Shown here: positions 1 through 64,000 of the stretch, piece by piece
Layout of the letters: every line of letters begins with the position of its first letter
How positions within the stretch are numbered: the stretch's first letter is position 1
Origin: Methanofollis ethanolicus
GTDB taxonomy: Archaea; Halobacteriota; Methanomicrobia; Methanomicrobiales; Methanofollaceae
Assembly: GCF_001571385.1 (NCBI RefSeq)
Contig: NZ_BCNW01000001.1
Location: forward strand, 806,001-870,000
Direction: 5' to 3'
Length of the DNA: 64,000 nucleotides
Notes under the pieces: generated by a model
Database searches by the model: none
Told to the model about the DNA's origin: nothing
The model's input: the letters and a program-made list of their open reading frames with translations, nothing else
Position numbers and translations under genes: made by a program

Positions 1-38
1 TCGAAGAATAAAATTGAGAAAAATTTGAGGTGAATGAA

Positions 39-347
39 ATGGAATACATCTACGCTGCACTGCTCCTGCACAACGCAGGCAAGGACATCAACGAAGAGAA
101 TGTCAAGGCTGTTCTCTCCGCTGCCGGTATCGCCGCTGACGACGCTCGTGTGAAGGCCCTCGTGGCCGCACTCGACGGTGTTGACATTGAGGAGGCCATC
201 TCGAAGGCCGCCGTCGCCACCGTTGCCGCTGCACCCGCCGCAGCCGCTCCGGCCGCAGCCGCCCCTGTTGAGGAAGAGGCTGAGGAAGAGAAGAAGGAAG
301 AGGAAGAAGAGTCCGGCATGGCCGGCCTCGGTGCCCTCTTCGGCTAA
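39..347 (+). CDS. rpl12: Large ribosomal subunit stalk protein P1 (L12 family)
   Basis: Acidic stalk protein of the archaeal 50S subunit; dimers bind the L10/P0 stalk base and recruit translation factors to the GTPase centre. It has an N-terminal helical dimerisation region (residues about 1-60, beginning [16 protein letters not shown]), an Ala/Pro hinge near residues 65-80, and the Glu-rich tail ending in [10 protein letters not shown] that is the hallmark of archaeal and eukaryotic P1. I chose the ATG at 39 because GAGGTG sits six bases upstream and the family starts at MEY; an in-frame GTG at 30 would only add MNE. It is probably the last gene of an L10-L12 operon whose earlier part lies left of the window. 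Confidence 0.97.
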
Positions 348-363
348 ATCTTTTTTTCTTTTC
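348..363 (+). terminator. T-rich terminator after rpl12
   Basis: A run of T with two interruptions directly follows the stop codon. Archaeal RNA polymerase terminates on such U tracts without a strong hairpin, so this is the likely end of the ribosomal stalk operon. Confidence 0.6.
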
Positions 364-444
364 GGGTCGCGCTGCTGTCGGGCCCTGTTTATTGTTCCGC
401 TGATTCTTCTGTGCAGACCGTAGGGTGGGAAACGATCCGGTCAG

Positions 445-932
445 GGCTCTGGAGAAAATTGGTTTTTTTGGCTTTGGAGAAATCTTCCTCCATCGGTTGA
501 TAGTGCGTGCTGATCCTCTGCCTTCCCGTTCGCCGGGGGACTTTTGCCCCCGGACCCCCGCGCGAGGATTGGTCCCGGGAAGAAAGGGTCGGAGTCCTGG
601 AGGAGGAGGCCATCCCTGCCCCTATCGTAATGGCAGGGGGTATGGGGGGCGGCAGCCCCCCCGGACCAGACATGTCTGAACAGAATTTTTTCCCCTATCA
701 CGTCAGGAAGTACTTTCCCGCGAGGGTTTTTACAAAGCCTTTTTTTGTAAAATTCCTGTTCTGGTGTGCCTGCACCGGGGGACTGCCTCGAAAATCTAAA
801 ATTTTCTCGTGCTCCCTTCGGTCGCAGCCCCGGGTGAATGGTATGAGACGGCGGGGGATACACCCCTCTACTCTCAGGATCTGGATACACATCGATCCAA
901 GCATGATCGAGCAGGAGTGTTTCCAAAGAACC
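445..932. repeat. Family-1 intergenic element, outer interrupted copy
   Basis: An older copy of the dispersed element, starting GGCTCTGGAGAAA and ending near GTTTCCAAAGAACC as an imperfect inverted repeat. Its interior on either side of 463-746 matches the copy at 6164: AAATTCCTGTTCTGG here against AAATCCTATTCTGG there. It is split by a younger copy of the same family. Inside its right part a small A/T hairpin (GAAAAT at 790-795 pairing with ATTTTC at 801-806) interrupts the usual GC hairpin loop. No protein gene is supported between 348 and 979. No target duplication was found for this outer copy. Confidence 0.6.
470..739. repeat. Family-1 intergenic element nested in an older copy
   Basis: A 270-bp element bounded by GGCTTTGGAGAAA and the inverted end TTTTTACAAAGCC. 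Seven T residues precede it (463-469) and seven follow it (740-746), as expected for a target duplication in a T run. The interior holds two strong hairpins, one with CCGGGGG arms around an ACTTTTG loop and one with GGGGGGC/GCCCCCC arms. Open frames through it are a by-product of GC richness and are not kept by copies with single-base length differences. Confidence 0.75.
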
Positions 933-979
933 GCCCGAAACTTTGTTTCATACGCGGTTCAGCCGGGCCGAAAAAAAGG

Positions 980-2182
980 TCACCAGACCGGCATCAGGCC
1001 TGGGTGGTCGCCGGTGATGCACCGCCCCCCTGCGGGCGTGACCACGAAGGTGTTCTCGGTCCCCACCATGCCGACGCCCCTGATACCTTTCTTGGGTTCG
1101 ACCGCGAAGACCATGTTCTCCTCCAGGGGGTCGTCGAAACCCCGCGCGATCACCGGCATCTCGTCGACCTGGAGGCCGATGCCGTGGCCCAGGAACTTTG
1201 CCTGCCGTGCGCCGAAACCCATGAAGTTCTCACGAAACGCCGGCTCCAGGTCTCCCATGACGGCGTCGTAGATCGCCGACGGCACCGCCCCGGGCCGGAG
1301 CATCGCCGCGGTCCTGTGCTGGACCTCCACGCATCGCCGGTGGGCCAGGACCGCCTCGTCGGGGAGCGGGGCGCCGAACATATAGGTCATGGTCTTGTCG
1401 GTGTGGTAGCCCGCGACGCCGCACCCGACATCGACGAAGACCAGGTCGCCCCTCTTCAGCCGTCTCTCGCGGCTGCCGAGCAGGGGCACGGCCGGGGACA
1501 GGCCGTAACTGCCGCCCGGCCCGTCGAAGCAGGTGGGATAGATCGAACTCTCGCCGAACCCCACCTGCCCGACCGCCATCTCGGTGCCGAACCCGCCGAA
1601 CCGCACGATGCCCTGGTGGCCTTCCTCGACCATGACGTCATAGAGGGCGGTGATAAACGCCATCTCCGTCATTCCCTCCCGCAGGAGGCCGGGCACCCGC
1701 TCTTCGAGGACGCGGCGGTGGACCTCGCCGGCCCGCTCCATGCACCCGAGTTCGTACGCGCTCTTGACGGCCCTGACCTTCGCCGCCTGCCGGTCGAGGG
1801 ACTGCGTGTGGTCGAAGGGGAAATGTTTCCTGAACCTCTGCAGCAACGCGAGAGGCACCAGTTCTGTTTCCAGGTGCACGGTCCCGAACGGGTGGCCGAG
1901 GTCTCCCGCGGCGTCGCGGAAACTGCCCATCGGCCTGATGCAGGGAAAGAGCGACTCGTCGCAGGCCCTTTCGTAACTCCGGCGCACCCTGAATACGGCC
2001 TCGTCGTCGCGGGGGACCAGCAGCATGCCGTCCTGCATGGTGCCGGTGAAATAGTAAAGGTTGATTTTGCCGAAGAAGACGGCGAGTTCCCAGTCCGGGT
2101 TGTCCGCGTCCATCCTGGCCCTGAACCGGCCCATACGGTCTTTGAGTTCGGCTTCCGGGACGGTACCGTCGCTGCTGTGCAT
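980..2182 (-). CDS. M24 family metallopeptidase (Xaa-Pro aminopeptidase-like)
   Basis: Cytosolic creatinase-fold peptidase predicted to remove N-terminal residues ahead of proline. At 400 residues it has the usual two-domain length: an N-terminal creatinase-like domain (about 1-160) and a C-terminal pita-bread domain. Metal ligands are visible in order: Asp in [16 protein letters not shown], His in [10 protein letters not shown], Glu in EPKKG and Glu in GTENT. The start is the ATG at 2182; only a weak GAGAG precedes it. It is transcribed alone, convergent with the repeat region and divergent from the cupin gene. Substrate specificity within M24 (prolidase or aminopeptidase P) cannot be fixed from sequence alone. 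Confidence 0.9.
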
Positions 2183-2327
2183 GTACTCTCTGTTGGCGGC
2201 GAGGGTATTTGACCTCTCAGGGTGACGGGGATGCGCGGGGTTTTACGACGCTGTTGTCGACCAATTCGGGTTTTTCTGTCTGTGCAGTCGATACCTACAT
2301 CCCTCTTCGGACCGGACAGTGTGATGT

Positions 2328-2705
2328 ATGATCGTCAAACATACGTCTGATGTCCCTGCCGAACAACAGGAGCGGCCTGGCTTTTCCGGAATGAGTGCAC
2401 GCTTCCTCCTGACCGTGGGCGACGGGTGTCCGCGGTACGCGTTGCGGCTGATGGAGTTCGCCCCGGGCGGGTGCACCTCGTACCACCGGCACAAAGAGGA
2501 GCACGAGATGTATATTCTTGAGGGCGAAGCGGTGTGCGTTGGCGACGGAAAAGAAACTCCCGTGAAGGCCGGAGACGCGGTCTACGTCGCGCCCTCTGAG
2601 TACCACCAGATGAAGAACACCGGCGACGGCGTGATGCGGATGATCTGCACGGTGCCGATCTTCGCGGGGAAGGACGGAAAGACGACGACGCCGTGCGACG
2701 AGTGA
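2328..2705 (+). CDS. Cupin domain protein
   Basis: Single-domain cupin of 125 residues. Motif 1 is visible as YHRHKEEHEMYILEGEAVC (HxH then E) and motif 2 as PSEYHQMKNTGDG, which gives the usual three-His-one-Glu metal site. Such small cupins are isomerases, dioxygenases or ligand-binding proteins, and nothing here decides which. It overlaps or directly abuts the hydrolase downstream, so the two are probably co-transcribed. Confidence 0.85.
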   Translation: MIVKHTSDVPAEQQERPGFSGMSARFLLTVGDGCPRYALRLMEFAPGGCTSYHRHKEEHEMYILEGEAVCVGDGKETPVKAGDAVYVAPSEYHQMKNTGDGVMRMICTVPIFAGKDGKTTTPCDE

Positions 2706-2728
2706 GCGCCGTACCGGGGATGTGCTCG

Positions 2729-3535
2729 ATGATCCGGGTGCGCACGTACGGTTCGGCGCCGAGGAAGGTCGCCGTGGTCCATGGCGGACCGGGCGCTGCC
2801 GGGGAGATGGCGCCGGTGGCAGAGAGGTTGTCCGGCGTTGCGGGTATAGTAGAGCCCCTCCAGACCGAAACGACGGTTGACGGGCAGGGTGTCGAACTGG
2901 CGGAGGCCCTGAGGACGTACGGCGCCGTCCCCGTGACCCTGATCGGCTACTCGTGGGGCGCCTGGCTGAGCCTGATCGTCGCCGCCCGCTACCCGTCGTA
3001 TGTCCGGAAGGTGGTGTGCGTCGGCAGCGGGGTGTTCGAAGAGGCCTGTGCGGCCGACCTCATGACGACGCGCCTCGGCCGTCTGGCGCCCGAAGAGCGG
3101 GAGGAGGCGGAGTCCCTGGTCCTCACCCTGGGGGTGCCTTCGGCCGGGGACAGGGATGCGATGCTGGCGAGGTTCGGGCGCTTGATGGCGAAAGCGGACA
3201 CGTATTGTCCTCTCTCCCGTGATGCCCGTGCCCGGAGGGATGGGGATGCGGCCCTCTGCCGGGTCGATGAAGAGATCCATAGGAAAGTCTGGGCTGAGGC
3301 CCATGCACTCCGGAAGAACGGGAGATTGCTGGAGATCTGTAGGGATGTCCAGTGTCCGGTCGTGGCGGTCCACGGTGATTACGACCCCGGCCCGGTCGAA
3401 GGGGTGCGAGCGCCTCTTTCACGCACTCTGCGCGATTTTCGGTTCATTCTCCTGGAGAAATGCGGTCATTGCCCCTGGGTTGAAGAGGAGGCGTGTAACC
3501 TGTTTTTTGATATCCTCATACGCGAGATCGCCTGA
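2729..3535 (+). CDS. Alpha/beta hydrolase
   Basis: Alpha/beta-fold hydrolase of about 268 residues. It shows the HGGPG oxyanion-hole motif near the N terminus, a GYSWGAW nucleophile elbow with Ser near residue 75, and a C-terminal HCPW that carries the likely catalytic His; HGDYD probably supplies the Asp. HGGPG is shared with proline iminopeptidase-like enzymes, but the substrate is unknown. Start choice: ATG at 2720 and 2729 are both in frame, and 2729 (MIRVRTYG) fits the first strand best. An upstream extension to 2693 would overlap the cupin stop. It follows the cupin gene without a promoter gap. Confidence 0.85.
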   Translation: MIRVRTYGSAPRKVAVVHGGPGAAGEMAPVAERLSGVAGIVEPLQTETTVDGQGVELAEALRTYGAVPVTLIGYSWGAWLSLIVAARYPSYVRKVVCVGSGVFEEACAADLMTTRLGRLAPEEREEAESLVLTLGVPSAGDRDAMLARFGRLMAKADTYCPLSRDARARRDGDAALCRVDEEIHRKVWAEAHALRKNGRLLEICRDVQCPVVAVHGDYDPGPVEGVRAPLSRTLRDFRFILLEKCGHCPWVEEEACNLFFDILIREIA

Positions 3536-3662
3536 AATTTTCGGGCCATGGTCATTCGAGTTGATCCAATAAAAATCAGCATATTTATCGGGAGAAAGGA
3601 GGCATGTCGATCATGCTCTGGCGTTTCGGCCTCCTTACAGGTAATATGGATGATTTTCTGTG

Positions 3663-4664
3663 ATGATTTATTCCGGGATGAGTGAAATCGAAGAGACTCT
3701 CTCATCGATTTTGCCCGACGAAAACTATCGAAAGAGGTGTCTGTCCCTCTTCGCAGAATCAATCGTCGAAGCACATTCCCATGGCAGGAACATGTGGGGC
3801 GTATACTGTTTTCGTGAAGGTGCCCGGAAAGGTATTCGTCTCCTGGTGGGGAGTCTCATTGTTTTTACGATCGATAAAGATGGGATGTGGTTGTCTCTTG
3901 ATGCGGCGTTATTGAATGAGAAAAAAGATGAACAGCGTGTTTTAGAAAAGAGCGACGTCTGGCGCTGGGGCAGAGGGGAGTATTCTGAGTATTGTTTGGT
4001 CCCTTCACGGAACGGATATTATGTCCCTTCGGGCACGGATTTTGATCTCTGGCCGGTACTTCGTGCGTTTCATTTTGCGTATCTGAGAAATGTTGCAAAC
4101 AAATACGGCCAGTTACGATCAGATAGTCAGGAAAATCATACGCCCGCATTGATGGTGTATTTAAGAGAGGAACTGAGGCAGAATCTTCCGAGCCCTGATT
4201 ATGGTGCAGCATCTGACGATAATCCTTTTCAGGAGGTCGAAGACCTTTCAAGAACGTATCGAGAATTGCCCGAGACCGAACGCGAATCTATTGTTCTGAG
4301 TCGTATTGGCCAGGGGTCGTTCCGCTCGGATCTGGAGAAATACTGGAAGACCTGTGCGGTGACAGGGTGTGCGGTATCTGAACTGCTTGTTGCATCTCAT
4401 ATCAAACCCTGGAGGGATTCGGATAATTTCGAACGCCTTGATGTCTATAACGGGTTATTGCTCGCTCCCCATGTGGACCGTGCTTTCGATAGGGGGTATG
4501 TGAGTTTTGATGACGAGGGGAGGATCATCCTGAGTGATGCGTTCAGTGACCGCGATCAGAGGATACTTGGCATTCATTCGGACATGAAACTCAGAAAGAT
4601 AGAACCGAACCATCTCAGGTATCTGGACTATCACAGAAAGAATGTTCTCAAAAGGGCTCTGTAG
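3663..4664 (+). CDS. HNH endonuclease domain protein, 3' end remade by a repeat
   Basis: Protein of about 333 residues with a C-terminal HNH module: CAVTGC, then SHIKPW, then NGLLLAPHVDRAFDRG, which matches the HNH_2 type found in restriction-like and phage-defence nucleases. The N-terminal 200 residues are not recognised. The gene is visibly AT-richer than its neighbours, a sign of transfer. The start is uncertain: GTG 3660, ATG 3663 and ATG 3678 are in frame and no clear Shine-Dalgarno is seen. The last codons (AGG GCT CTG TAG) come partly from the inserted repeat at 4655; without the insert the frame would read AAA AGA TGA, so the protein gained Ala-Leu. Confidence 0.8.
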   Translation: MIYSGMSEIEETLSSILPDENYRKRCLSLFAESIVEAHSHGRNMWGVYCFREGARKGIRLLVGSLIVFTIDKDGMWLSLDAALLNEKKDEQRVLEKSDVWRWGRGEYSEYCLVPSRNGYYVPSGTDFDLWPVLRAFHFAYLRNVANKYGQLRSDSQENHTPALMVYLREELRQNLPSPDYGAASDDNPFQEVEDLSRTYRELPETERESIVLSRIGQGSFRSDLEKYWKTCAVTGCAVSELLVASHIKPWRDSDNFERLDVYNGLLLAPHVDRAFDRGYVSFDDEGRIILSDAFSDRDQRILGIHSDMKLRKIEPNHLRYLDYHRKNVLKRAL

Positions 4665-4946
4665 AAACCCTCGCGGGAAAGTACTTCCTGAAGCGATAGG
4701 GAGAAAAATTCTATTCAGACGTGCCTGGTCCGGGGGGCTGCCGCCCCCCGGTCCCCCTGCCATTAGGATAGGGGCAGGGATGGCCTCCTCCTCCAGGACT
4801 CCGACCCTTTCTTCCCGGGACCAATCCTGAGCGAGGGTCCGGGGGCGTAGTCCCCCGGCCAGACCGTGAGGAAGGCAATGGATCCGCGTACCTCTTCATG
4901 GGATCAGGGGATTCATTGATCCAAGTATGAGGGTTTCAACGAAGCC
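4655..4946. repeat. Family-1 element with 8-bp target duplication CTCAAAAG
   Basis: A 292-bp element bounded by GGCTCTGTAGAAACCCTC and the inverted end GAGGGTTTCAACGAAGCC (15 of 18 positions pair). The 8-bp sequence CTCAAAAG occurs immediately before (4647-4654) and immediately after (4947-4954), a clean target-site duplication. The interior carries the GGGGGGCTGCCGCCCCCC and GGGGGCGTAGTCCCCC hairpins. The insertion lies in the last sense codon of the HNH gene and its end supplies the TAG stop. It encodes no transposase, so it would have to be moved in trans. Confidence 0.9.
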
Positions 4947-5024
4947 CTCAAAAGATGAGTTCGTTCCCGGGACTTCATTTATCCCGTGTGCGGGAGAGCA
5001 CCCTGCCGAAAAAAAGAGAATCGT

Positions 5025-5867
5025 TCAGGCAGGGGTCTCGTTCATGCCGAGGAAGGTCAGAACCGTCGTGCCGTACTCCTCGGGCGCATAGGACGACCCG
5101 ACATGCGGGATCCCCTTGAACCGCACCAGCCACGACCCCGGGATCTGCCCGGCCATCCGGACGGAGACCGCATCAGGCGTGACCTCGTCGGCGGTCCCGA
5201 CGATGAGCATCACGTCTTTCGTGATCCCGGAGAGGCCGTCGTAGGAACCGTTCCAGGCGAGGTTCGCGCTCGCCTCCTTTTGCAGGCCCAGAGGCTGGGA
5301 GGCGTTCCCGGCGCACGCCACGAGCGTGTCGTATAACTTCTTCGTCTCGTTCAGTCGTGCGCTGTAGGTGGACGAGGAGAGGACGAGTTTTCTGACCGTC
5401 TCCGGGTGGTCGATGACGAGTTGCTGCGAGACCGACGATCCCATCGAGACGCCGTACACGTGCATGCTCTCATAGCCGAGCGCGTCCATCAGTCCGGCCG
5501 CATCGTCGGAGAGTTGCGGGAGCGTGTAGGGGGCGTCGGTGTCGCCGCTGTGCCCCATCGCACGGTGGTCGTAGATGTAGACGTGGTACTGCCCGGCAAG
5601 GATGCCGACAAATGTCTCGTTCCAGTCCTCCATCACCTCGCTGAACCCGGTGATCAGCAGCAGGGGTTCGCCCGCGCCGAACTCCCGGTAGGCCAGACTG
5701 ACGCCGTTCACGTCCGCGTACTGGATGGGGGTGTCGTTGAAGGAGACCGGGAGGGTGGACGGCAAGAGGGTGGCCGTCGGCGTCGCCGATGTTCCGGTGT
5801 CGGCCGTCCCCGTACACCCTGCCGTCAGGAGCAGGCAGAGGCAGATCAGACTACACGATATCCACAT
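5025..5867 (-). CDS. Alpha/beta hydrolase lipoprotein
   Basis: Secreted, lipid-anchored hydrolase. The signal segment MWISCSLICLCLLLTAGC ends in a lipobox (LTAGC), followed by a Ser/Thr/Pro-rich linker. The hydrolase domain shows GAGEPLLLITGF at the oxyanion loop, YDHRAMGHSG, a GVSMGS nucleophile elbow, GTADEVT (Asp region) and a C-terminal PHVGSS His. The ATG at 5867 lacks a spaced ribosome site. GGGAGGAG lies near 5888-5893 and translation from TTG 5894 or a closer non-ATG codon would add Lys-Lys, the normal positive n-region, so the true start may be slightly upstream. A TATA-like ATATATGA lies near 5912-5920. Confidence 0.85.
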   Translation of the reverse strand: MWISCSLICLCLLLTAGCTGTADTGTSATPTATLLPSTLPVSFNDTPIQYADVNGVSLAYREFGAGEPLLLITGFSEVMEDWNETFVGILAGQYHVYIYDHRAMGHSGDTDAPYTLPQLSDDAAGLMDALGYESMHVYGVSMGSSVSQQLVIDHPETVRKLVLSSSTYSARLNETKKLYDTLVACAGNASQPLGLQKEASANLAWNGSYDGLSGITKDVMLIVGTADEVTPDAVSVRMAGQIPGSWLVRFKGIPHVGSSYAPEEYGTTVLTFLGMNETPA

Positions 5868-6163
5868 TTTTTTGATCAGAATTACTCCTCCCAAAAAATG
5901 AGATCATATATCTGGCCATGTCGGCAAAAAATCCTCTGCTTTCGTCCTGTGGTTTTTTCACCGCCCATCGGAATCTTTCGCGGCACCTTCGTGATCGGTC
6001 CGGCAGAATGAAAAGAGACGTCCGGATGCTTGTCGGGTCCCCCTCTCCTGAGGGGGACCGATTCTCTCGACCCCGTCGTGACGCGGTCGATAGCAGATGA
6101 CCTCGCCATTCGCTCAGACTGATAAAGACACCCCTGAGGGCCGCTCCATAACTCTCCGGAATC

Positions 6164-6398
6164 GGCTCTGTAGAAATCCTATTCTGGAGTGTCTCGTCCG
6201 GGGGGCTGCCACCCCGGGTCCCCCCGCCATGAGGATAGGGGGGTGGAGAGCAGTCCCCTCTTCAAGATGCACGTTTGCCCTTTTGAGGTCCAATCCTCGC
6301 GCGGGGGTCCGGGGGCAAAAGTCCCCCGGAGAACGGGAAGGGGAAGGCAGAGGATCAGCATGCACTATCAACCGATGGAGGAGCATTTCTACAGAGCC
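6164..6398. repeat. Family-1 element with perfect 14-bp terminal inverted repeats
   Basis: A 235-bp copy with exact inverted ends: GGCTCTGTAGAAAT at 6164-6177 and ATTTCTACAGAGCC at 6385-6398. Internal GC hairpins match the other copies. I see no convincing target duplication around it. It lies 11 bases past the stop of the ABC transporter gene on the minus strand. The rest of the gap (5868-6163) holds the hydrolase promoter and nothing else I can recognise. Confidence 0.85.
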
Positions 6399-6409
6399 GT
6401 TTTTGTAGA

Positions 6410-8164
6410 TCAGATCGCCCATTCCAGACTCTGGCGCTGCAGTCCGACCATATGCTTGTACAGGCCACCCTGCTGCATCAACTCGTCAGAACTACCCTCC
6501 TGTGCGACATGCCCTTCGTCAAGCACCACGATTTTGTCGGCATTCGCGACCGTACGCATCCGGTGGGCAATGACAAGCACCGTTTTGTCTTTGATCAACT
6601 GTGAGAGAGCAGTCTGGATCCTGGTCTCGTTCTCGACATCGAGAGACGCCGTGGCCTCGTCCAGCAGCACGATGGGTGCGTCCTTCAACAGTGCCCGTGC
6701 GATGGAAATCCTCTGCCTTTCCCCTCCCGACAGTGTCGAACCGTTCTCCCCGATGACGGTCTGATACCCCTGCGGCAACCTGGAGACGAACTCGTCGCAC
6801 ATTGCGGACTTTGCAGCCTCCATCACTTCTTCATCCGCCGCATCTCTCCTTCCAAGCCTGATATTTTCCATCACCGTATCGTGAAACAGCACGACGTCCT
6901 GGAAGACGATCGCATAGTTCCTCAGCAGCGCCTCCGGGTCGACCGTGGAAATATCAGTTCCGCCGAGCGTGATCGTTCCGTGATCGACGTCCCAGAAACG
7001 GGCAGCCAGTTTTGCAGCCGTGCTCTTCCCGCCGCCCGAAGGCCCGACGAGAGCCGTCACCTCGCCCTGTTTTGCGGTGAAAGATACGTCTTTCAGTACG
7101 TTCTCGCCTTCGTTGTAGGAGAAGCCCACGTGATCGAAGACGATATCGTAACCGTTCGTCGAATAATTCTCGGCGCCTTCCTGCACCTGATGATTCAGGA
7201 TCTCGTTCATCCGGTTGATACGCACATCGACAAGGAATATCTCCGCAACATAGGAGAGGATCCCGGTGAGGGGATCATAGATCCTGGACGCCGCGATCAA
7301 AAAGATCAGGTAGACCAGCAGGTCGGTCTGGCCGGCGATCAGCATGCCGCTCCCGACCAGGACCACCGTTGCGAGCCCCAGTTTCAGGACCATTTCCGCA
7401 CTTTTTACGCAGATCCCGCTCATCACTTCAGAAGCGATCTGGGCGCTCTCGGCCTCGTCCAGTTTTTTGTCCAGTCCGGCCAGATATATCTCTTCCTGAT
7501 TGCAGGACTTGATATCCCGCACCGTCTCCAGGCACTCCTGGATCCCGTCAGCACAGACGCGCTTCGCGAGGTAGTGCTTCTTGAGTCCCTTCTCCTGCAA
7601 TTTCTTCGATCCGACAATGATGACCAGGGCGACGGGCACCACCCACAGCAGGGCCACTCCCATGCGCCAGTCAAATATCAGCAGTCCGATACCGACCAGG
7701 ACCGTCGAGACACTCGCACCGACCAGTTGGGGGATCGCATGAGAGAATGCATGCTCCAGGTCGGCACAGTCGCCCATGATAGTATTCGTCAGGTCTGAGA
7801 GGTCCCTCTTCCCGAAGTACGATAAGGGAAGATGCCGCAGTTTTTCTGCCAGAGAGATCCGGCGCGTCGCACTCTCGCTATAGGTGGAAACAAACACGCT
7901 GGTATACTGGTACCAGTGGCAGACGTACATGAAGCCCAGAATGAGCAGGCCCAGTGCCGTGTACAGGACGATGTCAGGCGGCCGACCCGTCTGCACGTCG
8001 ATGACCGGTTGCAGCAACGCATACAGCACCAGGACCAGGAGGCCCAGGGGCACCATCAGACTGATGTCGGCGATGGCGGAGTACAGGCTCCCTTTGACGA
8101 AGTCCTTCGCACCCTGTTCGCTGAGAGCGAACCGCTTCTGCACATAATTACGCATGAATTTCAT
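6410..8164 (-). CDS. ABC exporter, fused permease-ATPase, subunit 2
   Basis: Half-transporter of 584 residues in the ABCB/MsbA-like type: six membrane helices in residues 1-310, then a nucleotide-binding domain. Walker A is GPSGGGKST, the signature LSGGERQRISIARAL, Walker B IVLLDEATASLD and the H-loop VIAHRM, all canonical, so its ATP site looks catalytically competent. It lies four bases after its partner at 8169-9935, and the two should form a heterodimer exporting a lipid, peptide or small hydrophobic compound. The cargo is unknown. The closest architectures I know are multidrug and siderophore-type paired exporters. Confidence 0.92.
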   Translation of the reverse strand: MKFMRNYVQKRFALSEQGAKDFVKGSLYSAIADISLMVPLGLLVLVLYALLQPVIDVQTGRPPDIVLYTALGLLILGFMYVCHWYQYTSVFVSTYSESATRRISLAEKLRHLPLSYFGKRDLSDLTNTIMGDCADLEHAFSHAIPQLVGASVSTVLVGIGLLIFDWRMGVALLWVVPVALVIIVGSKKLQEKGLKKHYLAKRVCADGIQECLETVRDIKSCNQEEIYLAGLDKKLDEAESAQIASEVMSGICVKSAEMVLKLGLATVVLVGSGMLIAGQTDLLVYLIFLIAASRIYDPLTGILSYVAEIFLVDVRINRMNEILNHQVQEGAENYSTNGYDIVFDHVGFSYNEGENVLKDVSFTAKQGEVTALVGPSGGGKSTAAKLAARFWDVDHGTITLGGTDISTVDPEALLRNYAIVFQDVVLFHDTVMENIRLGRRDAADEEVMEAAKSAMCDEFVSRLPQGYQTVIGENGSTLSGGERQRISIARALLKDAPIVLLDEATASLDVENETRIQTALSQLIKDKTVLVIAHRMRTVANADKIVVLDEGHVAQEGSSDELMQQGGLYKHMVGLQRQSLEWAI

Positions 8165-8168
8165 TCTT

Positions 8169-9935
8169 TCAAACCCTCCATTCTACAGAGCGTTGATATT
8201 CCCGCCACATCTGTGCATACAAACCGTTCTGCGCAAGAAGATCGTCGTGGGTCCCCTGCTCTTTCACCTCGCCGCTCTGTACGACCAGGATACGGTCAGC
8301 ATTGCGCACAGACGAGAGCCTGTGGGCGATCATCAGCACGGTCTTGTTTGCGGTCAGTTTCTCAAACGCACGCTGGATCTGGTACTCGTTCTCAGGGTCA
8401 GCAAAAGCGGTCGCCTCGTCCAGGACGATGATGGGAGCGTCTTTGAGGATGGTGCGGGCCAGGGCGATGCGTTGCTGTTCGCCGCCAGAGAGATAGACTC
8501 CGTCAGTTCCGATGACTGTGTCCAGGCCCCCGGGAAATTTCTCCAGGATGTCGATACACTGGGCCATCTCAGCCGCTCGCAGCACCTCCTTGCAGTCGGC
8601 GTCAGGTCTGCCGAAGCGAATATTTTCCAGGATGCTCGTTTTGAACAGGCGGGTGTTCTGGAAAACGAACGCGATCTGGTCCATAAGGTCTTTCGACGCC
8701 ATGCGACGTACATCCACGCCGCCCACCTCGACAGACCCCTCCAGAACGTCCCAGAAACGGGGGATCAAACTTGCGATGGTTGTTTTTCCTCCGCCCGACG
8801 GCCCGACCAGCGCATAGGTCTTTCCTTCGGGTATTGCAAAACTCACATTTCCGACCGCTTTTTTCTCGCTTCCAGGATAGGTAAACGAGACATCTCTGAA
8901 AGCAATGGAATGGTCTTTCGGCCGCTCCGGGTGTGTGGGTTCCGGGAGAGGTTCGTGGTCCAGCAGTCCGCCGATACGGTTTACGGCTTCCATCGCCACC
9001 ATATACCCTTCTGCCAGGCTCATGACCCTGTTCATCATCAGTGCACAGACCGGGGTGAAGAGAATGTAGAATATGAAGTTCAGGAGGAAGTTCTGATAGT
9101 CTGGTGCGTGTGCGATGAGCAGCAACCCTGCCGGGACCAGTACGACGAACGTCCCGTTGAGGGCGATCGTGTACTTCGTCATCGGCGACCGGCAGCGAAT
9201 GGCATAGTCCAGCACCCACTTTTTATAATTCTGAATGGACTGATGAAGATTTTTGAATGAGTACACCGTCTGCTGGAAGACTTTCACCACCGGGATGCCG
9301 CGCACATATTCGACGGCCCCGGTGTTCATCTCTTCCAGTGCGTCCATGTATTTCCGGATCGAACCTCTGTCTCCTCCCATCATCTGGTTCAGGTAATACA
9401 CGCTCAGGACCAGGGGGATGAGACACACCAGCCCCAGTCTCCAGTCGAAGACGAAGAGCAGGGCCAGTACGGCGACGGGCATCACCACGGCGCCGGCCAG
9501 GTCGGGCAACAGATGCGCTAAAAAGGTGTGCGTGGTCCCTGCATTGTCGTCGATGATCTTTCTCATGCGCCCGCTGGTGTTCTGGTCGAAGAATCCGAGA
9601 GGCAGGGTGACGATCGTGTGCATGGCCACCTTTCTCATGTTCTTCTCGACGCGGAACGCCGCCAGGTGTGAGCATATCAACGCAACGAAGTAGAGGCCGA
9701 CACCGAGCACTGCAAAACCGACCGCCAGCCAGCCGTACCAGGTGACGCCTGCAGCGGCGGAGAGGTCAGGCCATGCCTGAAAGACGTCCCTGATCACGAA
9801 CCAGATACAGACGAACGGTGCCAGGGAGAGGATGGCACTGATCGCGGACAGGATGCACGCGACCGCGATCAGGGGGCGGTAACTGCCTGCAATATTCAGG
9901 AGCCATGATATCCCTTTTTTATCACTTTCTTTCAC
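8169..9935 (-). CDS. ABC exporter, fused permease-ATPase, subunit 1
   Basis: Half-transporter of 588 residues, first gene of the pair. An N-terminal six-helix region (about 1-320) is followed by a nucleotide-binding domain with Walker A GPSGGGKTT, signature LSGGEQQRIALART, Walker B IIVLDEATAFAD and H-loop MIAHRLSS. Both ATP sites of the pair appear intact, unlike many heterodimers in which one lacks the catalytic Glu. The start is a GTG at 9935 preceded by AGAGGAG. No adjacent regulator or biosynthetic gene hints at the substrate. Confidence 0.92.
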   Translation of the reverse strand: MKESDKKGISWLLNIAGSYRPLIAVACILSAISAILSLAPFVCIWFVIRDVFQAWPDLSAAAGVTWYGWLAVGFAVLGVGLYFVALICSHLAAFRVEKNMRKVAMHTIVTLPLGFFDQNTSGRMRKIIDDNAGTTHTFLAHLLPDLAGAVVMPVAVLALLFVFDWRLGLVCLIPLVLSVYYLNQMMGGDRGSIRKYMDALEEMNTGAVEYVRGIPVVKVFQQTVYSFKNLHQSIQNYKKWVLDYAIRCRSPMTKYTIALNGTFVVLVPAGLLLIAHAPDYQNFLLNFIFYILFTPVCALMMNRVMSLAEGYMVAMEAVNRIGGLLDHEPLPEPTHPERPKDHSIAFRDVSFTYPGSEKKAVGNVSFAIPEGKTYALVGPSGGGKTTIASLIPRFWDVLEGSVEVGGVDVRRMASKDLMDQIAFVFQNTRLFKTSILENIRFGRPDADCKEVLRAAEMAQCIDILEKFPGGLDTVIGTDGVYLSGGEQQRIALARTILKDAPIIVLDEATAFADPENEYQIQRAFEKLTANKTVLMIAHRLSSVRNADRILVVQSGEVKEQGTHDDLLAQNGLYAQMWREYQRSVEWRV

Positions 9936-9989
9936 AAATATCTCCTCTTAGATCTGTTATGCCTCGCTCCGCCCGGTGAAGGAGCGTTC

Positions 9990-9999
9990 ATTCATGAAT
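9990..9999. promoter_or_regulatory. Possible operator ahead of the ABC pair
   Basis: ATTCATGAAT is a perfect 10-bp palindrome about 55 bases upstream of the ABC start codon, inside a longer imperfect symmetry. It could bind a repressor, but it is short and occurs once. The rest of 9936-10192 shows no gene. Confidence 0.25.
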
Positions 10000-10192
10000 A
10001 AATCGTTCCAGGGCGGTTCTTCGCAAAACAGGTACGTGATTTGGCTGTAATCAAGGAAGGCCGAAGATATTTCGGAGAAGAGAGAATTTTCCGGGAATTA
10101 TTCGGGTGGAGGACAAAACCGATATGCTGCCGCCGTCCGTGTGCAGGGCCGTACGGAACCGGAGAGTCGCCCGGTGTTCTGGAAACTCTCCT

Positions 10193-10549
10193 GGAGCATA
10201 TCCCAGAACTCTCGTTCATTCCCCTTTCCCCGCATGCTGAACTCAGGAGAAAATCTCATGGTCGGGTCGATGTCTTCCCGAATTCCCTGAAGAATCGTGC
10301 GAAACCACCGCCTTCCCCTACCTCTCTGCCGGGGGACTGACGCCCCCGGACCCCTGAAACAGGATAGGGTCGGGGAAGAGAGACAAGAGATCCTGATGAA
10401 GGAGATTGTCATCCACCCCCTATCGCAATGATGGGGGGATCGGGGGGTGAAACCCCCCGGACAGGATGCCAGAACAGGATTTTTCAGAACCACATACCGA
10501 TCATTCCATCGACAGGACAGAGGGTAGGATCAGTTTTGGGATGACCTCC
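10193..10549. repeat. Family-2 intergenic element
   Basis: A 357-bp element with imperfect inverted ends (GGAGCATATCCCAGAACT and AGTTTTGGGATGACCTCC). Its interior follows the plan of family 1 (a CCGGGGG-type hairpin, an AGGATAGGGTCGGGGAAG segment, a hairpin with CCCCCC arms), but the termini differ. It is closely related to the copy at 37517. It fills the gap between the ABC promoter and the hypF 3' end. No target duplication was seen. Confidence 0.75.
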
Positions 10550-10584
10550 TGCAAAAAAGTGCGGTGCCGGGGTGTCCTCTTCTC

Positions 10585-12804
10585 TTACTTCTCCCGCGTC
10601 ACCGCCCCGGCCCAGACGCACTGCCCGTAACTGATGCAGCCGTCGCCGAGGGGGTACTCGCGGCTGGTGACGAAGGCGAGGCCTGCCGTCTCGACGCACG
10701 AGCGGATCGTTTCCCTGATCGCCGCGTTGTAGGCGACACCGCCGGAGAGGGCGACCGTCCTGATCCCCCGCTCTTCGGCCGCATGGACCGCGAGGGCGGC
10801 GACGCCGCGGGCGAGGTTGTGCTGCACCGAGGCGGCGATGTCCGCGGCCCGCCCGCCCGCGGCCTGCGCCCTCGCAGCGGTCCGCAGGAGGTCGGTCGTC
10901 TTCAGGACCTCGCAGGACCCGTCGCTGCCGAAGGAGAGGTCCCAGTCTGCGGGCGTCCCCTCCGCCGCCGCCGACTCCAGTTTCATCGCGGGCTCGCCGT
11001 CATAGGTCCTCTCCCGGCAGATGCCGAGGAGGGCCGAGGCCGCGTCGAGAACCCGGCCTGTGCTGCTCGTCATGGGGGTGTTGAACCGCCTCTCAACCTG
11101 CCGCCCGAGGACGCCGAGTTCGACCTCGCCCCAGCCGCGGGCGGCGAGGAGGGTGCGGGTCGCCTCGTCGGGGAGGATGCCGTAGAGCATCCGTTCGGGG
11201 AACTTTGTCGCCAGGTCACCGCCCGGCATCGGCACGGCCTCGATGTGCGCGACCCTCCGGAGGTCGGGCACCGCGCCGGCAAAGACCTCGCCGCCCCAGA
11301 CCGTGCCGTCGTCGCCGTAACCGACGCCGTCTATCGCGATGCCGACGCACTCCTCCGCCGTCACCGCGGCGATATGGGCGCGGTGGTGCTGGACCGCGAC
11401 GAGGTCGGCCCCCCTCTCGTCGGCGAGGTCGTGGGCATAGCGCGTCGAGAGGAAACCGGGGTGGAGGTCGTGGGCGACCACCTCGACCTCCGCGCCGAGG
11501 AGGCGCCCGATCTTCTCCACCGTCTCCTGCAGGTAGGCGAGAGTCGTCGGGTTCCTCACGTTCCCGACATGGGGCGAGGTCACGGCAAAACCGTTCCTGT
11601 ATATCGTCGTCGTGGCGTTCAGTTCCGGGCCGACACCGAGGATGCACCGCGGCCCCAGGTCGACCGCCTTCCTCTTCGGGGCGATGCCGCGGGAGAGCCT
11701 GATGATATACCCGTCCCGCACGACCGAGTCGTCACAGCGGTTCACGATCTCGCGGGTGTGGGCCAGGAAGGCGTCGGCCTGCCCCTTGAGCCCCCTGACC
11801 GCGTCCTCCGTGCCGGTGATCATCGGAGTGCCCGGCATGTTTGCGCTCGTCATGATCAGCAGGTCATGGGAGAGGCGGGCGAAGAGAAGGTGGTGGAGGC
11901 CGGTGTACGGCAGCATCACGCCGATGGTATGGAGGGACGAGATCCCGGCATGGGCATGGACGTCCCGCTTTTTCGCGACGACGATCGGCCTGACGCGGCT
12001 GTGCAGGGCCTCCTCGTCCTCGGGGGAGAGGGCGACGTACCGCGCGGCTGCGGCGCCGTCCCGCACCATCACCGCGAGGGGCTGTTCGGTCCGCCCGAGA
12101 CGGGCCTTGAGAGTGCCCGCCGCCTCCTCGACACAGGCGAGGTGGAAACCGCCGACGCCCCGGATCGCGAGGACCTTCCCGGCGTCCAGGAGTGCCGCCG
12201 CCTCCGCCACCGGGTCGTCGCAGGCGACCTCCAGACCGCCGGGGCCGAGGAGGAGGAGGGACGGGCCGCAGGCCTCGCAGGCGATCGTCTGGGCATGGTG
12301 CCGCCGGCACCCCGGATCGGTGTATTCGGACCCGCACGCGTCACACATCGGGAACTCATCCATCGCCGTCCTCTCCCGGTCATACGGGAGCGTCCTGATG
12401 ATGCTGTACCGCGGCCCGCAGTTCACGCACGACGTCGCCCAGTAGCCCTCGTACCGGCCGCCGGGCGTCTCGATGTCCTGGACACAGGCGTCGCATATCG
12501 CCACGTCCGGCGGGATCATCCCGTCGAGGGTTCCGGTGCCGCTCGACAGAATGGAAAAACCCGGGGCCACCTCGTCGTCGAGGGGGAGCACCTCCACCGA
12601 GTCGATGACGGAGAGGGATGTGCCCTTCGAGACGGCGTCCACGAACTCAGAAAAGCGCGCGCCGGAAGCGGCGACCTCGACACGGCTCCCGAGGTTTTTC
12701 ACCCATCCTGAAATGCCGAATTTCCCGGCGCAGGCATAGACAAAGGGACGAAATCCAACCCCCTGGACAATTCCGCGGATGATGATCTTTCCCCTGTTCT
12801 GCAT
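10585..12804 (-). CDS. hypF: Carbamoyltransferase HypF
   Basis: NiFe-hydrogenase maturation factor that makes the carbamoyl group used with HypE to build the CN ligands of the active site. At 739 residues it is full length, and all four modules are visible: an acylphosphatase domain (IIRGIVQGVGFRPFVYA), paired zinc fingers (CDAC, CVNC, CDAC and CEAC between about 110 and 185), a YrdC-like domain (about 200-380) and a Kae1-like domain with VQHHRAHIAAV and a C-terminal ALSGGVAYN. The start lies about 14 bases below the predicted transcription start. No hydrogenase or other hyp genes are in the window. Confidence 0.96.
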   Translation of the reverse strand: MQNRGKIIIRGIVQGVGFRPFVYACAGKFGISGWVKNLGSRVEVAASGARFSEFVDAVSKGTSLSVIDSVEVLPLDDEVAPGFSILSSGTGTLDGMIPPDVAICDACVQDIETPGGRYEGYWATSCVNCGPRYSIIRTLPYDRERTAMDEFPMCDACGSEYTDPGCRRHHAQTIACEACGPSLLLLGPGGLEVACDDPVAEAAALLDAGKVLAIRGVGGFHLACVEEAAGTLKARLGRTEQPLAVMVRDGAAAARYVALSPEDEEALHSRVRPIVVAKKRDVHAHAGISSLHTIGVMLPYTGLHHLLFARLSHDLLIMTSANMPGTPMITGTEDAVRGLKGQADAFLAHTREIVNRCDDSVVRDGYIIRLSRGIAPKRKAVDLGPRCILGVGPELNATTTIYRNGFAVTSPHVGNVRNPTTLAYLQETVEKIGRLLGAEVEVVAHDLHPGFLSTRYAHDLADERGADLVAVQHHRAHIAAVTAEECVGIAIDGVGYGDDGTVWGGEVFAGAVPDLRRVAHIEAVPMPGGDLATKFPERMLYGILPDEATRTLLAARGWGEVELGVLGRQVERRFNTPMTSSTGRVLDAASALLGICRERTYDGEPAMKLESAAAEGTPADWDLSFGSDGSCEVLKTTDLLRTAARAQAAGGRAADIAASVQHNLARGVAALAVHAAEERGIRTVALSGGVAYNAAIRETIRSCVETAGLAFVTSREYPLGDGCISYGQCVWAGAVTREK

Positions 12805-12840
12805 TGTGTAACCTGCAAAAATTTATTGTGTCATAAGGCG

Positions 12841-12850
12841 ATATATAAAT
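12841..12850 (-). promoter_or_regulatory. TATA box for hypF
   Basis: Read on the minus strand this is ATTTATATAT, about 40 bases upstream of the hypF start, which predicts transcription starting about 14 bases before the ATG. The divergent regulator gene at 12862 begins 12 bases away, so the two promoters overlap. Confidence 0.6.
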
Positions 12851-12861
12851 AGGGTTTTTGC

Positions 12862-13380
12862 GTGACAGGTCATATTCGGATTGTGAATGATCCCGTTGAA
12901 ATGGTTCCGTTGCTGCTCACATTCAATAATCCAAAGTTCAAACAGATGTATGAACTGCTCAACAAGAACTGGATGACCGAGGACGAGCTCTGTGAGCGGT
13001 GCGGAGAACAAGCCTGCGTCGCCTCCTGCCTCTCGATACTCAGGAAGGGGAACCTCATCGAGGAGCAGTGGCGGATGCCCAAGCCCGGCCAGAAGCCGTG
13101 CAAGGAATACAAGACGACATACGGCACCTTCAGGGCAAATTTCCAGTGCACGATGACCGACCTTGCAGACCTGATCTACATCGCCCTGTCCACGGACGAT
13201 AACCTGCGGACGCTCGTGTCCAATATCGACGACGAACTGAAGACCGGAAACTCGTCCATCTCCGATATCGGCCGGAAGTTCGGGGTGTCGTCTCTCTTTG
13301 TCAAGGCACTCTCCAAGAGGATTCCGCACCTTGACGTCAAGGGGCAGGGGCTTGTCTATGCCGACAACAACGGCCGGTGA
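12862..13380 (+). CDS. Winged-helix transcriptional regulator (ArsR-like)
   Basis: Protein of 172 residues with an N-terminal winged-helix region: helix segment FKQMYELLNKNWMTEDELCE, recognition-helix region ACVASCLSILRKGNLIEEQW. The C-terminal half contains a second helix-turn-helix-like stretch, SISDIGRKFGVSSLFVKALS. The start is the GTG at 12862, with an AT-rich TATA-like AAATTTATT about 35 bases upstream. Two Cys pairs (CERCGEQAC, then CLS) might bind metal, but this is not certain. It overlaps the next regulator by 23 bases, so the two are co-transcribed, and it diverges from hypF. Confidence 0.7.
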   Translation: MTGHIRIVNDPVEMVPLLLTFNNPKFKQMYELLNKNWMTEDELCERCGEQACVASCLSILRKGNLIEEQWRMPKPGQKPCKEYKTTYGTFRANFQCTMTDLADLIYIALSTDDNLRTLVSNIDDELKTGNSSISDIGRKFGVSSLFVKALSKRIPHLDVKGQGLVYADNNGR

Positions 13381-14173
13381 TGGCCCTCTCGCCACCCTCC
13401 TGCGGAGTAAACGCGAGACCACCCGGTTCCAGATCCTTGTCGAGGTCGCCGAGCACCAGCCCGCGATCCGCCAGCAGGAGATCGCCGAGAAGATGGGGGT
13501 GACGCCGCAGGCGGTCTCCGAGTACATCCGGGAACTTGCCGACGACGGTTTTATATCTGCCTATGGCCGTGGCAGGTACGAGGTGACGAAAGAAGGGATC
13601 GAGTGGGTGCTGAACAATGCCGAGGTGCTGGAGAACTATGCCCGGCATGTCACCCGCGACGTGATCCAGAAGGTGCGGGTCTGGCCCGCGATCGCCGCCG
13701 GGCCCCTGAAGGAAGGCGACGTTGTCGGCGTCTATATGAAGGACGGCTGGCTGTACGCCGCGAAGGAGGAACGGAACGCGATGGGCGAGGTGATCGCCGA
13801 CGCCGTCGCCGGGCAGGACGTCGGGATCGCGCAACTCACCGGGCTGATCGACCATACCGAGGGGACGGTCCGCGTCCTCAAGGTGCCGCGGATCGAGAGG
13901 GGGGGCTCGCGGAAGGTCGACCTTGCCGGGATGCAGAAGGTCCTTGCCGGGGTGCAGATGGTCGGGGTCGTCGGGCTTGAAGCGGCTATCGCCCTGCGGG
14001 CGGCAGGCCGGGAGCCCGACATCACCTTCGGCTCGCGGGAAGGTGCGGTCGAGGCCGCCTTCCATGGTGTCGAGTGTGCGGTCCTCATCGTCGACGAGGA
14101 GTTCACCGATTTTCTCAAGCGCCTTGAGAGTGCAGGGCTGAACTACACCATCCACGACCTTATCATTCCATGA
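13358..14173 (+). CDS. MarR-type winged-helix regulator with C-terminal sensor-like domain
   Basis: Protein of 271 residues. Residues about 15-80 form a clear winged helix (QQEIAEKMGVTPQAVSEYIR, then DDGFISAYGRGRYEVTKEG). The remaining 190 residues are a conserved archaeal domain without an obvious ligand motif, with a region AGPLKEGDVVGVYMKDGWLY that looks like a small beta-barrel and a C-terminal alpha/beta segment. I do not recognise its effector. The start at ATG 13358 is internal to the upstream gene. Its stop overlaps the helicase start (ATGA at 14170), so all three genes form one operon. Confidence 0.75.
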   Translation: MPTTTAGDGPLATLLRSKRETTRFQILVEVAEHQPAIRQQEIAEKMGVTPQAVSEYIRELADDGFISAYGRGRYEVTKEGIEWVLNNAEVLENYARHVTRDVIQKVRVWPAIAAGPLKEGDVVGVYMKDGWLYAAKEERNAMGEVIADAVAGQDVGIAQLTGLIDHTEGTVRVLKVPRIERGGSRKVDLAGMQKVLAGVQMVGVVGLEAAIALRAAGREPDITFGSREGAVEAAFHGVECAVLIVDEEFTDFLKRLESAGLNYTIHDLIIP

Positions 14174-16191
14174 TTGTCATCATCGCCCCGCAACGGGGCT
14201 CATATAAACTCATTCTTTTTGACGGGCGGTCTGTCAGGGAGACCGGGGTCTTCGAACTCGCCCATTCTACCCGCGGGTATCGGCCGACAAACCTGAAGCT
14301 CCGCGCATCAGGGCGGAGAAATTACCAGAATGTCCCGACAAAGAAACTGATCGACCTGATCCGGGGGTCCGACGTCAGGATCACGAAACCCGAGCCCGGA
14401 CTCCTGGCATTTCTCGGGGACTTCCAGGTCCCGCCGGCGGAGGTGAAACTCTGCCGCATCTGCCTCCTCGAAGACAAGGTGACTCCGCTGTCAAAGAAGA
14501 ACGGCGTGCGCTTCGGCAGGGAGCATATCTGCATGGAGTGCGCCGAGAGGGAACTGCGGCGGGAGATGGGCTATGTGGGTCGTTTCGGCACGCGCTCGTT
14601 CTCGCATATCAGGAGCCTCCTCGACTCGTACCGCGACGTGGACCGTGTGCTCTCCCTCCTCCAGCCCGAGCAGCGTGACCCCTCCCAGACGCTCTTCGAC
14701 CGCATGGAGGCGGTGGAACCGATCGATACGCAGCACATCACCCAGCTGCCTGTGCCCCCCGCCTTTGCAAAGGCCTCGGGCGTCGAGTATCTCACGCCTG
14801 TCCAGCAACTCGCCGTCAATGCTGGCCTCCTGGAACGCCAGGACCTTCTGGTCGTCTCGGCGACGGCAAGCGGCAAGACCTTTGTCGGCGAGATGGCCGG
14901 GCTCAAGAATCTGCTCGAAGGGAAGGGCCGTCTCCTCTTCCTTGTCCCGCTCGTCGCCCTTGCAAATCAGAAATATCTCCGCTTCAGGGAACGCTACAAG
15001 GGCCTCGCCTCCGTCTCCCTCCAGACCGGGAGGAGCCGTCTCAACCTCCCGGAGACGCGGCCTGTCGGCGAGAGGAACACCCGCGCCGAGATCATCGTGG
15101 GCACGTACGAAGGGGTCGACACGGTCTTCCGGAACGGGAAGACCCTCGCGGACATCGGCACCGTGGTGATCGACGAGGTCCAGAACCTCGAAGAACCCGA
15201 GAGGGGCCATCGTCTTGACGGCCTCATCGCCCGGATCAAATACGCCTCGCCGAAGGCCCAGTTCCTGTATCTCTCGGCGACCATCGGGGCCCCGAGCGTC
15301 CTTGCACGAAAACTCGGCGCGAAACTCGTGCGCTACGACAGCAGGCCCGTCCCTCTCGAACGCCACCTGATCTTCTGCGAGAAAAAGAAGAAGATCCAGT
15401 TCATCAAGGCGATGGTGAAGGAGGAGTTCGGGCGGCGGTCCTCGAAGGGGTATCACGGGCAGACGATCGTCTTCACGAATGCCCGGTCGCGGTGCCACAC
15501 CCTTGCAGACGCCCTGGGCCAGAATGTGGCCCGGCCGTACCACTCGGGCCTCACCTCGCAGGAGCGCCGCCAGGTCGAGGACCTCTTCGCCTCGCAGAAG
15601 ATCGCCTGTGTCGTCACGACCGCGGCTCTCGCCGCGGGTGTGGACTTCCCGGCATCCCAGGTGATCTTCGACGCTCTGGCGATGGGGATCAAGTGGCTCA
15701 GCGTGCAGGAGTTCAACCAGATGCTCGGCCGGGCCGGTCGTCCCGACTTCCATGACCAGGGCAGGATCGTCATCCTCGCCGAACCCGGCGCGACCTACTC
15801 GAAGACCTCGAAGGTGACCGAGGAGGAGATGGCGATCCTTCTCCTGAAGGGCGAGATGGAGGAGGTCGCCCCGGTCTATGACCTCGAAGGGAGTTCCGAG
15901 GAATTTGCCGCGAACGCCGTCGCCTGTCACGGCGACGAGGCGCAGATACAGTGGATGGAGCGGCTGATGGTCGGCAGTCTCGAACCAGTCCTCCAGACCC
16001 TGACCGAGACAAAACTGGTGAAGCGGAAGAAGGGGGAGATCGAACTCACTGATCTGGCCAGGGTGATGGCCCGCCACTTCATCGGTGTCGAGAAATTGAT
16101 GCGCGTGCGCGACCTTGTCCGCGAGATGGAGGACCCCCTGATGATCGCCGCCGAGATCGACGGCACAAAAGCGGGGGAGGAGAGGTCGTAG
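14170..16191 (+). CDS. Superfamily-2 DEAD/DEAH-type helicase with N-terminal zinc finger
   Basis: ATP-dependent nucleic-acid helicase of 673 residues. A zinc finger lies near residues 95-123 (CRIC and CMEC). The motor follows: motif I SATASGKT near 230, motif II DEVQ near 334, motif III LSAT, and in domain 2 PYHSGLTSQERRQVE and QMLGRAGRPD (motif VI). A ski2/Hel308-like arrangement is suggested by the GRAGRP motif, but the C-terminal region is shorter than in Hel308. It is coupled to two regulators upstream. Its role in DNA repair or RNA turnover is open. Confidence 0.85.
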   Translation: MIVIIAPQRGSYKLILFDGRSVRETGVFELAHSTRGYRPTNLKLRASGRRNYQNVPTKKLIDLIRGSDVRITKPEPGLLAFLGDFQVPPAEVKLCRICLLEDKVTPLSKKNGVRFGREHICMECAERELRREMGYVGRFGTRSFSHIRSLLDSYRDVDRVLSLLQPEQRDPSQTLFDRMEAVEPIDTQHITQLPVPPAFAKASGVEYLTPVQQLAVNAGLLERQDLLVVSATASGKTFVGEMAGLKNLLEGKGRLLFLVPLVALANQKYLRFRERYKGLASVSLQTGRSRLNLPETRPVGERNTRAEIIVGTYEGVDTVFRNGKTLADIGTVVIDEVQNLEEPERGHRLDGLIARIKYASPKAQFLYLSATIGAPSVLARKLGAKLVRYDSRPVPLERHLIFCEKKKKIQFIKAMVKEEFGRRSSKGYHGQTIVFTNARSRCHTLADALGQNVARPYHSGLTSQERRQVEDLFASQKIACVVTTAALAAGVDFPASQVIFDALAMGIKWLSVQEFNQMLGRAGRPDFHDQGRIVILAEPGATYSKTSKVTEEEMAILLLKGEMEEVAPVYDLEGSSEEFAANAVACHGDEAQIQWMERLMVGSLEPVLQTLTETKLVKRKKGEIELTDLARVMARHFIGVEKLMRVRDLVREMEDPLMIAAEIDGTKAGEERS

Positions 16192-16206
16192 GGCCTCTCC
16201 CTGTCC

Positions 16207-16235
16207 CGGGCCGGAAAAGGCCCGATCTTTTTTGT
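16207..16235 (+). terminator. Hairpin terminator after the helicase gene
   Basis: CGGGCC and GGCCCG pair around a GGAAAA loop and are followed by ATCTTTTTTG. It lies 15 bases after the helicase stop. Confidence 0.7.
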
Positions 16236-16315
16236 TCTGCCCTGTACTTTTGTGCATCTCTCCCCCGCGCCGCGATGGGCGTTCGAGGGCCTGTGATATC
16301 TTTTCTGCTTTATGG

Positions 16316-16594
16316 GGCTTTGTAGAAATCCCCCTCCATCGGTTGATAGTGCGTGCCGATCCTCTGCCTTCCCCTTCCCGTTCGCCGGGGGACTTTTGCC
16401 CCCGGACCCCCGCGCGAGGATTGGTCCCGGGAAGAAAGGGTCGGAGTCCTGGAGGAGGAGGAGACCATCCCTGCCCCTATCGTAATGGCAGGGGGTATGG
16501 GGGGCGGCAGCCCCCCTGGACCAGGCACGTCTGAACAGAATTTTTTCCCCTATCACTTCAGGAAGTACTTTCCCGCAAGGGTTTCTCCAGAGCC
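16316..16594. repeat. Family-1 element with 8-bp target duplication CTTTATGG
   Basis: A 279-bp copy bounded by GGCTTTGTAGAAA and the inverted end TTTCTCCAGAGCC. The 8-bp sequence CTTTATGG precedes it (16308-16315) and follows it (16595-16602), a second independent target duplication of the same length as at 4655. Hairpins: CCGGGGG (16385-16391) with CCCCCGG (16399-16405), and GGGGGGC with GCCCCCC further on. The bases from 16603 to 16739 are AT-rich and carry the promoter of the next small gene. Confidence 0.9.
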
Positions 16595-16739
16595 CTTTAT
16601 GGTGAATTTTCAACGTGGCAATCTGATTTTTGCCAGAATTTTCTTGGATTTTCATATGATATCTTGCCGATGCAGCACCATGAAATTAGATACTCTAATA
16701 TAATATTACTTGATTATGTATGATACACGAGGCGCGGGC

Positions 16740-16931
16740 ATGGACTCCACAGTTTCAACACCACACGAGGCACGATCGATTGCCGCACAGATAAACGGGG
16801 ACGACCTCGACTGTGAAAAAATCGTGACATCCGGGGACGGGGTGCGGGCCCTTCTTGAGAAGAATACAGAGAAACTCCCCCCTGTCGGTGAGATACTGGA
16901 AAGACTCAAAAAATATGAAAATTGCGAATAA
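16740..16931 (+). CDS. Small hypothetical protein
   Basis: A 63-residue acidic protein beginning MDSTVSTPHEARSIAA and ending ILERLKKYENCE. I do not recognise it. The start at 16740 has GAGGCG eight bases upstream, and a TATA-like stretch (TAATATAATATT) lies about 40 bases ahead. In-frame ATG 16716 would sit too close to that TATA box. The helical, charged character would suit a small regulator or antitoxin, but no partner gene is adjacent. Codon use fits the neighbouring genes. Confidence 0.55.
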   Translation: MDSTVSTPHEARSIAAQINGDDLDCEKIVTSGDGVRALLEKNTEKLPPVGEILERLKKYENCE

Positions 16932-16956
16932 ATTTCTCTTTTGACGTGTTCAGGTC

Positions 16957-17784
16957 TCAGGAGAGGCAGACCCAGCGGTCATAGAGGGGATCGCGGTCGC
17001 TCTCCCTGACTTCGGGCGTCCGCCCGACAGAGCGGCACCAGACCGCGACCATGCGTGCCTCCTCTTCCGTGGCGACGGTGATGAGCGTCTCCTCCGAGAG
17101 AGCCAGGAGTTCGAGGGTGAGTCTCTCCCATATTCCGCTGTCGAAGGAGCGGATCGTCCCCATCATAAATGCCGTCCCGTAGGGGACCGGCCTGAAATAG
17201 GTGGTCGCCATCGTCCCGTCGATGCACGCAGTCTCTGCCGGTACCAGACGCCCCTCCTCGAAGCCGCGGGCAAGAAGAGCGGGGTCGTGGTCGTAGGCGA
17301 GCGCCCGCATCCCGGCCGACCTGAGTGCGGCGGCGCCGACACCCGAGCCGCAGCAGCAGTCGATACAGACGGCCCCCTCCTGCCTGCCCCAGACCTCCGT
17401 GACGAGGCCCGCGATCTTTCCCGGCCTGTCAGGCGGGATGTCCTCGATCGACGGTTTGACCTCCCTCAGGATCGCGGCACTGTAATACTCCCGCACCGCG
17501 CCGGTCCAGACCTCCCTGTCCTCCTGGTAGATCTCTCCGTCCGTCCCTTCAAAGAGGTCGATCACCTCTGCCGCCGGCGGGTGGAAGAGGTAGTTCGCCG
17601 CGTACCACGCGCCGCCGCTCCTGAACGCGACGGCCATGAGGTCCTCGTCCTCGTCGACGAGGAGTTTTCCGGCCTCGGAGTCAAGGGAGAGGATGGGTTC
17701 CGCCGTCGCCGGGTCCGCGAGGTCGGCGAACGAGTCCTCGACACATATGAGATCGGTCAGTTCAAGGATTTCCGCTACTTTCAT
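16957..17784 (-). CDS. SAM-dependent methyltransferase-like protein
   Basis: Protein of 275 residues. A glycine motif CIDCCCGSGVGAAALRSAG near residues 140-160 matches Rossmann methyltransferase motif I, followed by ALAYDHDPALLARG, whose acidic residue could bind the ribose of SAM. The N-terminal 120 residues are an uncharacterised acidic domain. The start at ATG 17784 has GGAGGAAGC directly upstream and overlaps the stop of the upstream gene (ATGA), which fixes the operon. The frame stays open further upstream but only as the shadow of that gene. The substrate is unknown. Confidence 0.75.
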   Translation of the reverse strand: MKVAEILELTDLICVEDSFADLADPATAEPILSLDSEAGKLLVDEDEDLMAVAFRSGGAWYAANYLFHPPAAEVIDLFEGTDGEIYQEDREVWTGAVREYYSAAILREVKPSIEDIPPDRPGKIAGLVTEVWGRQEGAVCIDCCCGSGVGAAALRSAGMRALAYDHDPALLARGFEEGRLVPAETACIDGTMATTYFRPVPYGTAFMMGTIRSFDSGIWERLTLELLALSEETLITVATEEEARMVAVWCRSVGRTPEVRESDRDPLYDRWVCLS

Positions 17785-18656
17785 GCTTCCTCCTGCACTT
17801 CTCTTTCGAACCTGACACCATCGGGCGCCCGGATCGTCCCGTCGATGCGGGCTTTTTCGTTGAGGGCGAGGGTTCTGCCGCTCACATTGCCGAGGATGTG
17901 CACTCCCGGCGCCACGGCGACCTCGTCGCCGCCCTCGACATTGCCGTGGACCTGCGTACCGTCCCCGACCCTGATAAGCCCGCTCGCCCGCAGGCTCCCG
18001 AAGATGGTGGTGTCCCGGCCGACCGCAACCGAAGCGGCCCTGATATTGCCGTGGAGACGGCAGCCGTCCCCGATCGTCATCATGGTCGGGACGGAGAAGA
18101 CCTTCATGTCGATCGTCGAGGACGGCGGGATGAGCAGGGGGTTCTCGTCGTCTTCGTCTTCGTCCTCGCCGAAGATCTCCTTCAGGGCGTCGTCGATCCC
18201 GTCGGGGTTGTCCATCTTCAGGAGGGTCATTACATAGAGGATGAGGTAGGCGATCACCGGCATCGGGTTCCTGATCGAGATCCACCCTTTTGCCTCGAAA
18301 CCCTTCTCGATATGGACATTGTCGCCGACATCGAGGTCGCCCTGCACGATGAGTTTGCCGTGGACCTTTACCCCTTCCCCGAGATAGGCATCTGCAGCGG
18401 CGATCACGTCGCCGTTGATCTCGCACCAGTTGTCGATCCTGACGTCACCGTCCGCAACAATGCTTCCGTTGAGAGTGCAAAATTCGCAGACGACGATGTC
18501 TTTTCCTTTCAGCCCGTAGTCGATCGTGCAGCGGTCCCCGATGATAATGGTATTCCCGGTCTTCAGGGTATGTTCCTGCAGTTCGGTGCCGTCAGGGAAT
18601 GAACACTGGTATATCCAGTCCTGAATCCCGTCTTCCATGAACAGGTACACACTCAC
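17781..18656 (-). CDS. Bactofilin-like polymer-forming protein
   Basis: Protein of 291 residues built of two right-handed beta-helix blocks of the bactofilin type. Residues about 30-125 carry short hexapeptide-like turns (GDRCTIDYGLKGKDIVV, GDVRIDNWCEINGDVI, GDLDVGDNVHIEKGF). A predicted membrane segment lies near residues 132-147 (PMPVIAYLILYVMTLL), then an acidic linker (EIFGEDEDEDDENP), then a second beta block to the end. This suggests a membrane-attached scaffold. It is translationally coupled to the methyltransferase-like gene downstream. Confidence 0.78.
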   Translation of the reverse strand: MSVYLFMEDGIQDWIYQCSFPDGTELQEHTLKTGNTIIIGDRCTIDYGLKGKDIVVCEFCTLNGSIVADGDVRIDNWCEINGDVIAAADAYLGEGVKVHGKLIVQGDLDVGDNVHIEKGFEAKGWISIRNPMPVIAYLILYVMTLLKMDNPDGIDDALKEIFGEDEDEDDENPLLIPPSSTIDMKVFSVPTMMTIGDGCRLHGNIRAASVAVGRDTTIFGSLRASGLIRVGDGTQVHGNVEGGDEVAVAPGVHILGNVSGRTLALNEKARIDGTIRAPDGVRFEREVQEEA

Positions 18657-18810
18657 CCCGCGCCCTTATCAGTCTTGTCAAAAGGCCTGTGCAGGAACGG
18701 GAGAAGAGATGTGCTGCAATTCTGCGGGAAAGGAATGAATGTGCCGACATCAGGAGAGACTCCGCGGACATGCCCCGCGGGAAGAACCGTCACGGACAGT
18801 TCGTTCCTGA

Positions 18811-18825
18811 TAAAAAAAAGGGTGT
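18811..18825 (-). terminator. U-tract terminator after the S3Ae gene
   Basis: Eight consecutive T residues on the minus strand start six bases after the S3Ae stop. This probably ends the ribosomal-protein operon. The rest of 18657-18810 shows no gene. Confidence 0.55.
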
Positions 18826-19428
18826 TCAGGCCGCGACCACGATGGGCGCGGTCTCGAGCTTGGACTTGATGACCTCGACCCGGCGGACCGGGAAGATCGG
18901 CTTGATCAACTTGAAGACTTCCTTGGCAGTCTCGCCCGAGACAACAGCCTTCGAGAATTCTTCGAAGGAGCTCTGGGCCGCCTGTTCAAGGGCGCTCTTC
19001 ATCGTCACCGCTCTGATCTCGTGCACCTGGCTGAAGTTCGCCCTGTTGATGGTGAAGCACGTGATGGTCAGGCGCACCTTCTTCCCGTCTTTCGTGGGGA
19101 CGAGGATGATGGAGTCGATCCTGGAGGTATTTCTCTTCACGAGCCCGCGCATGTAGTCGCGGGTGATATCGTGCCCGACGAACTCGGTATAGGCCGCGTC
19201 GCCGGCGACGTTGTTCACCCTGAAGCGCATCTTGATGTGCTGCTTCGCGTAGTCCTGCGAGATCTCGCCGAGCGTGGTCTGCATCACGCGGCCCATCACG
19301 AGGGAGGGGTCAGCGGAGATCGTGTCGCCGATATAGGTCTTGCCGAATGCTTCGGGACCGTAGACCTTGTACCAGGACTTGGCCTTCCAGCCTTCGACTC
19401 TCTTTCCAACCTGCTTTCTCTTTGCCAT
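18826..19428 (-). CDS. rps3ae: Small ribosomal subunit protein S3Ae (eS1)
   Basis: Archaeal/eukaryotic 30S subunit protein of 200 residues, the normal archaeal length. It begins MAKRKQVGKRVEGWKAKSWY and contains the conserved GRVMQTTLGEISQDYAKQHI and RVNNVAGDAAYTEFVGHDIT segments. It lies downstream of S15, the DHH phosphoesterase and Pcc1 on the same strand, a block conserved in methanogens, with a separate 63-bp spacer before it. Confidence 0.97.
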   Translation of the reverse strand: MAKRKQVGKRVEGWKAKSWYKVYGPEAFGKTYIGDTISADPSLVMGRVMQTTLGEISQDYAKQHIKMRFRVNNVAGDAAYTEFVGHDITRDYMRGLVKRNTSRIDSIILVPTKDGKKVRLTITCFTINRANFSQVHEIRAVTMKSALEQAAQSSFEEFSKAVVSGETAKEVFKLIKPIFPVRRVEVIKSKLETAPIVVAA

Positions 19429-19491
19429 GAAATCACCAGATTATTTGAATTAAATTCCGTATCCTCTTTTCCAGAGAGTTGTGTCGCTCTT

Positions 19492-19734
19492 TCAGGCCCT
19501 GCCCGCTTTTTCGAGGAGGTACGAGCAGACCTCCTCCGCGATGGCGAGGTTCATCAGGTAGTCGTCCACCGACGCCGTCACCGACCGCAGGTGTTCGCCC
19601 CGGATCCCGGTGACGACCGCGTCGTCGCCCGCGGCCGCCGTCTCCATGCCGGAGAGGTTGTCGGGTGCGAGGGCGCTGGCGACGCACTCTGCATGTGCGC
19701 TCCCGGTCGTGATGGTGCCCTCGATCCGGATCAT
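19492..19734 (-). CDS. pcc1: KEOPS complex subunit Pcc1
   Basis: Small dimeric scaffold of the KEOPS complex, which makes N6-threonylcarbamoyl-adenosine at position 37 of tRNAs reading ANN codons. It is 80 residues long, with the typical IRIEGTITTGSAHAECVASAL start and a C-terminal helix (DDYLMNLAIAEEVCSYLLEK). The gene overlaps the DHH phosphoesterase stop (ATGA), and its position beside S3Ae is the standard archaeal arrangement. The Sua5 gene for the same modification is at 40615. Confidence 0.88.
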   Translation of the reverse strand: MIRIEGTITTGSAHAECVASALAPDNLSGMETAAAGDDAVVTGIRGEHLRSVTASVDDYLMNLAIAEEVCSYLLEKAGRA

Positions 19735-20945
19735 GCGGCCACCATCCTGGCGAACTCCTTCCTGAACTCGCCGATCCGGTCGGCCGGGATGCGTGCGCCG
19801 CCGCGGTTCCTGTGACCGCCGCCTGTCCCGCCGGTCTGCGCGGCGACCGTCCTGAGGATCTCCTCAAGGTCGGTCTCCACGCCCGGCGGACAGCGTGCCG
19901 AGACCTGCCAGACATCCCCGGCCGGTGCGATCACCGCGACCGGCCCGGTCTGCCTGAGGTCGTAGGCGAGGCAGTCGGCAACGCCGCTTGCCGCCACAGG
20001 GTCGTCGACCTCGTAGATCGTCCCGGCGTCGTCGGCCTTCCTGGTGGCGAGTGCGTCGAGCACCCGGCGCCTGAAGGCCCCCGCGACTTCCATGGCCTCG
20101 GGGACGCACTCCGGGGCCCTGAGGCAGACCGATGCCGCAAGTCCGCCGCGGCCCTGCTGGCCGCAGCCATCGATGACGGCGGTGAGGGTGCGTGCGTCCT
20201 CGATCACCTCGCGTTCCAGCCGGTAACGGTCGCCGTACACGCGGGAGAAGACCGACGGTGCCGCGTCAGCCCCGGCATCCAGCGCGAGAAGGGAGAGGAG
20301 GACGTCGTCGGCCACCTCTTCCTCGCCTGTTGCGGCGTCGAGGATGCGGGTCACGGCGTCGTCGTTCCCGCTGATGCCGCTGATGTACGGAGTGACCGCC
20401 GTTTCAAGGGCTTCGTGCAGCGTGTTTCCCGGAAGGAGAAGGGCCCTCTCCGGGCTGATGAAGCCGTTGGCGATCCCCTCGTTCAGGATCTCCCTGTTGG
20501 TGCCGGAGAACTGCTGGCCGTCCCCGATCATGCCGAGGACAGCAAGCCCTGCAAGGTCGCGGTTGTCCCCGAGCGCCTGGGCGACCAGGTAGGCCGCGCC
20601 CGATGCCGAGAGTTCCTGTTCCCCGTCGAGGCCCGCAAGGTGCGGGTTGACGTGGAACTCCCCGGTGAAGTGGGGGACATGATGGTCGACGACCATCGTA
20701 CTCTCCGGCAGGTCGGCAAGGCCGGCACCGAGGTCGCAGAGCAGGGTCGACTCGGGCCGGCTGATCTCGTCGGCCCTGATGCCCTGCCGTATCCGCAGCC
20801 GAAAACGCAGGCCCGCGCGGAGCATGGCCTGAGAGAGGATCGCTCCTGCGGCGATCCCGTCGGCGTCATGGTGCGCGTAGACCTCGACAAAGTCGGTGGC
20901 ACGGATCTTCCCTGCCACCCGTTCAGCAGCGGCCTGAATGGACAT
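19731..20945 (-). CDS. DHH-family phosphoesterase (archaeal RecJ/GAN-like)
   Basis: Protein of 404 residues with the DHH catalytic motifs YAHHDADGIAAG (motif I), DLGAG (motif II) and VVDHHVPHF (motif III), followed by a C-terminal DHHA1 domain with GGGHRNRGGARIP. Archaeal relatives act as single-strand exonucleases associated with the replisome or as oligoribonucleases. It lies between S15 and pcc1 and is four bases short of the S15 stop, so it is part of a translation-linked operon. Confidence 0.9.
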   Translation of the reverse strand: MSIQAAAERVAGKIRATDFVEVYAHHDADGIAAGAILSQAMLRAGLRFRLRIRQGIRADEISRPESTLLCDLGAGLADLPESTMVVDHHVPHFTGEFHVNPHLAGLDGEQELSASGAAYLVAQALGDNRDLAGLAVLGMIGDGQQFSGTNREILNEGIANGFISPERALLLPGNTLHEALETAVTPYISGISGNDDAVTRILDAATGEEEVADDVLLSLLALDAGADAAPSVFSRVYGDRYRLEREVIEDARTLTAVIDGCGQQGRGGLAASVCLRAPECVPEAMEVAGAFRRRVLDALATRKADDAGTIYEVDDPVAASGVADCLAYDLRQTGPVAVIAPAGDVWQVSARCPPGVETDLEEILRTVAAQTGGTGGGHRNRGGARIPADRIGEFRKEFARMVAA

Positions 20946-20948
20946 AAC

Positions 20949-21407
20949 TTATCTGGAGAGGAGAATCTCGGCAGTCTCCGGTTTGTAGGTCCAGCCCTTC
21001 TCGAGCTTTCCGCTTGTCGTGTAGTACCTCACCAGGCGGCGCACCTTGGACTCGGTGAGCTGGAGCTGCCGCTTGTTGTGAAGGTCGTTTTTGTTCTCGG
21101 CAAGGTGCTTCCTCATCCCGAGCGCCTTGGCGATCAGGTTGCGGAGGTCCTCCGGGAGATCTGACCCGAGGTCGTGTTCCTCAAGGATCTCACCGATCTT
21201 CTTGCCGGTCACGAGTTTGACATCAGAGACGCCGTACTTGTCCCTGAGGGTGAACCCGATCTCGCTGCTGGAGCTGCCCTTTTTGCGAAGGTCGACAACA
21301 ATCTTCACGGCTTCGTCGGCCGACATGCCGCACCACTCGGGTGCTTCAGTACGGTATGGGGCGACGGAACAGGACTTGCCTCTCCTTCGTGCATGCATTC
21401 GTGCCAT
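20949..21407 (-). CDS. rps15: Small ribosomal subunit protein S15
   Basis: Protein of 152 residues, the long archaeal/eukaryotic form (bacterial S15 is about 89). It begins MARMHARRRGKSCSVAPYR and contains the conserved GLRDKYGV-like region and HNKRQLQLTESKVRRLVRYY. It is the first gene of the S15, DHH phosphoesterase, Pcc1, S3Ae series. The intergenic region to the histidine kinase (21408-21637) contains a hairpin with CCAGCAC/GTGCTGG arms at 21525-21544. Confidence 0.97.
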   Translation of the reverse strand: MARMHARRRGKSCSVAPYRTEAPEWCGMSADEAVKIVVDLRKKGSSSSEIGFTLRDKYGVSDVKLVTGKKIGEILEEHDLGSDLPEDLRNLIAKALGMRKHLAENKNDLHNKRQLQLTESKVRRLVRYYTTSGKLEKGWTYKPETAEILLSR

Positions 21408-21637
21408 GATCTACCTCTCAAATGACAGAGTAAGTCCAGAAAAGAGCAGAAAGTACTTCTACTGACTTTTCGGTAATCCCGAGCCATTTCGGCCATGCCA
21501 TCGGGCACGTCGGACTTACGTCAGCCAGCACAGAAACGTGCTGGTTATTCATTCACCTGCACGGTATTAAGGCTGTCGCCGGTCGGAACCATAATCTTTA
21601 ATTCTCCATTTGTGGGATTATCTCACAGAAAGACCAC

Positions 21638-24619
21638 ATGGCATACGATTTGCTTTCAGCCTTCCATGCCTGGCCGTGGAAACTGCCTGTCCTCCTTGCA
21701 GCGACAGGCGGCGCCTTTGCCGCCACCGTCTTTGCGGCGGCGTCCGGCGTTACGGTCGTTGTCGCCTATCTCTTCTTTGTTCCTGTCATCCTTGCGGTCT
21801 TTTGGTACGGCTGGAAGGGCCTTGCGATGGCGGCGGCCCTCCTCGTCTCCTATCTCCTGGTCATTGTGTTCTTCTTCGGCACGGCGTCGTCGGTCTTTGT
21901 CGAGGCGATCGGCCGCACCGTCGCCATTGCCGCTATTTCCATCCTTCTTACACTGCTGTTCGCCAGGGTCTCTGGCCTGGCGCGTGACTACCAGGGTATC
22001 TTCGAGCACTCCGGCGCCGGGACCCTGGTCGTCGACCCGGCGGTCCCGGTTGTGCTTGCTTCAAACCGCGCCGCCGCCGGGATGCTCGGATTTTCCCCGG
22101 AGGATCTTGAGGGACGGTCGTTTTCGTCCTTTTTCCTGGATGCAGCGGCCGGGGAGAGTGCCGCGGCGGCGATCCGGGAAGGTGAATCTCTGGAGGGGGT
22201 GGAGGCGGCGCTGACTGCACGGGACGGCAGCGTCCGCTGGGTCAGGTTCTCCACCGGTTCACTCCCCGGTGGAGGGGTTGCCTGCACCCTCCTCGATGTC
22301 TCGGACAGGAAGGAGGAGGCGCGGGAGATGGAGGCCCTCGCCCGTTTCACCGGCGACAACCCGAATCCCGTCTTCAGGGTCAACCGTGCCGGGAGGATGA
22401 CGTACGCCAACGCCGCCGCCGCACCTCTTGTCTCCATCCGGGATACGGATGCGGGAAGGCCCTTCCGCGTGCTGATCGCCGACGCCGTCGCCCGCGCGAT
22501 GAAAGAAGGAAAAAACGAGGAGACCGAGGTGACGGTCTCCGGAAGGACGTTCCTCTGCACGGTCGTGCCGGTGGCAGGCGAGGGCTATGCCAACATCTAC
22601 GGGCGGGACATCACTGCCAGAAAGACGGTCGAGGAGGCGATCCGCCTCGAAGAGCAGAGGCTCCAGGCTCTTGTCATGCTGAACGGCATGGACGACGCCC
22701 AGGTGAGTGAGATCACCGATTTTGCTCTGGAGAGCGGGACCACGCTCACCGGCAGTGATCTCGGCTACTTTGCCTTTCTCAATGAGGACGAGACTGTCCT
22801 GACGATGCAGTCCTGGTCGAAGAAGACACAGGAACTCTGCCGGGTGAAGGACCCGCCGAAGGTGTACCTCCTTGAAAAGACTGGTCTGTGGGGGGAACCG
22901 GTCAGGCAGCGCCGCACCATAATCGTGAACGACTATGCCGCCCCCTCTTCCCTCAAGCGGGGTACGCCTGCGGGCCACCCTTCGATCAGGCGCTTCCTGA
23001 GTGTACCGGTCTTTGCCGGGGGGAAGATCGTTGCTGTCGCCGGGGTGGCGAACAGGGCAGCGCCGTACGACGAGGCCGACGCCCGGCAACTCTCTCTCCT
23101 GATGGGCGGCATGTGGGCGCTCCTGCAGAGAAAACAGTATGCCGAGGACCTGGCCCGTTCCGAGAACCTCTATCGGACGGTCTTCGAGGCCACGGGCACG
23201 GCGACGATGGTCCTGGACGAGGCGGGCTCGGTCACCCACGTGAACTCCCGTTTCGGCCCCTTCTTCGGGTACGAACCGACCGACCTGATCGGGAAGAGCG
23301 TCTGGTCCACCCTCTTCACCGGTCCGGCAGCGGAGGTGACGCGGCGCTACCATGCAGAGAGGCGGTACGGGACAGGGACGCCCTCGACATACGAGGTGCA
23401 GGTGCAGGACCGTAAGGGGCAGACGCGCGATGTCCTCCTCACCGCGGCACTCATTCCGGGGACCTCCCTGAGTATCGTCTCCCTGGCCGACATCACCACC
23501 CTGAAGGAGACCGAACGCGAACTCCTCGAACGCAACCGCAAACTCTCGTTCCTCTCCGAGATCGGGGACCTCTCGGTCTCGTCCGCCTCTCTTCCCGTCA
23601 TGCTCGGGGCGATGCTACAGGCGGTGCTCCGGACTCTCGGTCTCGACGGCGGGGCAATCCACCTCCTCGAACCTGACGGGAAGAGGGCGTCGCTCGTCTG
23701 CCAGTACGGCATCCCCGACGCCGCTGCTGTCCCGACGGTCCTGCCTGCGGAGGAGGGGGAGGCGACGCCCGCCTGGGCGGCGGAACAGTTCACGGCCACG
23801 GTCGCGGTGCCCCTCCTCGCCGGGCAGGAACGTCTCGGTGTCATGACTGTCGGGGGCGACCGCCCGTTTTCCGTTGGAGAGCAGTCTTTCCTTGCCATGG
23901 CCGGGCGTGCGATCGGCCCTGCCGTCCAGAGGGCGGTCCTGCGGGCCGAACGCGAGCAGGCGAGCGAGGAGGCGAACCTGTACCTGGACATCATGACCCA
24001 CGACATCAACAACGCGAATGCCGTGGCGATGGGGTACAGCAGTCTCCTGGTTTCGATGCTCTCGGGCAGGGAGGAGGCGCTGGCAAAGGGGGTGCTCGCC
24101 GGCATCAGGCAGAGCGCGGAGATCATCACGAATGTCTCGACGTACCGGATCATGAGCAGGCGGCGGACGAGGGTCGAACCGATCCCGCTGGACCGCGTGA
24201 TCCGGGGGCAGGTCGCTGTCTTCTCCGACGTGGACGTCAGGTACGGCGGGACCGACCGCATCGTCGCGGCCGACGAACTCCTCTCCGAGGTCTTCGCGAA
24301 CCTGATCGGGAACGCGGTGAAGTTCGGCGGCGCCGGGGTGACGGTCTGGATCACGGTGGCGGACAGAAACGGCGAGGTAGCGGTGACGGTCGCGGACAAT
24401 GGTCCGGGCATCCCCGACGACCAGAAGGGTTGCGTCTTCGAGCGTTTTGTCCGGAATGCTCCCCGGGTCTCGGGCAAGGGCCTCGGCCTCTGGATCGTGA
24501 AGATGCTTGTCGAGCGCTATGGCGGGAGCATCGCGGCCGCGGACCGCGTGGCCGGCAGTCCGGGCGAGGGCGCGGCGATGGTCGTCGTCCTGCGGAAAGC
24601 GAAGGCGGCGGGGAAATAA
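21638..24619 (+). CDS. Membrane PAS/GAF sensor histidine kinase
   Basis: Protein of 993 residues. Four predicted membrane helices span residues about 14-105. PAS domains follow near 115-230 and 235-330, then a GAF domain near 345-500, a PAS near 510-625, a second GAF near 640-780 and a kinase core. The phosphoacceptor is His788 in YLDIMTHDINN, a Methanomicrobiales-type H-box with DINN in place of ELRNP. The ATPase domain has NLIGNAVKFGG, DNGPGIPDD and GKGLGLWIV. No receiver domain or response regulator is adjacent, so its output partner is unknown. Confidence 0.9.
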   Translation: MAYDLLSAFHAWPWKLPVLLAATGGAFAATVFAAASGVTVVVAYLFFVPVILAVFWYGWKGLAMAAALLVSYLLVIVFFFGTASSVFVEAIGRTVAIAAISILLTLLFARVSGLARDYQGIFEHSGAGTLVVDPAVPVVLASNRAAAGMLGFSPEDLEGRSFSSFFLDAAAGESAAAAIREGESLEGVEAALTARDGSVRWVRFSTGSLPGGGVACTLLDVSDRKEEAREMEALARFTGDNPNPVFRVNRAGRMTYANAAAAPLVSIRDTDAGRPFRVLIADAVARAMKEGKNEETEVTVSGRTFLCTVVPVAGEGYANIYGRDITARKTVEEAIRLEEQRLQALVMLNGMDDAQVSEITDFALESGTTLTGSDLGYFAFLNEDETVLTMQSWSKKTQELCRVKDPPKVYLLEKTGLWGEPVRQRRTIIVNDYAAPSSLKRGTPAGHPSIRRFLSVPVFAGGKIVAVAGVANRAAPYDEADARQLSLLMGGMWALLQRKQYAEDLARSENLYRTVFEATGTATMVLDEAGSVTHVNSRFGPFFGYEPTDLIGKSVWSTLFTGPAAEVTRRYHAERRYGTGTPSTYEVQVQDRKGQTRDVLLTAALIPGTSLSIVSLADITTLKETERELLERNRKLSFLSEIGDLSVSSASLPVMLGAMLQAVLRTLGLDGGAIHLLEPDGKRASLVCQYGIPDAAAVPTVLPAEEGEATPAWAAEQFTATVAVPLLAGQERLGVMTVGGDRPFSVGEQSFLAMAGRAIGPAVQRAVLRAEREQASEEANLYLDIMTHDINNANAVAMGYSSLLVSMLSGREEALAKGVLAGIRQSAEIITNVSTYRIMSRRRTRVEPIPLDRVIRGQVAVFSDVDVRYGGTDRIVAADELLSEVFANLIGNAVKFGGAGVTVWITVADRNGEVAVTVADNGPGIPDDQKGCVFERFVRNAPRVSGKGLGLWIVKMLVERYGGSIAAADRVAGSPGEGAAMVVVLRKAKAAGK

Positions 24620-24657
24620 CCTTTAATATCTTTGACGGGCAAGAGTGTATGGTACCG

Positions 24658-24728
24658 GCGATAGTAGTCTAGTGGTAGGACAGTGGCTTCCCAAGCCACT
24701 AACTCGGGTTCGAATCCCGGCTATCGCA
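24658..24728 (+). tRNA. tRNA-Gly (CCC)
   Basis: The acceptor stem GCGATAG pairs with CTATCGC. The anticodon stem GTGGC/GCCAC encloses the loop TTCCCAA (anticodon CCC), and the T arm contains GGTTCGAATCCC. It is intronless and no CCA is encoded. A TATA-like TTTAATATC lies about 35 bases upstream. The mobile-DNA remains begin just downstream. Confidence 0.95.
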
Positions 24729-24908
24729 TAAAGAGAGGGTTTCGAGAATCCTTGCTTTTCTTGATGTGTTCCGGGGTCGAGACCGCACCGCAGACCCCTT
24801 TCCAGTTGCGTCACAGTATCGAGACGAAAATAGATCCATGTTCCCCCCATTGAAGAACGATACGATCGGCTCATGTGCTTCTCGGCCTCCTGGCAGGGCC
24901 GATAGACG

Positions 24909-25075
24909 TCACGACAGGGGGACCGTCTCTTTCTTCTGTTTCAGCCTTGCCCTCTGGAAACCATATTTCAGATAAACCTCCCGGAGTCTGGCCTGGAGTC
25001 GACCGTGATCATGCGGCACCTTACCGTGCGGGAGAGGTTCATGGCGATGGCCACCGTCTTCGGCACCATGGTTGG
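24909..25075 (-). pseudogene. GNAT acetyltransferase remnant
   Basis: On the minus strand one frame reads VAIAMNLSRTVRCRMITVDS and then, after a one-base shift near 24975, a second frame reads YLKYGFQRARLKQKKETVPL followed by a stop. Together these match the C-terminal end of a GNAT acetyltransferase (the VDSRPDS, FYxKYGF and TVPLY region). The N-terminal acetyl-CoA binding part is not present. I read this as a decayed fragment. The surrounding bases from 24729 to 24908 show nothing else. Confidence 0.45.
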
Positions 25076-25081
25076 GGTGCC

Positions 25082-25167
25082 TGACATACGGGTACACCTC
25101 GCATTCTAAGTCAAGAGGTCTTGACATACAGGTACACCCCGTATTCTACGTCAAGAGATCTTGACAT
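25082..25167. repeat. 40-bp tandem repeat carrying two 16-bp palindromes
   Basis: TGACATAC starts at 25082 and 25122, with a truncated third start at 25162, so the unit is exactly 40 bp. Each unit ends with an inverted repeat GTCAAGA-NN-TCTTGAC (25110-25125 and 25150-25165) with perfect 7-bp arms. The block lies about 50-135 bases ahead of the fic start and looks like a duplicated operator. Confidence 0.6.
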
Positions 25168-25216
25168 GTTCTCGGGCATATATCTCATACGTGCACATAT
25201 GATCCATGAGGAAGAG

Positions 25217-26368
25217 ATGAGGAGTGAACGAGCAGGGACACTCGTCCCGCAAAAGGGTGGTTATGCGGCATTCGTCCCGAAACCGCTGCCGCCGCAAGAT
25301 CTGGATCTCGACGAGAGCCTGCTCCTCCTGCTCTCGAAGGCCGACACAGCGCTGGCGCGGCTCGATGGTGTCACCCAGGTGCTCCCGAACCCCGACCTGT
25401 TCGTGGCGATGTACATCAAGAAAGAAGCTCTGCTCAGTTCGCAGATCGAGGGGACGCAGGCGTCGTTGCGCGGCGAGGGCTGGAGTTCGAAGCCGACCTG
25501 CAGCCGGAGGAAGATGTCAACGAGATCCGTGAAGTCGTCAACTACATCAAGGCGATGGGGCACGGGATGGAAAAACTTGAGTTCTCCGAGTTTACCGTCG
25601 ATCTTCTCAATGAAATTCATCGGTTCCTGATCCAGGGGACGAGGGGCGGCTATAAGAAGCCGGGCACTATCCGTACAGAGCAAAAACTGGACCGGTGTCA
25701 CGGGAACTCCCATACGGGACGCCATGTACGTCCCTCCCCCGCCCGAGAAAGTGCCGGATCTGCTGCACAACCTCGAACTGTTCATCCAGCAAAAGGACAA
25801 GACCCCTCTGCTCATAAAAGCGGCCCTGATACATGCGCAGTTTGAATCCATCCACCCCTACATCGATGGGAACGGCCGGATGGGAAGGCTCCTGATCACC
25901 TTCTTCCTCTACTACAGGGGCATGCTCTCAAAGCCGCTTCTGTACCTGAGTGTCTACCTGAAAAAGCACCAGCAGGAATATTACCAGATCCTCAACGACG
26001 TCAGGTACGGCGGGGACTGGGAGAGATGGATCGCGTTTTTCCTCACAGGAGTGATCGAGACCTCCACCAACTCCGTCGAAACGGCGAAAAAGATCATCGA
26101 CCTCAGGTCAGACCTCGTGAAAACTCTCCTGGAGAAGAATATCGGCGGTGTGATCGCCCTGAAGTTCATCGACGTGCTCTTTGAAACGCCGGTAATAACT
26201 GTTTCCCGTGCCGCCGAAGCCCTCGATGTCAGCCGCCAGACTGCAAACTCTCTGGTGAAAAAGTTTGAAGACGCCGGCATCCTCGTCGAGATCACGGGGA
26301 ACAAGCGCTATAAAAGGTATATGTTCGGTGACTATCTCCGCATCGTTCAGGAAGGCACATACAGGTAG
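25217..26368 (+). pseudogene. Fic family AMPylase, disrupted by two frameshifts
   Basis: The pieces join to a full Fic protein. The N-terminal part has the inhibitory helix motif SSQIEGT and a Fic_N region. The core has the catalytic IHPYIDGNGRMGRLL, and the C terminus is a winged helix (DVSRQTANSLVKKFEDAG). The frame shifts near 25471-25480, between TQASLRGEG and LEFEADLQPEED, and again at an A run near 25693 (five A where four would restore RTEQNWTG). The second is a homopolymer, so a sequencing error is possible. If both are real, the gene is inactive. The ATG at 25217 follows GAGGAAGAG. Confidence 0.8.
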
Positions 26369-26443
26369 GCCCGGCCTCCTCTCTTTTCTCATCCCCTCTG
26401 TGCACATCTGCAGCAGCAGAACAACACCCTGCAACGAATGATT

Positions 26444-26590
26444 TCAAAGTCGCATCTCGCACGCGAGGATGGCGGCTTCGCGGATCAGTTTGCGGCCGTC
26501 ATCGGTGTCTGTGGGATGGTCCAGATACTGCCGGAACTGCTCTGCGTCCTCCTCCTTCAGGACGAGCGCAATTTCAATCGGTTGTACCAT
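26444..26590 (-). CDS. Small hypothetical protein
   Basis: A 48-residue protein, MVQPIEIALVLKEEDAEQFR at the start and LIREAAILACEMRL at the end. The start at 26590 is supported by CTGGAG about nine bases upstream. I do not recognise the family. Its size and charge resemble small accessory proteins of integrated elements, and it lies between the broken fic gene and the integrase remnant. Confidence 0.5.
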   Translation of the reverse strand: MVQPIEIALVLKEEDAEQFRQYLDHPTDTDDGRKLIREAAILACEMRL

Positions 26591-26703
26591 ATTTCTTTCT
26601 CCAGTTCGCAATGAATGCGGGTCCGGACACCCAGTATGATAATGCGGGTTCCAGTACAAAAAATGTCTTTTGGAGACCGGCCAGGCACATGTACCGCCGT
26701 CCA

Positions 26704-27030
26704 TCACGATCTCTTCGTTGCACTCATCCCCCGCTGTAGCATTTCGGCGGCCTGGAGAAGAAGGCCTGGGTCGTTCTCCATGAGCTTCCGCACCTCAGCC
26801 GATATGCTGTCCACCTCGGCCACTGTCTCCTCGGTGAGAGCAAGACCGCACTTCCGGCAGAAGTTGTCGGTCGGGTCGTTGATAGAGGCGCACCGGGGGT
26901 ACTGGATCGGCTCAAGGGCCTTCGACCGTTTCTCCTGTCGGGCGGTGTGGCGCCAGTGAGCTCGGTCATGGTGCGCCCGGTGTCCTCGTCGGTGAGGTGC
27001 GCATACCGTTCGATCATGCGGGAGTCGAGA
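26704..27030 (-). pseudogene. Tyrosine recombinase (integrase) C-terminal remnant
   Basis: The minus strand begins abruptly with DSRMIERYAHLTDEDT, the end of a tyrosine recombinase whose Tyr nucleophile lies in ERYAHL. After ELTGATPP one base is missing near 26937, and the next frame continues RQEKRSKALEPIQYPRCASI and CRKCGLALTEETVAEV to EMLQRGMSATKRS and a stop, including a zinc-ribbon pair. The catalytic Arg/His part upstream is gone. This is a relic of an integrative element. Confidence 0.7.
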
Positions 27031-27066
27031 AGACGAAGTCTTCGAGCAGTCCCGCGGTTAGATTAT

Positions 27067-27144
27067 GAGGAAGGCGGTGGACCCACGTATCTCTCCGGGG
27101 GATCAGGGATACACCGATCCGTGCATGAGGTTTTCTACAGAGTC
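27067..27144. repeat. Family-1 element, truncated end
   Basis: This matches the right third of the copy at 4655: GAGGAAGGCGGTGGACCCACG, the GGATCAGGGATACACCGATCC arm, and the end TTTTCTACAGAGTC, close to the inverted terminus. The rest of the element is missing. From 27145 to 27508 the sequence is AT-richer and I see no gene in it. Confidence 0.6.
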
Positions 27145-27508
27145 ATTTTCTGAGATGTCTCGCCGGTCCCGCTCACTGCCCGAAAGGTCGAACTCTGCGA
27201 GGCGTACCAAAAGGATAAATTATCCTCTGCCATGTGATTCGGGCATTGCTGCTCCAGACACTTTTGATCGGGAAACGGGTTCGCAAAAAGATCGTAATAT
27301 TAAAATGATCGTATGTTCTTGTATGTATGATCTCCAGAATTCCGCATGGTGTTTTGCGATATTTCCCCGGCCCGTTGCCGGGGGGAATGCGCGGGTCGTA
27401 TGAGCATTGGAAAGGGCGGTATGATGGCCCGAAAAAGTGCTGGTGGTTTTCGTGAGCGTGAGGCCGGGTTCATGGCAGGGTTTTGAAAAGCACTCCTCTG
27501 GTTCTGGA

Positions 27509-27961
27509 GTGATAGTGTGCATATTTCTTTTACTCGCATTAACATCGTGCGGGTGTCTTCAAACTCAAGGTTCATCCTTGAATAAGAATTTAACTGCGGA
27601 AGATCGTGCATTTTTAAACGCGTCGGAAGACCTGCCGATGGGAAAGTGGGATGCGGCAAATATCGCAGAGATAAAAAAAGATTATCAGGACATGTATCTT
27701 ATCGCAAAGACCCAGAAAGAAGTCTACGAAAAAAGAATGCAGGCCCTCGAATCAATGCCGGTCTCTGACCAGTGCAGGGAGATAAAAAATGAGTATCGTC
27801 TTGCGGACGAGTACGGCATGCTTGCCTGCGAATGCGAGATGAACAGGGCCCTGGCTTTCATGGAGTCGAATTATACCGGGGAAGAATATTACTGGAATAT
27901 CGAGAATAATGCCATGGATGAGTCATTGAAACACTTGATGTTGGCGAAAAATTCTCTCTAG
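27509..27961 (+). CDS. Hypothetical lipoprotein
   Basis: A 150-residue protein starting at GTG 27509 (or GTG 27515). A hydrophobic segment IFLLLALTSC forms a signal peptide with a lipobox Cys, followed by a Ser/Gln-rich linker and a helical soluble domain (AEDRAFLNASEDLPMGKWDA to the end). The gene is AT-richer than the chromosome average. I find no known domain. It stands alone between the integrated-element remnants and the HD gene, and may be part of the same transferred DNA. Confidence 0.55.
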   Translation: MIVCIFLLLALTSCGCLQTQGSSLNKNLTAEDRAFLNASEDLPMGKWDAANIAEIKKDYQDMYLIAKTQKEVYEKRMQALESMPVSDQCREIKNEYRLADEYGMLACECEMNRALAFMESNYTGEEYYWNIENNAMDESLKHLMLAKNSL

Positions 27962-28099
27962 AATACTATCGGTCGGGTGGACTCCTCGATCTGATTTTTT
28001 TCAGGGAGAGGGGGAGCGTCTGCATCGTCCTGCTGCCCGCGTTCCCTCTCCTTCCCGCCATCCCCAACCTCTATTCCCTCCCCACCCAAACTCCTCCAG

Positions 28100-28681
28100 A
28101 TGCACACCACCGACGACGAGATCCGGACCTACGTCGAGACGACCCTCAGCCGCTCAGGTTCCCACGGCCTCGACCACACCCTCAGGGTCACCGCTCTCTG
28201 CCGGGAGATCGGCCTCGTCGAGGGCGCCGACATGCGGGTGCTCGTCCCGGCCGCTCTCCTCCACGACATCGCCCGCCCTCTTGAGGCGAAGACCGGCGTC
28301 CCCCACGAGGAGGAGGGGGCGAGGATCGCGGAAGAATATCTCGGGTCGATCGGCTACGACACCGCCCTCGTCCCGGCCGTCGCCCACGCCATCCGCGCCC
28401 ACCGGTACAGCACCGGGGCAGCGCCCGCGACACTGGAGGCGCAGGTCCTCTCCGACGCCGACAAACTGGACGCCATCGGGGCGGTCGGCCTCGCCCGCAC
28501 GTTTCTCCAGGCGGGCGAACGCGGGGGCGGCATCCCCGACGCCGTCGATCATATCCACGAGAAACTCCTGAAGCTGAAGGGCCTGATGTACACCGAAACC
28601 GCCCGCACCCTCGCGGAGGAGAGGCACGCCTTCCTGAGCGCCTTCGTCGGCGCTCTCGAAGACGAGATGCGCCGGCGGTGA
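28100..28681 (+). CDS. HD domain phosphohydrolase
   Basis: Metal-dependent phosphohydrolase of 193 residues. The HD signature is complete: GLDHTLRV (first His), LLHDIARP (His-Asp), a middle HAIRAHRY, and SDADKLDAIG (final Asp). It belongs to the YpgQ/YedJ-like single-domain group that hydrolyses nucleotides; the in vivo substrate is unknown. It runs into the class V aminotransferase gene downstream with a 53-base gap. Confidence 0.88.
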   Translation: MHTTDDEIRTYVETTLSRSGSHGLDHTLRVTALCREIGLVEGADMRVLVPAALLHDIARPLEAKTGVPHEEEGARIAEEYLGSIGYDTALVPAVAHAIRAHRYSTGAAPATLEAQVLSDADKLDAIGAVGLARTFLQAGERGGGIPDAVDHIHEKLLKLKGLMYTETARTLAEERHAFLSAFVGALEDEMRRR

Positions 28682-28734
28682 CCCGACCACTACTCTTTTG
28701 GTGCTTTCGAGAGAGTACAGTGACAGCGAAGAGC

Positions 28735-29907
28735 ATGCGAGAGGAAAAACCGATAATCTACCTGAACAACGCGGCGACGACCTGGCCGAAACCCCCGGCG
28801 GTCGTCGCGGCGACCGCGGCGTCCCTTGCCCGTCCGGTCTTCGGGTCAGGGCGGACCGCCGGGACCGAGGGCGAGGACTATCCCATGCTTGCACGGGAGG
28901 CCCTCGCCAGACTCTTCCATGCCGGGCCCGCGGAGCACTACATCTTCACCCTGAACGCCACCGACTCCCTGAACCTCCTCATCCGGGGATTTCTCGCCGC
29001 CCACCCCGGCCCCTGCCATGTCCTGACCACAGCCCTCGACCACAACGCGGTGCAAAGGCCCCTCCACGAACTGGAGAGGGAGGGGCGGATCAGCCTCGCC
29101 GTCGTCCCCTTCGACGAAGACGGCCACGTCTCCCCCGCCGCCGTCGAGGAGGCCCTCCGCCCGGAGACGCGGCTCATGGTGCTGGCGCACGGGAGCAACG
29201 TCCTCGGCACCGTCCTGGACATCAAGGCGATCGGCGCCCTCCTCCACGACCGCGGCGTCTACGTCGTCGTCGACGGGGCGCAGACCGCCGGCCACATCCC
29301 GGTGGACCTGGGGGCGCTCCCGGTCGACGCCTACGTCTTCACCGGCCACAAGGGCCTCTTCGGCATTGCCGGGACAGGTGGGTTCTATATCCGCGACCCC
29401 GACGAGGTGGCCCCGGTGAGGGTCGGGGGCACCGGGACAGACTCCTCCTCCCTCGTCCAGCCGCGGGAGATGCCCGAGAAGTTCGAGGCCGGGACGCCGA
29501 ACTACCCCGGCCTTGCGGCGCTCGCGGCAGGCGTGGAGTTCATCCTCTCCGTCGGCGTGGACGCCATCGCGGAGAAAGCGGAGCGCAAGACGGCATACAT
29601 CATCGGGGAACTCGAAAAGGAGCCGAACATCGTCGTCCACACGAGACGCCCGGCCCTGCCGATCGTCTCCTTCTCCATTACGGGGATGGACGACGACGAC
29701 GTCGGGTTCGTTCTCGCCCGCGCCTACGGCGTCGTCACCAGGACCGGCCTCCACTGCGCCCCCCTCGTGCACCGGGCGATCGACGGCGGGAAAGGGTCGG
29801 TGCGGCTCAGTCTCTCCTGGTTCACCACCGACGAAGAGTGCAGGACCGCGGCCGCGGCCATACGGGAGGTTGCACGCCATGCGTGTCGTCAGGTCGGTTC
29901 GCCATAA
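28735..29907 (+). CDS. Class V aminotransferase, cysteine desulfurase-like
   Basis: PLP-dependent enzyme of 390 residues. It begins YLNNAATTWPKPPAV, typical of the CsdA/SufS-like group. The PLP Lys is in YVFTGHKGLFG. The C-terminal half carries VVTRTGLHCAPLVHR, whose Cys sits where the persulfide-forming residue of group II desulfurases lies. The ATG at 28735 was chosen; longer frames start inside the intergenic bases. A second, NifS-type desulfurase is at 34776, so this one probably has a separate job. Confidence 0.85.
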   Translation: MREEKPIIYLNNAATTWPKPPAVVAATAASLARPVFGSGRTAGTEGEDYPMLAREALARLFHAGPAEHYIFTLNATDSLNLLIRGFLAAHPGPCHVLTTALDHNAVQRPLHELEREGRISLAVVPFDEDGHVSPAAVEEALRPETRLMVLAHGSNVLGTVLDIKAIGALLHDRGVYVVVDGAQTAGHIPVDLGALPVDAYVFTGHKGLFGIAGTGGFYIRDPDEVAPVRVGGTGTDSSSLVQPREMPEKFEAGTPNYPGLAALAAGVEFILSVGVDAIAEKAERKTAYIIGELEKEPNIVVHTRRPALPIVSFSITGMDDDDVGFVLARAYGVVTRTGLHCAPLVHRAIDGGKGSVRLSLSWFTTDEECRTAAAAIREVARHACRQVGSP

Positions 29908-30247
29908 GTCCTGTGCCGACGGCACCCTCATGAAGGAGTTCGTCCTCAGCGCCCCGCTGACGGAGGGGTTCTTCTCGTACCTCGAAAATTTCGGGCGCGT
30001 GGAGGCGATGCCGGACCTCGGCGAGGGCTTCTACACCTTCGAGAAGACGGACTTTTTCTCCATCAAGGGGTTTGCCGGGGACACGACGGTCGAGGTGCGG
30101 TTCAGGCGCGAGGTGGTGGACCTGACGACCGACTTCCTGTACTCCCTCTTCTCCCTGTACCGGGACGGCGACCCCGACCTCCCGACGCTGAAACGGCGGG
30201 AGAGTGCGCTCGTCGAGCAGGTGCACGAGCACCTGTACGGGAAGTGA
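29879..30247 (+). CDS. Conserved hypothetical protein
   Basis: A 122-residue protein overlapping the end of the aminotransferase gene by 29 bases. The ATG at 29879 has GGGAGGT eight bases upstream; ATG 29930 (MKEFVLSAPL) is the alternative. The sequence is a mixed alpha/beta domain (GEGFYTFEKTDFFSIKGFAG, then VEVRFRREVVDLTTDFLYSL). I do not recognise the family. Its tight coupling suggests it works with the upstream PLP enzyme. Confidence 0.65.
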   Translation: MRVVRSVRHKSCADGTLMKEFVLSAPLTEGFFSYLENFGRVEAMPDLGEGFYTFEKTDFFSIKGFAGDTTVEVRFRREVVDLTTDFLYSLFSLYRDGDPDLPTLKRRESALVEQVHEHLYGK

Positions 30248-30301
30248 CTGCCCTCACCGGAAGACCTCTCATATCTCCCGCCCAAGATCCTGATCACAAC
30301 C

Positions 30302-31102
30302 ATGGACGCAAAGATCTGCGCTGACCTCCTCTCGCAGGTGCGGGAGAGACGGCCGCTCGTACACCATATCACCAACACCGTGACGATCAACGACTGCGCG
30401 AACATCACGCTCTCTGCCGGGGCCGCGCCGGTGATGGCCGGGGCGATCGAGGAGTCGGGCGAGATGGTCGCGGCCGCCGGGGCCCTCGTCCTGAACATCG
30501 GGACTCTCGACCCGGCCCAGGTGGAGTCGATGCTCCTCGCGGGCAGGCGGGCGAACGACCTCGGCGTGCCTGTCGTCCTCGATCCGGTCGGGGCCGGGGC
30601 GACCCGCCTGCGGACCGACGCAGTCCAGAGGATCCTGAAGGAGGTGAAGGTCGCCGTCCTGAAAGGAAATGCCGGGGAGATCGGTGTCCTTGCCGGTATG
30701 GGCGGGAAGGTGCGGGGCGTGGACTCGTGCGGCCTCGCCGGCGACCCGGTCGAGACGGCGAAGGCCTGCGCCCGGAGCACGGGCACGGTGGTGGCGATGA
30801 CCGGCGAGACCGACGTCGTCACCGACGGGGACCGCGTCGTCCTGGTCAGGAACGGGAACGCGATGATGGACCGTCTCTCCGGGACCGGGTGCATGGCCTC
30901 CTCGGTCGTCGGGTCCTTCGTCGCGGTCGCCGACGACCCCCTCGACGGCGCCGCGGCGGCCCTCGCCGCCTTCGGTCTTGCCGGGGAGAGGGCGGCCGCG
31001 GTCGCCCGCGGGCCGTATTCGTTCAGGACGGCCCTCTTCGACGAACTCTACGGCCTGACCCCCGACGACCTCGTGGAGGGGGCGCGGCTGGAGGCCGTCT
31101 GA
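30302..31102 (+). CDS. thiM: Hydroxyethylthiazole kinase
   Basis: Phosphorylates 4-methyl-5-(2-hydroxyethyl)thiazole for thiamine salvage. At 266 residues it is normal length. Ribokinase-fold features: HHITNTVTINDCANITLSAG at the N terminus, VVLDPVGAGATRLR, GNAGEI, and the catalytic loop RLSGTGCMASS. The stop overlaps the thiE start (TGATG), so the pair is co-translated. I looked for a TPP riboswitch in the 54-base leader and did not find one. Confidence 0.95.
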   Translation: MDAKICADLLSQVRERRPLVHHITNTVTINDCANITLSAGAAPVMAGAIEESGEMVAAAGALVLNIGTLDPAQVESMLLAGRRANDLGVPVVLDPVGAGATRLRTDAVQRILKEVKVAVLKGNAGEIGVLAGMGGKVRGVDSCGLAGDPVETAKACARSTGTVVAMTGETDVVTDGDRVVLVRNGNAMMDRLSGTGCMASSVVGSFVAVADDPLDGAAAALAAFGLAGERAAAVARGPYSFRTALFDELYGLTPDDLVEGARLEAV

Positions 31103-31779
31103 TGGGCTACGACCTGTACGTGATCACCGATGGCGAGGTCGGCCGCGGCCTCTCCCACCTCGATCAGGCCCGTCTCGCCGTCGCCGGCGGGGCGGACGTC
31201 GTCCAGTTGCGGGACAAGACGATGAACACCTCCGATCTCCTGCGGGAGGCGCGGGCGATCCGGGAGGTCACCGCCGCGGCAGGCGCCCTCTTCATCGTCA
31301 ACGACCGCCTGGACGTCGCCCTGGCGGTCGGCGCCGAAGGCGTCCACCTCGGCCAGGCCGACCTCCCGGTGGAGGAGGCGCGGGTCCTCGCTCCGCCGGG
31401 GTTCATCGTCGGTCTCTCGGTCGGCGACGTCGCGGAGGCGGTGGAGGCCGTCGCCGGCGGCGCCGACTACGTCGCCCTCAGCCCCACCTTCTCGACCGCC
31501 TCGAAAGCCGACGCCGGTCCGGGCCACGGTCTTGCGACCCTCCGGGCGATCCGGTCCGCGGTCCCCGTCCCCGTCCTCGGGATCGGCGGCATCGGCCCCG
31601 AGAACGTGGCCGACGTCATCGCCGCCGGCGCCGACGGCGTCGCCGTCATCTCCGCAGTCGTCGGGCAGGAGGACGTGACCGCCGCCGCACGGACGATGAA
31701 GGCCCTCGTCGCCGCCGCAAAGCGTGCGCCGCACCTCTCCTCTGCCCGTGATGAGGCCGGGGACGATGTCGCGTTCTGA
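31102..31779 (+). CDS. thiE: Thiamine-phosphate synthase
   Basis: Couples HMP-diphosphate with thiazole phosphate to give thiamine monophosphate. At 225 residues it is the stand-alone ThiE; many archaea use ThiN instead. TIM-barrel motifs: YVITDGE, VVQLRDKTMN, FIVNDRLDVALAVGAEGVHL, GLSVGD, YVALSPTF and the phosphate loop GIGGIGPENV. It is translationally coupled to thiM. Confidence 0.95.
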   Translation: MGYDLYVITDGEVGRGLSHLDQARLAVAGGADVVQLRDKTMNTSDLLREARAIREVTAAAGALFIVNDRLDVALAVGAEGVHLGQADLPVEEARVLAPPGFIVGLSVGDVAEAVEAVAGGADYVALSPTFSTASKADAGPGHGLATLRAIRSAVPVPVLGIGGIGPENVADVIAAGADGVAVISAVVGQEDVTAAARTMKALVAAAKRAPHLSSARDEAGDDVAF

Positions 31780-31844
31780 GAAGAGAATGAGGAACCGGAG
31801 GTTCTGAGTTTCGGCGATGTATCCTCCCGGTCTGATGGTCGGGG

Positions 31845-32090
31845 GAAGATAGGGGATCGGTGTCTCTTGCCGGGGGGCTGCCGCCCCCCCAACCCCTCGA
31901 AAACCTCCGGTTTTCTCATGCTCACTTCGTTCGCACCCAGCCATTAAGATAGGGGTGGGATGGCAATCTCCCTCTTCAGGATCTCTGTTCTGTCTTCCCC
32001 GGTCCTATCCTACGATCGGGGGTCCGGGGGCGACGAGCGACAGCGAGGAGTCCCCCGGTCTATACTATGGGGAAGGCGATTGATCTCCAT
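31845..32090. repeat. Family-1-like element, diverged, with inserted hairpin module
   Basis: The order of parts matches family 1: CCGGGGGGCTGCCGCCCCCC, an AGATAGGGGTGGGATGG segment, TCCCCGGTCCTATCC, then a GGGGGCGAC...GTCCCCC hairpin. Terminal repeats are not clear. A small hairpin (GAAAACC 31899-31905, GGTTTTC 31909-31915) followed by TCATGCTCACTTCGTTCGCA sits just after the first GC hairpin. The element fills the space between the convergent thiE and nadA genes. No gene is seen from 31780 to 32139. Confidence 0.65.
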
Positions 32091-32139
32091 CCACGACACG
32101 TCCGACCCGGCCTTTCCCCGGTCATGATCTCTCTCCCCC

Positions 32140-33075
32140 TTACCTCACCGCGAGCATCCTCTCGATCGCCGTCCGCGCCCTGTCGGCGACGTCCGCGGGG
32201 ACGGTCACCCGCGGTTCGAGGGTGACGAGGGAGTCCCTCACCATCGTAAGGTCCGTCTTCTTCATGTTGATGCAGACCGCCCTCCCGGAGAGGGGGTAGA
32301 ACTCCTTGTCCGGGCATTTTTTCTGCATCTGGTGGATGATGCCGACCTCCGTGCCGATGATGAAGGAGCGTGCCGTGCTCGCGCAGGCGTGCCTCACCAT
32401 GCCCGACGTCGACTGAACAGAGTCCGCGAGGTCGATCACCTCGGGCCTGCACTCCGGGTGAACGAGCACCTCGGCCTCCGGGTGGAGGCGGCGGGCGTCC
32501 TGCACGTTCTCGGGGGTGAACCGATCGTGGACATAGCAGAACCCGTCCCAGGGCATCACCTCCTTCGTCGTGAAGCGTGCGACATAGCGGGCGAGGTTCC
32601 GGTCGGGCACGAAGAGGATCCTCTCCGCCTCCAGGGACTCGACAACCGTCACCGCATTCGCCGAGGTGCAGCAGATGTCGCTCTCCGCCTTCACCTCCGC
32701 GGAGGTGTTGACATAACTGACCACCGCGGCGTCCGGGAAGCGTTCCCTCAGCACCCGCACCTCCCCGGCGGTGACCATCGCCGCCATCGGGCAGCAGGCG
32801 TCGCCCGCCGGCAGCACCACCCTCTTCTCCGGCGAGAGGATAGCGGCGGTCTGGGCCATGAAGTCGACGCCGCAGAAGATGATGACCTCCGCGTCGTAGG
32901 CGGTCGCCGCCCTCGCAAGTTCCAGGGAGTCGCCGACGAGGTCCGCGACGTCCTGCACCGCCGGAATCTGGTAGTTGTGCGCGAGGATGACGGCGTCCCT
33001 CTCCTCTTTCAGGCGCAGAATTTCTTCAACGAGTCTCTCCTCCATCGTCTCCCGATCCTCCGGAAGGGCAACCAT
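32140..33075 (-). CDS. nadA: Quinolinate synthase A
   Basis: Fe-S enzyme condensing iminoaspartate and dihydroxyacetone phosphate to quinolinate in NAD synthesis. It has 311 residues, with AVILAHNYQIPAVQDVAD, FCGVDFMAQTAAIL, VSYVNTSAEVKA, HPECRPEVIDLADSVQSTSG and EVGIIHQMQKKCPDKEF, and the three Cys that hold its [4Fe-4S] cluster. The start at 33075 follows a TATA box at 33101-33110 and a 14-bp palindrome. No nadB or nadC is adjacent; control together with Fe-S assembly genes is an inference from the shared palindrome. Confidence 0.95.
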   Translation of the reverse strand: MVALPEDRETMEERLVEEILRLKEERDAVILAHNYQIPAVQDVADLVGDSLELARAATAYDAEVIIFCGVDFMAQTAAILSPEKRVVLPAGDACCPMAAMVTAGEVRVLRERFPDAAVVSYVNTSAEVKAESDICCTSANAVTVVESLEAERILFVPDRNLARYVARFTTKEVMPWDGFCYVHDRFTPENVQDARRLHPEAEVLVHPECRPEVIDLADSVQSTSGMVRHACASTARSFIIGTEVGIIHQMQKKCPDKEFYPLSGRAVCINMKKTDLTMVRDSLVTLEPRVTVPADVADRARTAIERMLAVR

Positions 33076-33100
33076 AATGTATATCTGTTTCCACCTCCCC

Positions 33101-33125
33101 AGTATATAATGTTCACAATTGTGAA
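33101..33125. promoter_or_regulatory. Divergent promoter with palindromic operator
   Basis: AGTATATAAT (33101-33110) can serve as TATA box in both directions, and TTCACAATTGTGAA (33112-33125) is a perfect 14-bp palindrome directly beside it. The site lies between nadA (minus) and the MoaD/ThiS-like gene (plus). The same 14 bases recur ahead of nifS at 34687. A bound protein would overlap the TFB/TATA region for nadA and lie between TATA and start site for the plus-strand gene, which points to repression. Confidence 0.7.
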
Positions 33126-33219
33126 TATGCCGGCGACAGGAGACGGGTATGCCGAGACTATTGTCAGAAAAAGACCGTGCCATGCTGAGAAAATCCACGT
33201 GCGAGGACCGGAGGATATG

Positions 33220-33414
33220 ATGAAAGTCCACCTCTCCCCGGACAGGACCGAGGAGATCGCGGTGACGGCGGCGACCGTCGAGGCCGTCCTCCTCATGCTC
33301 GGCGTCAATCCTGTCGAGGTGATCGTCTCCCGGAACGGCGCCCTCGTACCCGAGGACACCGTGGTCGGCGGCGACGACGAACTCAGGGTGATCAGGTTTG
33401 TCCATGGCGGGTGA
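33220..33414 (+). CDS. MoaD/ThiS/SAMP-like sulfur carrier protein
   Basis: Beta-grasp carrier of 64 residues ending in the diagnostic Gly-Gly (FVHGG), the residue pair that becomes adenylated and thiocarboxylated. The fold markers are an N-terminal strand (KVHLSPDRTEEIAV) and VIVSRNGALVPEDTVVGGDD. ATG 33220 is chosen over 33217 because GGAGG at 33210-33214 is then five bases away. The stop overlaps the thiolase gene, so the carrier probably feeds sulfur to that tRNA enzyme and may also serve MoaE-type chemistry. Confidence 0.85.
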   Translation: MKVHLSPDRTEEIAVTAATVEAVLLMLGVNPVEVIVSRNGALVPEDTVVGGDDELRVIRFVHGG

Positions 33415-34327
33415 GACCGGCCGCTGCTCCTCTCCGGGCTGCACCGAACCCCCTATCATGGTGCTCCGCGGGACCGGGGAGCGCCTCTGCGCCCGCCACT
33501 TCACCGCCTCGGTCGAGGGCCGGGTGCGGCAGACCGTCGAAGAGCGGAAGATGGTGCAGGACGGCGACGTCGTCGTCGTCGGCCTCTCCGGCGGCAAAGA
33601 CAGCACCGTCCTCCTCCACATCCTCAGCCGTATCCTCCGCGACCGACCCGTCAGGGTCGTCGCCGTCACCGTGGACGAGGGGATCGCGGGCTACCGGGAG
33701 GAGACGGTTCAGACAGCCCGCGCCATCACCGCCGCCTGCGGCGTCGAGCACGTCATCGTCTCCTTCGAGGACTATTGCGGCAGCACCCTGGACGAACTCG
33801 TGCGCGAACGCCCCGAGCACCCCTGCACCATCTGCGGCGTGCTGCGGCGGCGCCTCCTCCAGAATGCGGCCCGCGACCTCGGGGCGACGCGCCTTGCGAC
33901 AGGCCACTGTCTCGACGACGAGGTGCAGTCGGCCCTGATGAACATCCTGAACGGCGACGTCAGGCGGATCGTGCGGACCGGCGTCCCCGACGCGGGCGCG
34001 TTCGTCCCGCGGGTCAAACCCCTCCGGGACATCCCGGAAAAAGAAGTGACATTGTACGGGATCGTGCAGGGGATCTACACACCCCTTCCCGAGTGCCCGT
34101 ACGCCGGGGAGGCCCTGCGGTCAGACGTGCGCCACCTCCTCTCCACCCTCGAATACCGCCACCCCGGCACGATGGAGAGGACGATGGCGGGATACGACCG
34201 CCTGCGGGAGAGGGTCGGCGGGTGCGTGGAGGGAGGTGAGGTATCGTACTGCCCCGAGTGCGGCGAACCGAGCACCGGCGGCCTCTGCCGCGCCTGCGAA
34301 CTCCTGGGGTCACTCGCGGACCGATGA
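33404..34327 (+). CDS. Ncs6/TtuA-family tRNA 2-thiolation protein
   Basis: PP-loop ATPase of 307 residues of the TIGR00269 type. It has an N-terminal zinc finger (CSSPGC, then LCARH), the PP-loop GLSGGKDSTVLLHIL, the central Cys region HPCTICGVLRRRLLQ, GHCLDDEVQ, and a C-terminal zinc ribbon (CPECGEPSTGGLCRACELL). It activates tRNA for thiolation, probably of U34 or U54, using sulfur from the MoaD/ThiS-like carrier encoded just upstream. Its end overlaps the convergent regulator gene by 18 bases. Confidence 0.88.
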   Translation: MAGETGRCSSPGCTEPPIMVLRGTGERLCARHFTASVEGRVRQTVEERKMVQDGDVVVVGLSGGKDSTVLLHILSRILRDRPVRVVAVTVDEGIAGYREETVQTARAITAACGVEHVIVSFEDYCGSTLDELVRERPEHPCTICGVLRRRLLQNAARDLGATRLATGHCLDDEVQSALMNILNGDVRRIVRTGVPDAGAFVPRVKPLRDIPEKEVTLYGIVQGIYTPLPECPYAGEALRSDVRHLLSTLEYRHPGTMERTMAGYDRLRERVGGCVEGGEVSYCPECGEPSTGGLCRACELLGSLADR

Positions 34328-34639
34328 CCCGTCCATCCCGCACTGGCTGTCCCCTTCGCGCAGTTGCATGCAGATGCCGCAGATCCGTTTCCCCAGGTCC
34401 TCGACCTTTCCGTCCTTCAGGTCGACGGCGAGGGACCGGACCGACTCCTTCACCTCGTCCTCGAAGACGATCCGGTAGCCACGCTTTCCGGAGAGGTACT
34501 GCGAGACCGCGGACGGCGCCATGTCGAGGAGGCGGGCGGCCTCGAGTTGCGAGACGCCGGCCGCGATCAACTCCCCGGCAATCGCCGCCCGTATCGCCGG
34601 CAGCACGTCCCAAACGATTAACTGGCACGGTACTTTCAT
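34310..34639 (-). CDS. HTH regulator with C-terminal Cys cluster, candidate Fe-S sensor
   Basis: Protein of 109 residues. Residues about 28-55 form an XRE-type helix-turn-helix ([20 protein letters not shown]). The C terminus carries [15 protein letters not shown], a C-x2-C-x9-C arrangement, with another Cys at position 5, suited to bind an Fe-S cluster or metal. It is divergent from nifS, and the palindrome at 34687-34700 lies between them. The small HTH-plus-Cys layout resembles COG2522-type archaeal regulators. That it senses Fe-S status is an inference from context. Confidence 0.75.
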
Positions 34640-34686
34640 ACTATCACAACGTATATACGCAGGAAGAGAGCACCTATCGTGCGTAC

Positions 34687-34700
34687 TTCACAATTGTGAA
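34687..34700. promoter_or_regulatory. Palindromic operator ahead of nifS-nifU
   Basis: TTCACAATTGTGAA, identical to the site at 33112. A TATATA at 34652-34657 predicts plus-strand transcription starting near 34680, so the palindrome would sit just downstream of the start site, a repressor position. The HTH regulator gene begins 48 bases away on the other strand, which suits autoregulation. Confidence 0.7.
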
Positions 34701-34775
34701 TTGGCGCCCTGCACGAAAATACTTTGCCATCCTCCTTCCCGGATGACGCCGCAGCAGGGCCAGGGGTCAATTGAT

Positions 34776-35954
34776 ATGAAGAAACTGGTGTACATGGACC
34801 ACGCGGCGACCACGCCCGTGAAACCCGACGTCCTTGAGGCGATGCTCCCGTACTTCTCCGAAAAGTTCGGCAACCCCTCCTCGATCTACGCGCTCGCCCA
34901 CGACTCGAAGGAGGCGGTGGAGCATGCACGAGCACAGGTTGCGGCGGCGATCGGCGCATCTCCCGACGAGATCTTCTTCACCGCCGGGGGATCGGAGTCC
35001 GACAACTGGGCGATCAAGGGGACCGCCTTTGCGAACCGGAAGAAGGGCGACCACATCATCACCACGGCGATCGAGCACCACGCCGTCCTCCACACCTGCG
35101 AGTACCTCGAAAAGCAGGGCTTCACCGTCACCTACCTCCCGGTGGACAACTACGGCATGGTCGACCCTGCGGACGTCGAAGCGGCGATCACCGACAGGAC
35201 CATCCTCGTCACGGTGATGGCCGCGAACAACGAGATCGGCACCGTCCAGCCGATCCGGGAGATCGGCAGGATCGCCCGCGCCCACGGCGTCCTCTTCCAC
35301 ACCGACGCCGTGCAGGCGGTCGGCGCCGTCCCGATCGACGTGAAGGCCGACACTATCGACATGCTCTCCCTCTCCGGCCACAAGTTCTACGGCCCGAAGG
35401 GGATCGGCGCCCTGTACGTCAGGAAGGGCACGCGGCTCGACAGCCTCGTCCACGGCGGCGGGCAGGAACGCCGGCGGCGTGCCGGGACCGAGAACCTCCC
35501 CGGCATCGTCGGCCTGGGGAAGGCGATCGAGATGGCGACCGCGGACATTCCGGGCCACACCGCATATATCGCGGCGATGCGGGACAGACTCCTCAAGGGC
35601 ATCCTGGCCGCCATCCCGGACACCATCCTGAACGGCCACCCGACGATGCGCCTCCCGAACAACCTCAATGTCAGTTTCCGCTACATCGAGGGCGAGTCCG
35701 TCCTCCTCATGCTCGACGCCCACGGCATCTGCGCATCGACAGGGAGCGCGTGCAGTTCGGCGTCCCTCGAACCCTCGCACGTCCTCCTTGCGATCGGTCT
35801 CCCGCACGAGACGGCTCACGGGTCGCTCCGCCTCACCCTGGGCGACCTGACCACCGACGAGGACGTCGACCATGTCCTGGAGGTGCTCCCGACGATCGTC
35901 GAGAGACTGCGGAGCATGTCGCCCCTGTATGCGGTGCGGAACGGAGGTATATGA
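34776..35954 (+). CDS. nifS: Cysteine desulfurase NifS/IscS
   Basis: PLP enzyme of 392 residues that extracts sulfur from cysteine for Fe-S cluster building. It starts [28 protein letters not shown], the PLP Lys in [12 protein letters not shown] and the persulfide Cys in [18 protein letters not shown] are all present, with the long group I loop. ATG 34776 is preferred; ATG 34743 would add 11 poorly conserved residues. The stop overlaps nifU. Confidence 0.95.
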
Positions 35955-36382
35955 TGTACAACGAGACAGTGATGGACCATTTCATGAACCCGAGGAACGT
36001 TGGCGAGATGAAAGACCCCGACGGCGTCGGCGAGGTCGGCAACCCGACCTGCGGCGACATCATGAAGATCTTCCTGCGTATCCGGGACGACCGCATCGAG
36101 GACGTGACGTTCATGACCTTCGGCTGCGGCGCCGCGATCGCCTCGTCGAGCATGGCGACCGAACTGATCAAAGGAAAGACCCTGGACGAGGCGTGGGAGA
36201 TCACGAACAAAGCGGTGGCTGCGGCCCTGGAGGGCCTCCCGCCGCAGAAACTCCACTGCTCCGTCCTCGCCGAGGAGGGCATCCACGCGGCGATCAACGA
36301 CTACCGGAGGAAACATGGCCTCGAACCCCGCCCCGAGACCGGTCACGCCGCCCACGAGGAGGCCGGCGGCGATGCTGAGTGA
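35954..36382 (+). CDS. nifU: Fe-S cluster scaffold NifU/IscU
   Basis: Scaffold of 142 residues on which [2Fe-2S] and [4Fe-4S] clusters are assembled with sulfur from NifS. It begins [19 protein letters not shown]. The three ligand Cys are visible in GNPTCGD, FGCGAA and LHCSVLAEEG, with the Asp next to the first. The C-terminal 25 residues are polar and poorly conserved. GGAGG at 35943-35947 gives good spacing to ATG 35954. It overlaps both nifS and the MoeB-like gene. Confidence 0.94.
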   Translation: MYNETVMDHFMNPRNVGEMKDPDGVGEVGNPTCGDIMKIFLRIRDDRIEDVTFMTFGCGAAIASSSMATELIKGKTLDEAWEITNKAVAAALEGLPPQKLHCSVLAEEGIHAAINDYRRKHGLEPRPETGHAAHEEAGGDAE

Positions 36383-37115
36383 GCACGAACGCGAACGCTA
36401 CCGTCGGCAGACGATGCTCTTCGGCGAGGAAGGGCAGGAGAAACTCAAAAGAGCGACGGTCTTCGTCGCGGGTGCGGGCGGCCTCGGGTGTCCGGTCGCC
36501 CTGTACCTCGCCGCCGCGGGCATCGGGCATATCAGGATCGCCGACTGCGACACCGTGGAGACGACCAACCTGAACAGGCAGGTCCTCCACTGGGACAGAG
36601 ATGTCGGGCGGGCGAAGGTCGCCTCGGCCGGGGAGAAACTCGCGGCCGTCAACCCGGAGATCGAGGTGGAGACGGCGCGGGTCGTCATCGACGCCTCCAA
36701 CGTCGCCGACCTCGCCGGCGACGCCGACGTGATCGTGGACGCGATGGACAACTTCGAGACCCGCTACCTCCTCAACGAGGTCGCCCTGGCGAGGGGCATC
36801 CCCCTTGTCCACGGTGCGATCTCCGGGTTTTTCGGGCAGGCGACGACGATCATCCCGGAACAGACCCCGTGCCTCCGCTGCATCTTCCCGACGGCGCCGC
36901 CGAAGGAGACCTTCCCGGTGGTCGGCACGACTGCCGGCGTGATCGGGCTCGTGGAGGCGAACGAGGTGATAAAATACCTGACAGGTGCCGGCGACCTCCT
37001 TGCCGGCCGTCTCCTCCTCTGGGACGGGACGAACTCCACGATGGAGACGATCGCCATGGAAAGACAGCCGAAGTGCCCGGCCTGCGGCCACCTGCACGAG
37101 AAGGTGTGTCCATGA
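36372..37115 (+). CDS. MoeB/ThiF/HesA-type adenylyltransferase (E1-like)
   Basis: ATP-dependent activator of MoaD/ThiS-type carriers, 247 residues. The nucleotide site GAGGLGCPVALYLAAAGIG, the TNLNRQVLHW loop, DAMDNFETRYLLN and zinc pairs CLRC and CPAC are clear. The position where bacterial MoeB or ThiF often has a conserved Cys reads GTTAGVIG, so a covalent thioester is unlikely. It probably adenylates the carrier encoded at 33220. It overlaps nifU by 11 bases and moaE by four. Confidence 0.92.
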   Translation: MLSEHERERYRRQTMLFGEEGQEKLKRATVFVAGAGGLGCPVALYLAAAGIGHIRIADCDTVETTNLNRQVLHWDRDVGRAKVASAGEKLAAVNPEIEVETARVVIDASNVADLAGDADVIVDAMDNFETRYLLNEVALARGIPLVHGAISGFFGQATTIIPEQTPCLRCIFPTAPPKETFPVVGTTAGVIGLVEANEVIKYLTGAGDLLAGRLLLWDGTNSTMETIAMERQPKCPACGHLHEKVCP

Positions 37116-37516
37116 TAGACCTGACGCGTGACGATTTCGACGTGAACGAGATGATCGCACGGGCGAGAAAACCGTCGATGGGTGCGCTGGTCACCTTCCT
37201 CGGCGTGGTGCGGGACGACGACATCGAGGGCATGGAACTGGAGGCCTACGAGGAGGTCGCCCGCGCCGAACTCGGGGCGATCCGGGACGAGGCCTTTGCG
37301 ACGTTCCCCATAGAATCGGTGGACATCATCCACCGCACCGGCCGACTGAAGGTCGGGGAGAACATCCTCCTGATCATCGTCGGCGCCGGCCACAGGCACG
37401 AGGCGTTCGCCGCCTGCGAGTACGTCATCGACCGGATCAAGGAGAGCGTCCCCATCTGGAAGAAGGAGACGGTGAAGGGCGGGGACACCCGCTGGGTCCC
37501 CGGCCACCAGGGGTGA
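37112..37516 (+). CDS. moaE: Molybdopterin synthase catalytic subunit MoaE
   Basis: Large subunit of molybdopterin synthase, 134 residues. With a thiocarboxylated MoaD it inserts the dithiolene sulfurs into precursor Z, here for the tungsto- or molybdopterin of methanogenic enzymes. GALVTFLGVVRDDDIEGMEL, GAGHRHEAFAACEYVIDRIK and the catalytic VPIWKKETV are intact. It starts inside the MoeB-like stop (ATGA). Its likely MoaD partner is the small carrier at 33220. Confidence 0.95.
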   Translation: MIDLTRDDFDVNEMIARARKPSMGALVTFLGVVRDDDIEGMELEAYEEVARAELGAIRDEAFATFPIESVDIIHRTGRLKVGENILLIIVGAGHRHEAFAACEYVIDRIKESVPIWKKETVKGGDTRWVPGHQG

Positions 37517-37878
37517 CCGGAGAGCACATCCCGGAACTCTCGTTCATTCCCCTCCTCTCTGCATGCAGGGACCGGGAGAAAATTTCATGATCGGGTCGAT
37601 GTCTTCCCGAATTCCCTGAAGAACCGTGCGAAACCACCGCCTTCCCCGACCTCTCTGCCGGGGACTGACACCCCCGGACCCCCGAAACAGGATAGGGTCG
37701 GGGAAGAGAGACCAGAGATCCTGATGAAGGAGATTGTCCTCCTCCCCCTATCGCAATGAGGGGGGGGTCGGGGGGTGAAACCCCCCGGACAAGACGCCAG
37801 AACAGGATTTTTCAGAACCACATACCGATCATTCCATCGACAGGACAGAGGGTATGATCAGTTTTGGGATATGCTCAT
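37517..37878. repeat. Family-2 intergenic element after moaE
   Basis: A close copy of the element at 10193, starting GGAGAGCACATCCCGGAACT right after the moaE stop and ending AGTTTTGGGATATGCTC, with the same internal CCCCCGGACCCCCGAAACAG and CCCCTATCGCAATGAGG parts. It is joined directly to a family-1 copy on its right. Confidence 0.8.
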
Positions 37879-38202
37879 GGTAAACCCTCGCGGGAAAGTA
37901 CTTCCTGAAGTGATAGGGGAAAAAATTCTGTTCAGACGTGTCTGGTCCCGGGGGGCTGCCGCCCCCCAGACCCCCTGCCATTACGATAGGGGTGGGATGG
38001 CCTCCTCTTCCAGGACTCCGACCCTTTCTTCCCGGGACCAATCCCGAGCAGGGGTCCGGGGGCAAAAGTCCCCCGGCGAACGGGAAGGCAGAGGATCAGC
38101 ACGCACTATCAACCGATGGAGGAGGATTTCTCCAAAGCCGATTTTTCAGAACCGAATGTGCGTCCTTTCATCGGCGTGCATGAAGGTTCGGGTCCGTTCC
38201 GG
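37873..38202. repeat. Family-1 element plus extra family-2 tail
   Basis: From AAACCCTCGCGGGAAAGTAC to TTTCTCCAAAGCC (38127-38139) this is a family-1 copy whose left terminus has decayed. It is followed by GATTTTTCAGAACC and a second, diverged version of the family-2 right end, finishing GTTCCGGGATGACCTC. The arrangement suggests insertion of one element into another with later rearrangement. No gene is seen between 37517 and 38209. Confidence 0.7.
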
Positions 38203-38209
38203 GATGACC

Positions 38210-38407
38210 TCAGAGAGAGTGCTCGTAGATCCGGTTCTTCTCCGGGTCGATGGCAGAGTCCCCCGGACGGTCGAGGAGGTCGAGGGCGTTGATCTCCATG
38301 GCGGTCACCTCCTCGACGGTGTAGCACCGCCGTCTCAGTTCTCCTTCTTTCCTGTACCTCACCTCGGTCCTGTCGTGGTGTTTCTCGGCGGCGACGGTCC
38401 GGTGCAT
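38210..38407 (-). CDS. Small hypothetical protein
   Basis: A 65-residue charged protein (MHRTVAAEKHHDRTEVRYRK at the start, AIDPEKNRIYEHSL at the end). An AAAAAATATAGT box at 38421-38432 on the minus strand predicts transcription starting almost at the ATG, so the gene looks leaderless. I do not recognise the family. It diverges from the sulfite-reductase-like gene, and the regular codon use supports it being real. Confidence 0.55.
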   Translation of the reverse strand: MHRTVAAEKHHDRTEVRYRKEGELRRRCYTVEEVTAMEINALDLLDRPGDSAIDPEKNRIYEHSL

Positions 38408-38480
38408 GCCCGGGTCCGGGACTATATTTTTTGCGGGCAGGATTGATGCCCTTCCGGCCCCATACCCTTTTGGATCACTG

Positions 38481-39386
38481 ATGACCGGCACGACGAAAAG
38501 AACGGGGGGCGGCGTCCTGCCGCAGAAGGAGAAGGGTTTTGTCTCGATACGGGTGCGGGCGCCGGCAGGCGTCCTGACGGCTGAGCAGATGGAGGCGGTC
38601 GCCGCGGTCTCCCGGCGGTTCGGGCGGGGCGATGTCACCCTGACCCTCAGGCTCAATGCCGAGGTCCCCTGGGTCAGGCGCGAGGACGTCCCCGCCGCCG
38701 TCGAGGCCCTCGAACACGCCGGTCTTGCCGTCGGGAGCACGGGCGCAACCGTCAGGTCGGTCGTCGCCTGCAAGGGGACGTTCTGCCGCCACGGCATCGT
38801 CGATACCCAGGCCCTCGCCCGCGCGATCGAGGCCTGCGAGGGCGGCCGCGCCCTCCCGAGAAAACTGAAGGTTGCGATCGCGGGCTGCCCGAACAACTGC
38901 GCGAGGGTCCAGTTCAACGATATCGGGTTGATGGGCGAGGCGTACCCCGCCTTCGACGCCGCGGCCTGCTCCCTCTGCGGCGCCTGCGCCCGCGTCTGCC
39001 GGGAGGGCGGGGTCGCCGTCGTCGATGAGAAGGTCCGTTTTTCGGCCGACGCCTGCATCGGGTGCGGCGACTGCATCGCCGTCTGCCCGGCAGGTGCGGT
39101 GACGGCGGAGACAGAGGGAGTCGTCGTCTATCTCGGCGGCATGGCGGGCCGCCACGTCAGGACAGGCGTCCGCGCCGCCGGTCCCCTCGCGCCCGGCGAC
39201 CTGCCGGCCTTCGTCCACAGGACCATCGACTACTTTGCCTGCCACGCAGAAAAGGGGGAAAGGTTCGGAGAGATGATGGACAGGACCGGGGAGGAAGAGG
39301 TGCTATCAGCCCTCACTCGTCCCGTTCCCGGTAGATCCTCCGGAGAGCACGGGCAATCTCGCTCTCCGGATGCGTCTCGGCAATGA
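38481..39386 (+). CDS. Small dissimilatory-type sulfite reductase-like protein
   Basis: A 301-residue siroheme/Fe-S oxidoreductase-like protein. A half-domain of the nitrite/sulfite reductase fold (VTLTLRLNAEVPWVRREDVP) is followed by siroheme-cluster ligands CKGTFC and GCPNNC, then a two-cluster ferredoxin (CSLCGACARVC and CIGCGDCIAVCP). The first pair is C-x4-C, one residue shorter than the usual C-x5-C. Methanogens carry several such Dsr-like proteins of uncertain role. The start is ATG 38481. Its 3' end overlaps the convergent antitoxin-like gene by 74 bases. Confidence 0.85.
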   Translation: MTGTTKRTGGGVLPQKEKGFVSIRVRAPAGVLTAEQMEAVAAVSRRFGRGDVTLTLRLNAEVPWVRREDVPAAVEALEHAGLAVGSTGATVRSVVACKGTFCRHGIVDTQALARAIEACEGGRALPRKLKVAIAGCPNNCARVQFNDIGLMGEAYPAFDAAACSLCGACARVCREGGVAVVDEKVRFSADACIGCGDCIAVCPAGAVTAETEGVVVYLGGMAGRHVRTGVRAAGPLAPGDLPAFVHRTIDYFACHAEKGERFGEMMDRTGEEEVLSALTRPVPGRSSGEHGQSRSPDASRQ

Positions 39387-39516
39387 TCTCGGCGATCCGC
39401 GTGGGGTCGGGGATTTTTCTCAGGATCACCCCGGAGAGATCCTCGTCCTCTCCCTTTCTGGCACTGAGCAGGCGCCTGTATGCCTCGTCGCTGATCTCTA
39501 TGGATGGGGGAGACAT
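39313..39516 (-). CDS. VapB-like antitoxin, orphan
   Basis: A 67-residue protein whose N terminus SIEISDEAYRRLLSARKGED and SGVILRKI match the archaeal VapB antitoxin family (PF02697-type). The start at 39516 has GGGAGAG four bases upstream and a TATA box (GGTATAATAA) about 30 bases ahead. No VapC or PIN-domain toxin lies next to it. It overlaps the tail of the sulfite-reductase-like gene on the opposite strand. Confidence 0.65.
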   Translation of the reverse strand: MSPPSIEISDEAYRRLLSARKGEDEDLSGVILRKIPDPTRIAEIIAETHPESEIARALRRIYRERDE

Positions 39517-39911
39517 CTCTCCCTTGATTATCGGACGCGTTATTATACCTTCCGATTGTATCTTTCCCTGTTCATCAATTTGAACGCATTCGGCCTGGCC
39601 GCTGCGATTGGTATCAGAGGTATCCTCTTTTTTCATCGGGTGACGGCCACGCCCCTGGCGCCACGCCTGGCATCCTGTGTTTTTTCGGCTCTGGAGATCC
39701 TCCTGAAGCGAATGTTTCATGACCGATTCACCAGAGCCCATTTTTCCTGTTCTGCCACGCCGGTGAAAGGCGGCACACCCGCACACCTCCGGCCGTATCC
39801 GCCGATCCGCGGAAAATTGCCGCACCACACACCTTATGGTGTCCGGGTTCAAACACTCCTCAAAGAGGGAGGGGGCGGGTCCGGCACCGTTCGGGGCCTG
39901 TCTCAGCGGGT
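39517..39911. other. Intergenic region without a gene
   Basis: It holds the antitoxin promoter near its left end and a short inverted repeat (ACACCTTATGGTGT, near 39829-39842) about 70 bases before the ACT-domain gene. The minus-strand frame stays open through most of it, but the residues are low-complexity and the antitoxin has a well-supported internal start. Confidence 0.5.
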
Positions 39912-40613
39912 ATGGAAGAATCCGAACATCTGAAATCGCTCGATATCGTGGAACTCCACGCGCTCAGCATCATCGCCGAGAACCAGCCCGGCGTCCTCAG
40001 GGACATCGCCGCGGTGATGGCGGCGAACGCGGCAAACGTGCTCACCGTCCAGCAGTCGATCATGGCATCCGGCTCCGACGCCGGGAAGGCGCTCTTCTAC
40101 TTCGAGGTGGAGTGCGCCGGCGGCATGGCGGACGCGATCGCCGGTCTCCTCACGGTCCCGACCGTTCGCCATGTCTCGACCCACGACACCTTCTCCCGGA
40201 TATTCGGCTCCAGAGTCATCATCATCGGCGGCGGGGCCCAGGTCGCGCAGGTGGCGCTCGGTGCGGTGAACGAGGCCGACCGGCACAATATCAGGGGCGA
40301 GCGGATCTCGGTGGACACGATCCCCCTGGTCGGCGAAAAAGACCTTGCAGAGGCCGCCGACGCCGTCGCCCGCCTCCCGAGAGCCTCCATACTCGTGCTT
40401 GCCGGTTCCCTGATGGGCGGGACGATCTCCGAGGCCGTCGACCGGGTGCGGGCCGCGGGCATCCCGGTCATCGCCCTGAAGATGGCGGGGAGCGTCCCGA
40501 AACACGCCGACCTCGTCGTCACCGACCCGATCCAGGCCGGCGTCTTTGCAGTGATGCACGTCTCGAAGCGTGCGGTCTTCGATATCTATCGCGTCTGCGG
40601 ACGGGAGTTCTGA
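39912..40613 (+). CDS. ACT domain protein (DUF5612-type)
   Basis: A 233-residue protein. Residues about 10-85 form an ACT domain (VELHALSIIAENQPGVLRDI), which usually binds an amino acid. The C-terminal domain has VIIIGGGAQVAQVALGAVNE, a Rossmann-like start, and is found mainly in methanogens. Amino-acid-responsive control is the family expectation, but the ligand is unknown. It stands one base ahead of the sua5 start and forms an operon with it. Confidence 0.8.
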   Translation: MEESEHLKSLDIVELHALSIIAENQPGVLRDIAAVMAANAANVLTVQQSIMASGSDAGKALFYFEVECAGGMADAIAGLLTVPTVRHVSTHDTFSRIFGSRVIIIGGGAQVAQVALGAVNEADRHNIRGERISVDTIPLVGEKDLAEAADAVARLPRASILVLAGSLMGGTISEAVDRVRAAGIPVIALKMAGSVPKHADLVVTDPIQAGVFAVMHVSKRAVFDIYRVCGREF

Positions 40614-40614
40614 G

Positions 40615-41196
40615 ATGGACGAATCAGTCATTCATCAGGCAGTGAAGGTGCTCGGGCACGACGGTCTCGTCGTGTACCCGACGGACACGATCTACGGCCT
40701 CGGGGCCGATGCCTTCTCCGAATATGCCATCGAACGCGTGTACGAGGCGAAGATGCGCCCGCGGGCCATGCCGGTCTCGGTCGCGGTCTCCGACATCGAG
40801 ATGCTCGGTGCGGTCGCCTGCGTGGACAGGTTTGCGGACGCCTTCGTCGACCGCTTCCTCCCCGGTCCGGTGACCGTCATCCTGAAGGCGAAGTCCTGTC
40901 TCCCCGACATCCTCACCGTCGGCACCGGCAGGATCGGGGTCCGCATCCCCGACCACCCGGTGCCTCTCTCGATCATCAGGGAACTCGACGCCCCGATCAC
41001 GGCGACCTCGGCGAACATCCACGGCGCCGCCGACCCGGTGACGGTCAACGACGTCCACGTCCCCCACGACTTCCTCATCGACGGCGGCAGACTGCCCGGG
41101 ACGCCGAGCACGGTCGTCGACCTGGTGAACAGGACGGTGGTCCGCGCCGGTGCACAGATCGAGGAGGTGGGAGCATTCCTCAGGGATATGGCATGA
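40615..41196 (+). CDS. Threonylcarbamoyl-AMP synthase (Sua5/YrdC)
   Basis: Makes threonylcarbamoyl-AMP from threonine, bicarbonate and ATP, the substrate that KEOPS transfers to tRNA. It has 193 residues: a YrdC-only form lacking the Sua5 C-terminal domain. Motifs: VYPTDTIYGLGADAF, RPRAMPVSVAVSD, PGPVTVILKAK, VGVRIPDHP-like segment and ITATSANIHG. It overlaps the nucleotidyltransferase by four bases. Confidence 0.92.
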   Translation: MDESVIHQAVKVLGHDGLVVYPTDTIYGLGADAFSEYAIERVYEAKMRPRAMPVSVAVSDIEMLGAVACVDRFADAFVDRFLPGPVTVILKAKSCLPDILTVGTGRIGVRIPDHPVPLSIIRELDAPITATSANIHGAADPVTVNDVHVPHDFLIDGGRLPGTPSTVVDLVNRTVVRAGAQIEEVGAFLRDMA

Positions 41197-42119
41197 CGCC
41201 GATCAGGCTGCGCGACTTCGTCGAGGACAGGGACGGCCTGATCTACGCCGTCTCGGCCTACGACAACGCGGAGAGGGTCGGGTGCGTCCTCAGGTACGTC
41301 CCGGACCCGGCGGGGGAGCGCGTCGACCCCACGGGCAGGCGCTTTTCCAAACTCGATTTCGGGCCTGCCTTCGCGTATATCAGGGAGCACAAACCCGAGT
41401 ACCTCGCCGACCTCCACCGGGTGCCGCCCGCGGATATCGTGCGGGTCTACAAGCCCGACGAGAGGATCGACTGGATCGCGTCCCGCGACGAGAGGGTGCA
41501 GCGTCTCCTCTCCCTCTTCGACCTCCCGGCAGGGAGCGTGGGCTGCACGGGCTCCCGCCTCATCGGCGTCGAGAACGGCGCCTCGGACATCGACCTGGTC
41601 GTCTACGGGCCGGCCTGGTTCTCGGCGCAGGCGCAGTTGCAGCGCCTCGTCGGCGAGGGGAGGGTCCCGGCGATGAGCGAGGAGATGTGGCACAAGGTCT
41701 ACACGAAGCGCGTCCCGGAGATCTCCTTCGACGCCTTCGTCCTCCACGAGGGGAGGAAGTGGAACCGCGGCGAGTTCGGCGGCACCTACTTCGACCTCCT
41801 CTATACGCGGGCCTACGACGCCCTCGCCTCGGCACCCTCCGGGAAGGGGACGGTGCTCGGGCGGGCGAGGATCGAGGCGACGGTGACCGACGCCTCCCAC
41901 GCCTTCGACGCGCCCGCCGTCTACGAGGTGGAGCACGAGACCGTCTCCCGCGTCATCTCCTTCACCCACACCTACTCGGGCCAGGCGCTCGCGGGCGAGA
42001 CGATCGAGGCGCAGGGCGTCCTCGAAGAGCACGGCGACACGCAGTGGCTCATCGTCGGCACGACCCGCGAGGCGAAGGGCGAGTACATCATCTCGAAGAC
42101 GCTGATGGAACAGGCCTGA
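41193..42119 (+). CDS. Predicted nucleotidyltransferase (COG1665-type)
   Basis: A 308-residue protein often labelled DNA polymerase beta subunit-like in methanogens. The nucleotidyltransferase core shows GSRLIGVENGASDIDLVVYG (G-S then D-x-D), with a third acidic residue likely in ISFDAFVLHEG. The N-terminal 100 residues and the C-terminal domain (VEHETVSRVISFTHTYSGQA) are archaeal-specific. The target molecule is unknown. Coupling to sua5 hints at a role in tRNA modification or end processing. Confidence 0.78.
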   Translation: MTPIRLRDFVEDRDGLIYAVSAYDNAERVGCVLRYVPDPAGERVDPTGRRFSKLDFGPAFAYIREHKPEYLADLHRVPPADIVRVYKPDERIDWIASRDERVQRLLSLFDLPAGSVGCTGSRLIGVENGASDIDLVVYGPAWFSAQAQLQRLVGEGRVPAMSEEMWHKVYTKRVPEISFDAFVLHEGRKWNRGEFGGTYFDLLYTRAYDALASAPSGKGTVLGRARIEATVTDASHAFDAPAVYEVEHETVSRVISFTHTYSGQALAGETIEAQGVLEEHGDTQWLIVGTTREAKGEYIISKTLMEQA

Positions 42120-42141
42120 CCTCTTTTTTTCGGTTTTTTGT
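42120..42141 (+). terminator. T-tract terminator between convergent genes
   Basis: Two T runs (seven and six) follow the nucleotidyltransferase stop and occupy the whole gap to the convergent TrmB gene. Confidence 0.55.
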
Positions 42142-42912
42142 TCACGCCTTTTCGGTCCTCTCCATCATGGACCTCTGCAGGTACTCGGTGATCACAAATT
42201 CGGACGAAAAAAGGCCTTCGAGAGACGAACCTCTCCTGATGATGATCACGTCCTCCCTGTAGTCTGCAAAGATGGCGAAGAGTATCCTGGCCGGGTAATC
42301 GCCGAAAATTTTCTCGTCCATCAAACTTTTTTTCATGAGCGGATCGCATCGATAGAGTTTCAGACCCATATCCGGATAGTCCGCGGGGTCCTCGACGACG
42401 ACCCTGAGGTCGAGTTTCGTGTGCGTGTATTTTATTTCCTGTTTGTATTTTTTGAGAAACGCGGGGTCATTGCACAGGACGAGCACAGCATCCCTCGCCT
42501 GTTTCAGGATGGCGTTCACCTGGTTGTCGATGGCCGACTCGCTCTGAACGACATATCCCGGAACATTCGCAGGCTTTGCCGTCTTCTCGATTTCTTCGAG
42601 CATCTGCCTGATCTCATCGATCGAACCCATCGTGTCCTTTTTGATCCGTTCAAAAGTCCGGGAGATGTCCAGCGCCCGATATCGAGTGGGGCTTCCCTGT
42701 ATAATCCCTATATACCCTTTTTTCGTGAGATCTCCGAGTATCTCGTAGACCCGGCCGCGGGGGATGTCGGTGAGTTCGTGAATATCCCGGGCGCTCCCGA
42801 CCTGGAGCATGACGAGAGATGTGTAGATCTTGGATTCGTATTCAGTCATCCCCCAGGTCTTCAATTTTTCAACGATTCTTTGATTGTTCTCCGAAAAACT
42901 CCTGTCCGTCAC
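42142..42912 (-). CDS. TrmB family transcriptional regulator
   Basis: A 256-residue regulator starting at GTG 42912. Residues about 15-80 form the TrmB winged helix (MTEYESKIYTSLVMLQVGSA, then DIPRGRVYEILGDLTKKGYI). A coiled-coil linker follows (about 95-115), then the effector domain with RRGSSLEGLFSSEFVI near the end. TrmB proteins usually sense sugars or other small molecules. It diverges from the MFS transporter and is a good candidate for its controller. Confidence 0.88.
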   Translation of the reverse strand: MTDRSFSENNQRIVEKLKTWGMTEYESKIYTSLVMLQVGSARDIHELTDIPRGRVYEILGDLTKKGYIGIIQGSPTRYRALDISRTFERIKKDTMGSIDEIRQMLEEIEKTAKPANVPGYVVQSESAIDNQVNAILKQARDAVLVLCNDPAFLKKYKQEIKYTHTKLDLRVVVEDPADYPDMGLKLYRCDPLMKKSLMDEKIFGDYPARILFAIFADYREDVIIIRRGSSLEGLFSSEFVITEYLQRSMMERTEKA

Positions 42913-42970
42913 TACACCCTCTCCTGCAAAAATTCACCATGCCTTCTGCTCCTCCTGCGAGGAGCACCAC

Positions 42971-42986
42971 CTATATACCATCTGGT
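42971..42986 (+). promoter_or_regulatory. TATA box and adjoining inverted repeat for the MFS gene
   Basis: CTATATACCA lies about 75 bases before the MFS start and is followed immediately by ACCA-TC-TGGT symmetry. A TrmB dimer binding here would block or recruit the basal factors. This is an inference from position. Confidence 0.4.
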
Positions 42987-43046
42987 CTGAGAATATTTAG
43001 ATGTAATTCTCTCAATTTGCCGCTGTTTGAGCATGATCGGAGTACT

Positions 43047-44309
43047 ATGATGACTTTCCTGAATTCTTTCAAAGATGAGCAGAAAAAGCATACATCAGGG
43101 AAAGGAAAACTCGTTTTTCTTATTCTGTCGTCGATGATGACGCTGATGGGAGGTGCGGCCGTTGCACCCGCACTTCCGAGCATAAGCGCCTATTTCGCCG
43201 GCTATCCGGAAACATCCATCGCCATGATCGTCACCCTCACGTCTCTCACAATCGTCCTGACCGGATGGCTTGTCGGGATGATCTGCGACCGTATGGGAAA
43301 GGTCAGACTCCTGATGCTCTTCCTTGTGTTATTTGCCCTCCTCGGGTCTTCAGGTGCCTATCTCGGTTCGCTTGAGATGATCCTTGTCGGCAGGGCCCTG
43401 CTCGGCATTGCGATCGCCGGGATCATGACGACGACGACCGCCCTGATATCAGAATATTATTCAGGTTTCGAGAGGAGCAGGGCGATCGGGTACCAGTCGG
43501 CGGCGATGGGTCTCGGAGCGCTTGTCCTCGGACTCTCGGGCGGTTTTCTTGCCTCCTTCGGATGGAGGGAGACGTTCCTGGTCTATCTCATCGCGCTGCT
43601 CTTCGTCCCCGGCGTTTTTCTGACGATGGAAGAGCCGAAATTGGAAGGGAGGGGTTCGAGAAAGACCGGAGGTTCCGGTGCAAACGATCAGGCATTGCGC
43701 CTCCCTCTCGGGACGCTCGCCGTCATTTACATCGCCATCTTCAGTCTTATGCTCATGTTCTACACGATCCCGACAAAACTCCCCTATCTCCTTCAGGCGG
43801 GAAGCATCACCTCGACGGTCCTCAGCGGAGCCCTGATCGGCATTCCCGGCTTCGTCAGCGTTTTCAGTTCTCTCGCCTGCAGTCGGCTGTACTCCCGCCT
43901 CAGCAGGCAGACGATCCTCTCGGCCGGCTTTTTGATCATGGCTTTCGGATTTTTCGTCATAGGCCTGGTTTCAAATCTCGCTCCTGTCGTCTGCGGCCTT
44001 GTCGTTATCGGGATCGGCCAGGGCCTTGTCATCACGACCCTCGTGATCTGGCTCAGTTCGGTGGCCCCCTCGCACAGGTACGGTACCTTATTCGGCGTGT
44101 ATTCGATGTTTTTATACCTGGGGCAGTTTGCCTCGGCTTTCGCGGTGCAGCCCCTCATCGACGTGGGCGGGACGTACGCTGCGGTGTTCCTCTTCGATGG
44201 TATCTATGGCATCGGGATCGCTGCAGCCTTCGCATTTTTTGCTGTCGGCAAAAAAGTCCGGGCCGGGTCGAGCAGATGCGATCCTGATGCCGAAAAGTGC
44301 GGCTGGTGA
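43047..44309 (+). CDS. MFS transporter
   Basis: A 420-residue membrane transporter with twelve predicted helices. The loop 2-3 signature GMICDRMGKVRLL matches the MFS motif GxxxDRxGRR, and helix 5 carries GLGALVLGLSGGFLASFGWR, a drug/proton antiporter-like motif C. The ATG at 43047 has CGGAG five bases upstream. It is probably an effluxer regulated by the divergent TrmB protein; the substrate is not known. Confidence 0.85.
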   Translation: MMTFLNSFKDEQKKHTSGKGKLVFLILSSMMTLMGGAAVAPALPSISAYFAGYPETSIAMIVTLTSLTIVLTGWLVGMICDRMGKVRLLMLFLVLFALLGSSGAYLGSLEMILVGRALLGIAIAGIMTTTTALISEYYSGFERSRAIGYQSAAMGLGALVLGLSGGFLASFGWRETFLVYLIALLFVPGVFLTMEEPKLEGRGSRKTGGSGANDQALRLPLGTLAVIYIAIFSLMLMFYTIPTKLPYLLQAGSITSTVLSGALIGIPGFVSVFSSLACSRLYSRLSRQTILSAGFLIMAFGFFVIGLVSNLAPVVCGLVVIGIGQGLVITTLVIWLSSVAPSHRYGTLFGVYSMFLYLGQFASAFAVQPLIDVGGTYAAVFLFDGIYGIGIAAAFAFFAVGKKVRAGSSRCDPDAEKCGW

Positions 44310-44318
44310 CGGGGGGAT

Positions 44319-45002
44319 TCACAGCAACTCCGAAAGCCTCCGCGGCCCCGGTGCGCACCTCTCCTGGTGCGGGCACCGGGTGCACGGCGGGTTGAGGGGC
44401 TTTCGCGGTATCCTCCCCTCGTCCACGATTCTGGCGGCGGCGATCGCCCTGACCATCGCCCGCCGATCCCGCGGGCCCGGCGTGCAGAAGCGGATCACCC
44501 CCGAGGGGACGTACTCCACCCATCCTCCTTCCACCTCGAGTCCGAGCGAGTCCTGCACGCACGCGGTGTAGCAGGCGACACGGAGGCGGTCGGCCGCGTG
44601 GACGCCCGCCTTCGGGGCCTCGCCGGCCCGCGTGATCGCGAAACCCGGCAGGGCCGGGTCCACCTTGTCCGCGACGCCCCTCACGCCGAGACTTTCAGAC
44701 GAGACAGGGACGTCGAAGTCGGAGAAGAGGATCCACTCTCTGTCCCGGCAGTTCTCCATGCACTGCGCGAAGAGGAGGTGCTCCTCCTCGCCCGCGTGAG
44801 GGAGGACGGCGAGCACCTCCTCCCAGACCGCGGCCTGGTCGAAGGGGGCGCCCAGGTGGTACGAGACCTGCTTGCAGACGGCGTACCGCGGCGGCTCCTC
44901 CCTCTCCTCCTGCCTGTCCAGGTAGAGGCGGAGGGGGCAGAAGTGGGCTGTGGCGACCGACCCGATCCCGACCTTCCCGCGGTCCCTCTCAGGTGTGTCC
45001 AT
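44319..45002 (-). CDS. Cas4-like Fe-S exonuclease family protein
   Basis: A 227-residue protein of the Cas4/RecB-nuclease family. An N-terminal Cys (HFCPLRLY) and a C-terminal CTRCPHQERC supply the four ligands of an Fe-S cluster. The nuclease core is present as GVADKVD and DRLRVACYTACVQ, but the usual E-x-K strand after the Asp appears as ITR in PGFAITRAGEAPK, so cleavage activity is doubtful. No CRISPR array or other cas gene is in the window, so this is a stand-alone homologue. Confidence 0.75.
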   Translation of the reverse strand: MDTPERDRGKVGIGSVATAHFCPLRLYLDRQEEREEPPRYAVCKQVSYHLGAPFDQAAVWEEVLAVLPHAGEEEHLLFAQCMENCRDREWILFSDFDVPVSSESLGVRGVADKVDPALPGFAITRAGEAPKAGVHAADRLRVACYTACVQDSLGLEVEGGWVEYVPSGVIRFCTPGPRDRRAMVRAIAAARIVDEGRIPRKPLNPPCTRCPHQERCAPGPRRLSELL

Positions 45003-45042
45003 CGCGCAAACCCTTAATGGGTACCTGCTTATATCTTATGCT

Positions 45043-45336
45043 ATGGCTCAGAACGAGATTGCGGTCAATCTCCCCCAGACCCTCGACCCGGTCTATGCGA
45101 ACCGCATCCAGGTCGCCTACAAGGAGGACGAGTTCACCTTCATCTTCCTCCACGAAATACCCGGCACGAACCAGGCGCGGGCGAAGGCGATCGTCTCCAT
45201 CACCCCGAAACATGCGAAGAACCTCCTCGGCGTCCTTAGCAGGAGCATGAAGGACTACGAGGAGAAGTTCGGGACGATCCAGCCCCCCGCGGAGAAGACG
45301 GGAGACATGAACGTGACCATGCGGGGTTATTCGTAG
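45043..45336 (+). CDS. DUF3467 domain protein
   Basis: A 97-residue small protein beginning MAQNEIAVNLPQTLDPVYAN with the family core VAYKEDEFTFIFLHEIP and a helical PKHAKNLLGVLSRSMKDYEE. Widespread in methanogens and bacteria; function unknown. It diverges from the Cas4-like gene with a 40-bp promoter gap and ends before a T tract at 45358-45366. Confidence 0.82.
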   Translation: MAQNEIAVNLPQTLDPVYANRIQVAYKEDEFTFIFLHEIPGTNQARAKAIVSITPKHAKNLLGVLSRSMKDYEEKFGTIQPPAEKTGDMNVTMRGYS

Positions 45337-45424
45337 GCCCGGTCGCCCCCTCCCGTCGCTCTTTTTTCCGGCACCTCCAGTGCCTGTTTTATATATCTGG
45401 TCGTACTCCCATTCCGTCGGGGCC

Positions 45425-47074
45425 ATGATCCGGCAACTGGGCAGGTACCGGCAGATTGTCGGTGTCCTGGCGAAGTACGGGCTGGGCGCCGTCGCCGAGG
45501 GCGTCTTCCCCCCTCGGGCAGGGCCCGGCATCGGGAAAGGGCCGGGGGAGACCGCCCCCGACCCGGTGTACCGCCGGGTCCGCCTGGCAATCGAGGAACT
45601 CGGCCCCACCTTCATCAAGTTCGGGCAGATCCTGAGCACCCGCCGCGAGGTGCTGCCGCGGGGCCTTGTCAGGGAACTGGAGATGCTGACCGACACCGTG
45701 GCCCCCCTCCCCTTCGCGGTGATCCGGCCGATCGTCGAGGAGGAGTGCGGCCCGATCCCCGAGGCCTTCGCCTCCTTCGATGAAAAGCCCGTTGCTGCGG
45801 CGTCCCTCGCCCAGGTCCACCGCGCCGTCCTGATGGACGGGACGGTCGTCGCCGTCAAGGTGCAGCGCCCGGGCATCAGGAAGGTGATCGAGGACGACCT
45901 GGAGATCCTCGCTTCCCTTGCGCGGCGTGTCGAGCGCCACCGCCCCGACCTTGCCGTCTACAACCCGACAGGCCTCGTGCAGGAGTTCGCCCTCCAGATC
46001 AGGCGGGAACTCGACTTCGTGCAGGAGGGGAAGAACGCCGCGGCCCTGGCCCGCAACCTGGAGGACTTTCCCCGCGTCGTCGTCCCCGCGATCGTCTGGG
46101 CGTACTCGGGGCCCCGCCTGCTGACCATGACCTTCATCGACGGGGTACGGATCGACGACCTCGACGGGATCAGGGCGCTCGGGGTCTCTCCGGGACGGAT
46201 CGCCGACATCCTGCTCGCCGTGTACCTGAAGCAGGTCTTCGAGGACGGTTTCTTCCACGCCGACCCCCACCCAGGCAACCTCCTGGTGACCGGGGCCGGG
46301 TCTCTTGCCTTCGTCGACTTCGGGACCGTCGGGATACTCCGTCCCGAACGCCGGGACGCCTTCATCCGCCTCGTCTACGGCGTCGTCGACGAGGACACGG
46401 ACGCCGTCGTCGAGGCCTACCGCGACCTCGGGATCGCTCCCCGGGACGGGACGATCGACCTTTTCAAGGACGATACCTATGCCACTCTCCGGGGCCTGGG
46501 GTCGTACGAGATCGGCCAGGTCGACATCAGGGGAGTGATGGAGGAGATCCCGGAGACCCTCCGGCGCTACCACCTCCGTGTCCCTCTCTCGCTGATGCAG
46601 GTGATCAAGGTCCTCCTCTTCCTCACCTCGATCTGCCTGAACCTGGACCCATCCTTCAATTTCCCGGCGCGGGCAGGACCGACGGTCAGGAAGATCCGCA
46701 TGCGCCAGGTCTTCTCGGCCGAGAGACTGGAGCACATGGTGGCGTCGGCACACCGGCAGATCAGGGACGCGGTCGAACTCCCGCAGACGGCGAACACGAC
46801 GCTCAGGAAACTCTCGACCGGCGGCGTCTCCATCGGCATCGTGAGCGCCGACCTTGCAGACCTCGCCGCCTCGGTCAGGTACGCCGCGAACATCCTCCTC
46901 GTCGGCATGGTCGGGGCGGGTTTCGTCCTCGGGGCGGGTCTGGTCCTGCTCTCCTCGGAGCGCCCTGAAAGTCCGGTCCTGTACGATGCGATCTCCGCAG
47001 TGACCTTATCCGGTTTTTCCCTGGCGATCATCATCGCTCTCGTGGCCGTCTATCTCGTGCTGACCCGGCGCTGA
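45425..47074 (+). CDS. ABC1/UbiB/AarF-family atypical kinase
   Basis: A 549-residue membrane-associated protein kinase-like ATPase. Motifs: KFGQILSTRREVLP (KxGQ), AAASLAQVHRAVLMDG (Ala-rich nucleotide loop), VAVKVQRPG (Lys), DPHPGNLLVTG near residue 279 and FVDFGTVG. Two hydrophobic helices close the C terminus. UbiB relatives support ubiquinone and isoprenoid-lipid metabolism; methanogens lack ubiquinone, so a lipid or methanophenazine-like role is possible. TTTATATATC at 45388-45397 makes the transcript nearly leaderless. Confidence 0.9.
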   Translation: MIRQLGRYRQIVGVLAKYGLGAVAEGVFPPRAGPGIGKGPGETAPDPVYRRVRLAIEELGPTFIKFGQILSTRREVLPRGLVRELEMLTDTVAPLPFAVIRPIVEEECGPIPEAFASFDEKPVAAASLAQVHRAVLMDGTVVAVKVQRPGIRKVIEDDLEILASLARRVERHRPDLAVYNPTGLVQEFALQIRRELDFVQEGKNAAALARNLEDFPRVVVPAIVWAYSGPRLLTMTFIDGVRIDDLDGIRALGVSPGRIADILLAVYLKQVFEDGFFHADPHPGNLLVTGAGSLAFVDFGTVGILRPERRDAFIRLVYGVVDEDTDAVVEAYRDLGIAPRDGTIDLFKDDTYATLRGLGSYEIGQVDIRGVMEEIPETLRRYHLRVPLSLMQVIKVLLFLTSICLNLDPSFNFPARAGPTVRKIRMRQVFSAERLEHMVASAHRQIRDAVELPQTANTTLRKLSTGGVSIGIVSADLADLAASVRYAANILLVGMVGAGFVLGAGLVLLSSERPESPVLYDAISAVTLSGFSLAIIIALVAVYLVLTRR

Positions 47075-47211
47075 CGGGCGACATCGTGGGAAGCGCCCCT
47101 CGGCCTCCTCCTTGCCGCGCTCTTCCTCGCCCTCTCCCGGAGAGGCGGGGGTCCGGGCCCCCACCGATGAGTATCTTTATAATTCCGCGGGGTCAATATG
47201 ATAGAGTACCT

Positions 47212-47283
47212 GCCGCCGTGGCTTAGCGGTATAGCGGCTGATTCGTAATCAGCAGGTCGAGGGTTCAATTCCCTCCGGCGGCT
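47212..47283 (+). tRNA. tRNA-Thr (CGT)
   Basis: The acceptor GCCGCCG pairs with CGGCGGC. The anticodon stem GCTGA/TCAGC encloses TTCGTAA (anticodon CGT). The T arm contains GGTTCAATTCCC, and no intron or encoded CCA is present. A TTTATAATTC box lies about 35 bases upstream. Confidence 0.95.
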
Positions 47284-47619
47284 CTGTTTCTTTTGTCCGG
47301 GTCTTTTTCAAAAAAAAGCGATCTTCCCGCAGGGTCCGCAATCGGTTTTCATTCTCTTCGCTCTCTGCACCCTTTCACTCGCCGATCATCTCTGTCCGGC
47401 GGTCCGACCTCTCGATGCAATCGCGCGTTCTCCGTCAGGGTTTTTCGCGAAGCGTACGCGGGAGATGACATCTCTCCCCGATATCCCCGAGGAGGTGTCG
47501 GAGATTCTTTGTTTTCCACGCCGCCCGACGCCCGCGTTCGTTCGGCGACGGCGTGAATATTTTCGACACTTTATTATCTGGTGTTACCTATCTCATTTAT
47601 TGTATTATCGGAGCAGACC
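47284..47619. other. Intergenic region without a gene
   Basis: Between tRNA-Thr and cooC. It has a T-rich stretch just after the tRNA that should end transcription, and an AT-rich segment near 47555-47600 that probably holds the cooC promoter (TTTATTATC). Nothing else is recognisable. Confidence 0.5.
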
Positions 47620-48387
47620 ATGAAGATTGTCATATGTGGAAAAGGGGGGAGCGGGAAGAGCACCATCTCGTCCCTCCTTGCAAAAAACTTTGTAAAGAAC
47701 GGCTTTTCCGTCCTTGTCGTCGACACCGACGAGTCGAACTTCGGCCTCCACCGGCAGCTGGGGGTCGATCTTCCCCCCGACTTCATGGGGTATTATGGCG
47801 GTAAGCAGACCGTGGTGGAGAAAATTTTTCAGGCAGCCCCGAACTATGATTCGGTCTCCTTTTTCGATAAAGAATGGGGTTTTGCCGATATTCCCCCCGC
47901 GTACCTCTCGGGAAATGACGGCGTGAAACTCGTCGCCATCGGGAAGATCCACGAGGCGGGCGAGGGCTGTGCATGTGCGATGGGGATGATGGCAAAACAG
48001 TTCCTCGGGAACCTGAAGGTGACGCCGGGCGAAGTGGTCATCACCGATACCGAGGCCGGTATCGAACACTTCGGGAGGGGCATCGAGGAGAATGCGGACG
48101 CGGTCCTCATGGTGATCGATCCCTCCTACGAATCCCTCAAACTGGCCGAAAAAGTTGCAGAACTGAGCACAAGCATCGACAAACCGGTATTTTTCGTCCT
48201 GAACAAGGTTGACGGGTCCAGCGAAGACTTCATGCGCGACGCCCTCGGCGGCAGGCACGCCATCGCCGCGGTGATACCGGTGGACCCGTCCCTCGCCCTC
48301 GCGGGGCTCCGGGGGGACGAAGTCGAGGCGGACTCCGCCGATATCGAAAGACTGAGCCTGTTCCTTCGGGATAAACTGGCCCGGTAA
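47620..48387 (+). CDS. cooC: CooC-like nickel-insertion ATPase
   Basis: MinD/NifH-fold ATPase of 255 residues. The deviant Walker A CGKGGSGKST and switch regions VDTDESNFG and ITDTEAGIEHFGRG are present. A CxC pair near residues 117 and 119 (GEGCACAMG) is the nickel- or zinc-binding motif of CooC. It matures the Ni-Fe-S centre of CO dehydrogenase/acetyl-CoA synthase. CGGAG sits six bases before the ATG. No cdh or coo genes are in the window. Confidence 0.9.
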   Translation: MKIVICGKGGSGKSTISSLLAKNFVKNGFSVLVVDTDESNFGLHRQLGVDLPPDFMGYYGGKQTVVEKIFQAAPNYDSVSFFDKEWGFADIPPAYLSGNDGVKLVAIGKIHEAGEGCACAMGMMAKQFLGNLKVTPGEVVITDTEAGIEHFGRGIEENADAVLMVIDPSYESLKLAEKVAELSTSIDKPVFFVLNKVDGSSEDFMRDALGGRHAIAAVIPVDPSLALAGLRGDEVEADSADIERLSLFLRDKLAR

Positions 48388-48401
48388 CGGCAGGCACCCC
48401 C

Positions 48402-49073
48402 TCACTCTTTTTTCTTCACCGCGTACCTCAGGTGCACTCTGCCCTTCCCCGCCTCCTTCGACCCGATCAACTCCAGGTCGACGGGTGCGTCCACCCCCCT
48501 GAACAGTTTCGTGCACCCCGCCCCTGCGATCACCGGGGTGACGACAAGGCTGACCTCGTCGGCGACCCCCGCCGCGATCAGGGCGCCGGAGAGGCCGCCG
48601 CCGCTGTCGGTGACGACGCAGGAGATCCCGAAACGCGCTTCGAGTTCGTGCAGCGCTGCTTTGAGGTCGACCCGCTCCGTCCCGCACCTGATGAACGGGT
48701 ACTCCCTCTCCCGCAGGTACGCGATGTAGTCCTCCGGCGTTGCGGCGGAGACGAGGACGACGACGTCCTTGATATGCTCCATCTGCCGGTAGACGTGGAG
48801 CAGGCCCTTCAGCACTCCCCTGCTGTCGACGAAGACCCCGATCGGCCGCGGGTCGTCGGGACTGACCGCAGGCCTCTGGAGGTCCGCGGGGCCCTCCGGC
48901 TGCTCGATGTCCAGAAACGTCTCGATGCCCGTCCGCGCCGTCGTCGAACCGACGAGAAGCGCCTCAGGCCCGAAGGAGAGGAGGAGTTCGTAGTGCAGAC
49001 CGATATCGATATCATAGCCCGTGATCGCGTTGTCGAGGCTGACCGTGGTGTGGATGATCACCTGCGGGGACAT
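48402..49073 (-). CDS. RibD C-terminal-type reductase
   Basis: A 223-residue NADPH-dependent reductase of the dihydrofolate-reductase-like RibD C-terminal family (HTTVSLDNAITGYDIDIGLH, GSTTARTGIE, VTDSGGGLSGALIAAGVADE, VVTPVIAGAGC). The archaeal member of this family reduces the ribosylaminopyrimidine intermediate of riboflavin and F420 synthesis. This one is plausible for that role but may be a paralogue. A TATA box at 49095-49102 lies about 25 bases before the start, so the mRNA is leaderless. Confidence 0.82.
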   Translation of the reverse strand: MSPQVIIHTTVSLDNAITGYDIDIGLHYELLLSFGPEALLVGSTTARTGIETFLDIEQPEGPADLQRPAVSPDDPRPIGVFVDSRGVLKGLLHVYRQMEHIKDVVVLVSAATPEDYIAYLREREYPFIRCGTERVDLKAALHELEARFGISCVVTDSGGGLSGALIAAGVADEVSLVVTPVIAGAGCTKLFRGVDAPVDLELIGSKEAGKGRVHLRYAVKKKE

Positions 49074-49496
49074 GGAGGGAAATACGGAGCCTGTCTATAT
49101 AACCCGTTCTCGCGGGGTGCGAAACAGAAACCCCGGAAGGTGGGCACTGCTCTGAGCCGTGCGCCATCCCGGTGGGGCCGCGAAAACCCCCGCCGAAAAA
49201 GTACGGGAGAGATGGGGCCCCGGTGCGGGAGAGGTCTCTCCGGGACACTCGCGACGTCCCCCTCTCTCGTTTTGCCTCCCCGAAAAAACCCGTGCTATAT
49301 TCCGTACTGCATCTCCAATGTCCATAGCGTTTAAATGAAAAATATATGTTCAATAAGGTCATTATTAGAATCTTCCGGTCAAAATACCAACATATATATG
49401 TAACAAAATGGAATTGCGAGCGTCTCGGCCCCCCGTGAGGCGTGATCTCATTTTGCATCCGGGGAAGCTGACGTCCAGTTTATGAGGAGGCTTGAA
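49074..49496. other. Promoter region between reductase and surface protein
   Basis: It holds the leaderless reductase promoter at the left and an AT-rich stretch with ACATATATATGT near 49388-49402, a likely TATA box for the surface protein, giving a leader of about 70 bases. No gene is seen. Confidence 0.5.
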
Positions 49497-52400
49497 ATGA
49501 GAAAAATCCCCCAATCCCCGAAAGAAATACCTTTTTTTGTCGTCCTGCTGGTGGCCCTGGCCTGTATCGTCGGCCCTGCCGCCGGCGAGGACGGGTCCAC
49601 GGTCCCGCCTGAAACACTGGCGCACGTTGAAACGGTCACGAACGCCACATCCCCGATGGAAACGGAGACGCCGCCGGATGCGGCGCTCGTCCTCTCGATC
49701 GCCGCCGACCCGCCTGACGGCACGGTGCCGCTCACCGTGCATTTCACCGGCACGGCGACGGGCGTCGCGGTCGACATCTGGGAGTGGACAATCGACGGCG
49801 TCGCGGCGGACGCAGACGGCCCTGACCTTACTCACACATTCCTCACGTCGGGCACCTACACCGTCGCCCTCACCGCAACCAACACCACCCTCTCCCTTGC
49901 AAACACCACTGCGGTCGAGGTCGTCGCGGAGGAGATACGTCCCCTCGTGAGGGCCGCCAGGGCCGGGATCGTCCACCCCCACATCTGGAATGTCTCGAAG
50001 ATCGCGGGGGCCGGCAACTACACCAGTCTCCTGGATGTCCCTGAGATCGGAGACGGCGACACCGTCCGCATCTGGGGCATGGCGGAGAGTGCAGAGGACC
50101 GCATTTACGAGGGCGGGATCGTCATCGGCGTCCCCGACGTGACAGTCAAACAGTGGGAGGGGTCGCCCGCGCAACCCCTCATCACCACCACCTCGGCAGT
50201 CGGCCCCTCGGCGGTCGCACCGATGTCCCCCGGCCCCGCGGCACCGGCCTTCACCGTCACCGCGGACAACGCCACCTTCCGCGGCCTCACCCTCTCGGGC
50301 AACCGGTTGAACGGCAACGGCGCCGGGATCCATGCCGTCGGGAGTGATGAAGTCCACATCCGGGGCCTCACCGTCACCGACTGCACCTTCACCGGGAACG
50401 CGGCGAACGGTGGTGCAGCCGGCGGTGCGCTCTCTGCCGAGTACGTTGACGACCTCCAGGTCGAGAGGACAGAGTTCACCGACAACACCGCGACCTACGG
50501 CGGCGGGGCATACTTCCTCGGGTGCACCAATGCCGCGCTCACCGGCGTCACCTTCACCGACAACGAAGCAGAGGATTGCGGCGGCGGGGCAGATTTCTGG
50601 GATTCCTCCGGGATCACCCTTTCCGGCGTCACCTTCACCAACAACACCGCGGCGACCTACGGCGGCGGGGCAGATTTCTATACCACATCTGACACCGTGC
50701 TCACCGGCATCACCTTCACCAACAACACCGCGGCAAACTCCGGCGGCGGGGCAAACTTCTATACCACGTCTGACACCGTGCTCACCGACGCCACCTTCAC
50801 CAACAACACCGCGGCGAACTCCGGCGGCGGGGCAGCGTTCGGGTGGTGCGATAATGCCACGCTCACCCGCGCAACCTTTGAAAATAACAGGGCAGAATTT
50901 TCCGGCAGCGGGCCGGATATCGAGCCGAAGGCCGCCAGCAGCGGGCCAGAGATCTCCTACTGCGGCGGCGGTGCATACTTCTATGACACGTCTGACGCCG
51001 TGCTCACCGACACCGCCTTCACCAACAACACCGCGGCGAACTCCGGCGGCGGGGCATACTTTGAGGACTGTGCGAATGCCGCGCTCACCGGCACCACGTT
51101 CCTCGGCAACACCGCGACCTACTACGGCGGCGGGACGTACTTCGGGTGGTGCGAGGAACCCACGCTCGCCGACGCCATCTTCACCGGCAACACCGCGATC
51201 TACGGCGGCGGGGCATACTTTGAGGACAGTGCGAACGCCACGCTCACCGACGCCACCTTCACCGGCAACACCGCGATCTACGGCGGCGGGGCATACTTTG
51301 AGGACTGTGCGAACGCCACGCTCACCGACGCCACCTTCACCGGCAACACCGCGACCTACTGCGGTGGCGGGGCAGCGTTCTGGGGGTGCGGGGACACCAC
51401 CATCACCGGCACCGCTTTCACTGAAAACGACGCGACCTACGGCGGCGGGGCGGCGTTCGGGGGGTGCGGGGACACCACCATCACCGGCACCACGTTCATC
51501 GACAACACCGTGACCGACCACGACCTCGAGATGCGGGGTCTGAAGTCCTCTGAAGAAGATGTAGAGAGTTCCGGCGGTGCGGTCTATTTCATGTATTGCG
51601 AAGACACCACCATCACCAACTGCCGCTTCGACAACCCCACCAACATCTATGCCGAAGGTGGCTTTGAAGGGCCTACCCTTGCAAAAAGCGACATCATAGA
51701 ACATTTCTCCGCCGTCCTGAACACCACCCGCACACCGGGCACGAACATCGCCGTCGGGCCGTACCTCGGCGGCAACCTCTGGCTGAATGACCCCACACAG
51801 AACATCTCTGAGTGGTGTGCTGACGCGGACTTCGACGGCATCTGCGACGAACCGCTGACCATCGCCATGAACGGCGGCGAGGAATTCGGCACCGACTACC
51901 TCCCGCTGGTGTACGGCGGGACTGTGGCGATCGCCTCGACACCTGCCGGGGCGTCCGTCCACCTGGACGGCGTGGCGGTCAACCGCACCACCGACGCCTC
52001 CCTCTACCTCCCGGTCGGCGACCACACGGTCACCGTCACCCTCGACGGCTACGTGACCCCTGCAACCCGGACGGTGACGGTCGTTCCGGGCGAGACGGTG
52101 CCTGTCTCCTTCGCCCTCCAGCCCGTCTCTTCCCCCTCCTCCGGTTCCGGCGGCGGCCACTCCGACCTCTCCGCCGCGTCGGCAGGACTGATCCTCTCCG
52201 GTGGCAGCGGCATCCTGGCATTCCAGGGCCCGGCCATCTACGAGATCAGGGTGGCGGCCGGCGAGACGATCCAGGACCTTCTGGTCACCATCGGGCGGAG
52301 CGGCCTCCCCTCCGGCGTCAACGCTCCGACCGGCACGATCTTTGAGTACGACGAAGTGACGCTCTACCACACGACCGACGATGCGGTCGAGGGCGCCCTC

Positions 52401-52778
52401 ATCCTCTTCAGCATCCCGAAGGCGTGGCTGGAGGAGAACGGCATCGACCCCGCGGACGTGGTGCTGTACCGCTACCACGACGGCGCCTGGCAGGCCCTCC
52501 CCACCGAAGTCACGGACGAGGACGCGACCTCCTGGCACTTCTCGGCACAGAGTCCGGGCTTCTCCCTCTTTGCGATCGGCGGAGACCCCTCGCCCGTCGC
52601 GGTCAAAGCGCCGGACGCCGGTGCACAGGCCGGGACGACAGAACCCCTCCCGCCGGTGACTGAAACACCGGCATCGCCCCCGGCGGAGACACCGCAGCCC
52701 TTCCCCACCATGATCCTCATCCTCTGCGGGGCGGCCGTCCTCCTCATCGTCGCGGTCGTCCTCCGGACGAGGAGATAG
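49497..52778 (+). CDS. Large beta-helix surface protein with PKD, PEGA and PGF-pre-PGF domains
   Basis: A secreted, membrane-anchored protein of 1093 residues. Order: signal peptide (about 1-30), PKD domain (about 60-140, ending SGTYTVALTATN), a right-handed beta-helix of repeated GGGAYF...TFTGNTA units (about 235-725), a PEGA domain (about 800-875, GGTVAIASTPAGASVHLDGV), a PGF-pre-PGF domain (about 900-1030) and a C-terminal helix MILILCGAAVLLIVAVVL with RTRR. This is the plan of methanogen adhesins or S-layer-associated proteins. ATG 49497 has AGGAGG nine bases upstream. Confidence 0.88.
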   Translation: MRKIPQSPKEIPFFVVLLVALACIVGPAAGEDGSTVPPETLAHVETVTNATSPMETETPPDAALVLSIAADPPDGTVPLTVHFTGTATGVAVDIWEWTIDGVAADADGPDLTHTFLTSGTYTVALTATNTTLSLANTTAVEVVAEEIRPLVRAARAGIVHPHIWNVSKIAGAGNYTSLLDVPEIGDGDTVRIWGMAESAEDRIYEGGIVIGVPDVTVKQWEGSPAQPLITTTSAVGPSAVAPMSPGPAAPAFTVTADNATFRGLTLSGNRLNGNGAGIHAVGSDEVHIRGLTVTDCTFTGNAANGGAAGGALSAEYVDDLQVERTEFTDNTATYGGGAYFLGCTNAALTGVTFTDNEAEDCGGGADFWDSSGITLSGVTFTNNTAATYGGGADFYTTSDTVLTGITFTNNTAANSGGGANFYTTSDTVLTDATFTNNTAANSGGGAAFGWCDNATLTRATFENNRAEFSGSGPDIEPKAASSGPEISYCGGGAYFYDTSDAVLTDTAFTNNTAANSGGGAYFEDCANAALTGTTFLGNTATYYGGGTYFGWCEEPTLADAIFTGNTAIYGGGAYFEDSANATLTDATFTGNTAIYGGGAYFEDCANATLTDATFTGNTATYCGGGAAFWGCGDTTITGTAFTENDATYGGGAAFGGCGDTTITGTTFIDNTVTDHDLEMRGLKSSEEDVESSGGAVYFMYCEDTTITNCRFDNPTNIYAEGGFEGPTLAKSDIIEHFSAVLNTTRTPGTNIAVGPYLGGNLWLNDPTQNISEWCADADFDGICDEPLTIAMNGGEEFGTDYLPLVYGGTVAIASTPAGASVHLDGVAVNRTTDASLYLPVGDHTVTVTLDGYVTPATRTVTVVPGETVPVSFALQPVSSPSSGSGGGHSDLSAASAGLILSGGSGILAFQGPAIYEIRVAAGETIQDLLVTIGRSGLPSGVNAPTGTIFEYDEVTLYHTTDDAVEGALILFSIPKAWLEENGIDPADVVLYRYHDGAWQALPTEVTDEDATSWHFSAQSPGFSLFAIGGDPSPVAVKAPDAGAQAGTTEPLPPVTETPASPPAETPQPFPTMILILCGAAVLLIVAVVLRTRR
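50480..51510 (+). repeat. Coding tandem repeats in the surface protein
   Basis: About a dozen imperfect units of roughly 26 residues (GGGA-Y/D-F, then N-A-T-L-T-D-A-T-F-T-G-N-T). Two adjacent units starting at 51195 and 51273 are almost identical at DNA level with a spacing of exactly 78 bp, which shows recent duplication and potential for length variation. Confidence 0.8.
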
Positions 52779-53003
52779 ACACACCCACCCCTTTTTTTGT
52801 GTCTCCGGCGATTTTCCAGAGCGAAAAATCGGCGCTCCGGGAGAGAGACGAGGGCGGATTCCCGACTTTTTGAACGGTTGCGGCGGTCAGGATTGCAATT
52901 TCCCGTGGCATCTGTGAACACCACGCACCTTTATATCCCCTTCCGGATATCGTGCTCATCGCAGGCACCCGGGCAGGGTGCCTGCGGGAGGACAGGAGCC
53001 GAT

Positions 53004-54257
53004 ATGCTGCCCCTTGAACATTCCTGGTACCGGAAACTTCTCGTCTTCGCGCTCGCCCTCGGTGCGGCAGGCGGTCTGTGGGCCCTCCTCTTCATGGGGG
53101 TCGTCGATACGGGAACCGGCTTTTTCTTCGGCGATGCCGGCACCGGCTGGTGGACAGGTGCATGGTGGTGGGTGCCCCTCACCGCCCTCGGTGGGCTTGC
53201 GGTCGCCGTGCTCCGCACGACCTGGACGGTTTCCCCGACAGTCCCCGGAGCGATCGCGATCGCCAGGCAGGCCTGGATCGATACGAAGACCGCACCGTCC
53301 TGGGTTGCGATATCGGTGGTCTCCCTCATTTTCGGCGCAAGTCTCGGCCCCTCCTTTGCCCTCGTCGTCATGGGGGGCGCTTTCGGGTCATGGCTCGTGA
53401 CCCGCCTGGGCATCGAGGACGACGAAGCGAAACACGAGTACACGCTGACCGGTATGGCGGGCGGCCTCGGAAGCGCCTTTGCCGCCCCTATCTTTGCGAC
53501 GGTTCTCGCCTCGGAACTCTCGCCGACGCCGAAGGAGAACTACCTGGCCGCCTTCATCCCCGAACTTTTCGGAGCGACAGTCGGCGCTCTCATTTTCTAC
53601 GGCGTGACCGGAAGCGCCATCCTGGGTTCGTATCCCCTTCCGGCTTTCGAGTTCCAGTATATTCACCTGCTGATCGGAGCGCTCCTCGGCGTTCTGGCCG
53701 CAGTCGTCCTGATCCTTTTCGCCCTCATCAGCAAGGCGGTCTCGGTCGCCTTCGAGCATCTCCGCAGCCCTCCTGTGCGCGGTGCGGTCGGCGGCGCACT
53801 CGTCGGCCTGATCGCGTGGGCCCTGCCCCTGACGGCGACCGGCGGCACCACCCAGCTTGCCACGGAACTTCAGATCTCAGCCGCACTCGGGTCGGGTTTC
53901 CTTGCCGCGGTCCTGATCGCCAAAATGGTCGCCGTTGCGCTCAGCCAGTCGAGCGGCTTTCTGGGTGGCATGGTCTTCCCCATGATCTTTGTCGGCGGGA
54001 CGGCCGGGCTCCTGGTCCACAGCCTCTTCCCCGGGATCCCGATCGCGCTCTGCGTCGGGGCGATGCTGGCGGCCGTGCCGGGCGCCTTCCTCACCGCCCC
54101 GGTCGCCCTCGTCCTGATCGCGTTCGGTACAGTCGGCATCGCCCCGGAGGCCATGGTCCCGGTCGGGCTTGCCGTTGTTACCGCACATATCACGGTCTCC
54201 CTCTTCCAGACCGTGATCGCCAGGAGGCACAGCCTTGCACTGGAGGAGGAGAAGTGA
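53004..54257 (+). CDS. ClC-family chloride channel/transporter
   Basis: A 417-residue membrane protein with the ClC duplicated-helix layout. The region normally reading GREGP, with the gating Glu, is here GASLGPSFAL, and a Pro-rich GGMVFPMIFVGGTAG matches the GGxFxP segment of helix N. Loss of the Glu suggests a channel or an uncoupled transporter. There are no CBS domains. TTTATATCC at 52931-52939 is the TATA box, and CAGGAG precedes the ATG. Confidence 0.82.
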   Translation: MLPLEHSWYRKLLVFALALGAAGGLWALLFMGVVDTGTGFFFGDAGTGWWTGAWWWVPLTALGGLAVAVLRTTWTVSPTVPGAIAIARQAWIDTKTAPSWVAISVVSLIFGASLGPSFALVVMGGAFGSWLVTRLGIEDDEAKHEYTLTGMAGGLGSAFAAPIFATVLASELSPTPKENYLAAFIPELFGATVGALIFYGVTGSAILGSYPLPAFEFQYIHLLIGALLGVLAAVVLILFALISKAVSVAFEHLRSPPVRGAVGGALVGLIAWALPLTATGGTTQLATELQISAALGSGFLAAVLIAKMVAVALSQSSGFLGGMVFPMIFVGGTAGLLVHSLFPGIPIALCVGAMLAAVPGAFLTAPVALVLIAFGTVGIAPEAMVPVGLAVVTAHITVSLFQTVIARRHSLALEEEK

Positions 54258-54265
54258 GAGGGCCG

Positions 54266-55528
54266 TCAGCCCCTCCGGCCCGGCACCTCCGCGACCGTCT
54301 CTTTCTCCGGTGTCCGTGCATGCAATGTTTCCGCGTGGCGGCCATACGCCCTGATCGCCGGGTTCGCCGAGATCCCGTGGGCGAAGACACTCAGGACGAC
54401 GGTGGCGATGACGACGCTGACAATGGTCTGCATGCCGGGCGCATCTCCCACCTCCTCGATGGTGATGAGCAGCAGCACGACGGAGGCGAGGCCGCGGGGG
54501 CCGAACCAGCCCATGAACAGGACCGTCTTCCCGCTCAGGCCCTTCCCGATCAGGGACAGGGCGACCGGGAGCATGCGGACAAGAGTGAGGCTCAGCACCG
54601 CATAGAAGACGATTTCCAGACTGAAATTCTCGATCAGGAGATAGGATATGGCCCCGAGGATGAAGAAGACGATATGACCCAGGATCTCGCCTTCGGCGAC
54701 GGTGAACTCGATGAGAGACGCCACGACCTGCCGGTAGACGGCTCCAGCCGCCAGACCGGCGACGAAGGCGGCGATGAATCCCGACCCTCCCAGGATGTCG
54801 GTGAGTATCCACGCGAGGACGGCGACGGCCATCAGGGCGATCCACTCGTAGGTCTGCTCCATCCACTGGTTTTTCTTCGCCCGACTCACGAGCCATCCGC
54901 CGGCAAGCCCGATCGCGGCGCCCACGGTCACGGCGGTCACGATCTGGACGACAGAGGAGGCGATCCAGTAGCCTGCCGTGTGCATCTGCTCCTCGGCCAC
55001 CATGACGGCCCACAGGACGGTGAGGACGGGGATCACCGCCCCGTCGTTGAGGCCCGCCTCCACGTTGAGCGCCTGCCTGATGCGCAGGGGGACACGCTTG
55101 CTCGACACGACCGCCTCTCCCAGTGCGGCGTCCGTGGGTGCGAGAAGGCAGCCGAGGATGGCCGCTTCAAGGAGCGTGAGGTCGGTGAAGAGCAGGGCGG
55201 CCGCGATGGTCCCGGCCATGATGGTGAGGGGGAGGCCGATCACGAGCAGGCGGGCGGGAAGGTCGGCGCCCCCTCTCAGGGCCGCGATGTTGATCCGCGA
55301 CGCGTCGGAGAAGAGGAGGAGCACCAGCGCAAACTCTCCCAGAAAAAGGACAAAGCCTGCATCGGCGGCAATGGGGGCGATATCGAGGACACCAGGCCCG
55401 AGGACCAGACCGGCGGTGAGAAAGACCATCGGCGCGGTGACGACCGTCGTCTCGATCCGCCGGGAGACCAGGCTGTAGAGAAAGAGCACCCCGGTAAACG
55501 CAGTGAGGAAAAGGATCTCCGCTTCCAT
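54266..55528 (-). CDS. Cation/proton antiporter (CPA1 NhaP-like)
   Basis: A 420-residue antiporter with about twelve helices. The transport-site sequence LAPTDAALGEAVVSS contains the Thr-Asp pair, and NVEAGLNDGAVIPVL supplies the second acidic region of the CPA superfamily (the ESLLNDG-type motif). It exchanges Na+ or K+ for H+ across the cell membrane. It converges on the ClC gene with an 8-base gap, so both ion carriers share a terminator region. Confidence 0.88.
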   Translation of the reverse strand: MEAEILFLTAFTGVLFLYSLVSRRIETTVVTAPMVFLTAGLVLGPGVLDIAPIAADAGFVLFLGEFALVLLLFSDASRINIAALRGGADLPARLLVIGLPLTIMAGTIAAALLFTDLTLLEAAILGCLLAPTDAALGEAVVSSKRVPLRIRQALNVEAGLNDGAVIPVLTVLWAVMVAEEQMHTAGYWIASSVVQIVTAVTVGAAIGLAGGWLVSRAKKNQWMEQTYEWIALMAVAVLAWILTDILGGSGFIAAFVAGLAAGAVYRQVVASLIEFTVAEGEILGHIVFFILGAISYLLIENFSLEIVFYAVLSLTLVRMLPVALSLIGKGLSGKTVLFMGWFGPRGLASVVLLLITIEEVGDAPGMQTIVSVVIATVVLSVFAHGISANPAIRAYGRHAETLHARTPEKETVAEVPGRRG

Positions 55529-55678
55529 TCCTGTTGCCTCCTGCCCGGCCCGGAACCCTCTTTCACGCGTGGACGGGCGCCCTTCTCGCCGCCGTATCCG
55601 GTACGGCGACGGGAAGACTGATGGGAATCTCTCCGGGCCGCTCTGTCCCGGCGGGAGAGGCGAGCCGGATCACGTGCC

Positions 55679-56032
55679 TCACTTCGCCAGGGAACCTCCG
55701 ATGTATCCTCCCACATACCCGAAGAGGCCGAAGAGCGGGAAGAGAGCGACAAGGACGAAGAGCGTCGACCCGAGGAACTTGAGGACGCCGATGTCGCTCG
55801 GGGCAACCTGCATGCCATACACGGTGATGGCGACCGCCAGCACCAGTGCGTTCAGGATGCCGACAAGAACGCCTGCCTTCACGCCGTTTTTTCTGCCCCC
55901 CTGCCCGATCCAGCCTGCCACGATCCCTCCGAAGAAGGCGCCGCCGATGGTGATGAGGTAATTGATGAGAAGCGCCACCAACAACCCGCCTATCACGCCG
56001 ATCCAGAACTTCTGCGAATTTAATTCGTTCAT
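55679..56032 (-). CDS. DUF5518-type small membrane protein
   Basis: A 117-residue protein with three or four hydrophobic, Gly-rich helices (GVIGGLLVALLINYLITIGG, GVLVGILNALVLAVAITV, FVLVALFPLFGLFGYVGG). The start at 56032 has AGGAGGAC about nine bases upstream. The family is common in methanogens and halophiles and has no known function. Confidence 0.72.
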   Translation of the reverse strand: MNELNSQKFWIGVIGGLLVALLINYLITIGGAFFGGIVAGWIGQGGRKNGVKAGVLVGILNALVLAVAITVYGMQVAPSDIGVLKFLGSTLFVLVALFPLFGLFGYVGGYIGGSLAK

Positions 56033-56516
56033 GGACACCAGTCCTCCTGACCATCGGCATCCGGGAGGACCCGGTGGGATCGACAGCGTCCCTCGAACGC
56101 ACATCGTGGCAACGGGAGGCAGCGCCTGCATGTACCTGCAGAGGCAATCGCGTCCCCGGATGCGTGGCACGTGAGAGATATTCAAGGTTCTATATAAATG
56201 TGGGCGGGGTGGGGTGGTGCCTTCCTGCACCCCGCAGTGACACGGGAGAGGTGCACCTCTTCTCCCGCGCCGCCGCCGACGGCCTCGATAGGAGTGGCAG
56301 GAGGGAGTGCGCGGGCCTGACCGGCCCCTTTCCCCGAGGGGCTGACGTGCGGGACGCGGTGCGGGAACGCTGAAAATGCTGCCTGAGCCCCATTGCCGGG
56401 CGAATGCCAACAAATTCATGGAAAAGTATAATACCGATATCATGGAAGTGACCCCCGTCGCGGACCGCCGTCTGACGCGGGGTGAGGGCGGTCCGGGAGA
56501 AAAAGAGGCGAGGTAC
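56033..56516. other. Intergenic region with divergent promoters
   Basis: A CTATATAAATG box near 56190-56200 read on the minus strand could start a transcript about 140 bases before the membrane-protein gene, giving it an unusually long leader. AGTATAATACC near 56423-56433 is the likely TATA box for the plus-strand gene. No coding sequence is supported. Confidence 0.45.
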
Positions 56517-57047
56517 ATGCTGAGACGACGAGGAGAAGCGGCCCCGAAGGGCAGCGAGGAAGGCGCACACCAGTATAAAATGAAAGAGAAGATCGTCTCC
56601 ATCGGTGACGACTACTGGATCGAGGACGAGGCCGGAAAGAAGGCCTATAAAGTGGACGGAAAAGCGCTCCGCATCAGGAACACCCTGGTGATCCAGGACA
56701 GCGAGGGCAAAGACCTCTACACGATCCAGGAGAAGATGCTCCGCATCAGGGACACCATGGAGATCGAAAAAGGTGAAGGCGGCACGGCGGCCACGATCAA
56801 GAAGGCCCTGATCTCCCCTCTCCGGGACAGGTGGACTGTCCAGATCCCGGACAGCGAGGACTGGAGCATCCAGGGAAACATCCTGGCCCACGAGTATCGG
56901 ATCGACGCCGGGCGGGACCGGGTCGCCGAGGTCTCGAAGAAATGGTTCAGGCTCAGGGACACCTACGGCGTGGAGATCGCACCCGGCCACGACGCCGCCC
57001 TCGTCCTTGCGATCACGGCCGCGGTCGACCAGATGGCGCACGACTGA
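56517..57047 (+). CDS. LURP-one-related (LOR) family protein
   Basis: A 176-residue protein with the LOR repeats: YKMKEKIVSIGDDYWIEDEA, VDGKALRIRNTLVIQDSEGK, IQEKMLRIRDTMEIEKGEGG and WFRLRDTYGVEIAPGHD. The fold is a twelve-stranded barrel around a central helix, related to Tubby and scramblase-like proteins. ATG 56517 follows GAGGCGAGG; a later start at 56580 is possible. Function unknown. Confidence 0.82.
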   Translation: MLRRRGEAAPKGSEEGAHQYKMKEKIVSIGDDYWIEDEAGKKAYKVDGKALRIRNTLVIQDSEGKDLYTIQEKMLRIRDTMEIEKGEGGTAATIKKALISPLRDRWTVQIPDSEDWSIQGNILAHEYRIDAGRDRVAEVSKKWFRLRDTYGVEIAPGHDAALVLAITAAVDQMAHD

Positions 57048-57154
57048 AGGCCGGGTGATCGCCGGGACGAGACGACGGCCGGCGTATCATCCGGGGGGCC
57101 GGGGAGGAAGCATTATATCTTCCTGCATCCACTGTCCCCCGGAGCGGGACGGGA

Positions 57155-57691
57155 ATGAGCGCAAAAAATGAGCCTGAAGGAGGACCGCCCGACGATCGGA
57201 TGGGTGCAGGTTCATCCCGTATGTTCATGCAGATGCTTGCGTCCTCCAGCGGCTGGCTCTTCATCCTTGCCGTGATCGGGTCGGCCCTGATTTCGGTCAG
57301 CCTCTTTGTCTTCGGGTTCGTCCTCACCATCCTGACGGTCCTGGAGACATTCACCACCCTCAGTTTTGAGCCTGCGGCGCTGGAAGCACTGCTCTCCGTC
57401 TCCATCAAGATCATCGACATATTCCTTGTGGCCACGGTCTTCTACATCATCTCCCTGGGCCTGTATGAACTTTTCATCGCAAAAGCCCCGCTCCCCGGCT
57501 GGGTGGAGGTCCGCGACCTCGACGACCTGGAGACAAAACTCCTCGGGGTCATTGTCATTGCGCTGGCCGTGCTCGTCCTGGGGCAGGCCGTCACCTGGAA
57601 GAGCGACGCCTCGACCCCGATCCTGGACTTCGGGCTTGCCATCGGTGCGTCAATTCTCGCGATATCGGGATACCTGTGGGTCAAGAGGTGA
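57155..57691 (+). CDS. YqhA family (UPF0114) membrane protein
   Basis: A 178-residue protein with four predicted helices (WLFILAVIGSALISVSLFVF, FVLTILTVLETF, IDIFLVATVFYIISLGLYEL and LLGVIVIALAVLVLGQAV). ELFIAKA and the following loop match UPF0114. The first 25 residues are polar and cytoplasmic. A TATTATATC box about 35-40 bases upstream gives a short leader. Function unknown. Confidence 0.8.
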   Translation: MSAKNEPEGGPPDDRMGAGSSRMFMQMLASSSGWLFILAVIGSALISVSLFVFGFVLTILTVLETFTTLSFEPAALEALLSVSIKIIDIFLVATVFYIISLGLYELFIAKAPLPGWVEVRDLDDLETKLLGVIVIALAVLVLGQAVTWKSDASTPILDFGLAIGASILAISGYLWVKR

Positions 57692-57728
57692 CGGCAAAGG
57701 TATATCCCTCCCCTCTCCCCTCAGGGAA

Positions 57729-58163
57729 ATGATGGCATACCGGCCGAACATCGACGACGAGTCCGTCCTCCGGCGGTGGATGGGCATCGAGGCCGGGCGG
57801 ATCAACGACGCCCTCGTGGCCGAGAGAAAGACCCTCGCCCGCCTGCTCGACGAGAAAGTTCCATCGTCGACGACGAAGGGAGGGAAGGAGTACGCCTTCG
57901 ACCGCGAGGTGATCCGGACCCTCGGCGACCGTCTCCCCCCCGAGATGCACGACCGCCTCTGGCTCCCGATCGTCTTCTCCTTCTCGCCCGAGGTCAGGGA
58001 CAGTTTTTATCTCCGGGACGGGACGGCGCTCCTCGCGCTCAAGACGCTCGGCGAACTCGGGGCGATGCGCGAGTTCCATGAAGGGCGGCTCTGGGTCTCG
58101 AACGCGATCGTCTACGCGATGATGAGCAAGTACCCGACCGTGATCCAGATCGGGATCGGGTGA
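57729..58163 (+). CDS. UPF0216 (DUF61) family protein
   Basis: A 144-residue soluble archaeal protein (WMGIEAGRINDALVAERKTL, LLDEKVPSSTTKGGKEYAFD, then a C-terminal region rich in beta strands). The family is almost confined to methanogens and Archaeoglobi and its function is unknown. GGTATATCC about 30 bases upstream predicts a leaderless transcript. ATG 57732 is an equally good start. Confidence 0.82.
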   Translation: MMAYRPNIDDESVLRRWMGIEAGRINDALVAERKTLARLLDEKVPSSTTKGGKEYAFDREVIRTLGDRLPPEMHDRLWLPIVFSFSPEVRDSFYLRDGTALLALKTLGELGAMREFHEGRLWVSNAIVYAMMSKYPTVIQIGIG

Positions 58164-58169
58164 CAGGCC

Positions 58170-58520
58170 CTACCTCCCGAACCGCCGCACGGCAACGAGA
58201 CAGACGGCCAGGATCCCGACAAAGAGCAGGAGGACGGCGAGGTCGTCGGCGGTGAGGACGAGGTACGTCGTCTCCACCGCCGCCTCACCCTTGGCGCCGT
58301 GGCCGCGGGCGTCGGCCTGGACACGCAGGATTTCCTGCGGCGTCGGCGCGGGGCGGTCGTCCGCCGGCGTGGCGGTGAAGGCGCTGTCATTTCCGAAGGG
58401 CGTCAGGTTCACGAGGGGAAAAGACGGAACGGCATCCATGGCTGGGGCCGGCGCGGCGAGCAGGGCCGGGAGGAGAAGAAGTACGACAGTCTGGAGGCGC
58501 ATGCGGGTGTGCATCCCCAT
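58170..58520 (-). CDS. Hypothetical membrane-anchored exported protein
   Basis: A 116-residue protein with a signal peptide (LQTVVLLLLPALLAAPAPAM), a short extracellular region and a C-terminal helix (LAVLLLFVGILAVCLVAV) followed by RRFGR. It is placed convergent with the UPF0216 gene, six bases apart. ATG 58502 is an alternative start without the MGMHTR extension. I do not recognise it. Confidence 0.6.
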   Translation of the reverse strand: MGMHTRMRLQTVVLLLLPALLAAPAPAMDAVPSFPLVNLTPFGNDSAFTATPADDRPAPTPQEILRVQADARGHGAKGEAAVETTYLVLTADDLAVLLLFVGILAVCLVAVRRFGR

Positions 58521-58738
58521 TTTTTCTCATCGGCACGGTCCTATGTATACCTGCCGCTTCCCCTCCGGCGAACGCCTTTTTCGTCGTATCGCTGCGGTAC
58601 ATCTCTCTGCCCTCTTTTCCCGGGGACAAACCGTTTTTCACCCATTTTTTGGGGTGAAAACGTCCTGTGCATCCGGCTCAGGATCATCTCCCGCAGCATA
58701 TTATATATAGTAATATTATAATTGTTGTCAGATGCACC

Positions 58739-59407
58739 ATGGCTGATATTATCGTCACCATTGGCCAGGTCGGCGGAAGCGTGATCGCATTCCTGCCGTA
58801 CCTTGTCGCCGCAGTGATCATCCTGATCATCGGCTGGATCGTCGGACGTCTCCTCGGTTCCGTCGTCTCGACGTTCCTGGACCGGATCGGCGTGGACGAC
58901 GCCCTCAGGAAGACCGGGCCCGGCGAGGCGGTCGAGAAGAGCGGCCTTCAGATCGTCCGTCTCTTCGACCTGCTCGTGCGGTGGGCCGTCTACCTGATCG
59001 CGATCATGGTGGCGGCGAGCGTCCTGCAGATCGAGGCTCTCTCGCGGGTAATTGCCGCTATCGTCGCGTATCTCCCGAACATCGCGGCGTTCGTGATCAT
59101 CCTGATCGCCGGCCTGATCCTGGTCGACTTCTTCGCCGACGTCCTGGAAAAAATGAGTTCCGCGGCAGAGGTCGCCTTGGCCGGGCCCATGATCATGGGC
59201 CTGCGGGTCTTCCTCTACTTCGTCGTGGTCATGCTCGCCCTGACGCAGCTCGCCATCGACCTGACGATCATCTACGTCTTCATCGAACCTGTCGCCTGGG
59301 GCGTCGGGCTCGGGCTCGGCGCCGCTATTGCAATCATTGTCGGCTTCGGTCTCAAGGACCGGAGCCCGGAGATCCTGGACACCCTGCTATCGCAGGAGAA
59401 AAAATAA
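58739..59407 (+). CDS. Mechanosensitive-channel-type membrane protein (TM-helix repeat)
   Basis: A 222-residue protein with about five hydrophobic helices in a duplicated pattern (LVAAVIILIIGWIVGRLLGS and NIAAFVIILIAGLILVDFFA), the PF05552-type TM helix found in MscS-related proteins. It lacks the beta domain of true MscS and ends GFGLKDRSPEILDTLL. TTATATATAG at 58701-58710 gives a leader of about nine bases. Confidence 0.8.
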   Translation: MADIIVTIGQVGGSVIAFLPYLVAAVIILIIGWIVGRLLGSVVSTFLDRIGVDDALRKTGPGEAVEKSGLQIVRLFDLLVRWAVYLIAIMVAASVLQIEALSRVIAAIVAYLPNIAAFVIILIAGLILVDFFADVLEKMSSAAEVALAGPMIMGLRVFLYFVVVMLALTQLAIDLTIIYVFIEPVAWGVGLGLGAAIAIIVGFGLKDRSPEILDTLLSQEKK

Positions 59408-59456
59408 TTATTTTTTCGGGAGAGGCGAGATGGAGTTCTGGAATGATGTGCCTGGT

Positions 59457-59642
59457 TCACTCGTGTGCCTGGAGGACTTCGGCATTGGGGGCGTTGTTCC
59501 TGACACTCTCGATCCCTTTCAGGCACGACTCCTTCGACTTGTACGTCTGGCTCGTGGCGATGACCTGGCCGTTTGACGCCTTGAGCCTGAACCTGAATTC
59601 CCCGGACTTCTCCTGGTAGACTTCGAATTTCCCTCTGGGCAT
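59457..59642 (-). CDS. YegP/DUF1508 family protein
   Basis: A 61-residue protein with one DUF1508 repeat: KFEVYQEKSGEFRFRLKASN, then GQVIATSQTYKSKESCLKGI. It is a small beta-rich protein of unknown function, also seen in bacteria as a two-repeat form. A TATA box near 59673-59682 implies a short leader. Confidence 0.88.
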   Translation of the reverse strand: MPRGKFEVYQEKSGEFRFRLKASNGQVIATSQTYKSKESCLKGIESVRNNAPNAEVLQAHE

Positions 59643-59778
59643 GGTTCCACCGATGATAGAGTTGAATTGTCGCTATAAATATCTTTTTATTTTTCACGAG
59701 GATTATTCGGCCCTCTCATGGACGGACCGCCGTCCTGTTTCGTCATCCCTATGTAGGGTGTGCGCCAACAGAGTGGTG

Positions 59779-60756
59779 ATGCACCTTACCTGCCCTGCCT
59801 GCGGACGTTCGTTCGAGTACACCGGACGGGGGACATTCTTCACCTCCTGCCCTGCCTGCAAGAAGCGGGTCACGATCAGGAGGAAGAAGTCGGAGACGAG
59901 CGACTTTGGGGTCTCGAAGCGGGAGTGCCACGACGCGAGGGCCTTCTACGGCCGCAAGATCTATGCGGCGGCCGGGGCGGGCGGGGAAGGTGGACAGGGG
60001 GAGAACGACCTCCCGCCGGGCGTCAGGAACGCGGTCCTCTGCCGGGACAGCAGGGACCTCGCCCTCATCCCTGACACCAGCGTCCACCTGATGGTGACGT
60101 CGCCGCCCTACAACGTGGGCAAGGCCTATGACGACGACCTGGACCTGGAGGAGTACCTCGCCCTGCTGCGGGCGGTCTTTGCCGAGGTCTACCGCGTGCT
60201 CGTGCCGGGCGGCCGGGCGTGCGTGAACGTGGCGAATGTGGGGAGGAAACCGTACATCCCGTATCACAGCGCGATCATCAGGGTGATGGAGGAGATCGGG
60301 TTCCTGATGCGCGGCGAGGTGATCTGGAACAAGGCGACGGGGGCCGGGATCTCGACGGCCTGGGGGAGCTGGCGGTCGGCCTCGAACCCGACGCTCCGGG
60401 ACGTCCACGAGTATATCCTGGTCTACTCGAAGGGGTCGTATGCCCGGAAGAAGGGCGACCGGGAGGACACGATCGCGAGGGAGGAGTTCCTGGAGTGGAC
60501 GAAGAGCGTCTGGACCTTTCCGACCGAGTCGGCGCGAAAGGTCGGCCACCCGGCCCCCTTCCCGGTGGAACTGCCGTACCGCTGCATCCAGCTCTACACG
60601 TTCAAGGGTGATGTTGTCCTGGACCCGTTCGCGGGGGCGGGGACAACGGGCGTGGCGGCCCTGCGGGCGGGCCGGGACTTCGTCTGCGTCGACTCGGACG
60701 CGGGCTACGTGGAGCGTGCGAAGGAGCGCCTGCGGGTGGAGGGCTGGGATGGCTGA
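59779..60756 (+). CDS. Site-specific DNA methyltransferase (N4/N6, beta class)
   Basis: A 325-residue orphan DNA methyltransferase. An N-terminal zinc ribbon (CPACGRSF and CPAC) is followed by the catalytic motif IV TSPPYNVGKAY and, after the target-recognition region, motif I DPFAGAGTTG. This IV-to-I order marks the beta class, which methylates N4 of cytosine or N6 of adenine. No restriction endonuclease is adjacent. The ATG at 59779 lacks a good ribosome site; nearby GTG codons are alternatives. It overlaps the GNAT gene. Confidence 0.88.
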   Translation: MHLTCPACGRSFEYTGRGTFFTSCPACKKRVTIRRKKSETSDFGVSKRECHDARAFYGRKIYAAAGAGGEGGQGENDLPPGVRNAVLCRDSRDLALIPDTSVHLMVTSPPYNVGKAYDDDLDLEEYLALLRAVFAEVYRVLVPGGRACVNVANVGRKPYIPYHSAIIRVMEEIGFLMRGEVIWNKATGAGISTAWGSWRSASNPTLRDVHEYILVYSKGSYARKKGDREDTIAREEFLEWTKSVWTFPTESARKVGHPAPFPVELPYRCIQLYTFKGDVVLDPFAGAGTTGVAALRAGRDFVCVDSDAGYVERAKERLRVEGWDG

Positions 60757-61258
60757 GGAGATGGCGACCGCCCGCTTCCGCCTGGTCCCGGCGACGGCGG
60801 CGCACCTGACCGCGGACTCTGCGGCCCTGGCCTCTCTCCTCGGCGCCGCGGTCCCTGACGCCTGGCCGCCGGAGACCCTCGCGGACGCCATCCCGACGTT
60901 CCTCTCCTGGCTGACGGACGACCCGGGATCCGAGGGCTGGAACCTCTGGTATATCGTCGCCCCGGAGGGTGTGCTCGCGGGGTCGTGCGGTTTTGTCGGC
61001 AGGCCGTCGCCCGGCGGGGAGGCGGAGATGGGCTACGCGGTCCTCCCGGCCTTCCGGGGCCGCGGCTATGCGACCGGGGCGGCGGCGGCCCTTGTCGAGT
61101 GGGCGTTCGCGCACCCCGAGGTCGCGTGCGTGACGGCGCAGGCCGACCCGGCGAACCTCGCCTCGGTGCGGGTGCTGGAGAAGGTCGGGTTCGTGCCTGA
61201 CGGGGCCGGGGACGAGGGGTGCGTGCGGTTCGTGAGGCGGCGGCACGACCGGGAATGA
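60749..61258 (+). CDS. GNAT family N-acetyltransferase
   Basis: A 169-residue acetyltransferase of the RimJ/RimL type. The acetyl-CoA loop GYAVLPAFRGRGYATGAAAA (Q/R-x-x-G-x-G/A) and the C-terminal NLASVRVLEKVGFVPDG are typical. The substrate may be a small molecule or a protein N terminus. It overlaps the methyltransferase stop by eight bases. Confidence 0.88.
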   Translation: MAEEMATARFRLVPATAAHLTADSAALASLLGAAVPDAWPPETLADAIPTFLSWLTDDPGSEGWNLWYIVAPEGVLAGSCGFVGRPSPGGEAEMGYAVLPAFRGRGYATGAAAALVEWAFAHPEVACVTAQADPANLASVRVLEKVGFVPDGAGDEGCVRFVRRRHDRE

Positions 61259-61273
61259 GGGTTGTTCGGTCGA

Positions 61274-61566
61274 GAGTTTGTAGAAACACGTATGCTCCGG
61301 TCGATGGTCTCCCGGATCCTGATGAGGAGAAATGTGTGTCCACCGCCTTCCCCACACCATTTGTCGGGGGACTACTCGAAAACCTACGGTTTTCTCATTG
61401 CCCCCGGACCCCGACCCGGGATTGGTCCCGGGAAGGGGGAGAGGAGATCATGAGGCAGGAGAGTACCAGATCCCCATCTATCTTGAGCGAGGGTCCGGGG
61501 GACTACGCCCCCGGCGTGAGACACCGATCCACCGCCTTTCCCCGAGAGCAGGATTTCTCCAGAGCC
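61274..61566. repeat. Family-1 element with hairpin insert, after the GNAT gene
   Basis: A 293-bp copy bounded by GAGTTTGTAGAAA and the inverted end TTTCTCCAGAGCC. A hairpin GAAAACC/GGTTTTC (61378-61394) interrupts the loop of the GGGGGACT...GCCCCCGG hairpin. CGGTCG occurs just outside both ends (61267-61272 and 61569-61574), which may be a decayed target duplication. The rest of 61259-61721 has only the UbiA promoter. Confidence 0.75.
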
Positions 61567-61721
61567 GCCGGTCGGGAGTCTGCTGACCGTATTTTTTGCC
61601 CGTCCCTGCTGATGCCATGATCCGTGCGCAGTTCCGGGACATACGACGACAGAATTGAGACCTCTCTTTGCAGGGCCGGCTCTCCTCACTCTTTATATCC
61701 CCCCGCACCCTCAGGGGAGTG

Positions 61722-62609
61722 ATGACCCTCCGCGCCTACGCCGACCTGCTGCGCATCCAGTTCGCGTTTGCCTGGCCTCTCCTCTTCTGCTCCGGCCTCT
61801 TTCTTGCCTTCGGCACGTACGGCGGTTTTTCCTGGCCCCTGGTCGTCACGGCCGCCCTCATCGGCCTCTTCGGCTTCGAGGCCGGGATGGTGCTCAACGA
61901 CTACGTGGACCGGGAACGCGATAGGCGGGACGTCGAGGGGCGGCTGACGCGCTACTGGCGGCTCTTCGGGATAAGGCCCCTTGCCGCGGGAGAGATCAAG
62001 GCCGGGCACGCCCTCGCCCTCTTCCTCCTCCTCGCCCTCGTGGCGCTCGCTCTGACCGCCACCCTCCCGTACCCGCACTCCCTCTTCGTCGCCGGGGTCA
62101 TGGCGTACAGCTATGCCGTCGAGGTCTTTTACCAGCTGAAGAAGAGGGACCAGTCCTTCCCGGTCGCCCAGGTCGTCGGGCGGACGGACTTCGCCCTCTT
62201 CCCGGTGGCGGGCTACCTCGCCGCGGGGATGCCCGACCTGACCGCCCTCCTGTACTTTCTCTTCTTCTACCCCTACGCCCTCGCTCACCTGGGCGCGAAC
62301 GACCTGGTCGACGTGGAAAACGACCGGGCGCGGGGGATGCGGACTGTCCCCCTCCTCTACGGCACGCGGGCGGGCGTCCTCTGGGTCGCGGGGTTCACCG
62401 CCGTCCACGGCCTCACGGCCCTCCTCTTCGCCGGGGTGCTCGGGACGGTTGCGCGGGGCGGCCTCCTCCTCGGCTTTCTGCTGCTCGTCGTCGCGAACCT
62501 GGTCATCCTCCGGGACCGGACGCCCGAGGCAGCGATGCGGGTCTTGCCCCTCTGTCACCTGGCGATGGTGGTGTATGCCGCGGGGATGGTCCTCGGGGCG
62601 GCGGGGTGA
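61722..62609 (+). CDS. UbiA family prenyltransferase
   Basis: A 295-residue membrane prenyltransferase. Both Asp motifs are present: NDYVDRERDRRD near residues 54-65 and NDLVDVENDRARG near 190-205. The family includes geranylgeranylglyceryl-phosphate prenyltransferase for ether lipids and aromatic prenyltransferases; this one is not clearly assignable. CTTTATATCC at 61691-61700 makes the transcript leaderless. Confidence 0.88.
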   Translation: MTLRAYADLLRIQFAFAWPLLFCSGLFLAFGTYGGFSWPLVVTAALIGLFGFEAGMVLNDYVDRERDRRDVEGRLTRYWRLFGIRPLAAGEIKAGHALALFLLLALVALALTATLPYPHSLFVAGVMAYSYAVEVFYQLKKRDQSFPVAQVVGRTDFALFPVAGYLAAGMPDLTALLYFLFFYPYALAHLGANDLVDVENDRARGMRTVPLLYGTRAGVLWVAGFTAVHGLTALLFAGVLGTVARGGLLLGFLLLVVANLVILRDRTPEAAMRVLPLCHLAMVVYAAGMVLGAAG

Positions 62610-62916
62610 CCCTGCCGCGCGACAAAAGGCCGGCCCCCCGGCCCTGCCGCGGGCAGATCACTTTCGCCACGCTCTCTGAAAAGAAGCGCATAAATACTAT
62701 GATTTTACACATTCGGCGAGCTATGCTCTCCTTTATATCTCCTCGGACCTACCTACTCCTCGGTGCGGTGTCGCCCATTCCCCCGACCTTGTTTTGATGC
62801 GGCGGCCCCGCCCGGGAGTTGAAAAAAAACATGCGAGAGATATCTCGGGATGTCCCCGGCCGACAGGTCGCGGACGGCACGGCACGACCGAACACGCACG
62901 ACGAGGAGGCGGCGCG
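62610..62916. other. Intergenic region, possible left border of an integrated element
   Basis: It has two TATA-like boxes (ATAAATACT near 62690 and CTTTATATCTCC near 62730) without a following gene start, and an A-run near 62824-62831. A small RNA could be made here but nothing proves it. No tRNA or attachment repeat is visible. Confidence 0.4.
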
Positions 62917-63159
62917 ATGTGCCCCAGAAGGATAGACGGCAGCCTTCATGTTTCCCCGTGCTCCAACACCGGATCCAGGAAGACCGCCACATCTCCGTCG
63001 ACCCGTGAGGAGATAAACACCACAGAGCCGGTGCCCTTCTACCTGGTGCCGCAGGCGGTGGCGGGGGAGATGCGGCGCCTCGGCGGGGCGGTCAGCGAGG
63101 TCCACGTGAGGCGGGGCGCCCGGCACATGTACGCGGTCACGGTGGTGGTGCGGGAATGA
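62917..63159 (+). CDS. Small hypothetical protein of a putative integrated element
   Basis: An 80-residue protein with a polar N-terminal half and a C-terminal beta-alpha segment (VPQAVAGEMRRLGGAVSEVH, then VRRGARHMYAVTVVVRE). ACGAGGAGG lies about eight bases before the ATG. The stop overlaps the next gene (ATGA). I do not recognise the family; the coupling to a primase gene two positions on suggests a replication accessory. Confidence 0.6.
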   Translation: MCPRRIDGSLHVSPCSNTGSRKTATSPSTREEINTTEPVPFYLVPQAVAGEMRRLGGAVSEVHVRRGARHMYAVTVVVRE

Positions 63160-63455
63160 GTGCCACCCTCCGTCTCGGGTCCGACGACGCCGTCTACCTG
63201 CTCGTCGGCCGCGAGCGCTACCGGATCGCCCCCGATGACCTGCAGGACCTGATCGTCCACGGCCACGCGGTGCCGGTGACACGGGAGGGCCCGGCGATCG
63301 TGGGCCACGCGGCGGTGAACCCTGCCGGCCGTGCGGTGAAGGTCTTCACGGTCTCGGGCCACTTCATCGTGCCGCTCGTCTCGTTCCGCCGTGTCGCCAC
63401 GGGCGAGGCCAGGTCGGCCCCGCTCTTCCCCCTGGTGCCGGAGGGGTGGCGATGA
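63156..63455 (+). CDS. Small hypothetical protein of a putative integrated element
   Basis: A 99-residue beta-rich protein (DDAVYLLVGRERYRIAPDDL, GHFIVPLVSFRRVATGEA). Both ends overlap neighbours by four bases, so it is the middle of a coupled three-gene set. Function unknown. Confidence 0.65.
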   Translation: MSATLRLGSDDAVYLLVGRERYRIAPDDLQDLIVHGHAVPVTREGPAIVGHAAVNPAGRAVKVFTVSGHFIVPLVSFRRVATGEARSAPLFPLVPEGWR

Positions 63456-64000
63456 TCGCCGACGCTCTCGCCGCCCTGTTCTCCGGCGGCGTGGTGGAGG
63501 TGCGGGCCCTCGCGGACTTTGCCACGCACTCGGGCTACTTCGACGATTTCGCCCGCCTTGCGGCGGCGGCCGAGGCCCTGGACGCCGACCCGGAGGTCCG
63601 CGGGATCTATGTCACCCTCAACGTCGTGAACCCGGCCCTCCTCGCCCGCCGGGCGAACAGGGTGAAGATGCGTCTCTCGCGGAGCGACGCGACGACCGCG
63701 GACGCGGACATCCTCCGCCGCCGCTGGTTGCCCATCGACCTGGACCCGGTGCGGCCGAGCGGGGTGTCCTCGACCGAGGAGGAGCACGAGGCGGCCCTCA
63801 GGCGGGCCGACGCGATCGCCCTCTGGCTTGCTGAGCAGGGGTTCTCCGAACCTATCCGCGCCGACTCCGGGAACGGGGCGCACCTCCTCTACGCGATCGA
63901 CCTCGCGAACGACGACGAGGCGACGGCCCTGGTGAAGGGCGTGCTCGCCACCCTCGACGCGTTGTTCTCGGATGAGACGGTCACCGTCGACACGGCGAAC
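63452..64000 (+). CDS. Archaeo-eukaryotic primase-type protein, cut by the window end
   Basis: The first 183 residues of a longer protein. YVTLNVVNPALLARRANRVK, LPIDLDPVRPSGVSSTEEEH (catalytic D-x-D) and ADSGNGAHLLYAIDL are characteristic of primase-polymerase proteins encoded by plasmids and proviruses. A C-terminal helicase or DUF927-type domain would be expected beyond 64000. It is the strongest sign that an integrated replicon begins here. Confidence 0.78.
   Translation, partial: MIADALAALFSGGVVEVRALADFATHSGYFDDFARLAAAAEALDADPEVRGIYVTLNVVNPALLARRANRVKMRLSRSDATTADADILRRRWLPIDLDPVRPSGVSSTEEEHEAALRRADAIALWLAEQGFSEPIRADSGNGAHLLYAIDLANDDEATALVKGVLATLDALFSDETVTVDTAN

Follow-up and report, generated by a model that had tools for sequence, protein, structure and literature searches.

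In the window (the whole 64-kb stretch of DNA analysed) the palindrome TTCACAATTGTGAA occurs exactly twice, at 33112-33125 between nadA on the reverse strand and a forward-strand MoaD-like/NcsA-like unit (operator 1), and at 34687-34700 between a reverse-strand gene for a helix-turn-helix (HTH) protein and forward-strand nifS (operator 2), both copies and their gene context agreeing with what a sequence-only reading of this DNA had claimed. Profile searches identified nadA (32140-33075), coding for the 4Fe-4S enzyme quinolinate synthase, as the predicted target of operator 1, which is adjoined by a TATA-like box, AGTATATAAT, at 33101-33110; the nadA genes of Methanolobus and Methanoculleus relatives have an operator upstream as well. 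On the other side of operator 1 lies a 23-codon ORF, MPRLLSEKDRAMLRKSTCEDRRI (33149-33220, forward strand), which, judged by its likeness to a gene of 115-118 aa in relatives, seems to be a truncated remnant of the beginning of that gene; in Methanoculleus and other relatives it is transcribed divergently from nadA (comparison genes L172:7969-8313 and L176:11692-12045). The stop of the ORF adjoins the start of the gene for a 64-aa SAMP2/ThiS/MoaD-like sulfur carrier (33220-33414, forward strand; SAMP2, 4e-9; ThiS, 7e-7), followed by the gene for an NcsA/TtuA-like PP-loop enzyme of tRNA thiolation (33404-34327, forward strand), which scores 255 bits with NcsA, below the equivalog cut-off, and 95 bits with TIGR00269, above the cut-off. 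The HTH gene (34310-34639, reverse strand) codes for a 109-aa XRE/Cro-like protein with four conserved cysteines, and operator 2 ends 47 bp before its start codon. Beyond operator 2, its predicted target nifS/iscS (cysteine desulfurase; 34776-35954; TIGR03402, 625 bits) opens a tightly packed forward-strand run with the scaffold gene nifU/iscU (35954-36382; TIGR03419, 218 bits), a ThiF/MoeB-type E1 enzyme gene overlapping the preceding one (36372-37115; ThiF, 1e-74) and, as the last member, moaE (37112-37516; MoaE, 1e-35). Downstream of moaE, 38406-39386 codes for a sulfite/nitrite-reductase-like protein with ferredoxin domains.

The window held no further match to TTCACAATTGTGAA at up to two mismatches, and its shuffles gave a mean of 0.02 matches. 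A search of the whole 2.71-Mb genome found three exact copies and none with one mismatch, with no exact copy of the reversed control motif. At the window GC of 62.6% the palindrome would arise by chance with a probability of 5e-10 at any position and 0.0014 times in a genome, so the earlier figure of one in 270 million was conservative. Allowing two mismatches added seven matches against four for the reversed control, and these are mostly noise, the exception being TTAACAATTGTTAA ahead of the gene for a paralogue of the HTH protein. The third exact copy lies between fdhD and a gene for an 886-aa fusion of a PAPS-reductase domain with a class-V aminotransferase (cysteine-desulfurase-like) domain (L179:4220-6877). 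FdhD is a sulfurtransferase fed by IscS, and thus each of the three exact sites lies at genes of sulfur transfer or Fe-S.

The HTH protein scores 22.0 bits with Pfam HTH_3 (E = 1.7e-4), just short of the cut-off of 23, in a match confined to the HTH core; no Rrf2 family appeared among the Pfam matches at E <= 0.01, and no NCBIfam model was hit. Its relatives, paralogues included, are present in 135 of 150 genomes of the order, and relatives were found in 190 of 247 genomes sampled across the phylum. The 80 named loci compared come from Methanofollis, Methanoculleus, Methanoregula, Methanocalculus, Methanospirillum, Methanolobus, Methanomethylovorans, Methanohalophilus and Methanococcoides. C5, C87, C90 and C100 are conserved, and an N-terminal Cys, a CxxC and another Cys 8-17 residues further on are found in all 80; the C-x2-C-x9-C tail noticed before is thus real (C87-x2-C90-x9-C100), and the equally conserved C5 had been overlooked. 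The AlphaFold model is confident for the helical core, with pLDDT < 50 at both Cys-bearing ends, so that a meeting of the cysteines cannot be demonstrated in it. No PDB relative was found by sequence, and a fold search gave a weak likeness to HigA antitoxins, none at E <= 0.001. At L126:5016 onward no stop separates the HTH frame from that of a LarE-like sulfur transferase, as a result either of a fusion or of a missing stop. Methanosarcina mazei MM2441, a candidate for a relative with a published description, was set aside, as the terms searched in its paper gave no support.

The operator recurs at the gene of the regulator itself. Each of the first 30 orthologues compared is preceded by the palindrome or a near match to it, in most cases at 45-48 bp from the start codon. 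In 59 of the 80 named loci its distance to the downstream HTH start is 36-56 bp; Methanofollis, Methanoculleus, Methanoregula, Methanolobus and Methanohalophilus are among the genera, from two orders, that carry it there. Variants include TTAACAATTGTTAA in Methanoculleus, mostly TTCACAATTGTGAG in Methanolobus, TTCACAATAGTGAA-like sites in Methanohalophilus and Methanococcoides, TTCACAATCGTGAA at locus L021 (= L081), and 13-bp forms with one central base fewer in Methanocorpusculum-like genomes and two others, and neighbouring sites are often spaced 27-28 bp apart. In the 80-locus scan no clear operator was seen at the orthologues of Methanomethylovorans, some Methanospirillum and a few Methanoregulaceae. 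The TTAACAATTGTTAA form also occurs in 11 copies in one genome (G001), where the copies examined are mostly within repeated transposase-like ORFs (L198-L203), and this could be read as a sign of a repeat or mobile sequence devoid of regulatory meaning; however, elsewhere there are few sites per genome, at a fixed distance from the HTH gene, and the same gene families flank them across different genera, so that we give this explanation almost no credence. The copies in the transposase-like ORFs are a harmless source of false operator matches.

The placement of these sites bears on how the protein could act. At operator 2 the TATA-like box of the HTH gene, AAAGTATTTT (34716-34725, reverse strand), lies about 20 bp ahead of the operator, and therefore the start site is expected inside it. 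Likewise, the 59 aligned HTH promoters have an AT-rich block 15-25 bp before the operator, which again places the expected start within the operator. An operator over the predicted TATA/start region would be the geometry of a repressor, and this agrees with the part of the sequence-only reading that had the HTH protein repressing both promoters, a role that the promoter layout suggests. Some operators lie upstream of a likely TATA box, as on the nadA side of operator 1, which would suit an activator, but activation appears unlikely given that the operator covers the expected start at HTH promoters and that paired operators span TATA box and start at many promoters of SepCysS and tRNA-Cys genes.

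Several comparisons point to the HTH protein as the factor that recognises the operator. In 1.26 Mb of sequence around HTH genes we counted 85 exact sites and 60 with one mismatch, whereas the reversed control gave 0 and 2. Among 150 genomes of the order, 34 have both the exact palindrome and the orthologue, 2 only the palindrome, 36 only the orthologue and 78 neither, so that the palindrome tracks the orthologue (Fisher p = 6e-12, a value that ignores shared ancestry), and several of the exceptions are explained by variant operators. Five genomes of the genus Methanofollis listed without the orthologue (G003, G009, G027, G033 and G062) also have no TTCACAATTGTGAA; in two draft genomes (G045 and G120) operators were found but no orthologue was detected. 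Furthermore, residue 41 of the HTH protein, at the start of the recognition helix, covaries with base 3 of the operator: Ala41 goes with C in TTCAC half-sites (55 C/C and 7 mixed A/C) and Thr41 with A in TTAAC half-sites (A/A, in 6 Methanoculleus orthologues), a pairing that recurs in Methanofollis paralogues and in distant lineages. The paralogue is 46% identical over 94 residues (HTH_3, 21.0 bits), and TTAACAATTGTTAA lies about 33 bp upstream of its gene in every genus member examined, in the genome of the window at G000:C1:1177121-1177134 and 1177168 (L170:5122 and 5154-5543). The existence of this paralogue with a near-identical operator, and the many operator-bearing genes that lie elsewhere than the HTH gene, would allow another transcription factor to bind the palindrome, the HTH gene being merely one more target. 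We consider this very unlikely, because the operator is near-constant at the HTH gene in two orders, because palindrome and orthologue co-occur, and because the pairing of residue 41 with base 3 holds in separate lineages. The same evidence strongly supports the earlier proposal of a shared operator recognised by the adjacent HTH protein, and we infer with confidence, from sequence comparison, that the protein would bind the operator directly.

In the 80 loci, 138 of 145 sites (at most one mismatch) fall within 400 bp upstream of a listed gene, a figure that is descriptive and no independent test, since the gene list was partly drawn from the same sites. Gene calls in relatives are ORF-based, with profile searches on representatives, which identified as predicted targets NifS, NadA, ThiF/MoeB, SepCysS (a 454-aa form), CysK, MetX, MetY, Thi4, PdxS, ThiN, a radical-SAM protein and DUF1890. 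The 454-aa target had been taken as a possible PAPS reductase, which NCBIfam ruled out in identifying it as SepCysS. Two other genes, a B12-binding gene opposite nadA in Methanolobus and an F420-ligase-like gene at locus L111, are probable bystanders of divergent promoters. Two conditions that the sequence-only reading named as refuting do not hold: the palindrome is uncommon among unrelated promoters, and an operator precedes 31 of the 39 nifS genes in HTH loci. Larger clusters place operator-bearing units beside genes for a SufS-type desulfurase, FdhD, LarE, ThiI, CysE, MoaE and a NifHDK-like operon. NifHDK-like operons in sulfur clusters were seen in Methanoculleus-like and other Methanomicrobiales genomes (L177:10510-14322, L171 and L174).

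Genes for cysteine and homocysteine synthesis are among the targets in relatives (CysK, in part with CysE, MetY-MetX, SepCysS and HcyBio), the last in a distant lineage (L252) where TTAACAATTGTTAA stands ahead of the HcyBio homocysteine-synthesis gene; no such genes were found at the three exact sites of the genome of the window. Three genomes that are probably Methanosarcina (G244, G262 and G274) have operators before nifS/iscS-iscU-nadA and metY-metX, and G244 and G262 also before cysK-cysE. In Methanosarcina acetivorans the iscSU2 cluster is grouped with methionine and NAD biosynthesis genes, its loss lowers persulfide only when cysteine is the sulfur source, and it traffics sulfur from cysteine, not sulfide (PMC7585200). 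The matching arrangement carries operators in loci L240-L242.

Scanning the genome and its relatives for the palindrome thus recovered Fe-S and sulfur genes as had been foreseen, but not a theme confined to Fe-S, and the earlier label of an Fe-S-responsive regulon is too narrow for relatives in which the targets concern sulfur assimilation and transfer. As a common theme, the predicted targets acquire and incorporate sulfur, with Fe-S assembly as one part of this; NadA, PdxS and FdhD lie outside sulfur assimilation proper. Sensing of Fe-S clusters in the manner of IscR, in which the holo-protein would repress and cluster loss under iron or sulfur shortage would derepress, is a tentative possibility. 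It would suit the four conserved cysteines and the presence of NifS, NifU and NadA among the most constant targets, and a cluster would report sulfide and iron jointly. However, most other targets incorporate sulfur and not iron, no suf or iron-uptake (feo) gene is present at the three exact sites of this genome, the predicted structure gives no sign of the cysteines converging, and zinc or thiol/persulfide chemistry fits the residues equally well. Fe-S sensing is also one possible chemistry within the sulfur-status model set out below, and the confidence in one overlaps with that in the other.

The operator was also associated with tRNA-Cys genes. Within 45 bp upstream it was found (at most two mismatches) at 54 of 71 tRNA-Cys genes vs none of 27 other tRNA genes, counted over the fetched loci, some of which overlap, most often at a distance of 6-12 bp. 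Operator-linked tRNA-Cys genes occur in genomes G022, G123, G025, G064 and G002, often ahead of the genes for SepCysS, MetY-MetX, CysK or Thi4, and further examples are found at L063:19206-19277, L172, L174, L176, L182, L240-L242 and others. Three of these genomes (G022, G002 and G064) have an additional tRNA-Cys gene without an operator, which we take as the housekeeping gene. Three Methanosarcina-like tRNA-Cys copies have the anticodon loop CTGCAAC (A37), most others having CTGCAGA (G37). In these archaea SepCysS makes cysteine on tRNA-Cys. We lean, by a little, towards the view that many Methanomicrobiales and Methanosarcinales possess a single sulfur-sensing repressor for both protein genes and dedicated extra tRNA-Cys genes, with the housekeeping copy exempt. 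This part does not apply to the organism of the window, because its single tRNA-Cys has no operator and it has only the shorter SepCysS. If true, control of tRNA supply would belong to the biosynthesis of an amino acid, since cysteine is made on this tRNA, and it would be unusual for a transcription factor to act on particular tRNA genes in so direct a way.

All these data make it likely that the 109-aa HTH protein is an autorepressing sulfur-status regulator of sulfur genes acting via TTMACAATTGTKAA. Comparison across genomes shows the operator, how it is linked to the HTH gene, and the predicted target families, and we infer with moderate confidence that the protein represses and that sulfur is the signal. 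A dimer would bind TTMACAATTGTKAA on core promoters, including its own, and with sufficient sulfur would repress the genes by which sulfur is acquired, transferred and incorporated. Under a shortage of sulfide or cysteine the protein would lose its signal state, probably through C5, C87, C90 and C100, and the sulfur genes would be derepressed; a particular chemistry of these cysteines, be it an Fe-S cluster, zinc or thiols, can be suggested only weakly. In the organism of the window the regulon would be small, comprising nadA, the sulfur-carrier/tRNA-thiolation pair, the HTH gene, nifS-nifU-thiF-moaE and the fdhD/PAPS-reductase-desulfurase fusion pair, and relatives would add cysteine and homocysteine synthesis, SepCysS and extra tRNA-Cys genes.

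In the open-access literature we found no published description of this regulator or regulon and no expression data for these genes. A methanogen proteomics paper discusses a DtxR-type iron regulator and leaves the co-regulation of sulfur pathways as a question (PMC8516115). Our analysis offers a specific candidate protein, operator and target list, the uncharacterised HTH protein being a strong candidate for a sulfur master regulator of methane-producing archaea. If true, Fe-S assembly, cysteine and methionine synthesis and tRNA-Cys supply would be under one switch, and the predicted regulon is present in genomes that are probably of Methanosarcina, where gene deletion is routine.

Among known systems, the bacterial IscR (Rrf2 family) resembles the HTH protein in its conserved cysteines and in the autoregulation and control of a cysteine desulfurase/scaffold operon predicted for the latter, whereas the HTH protein is XRE-like and not Rrf2, has a 14-bp operator and would reach to sulfur amino acid, tRNA-Cys and thiamine genes. 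Bacterial sulfur regulators of the CymR/CysB/MetJ type switch CysK, CysE, MetX/MetY and related genes together, a similar target logic carried out by unrelated proteins, with SepCysS and tRNA-Cys added here. SurR of Thermococcales is likewise an archaeal regulator with a CxxC motif and responds to sulfur, as our candidate would, but it controls sulfur respiration and hydrogenases and differs in operator and organisms. The NifD-like protein of the larger clusters is closest to methylthio-alkane reductase (PDB 9FMG and 9D9U), with MarHDK (PDB 9FMG; PMC12552129) as its closest solved relative, although the protein found here is archaeal and lies in clusters rich in the HTH operator. Lastly, clade VII SepCysS genes have been reported often near tRNA-Cys and a few sulfur genes by Mukai et al. 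2017 (PMC5424206), the available excerpts of which report no shared operator or regulator for these neighbourhoods, whereas here the same type of unit carries the HTH operator beside the tRNA.
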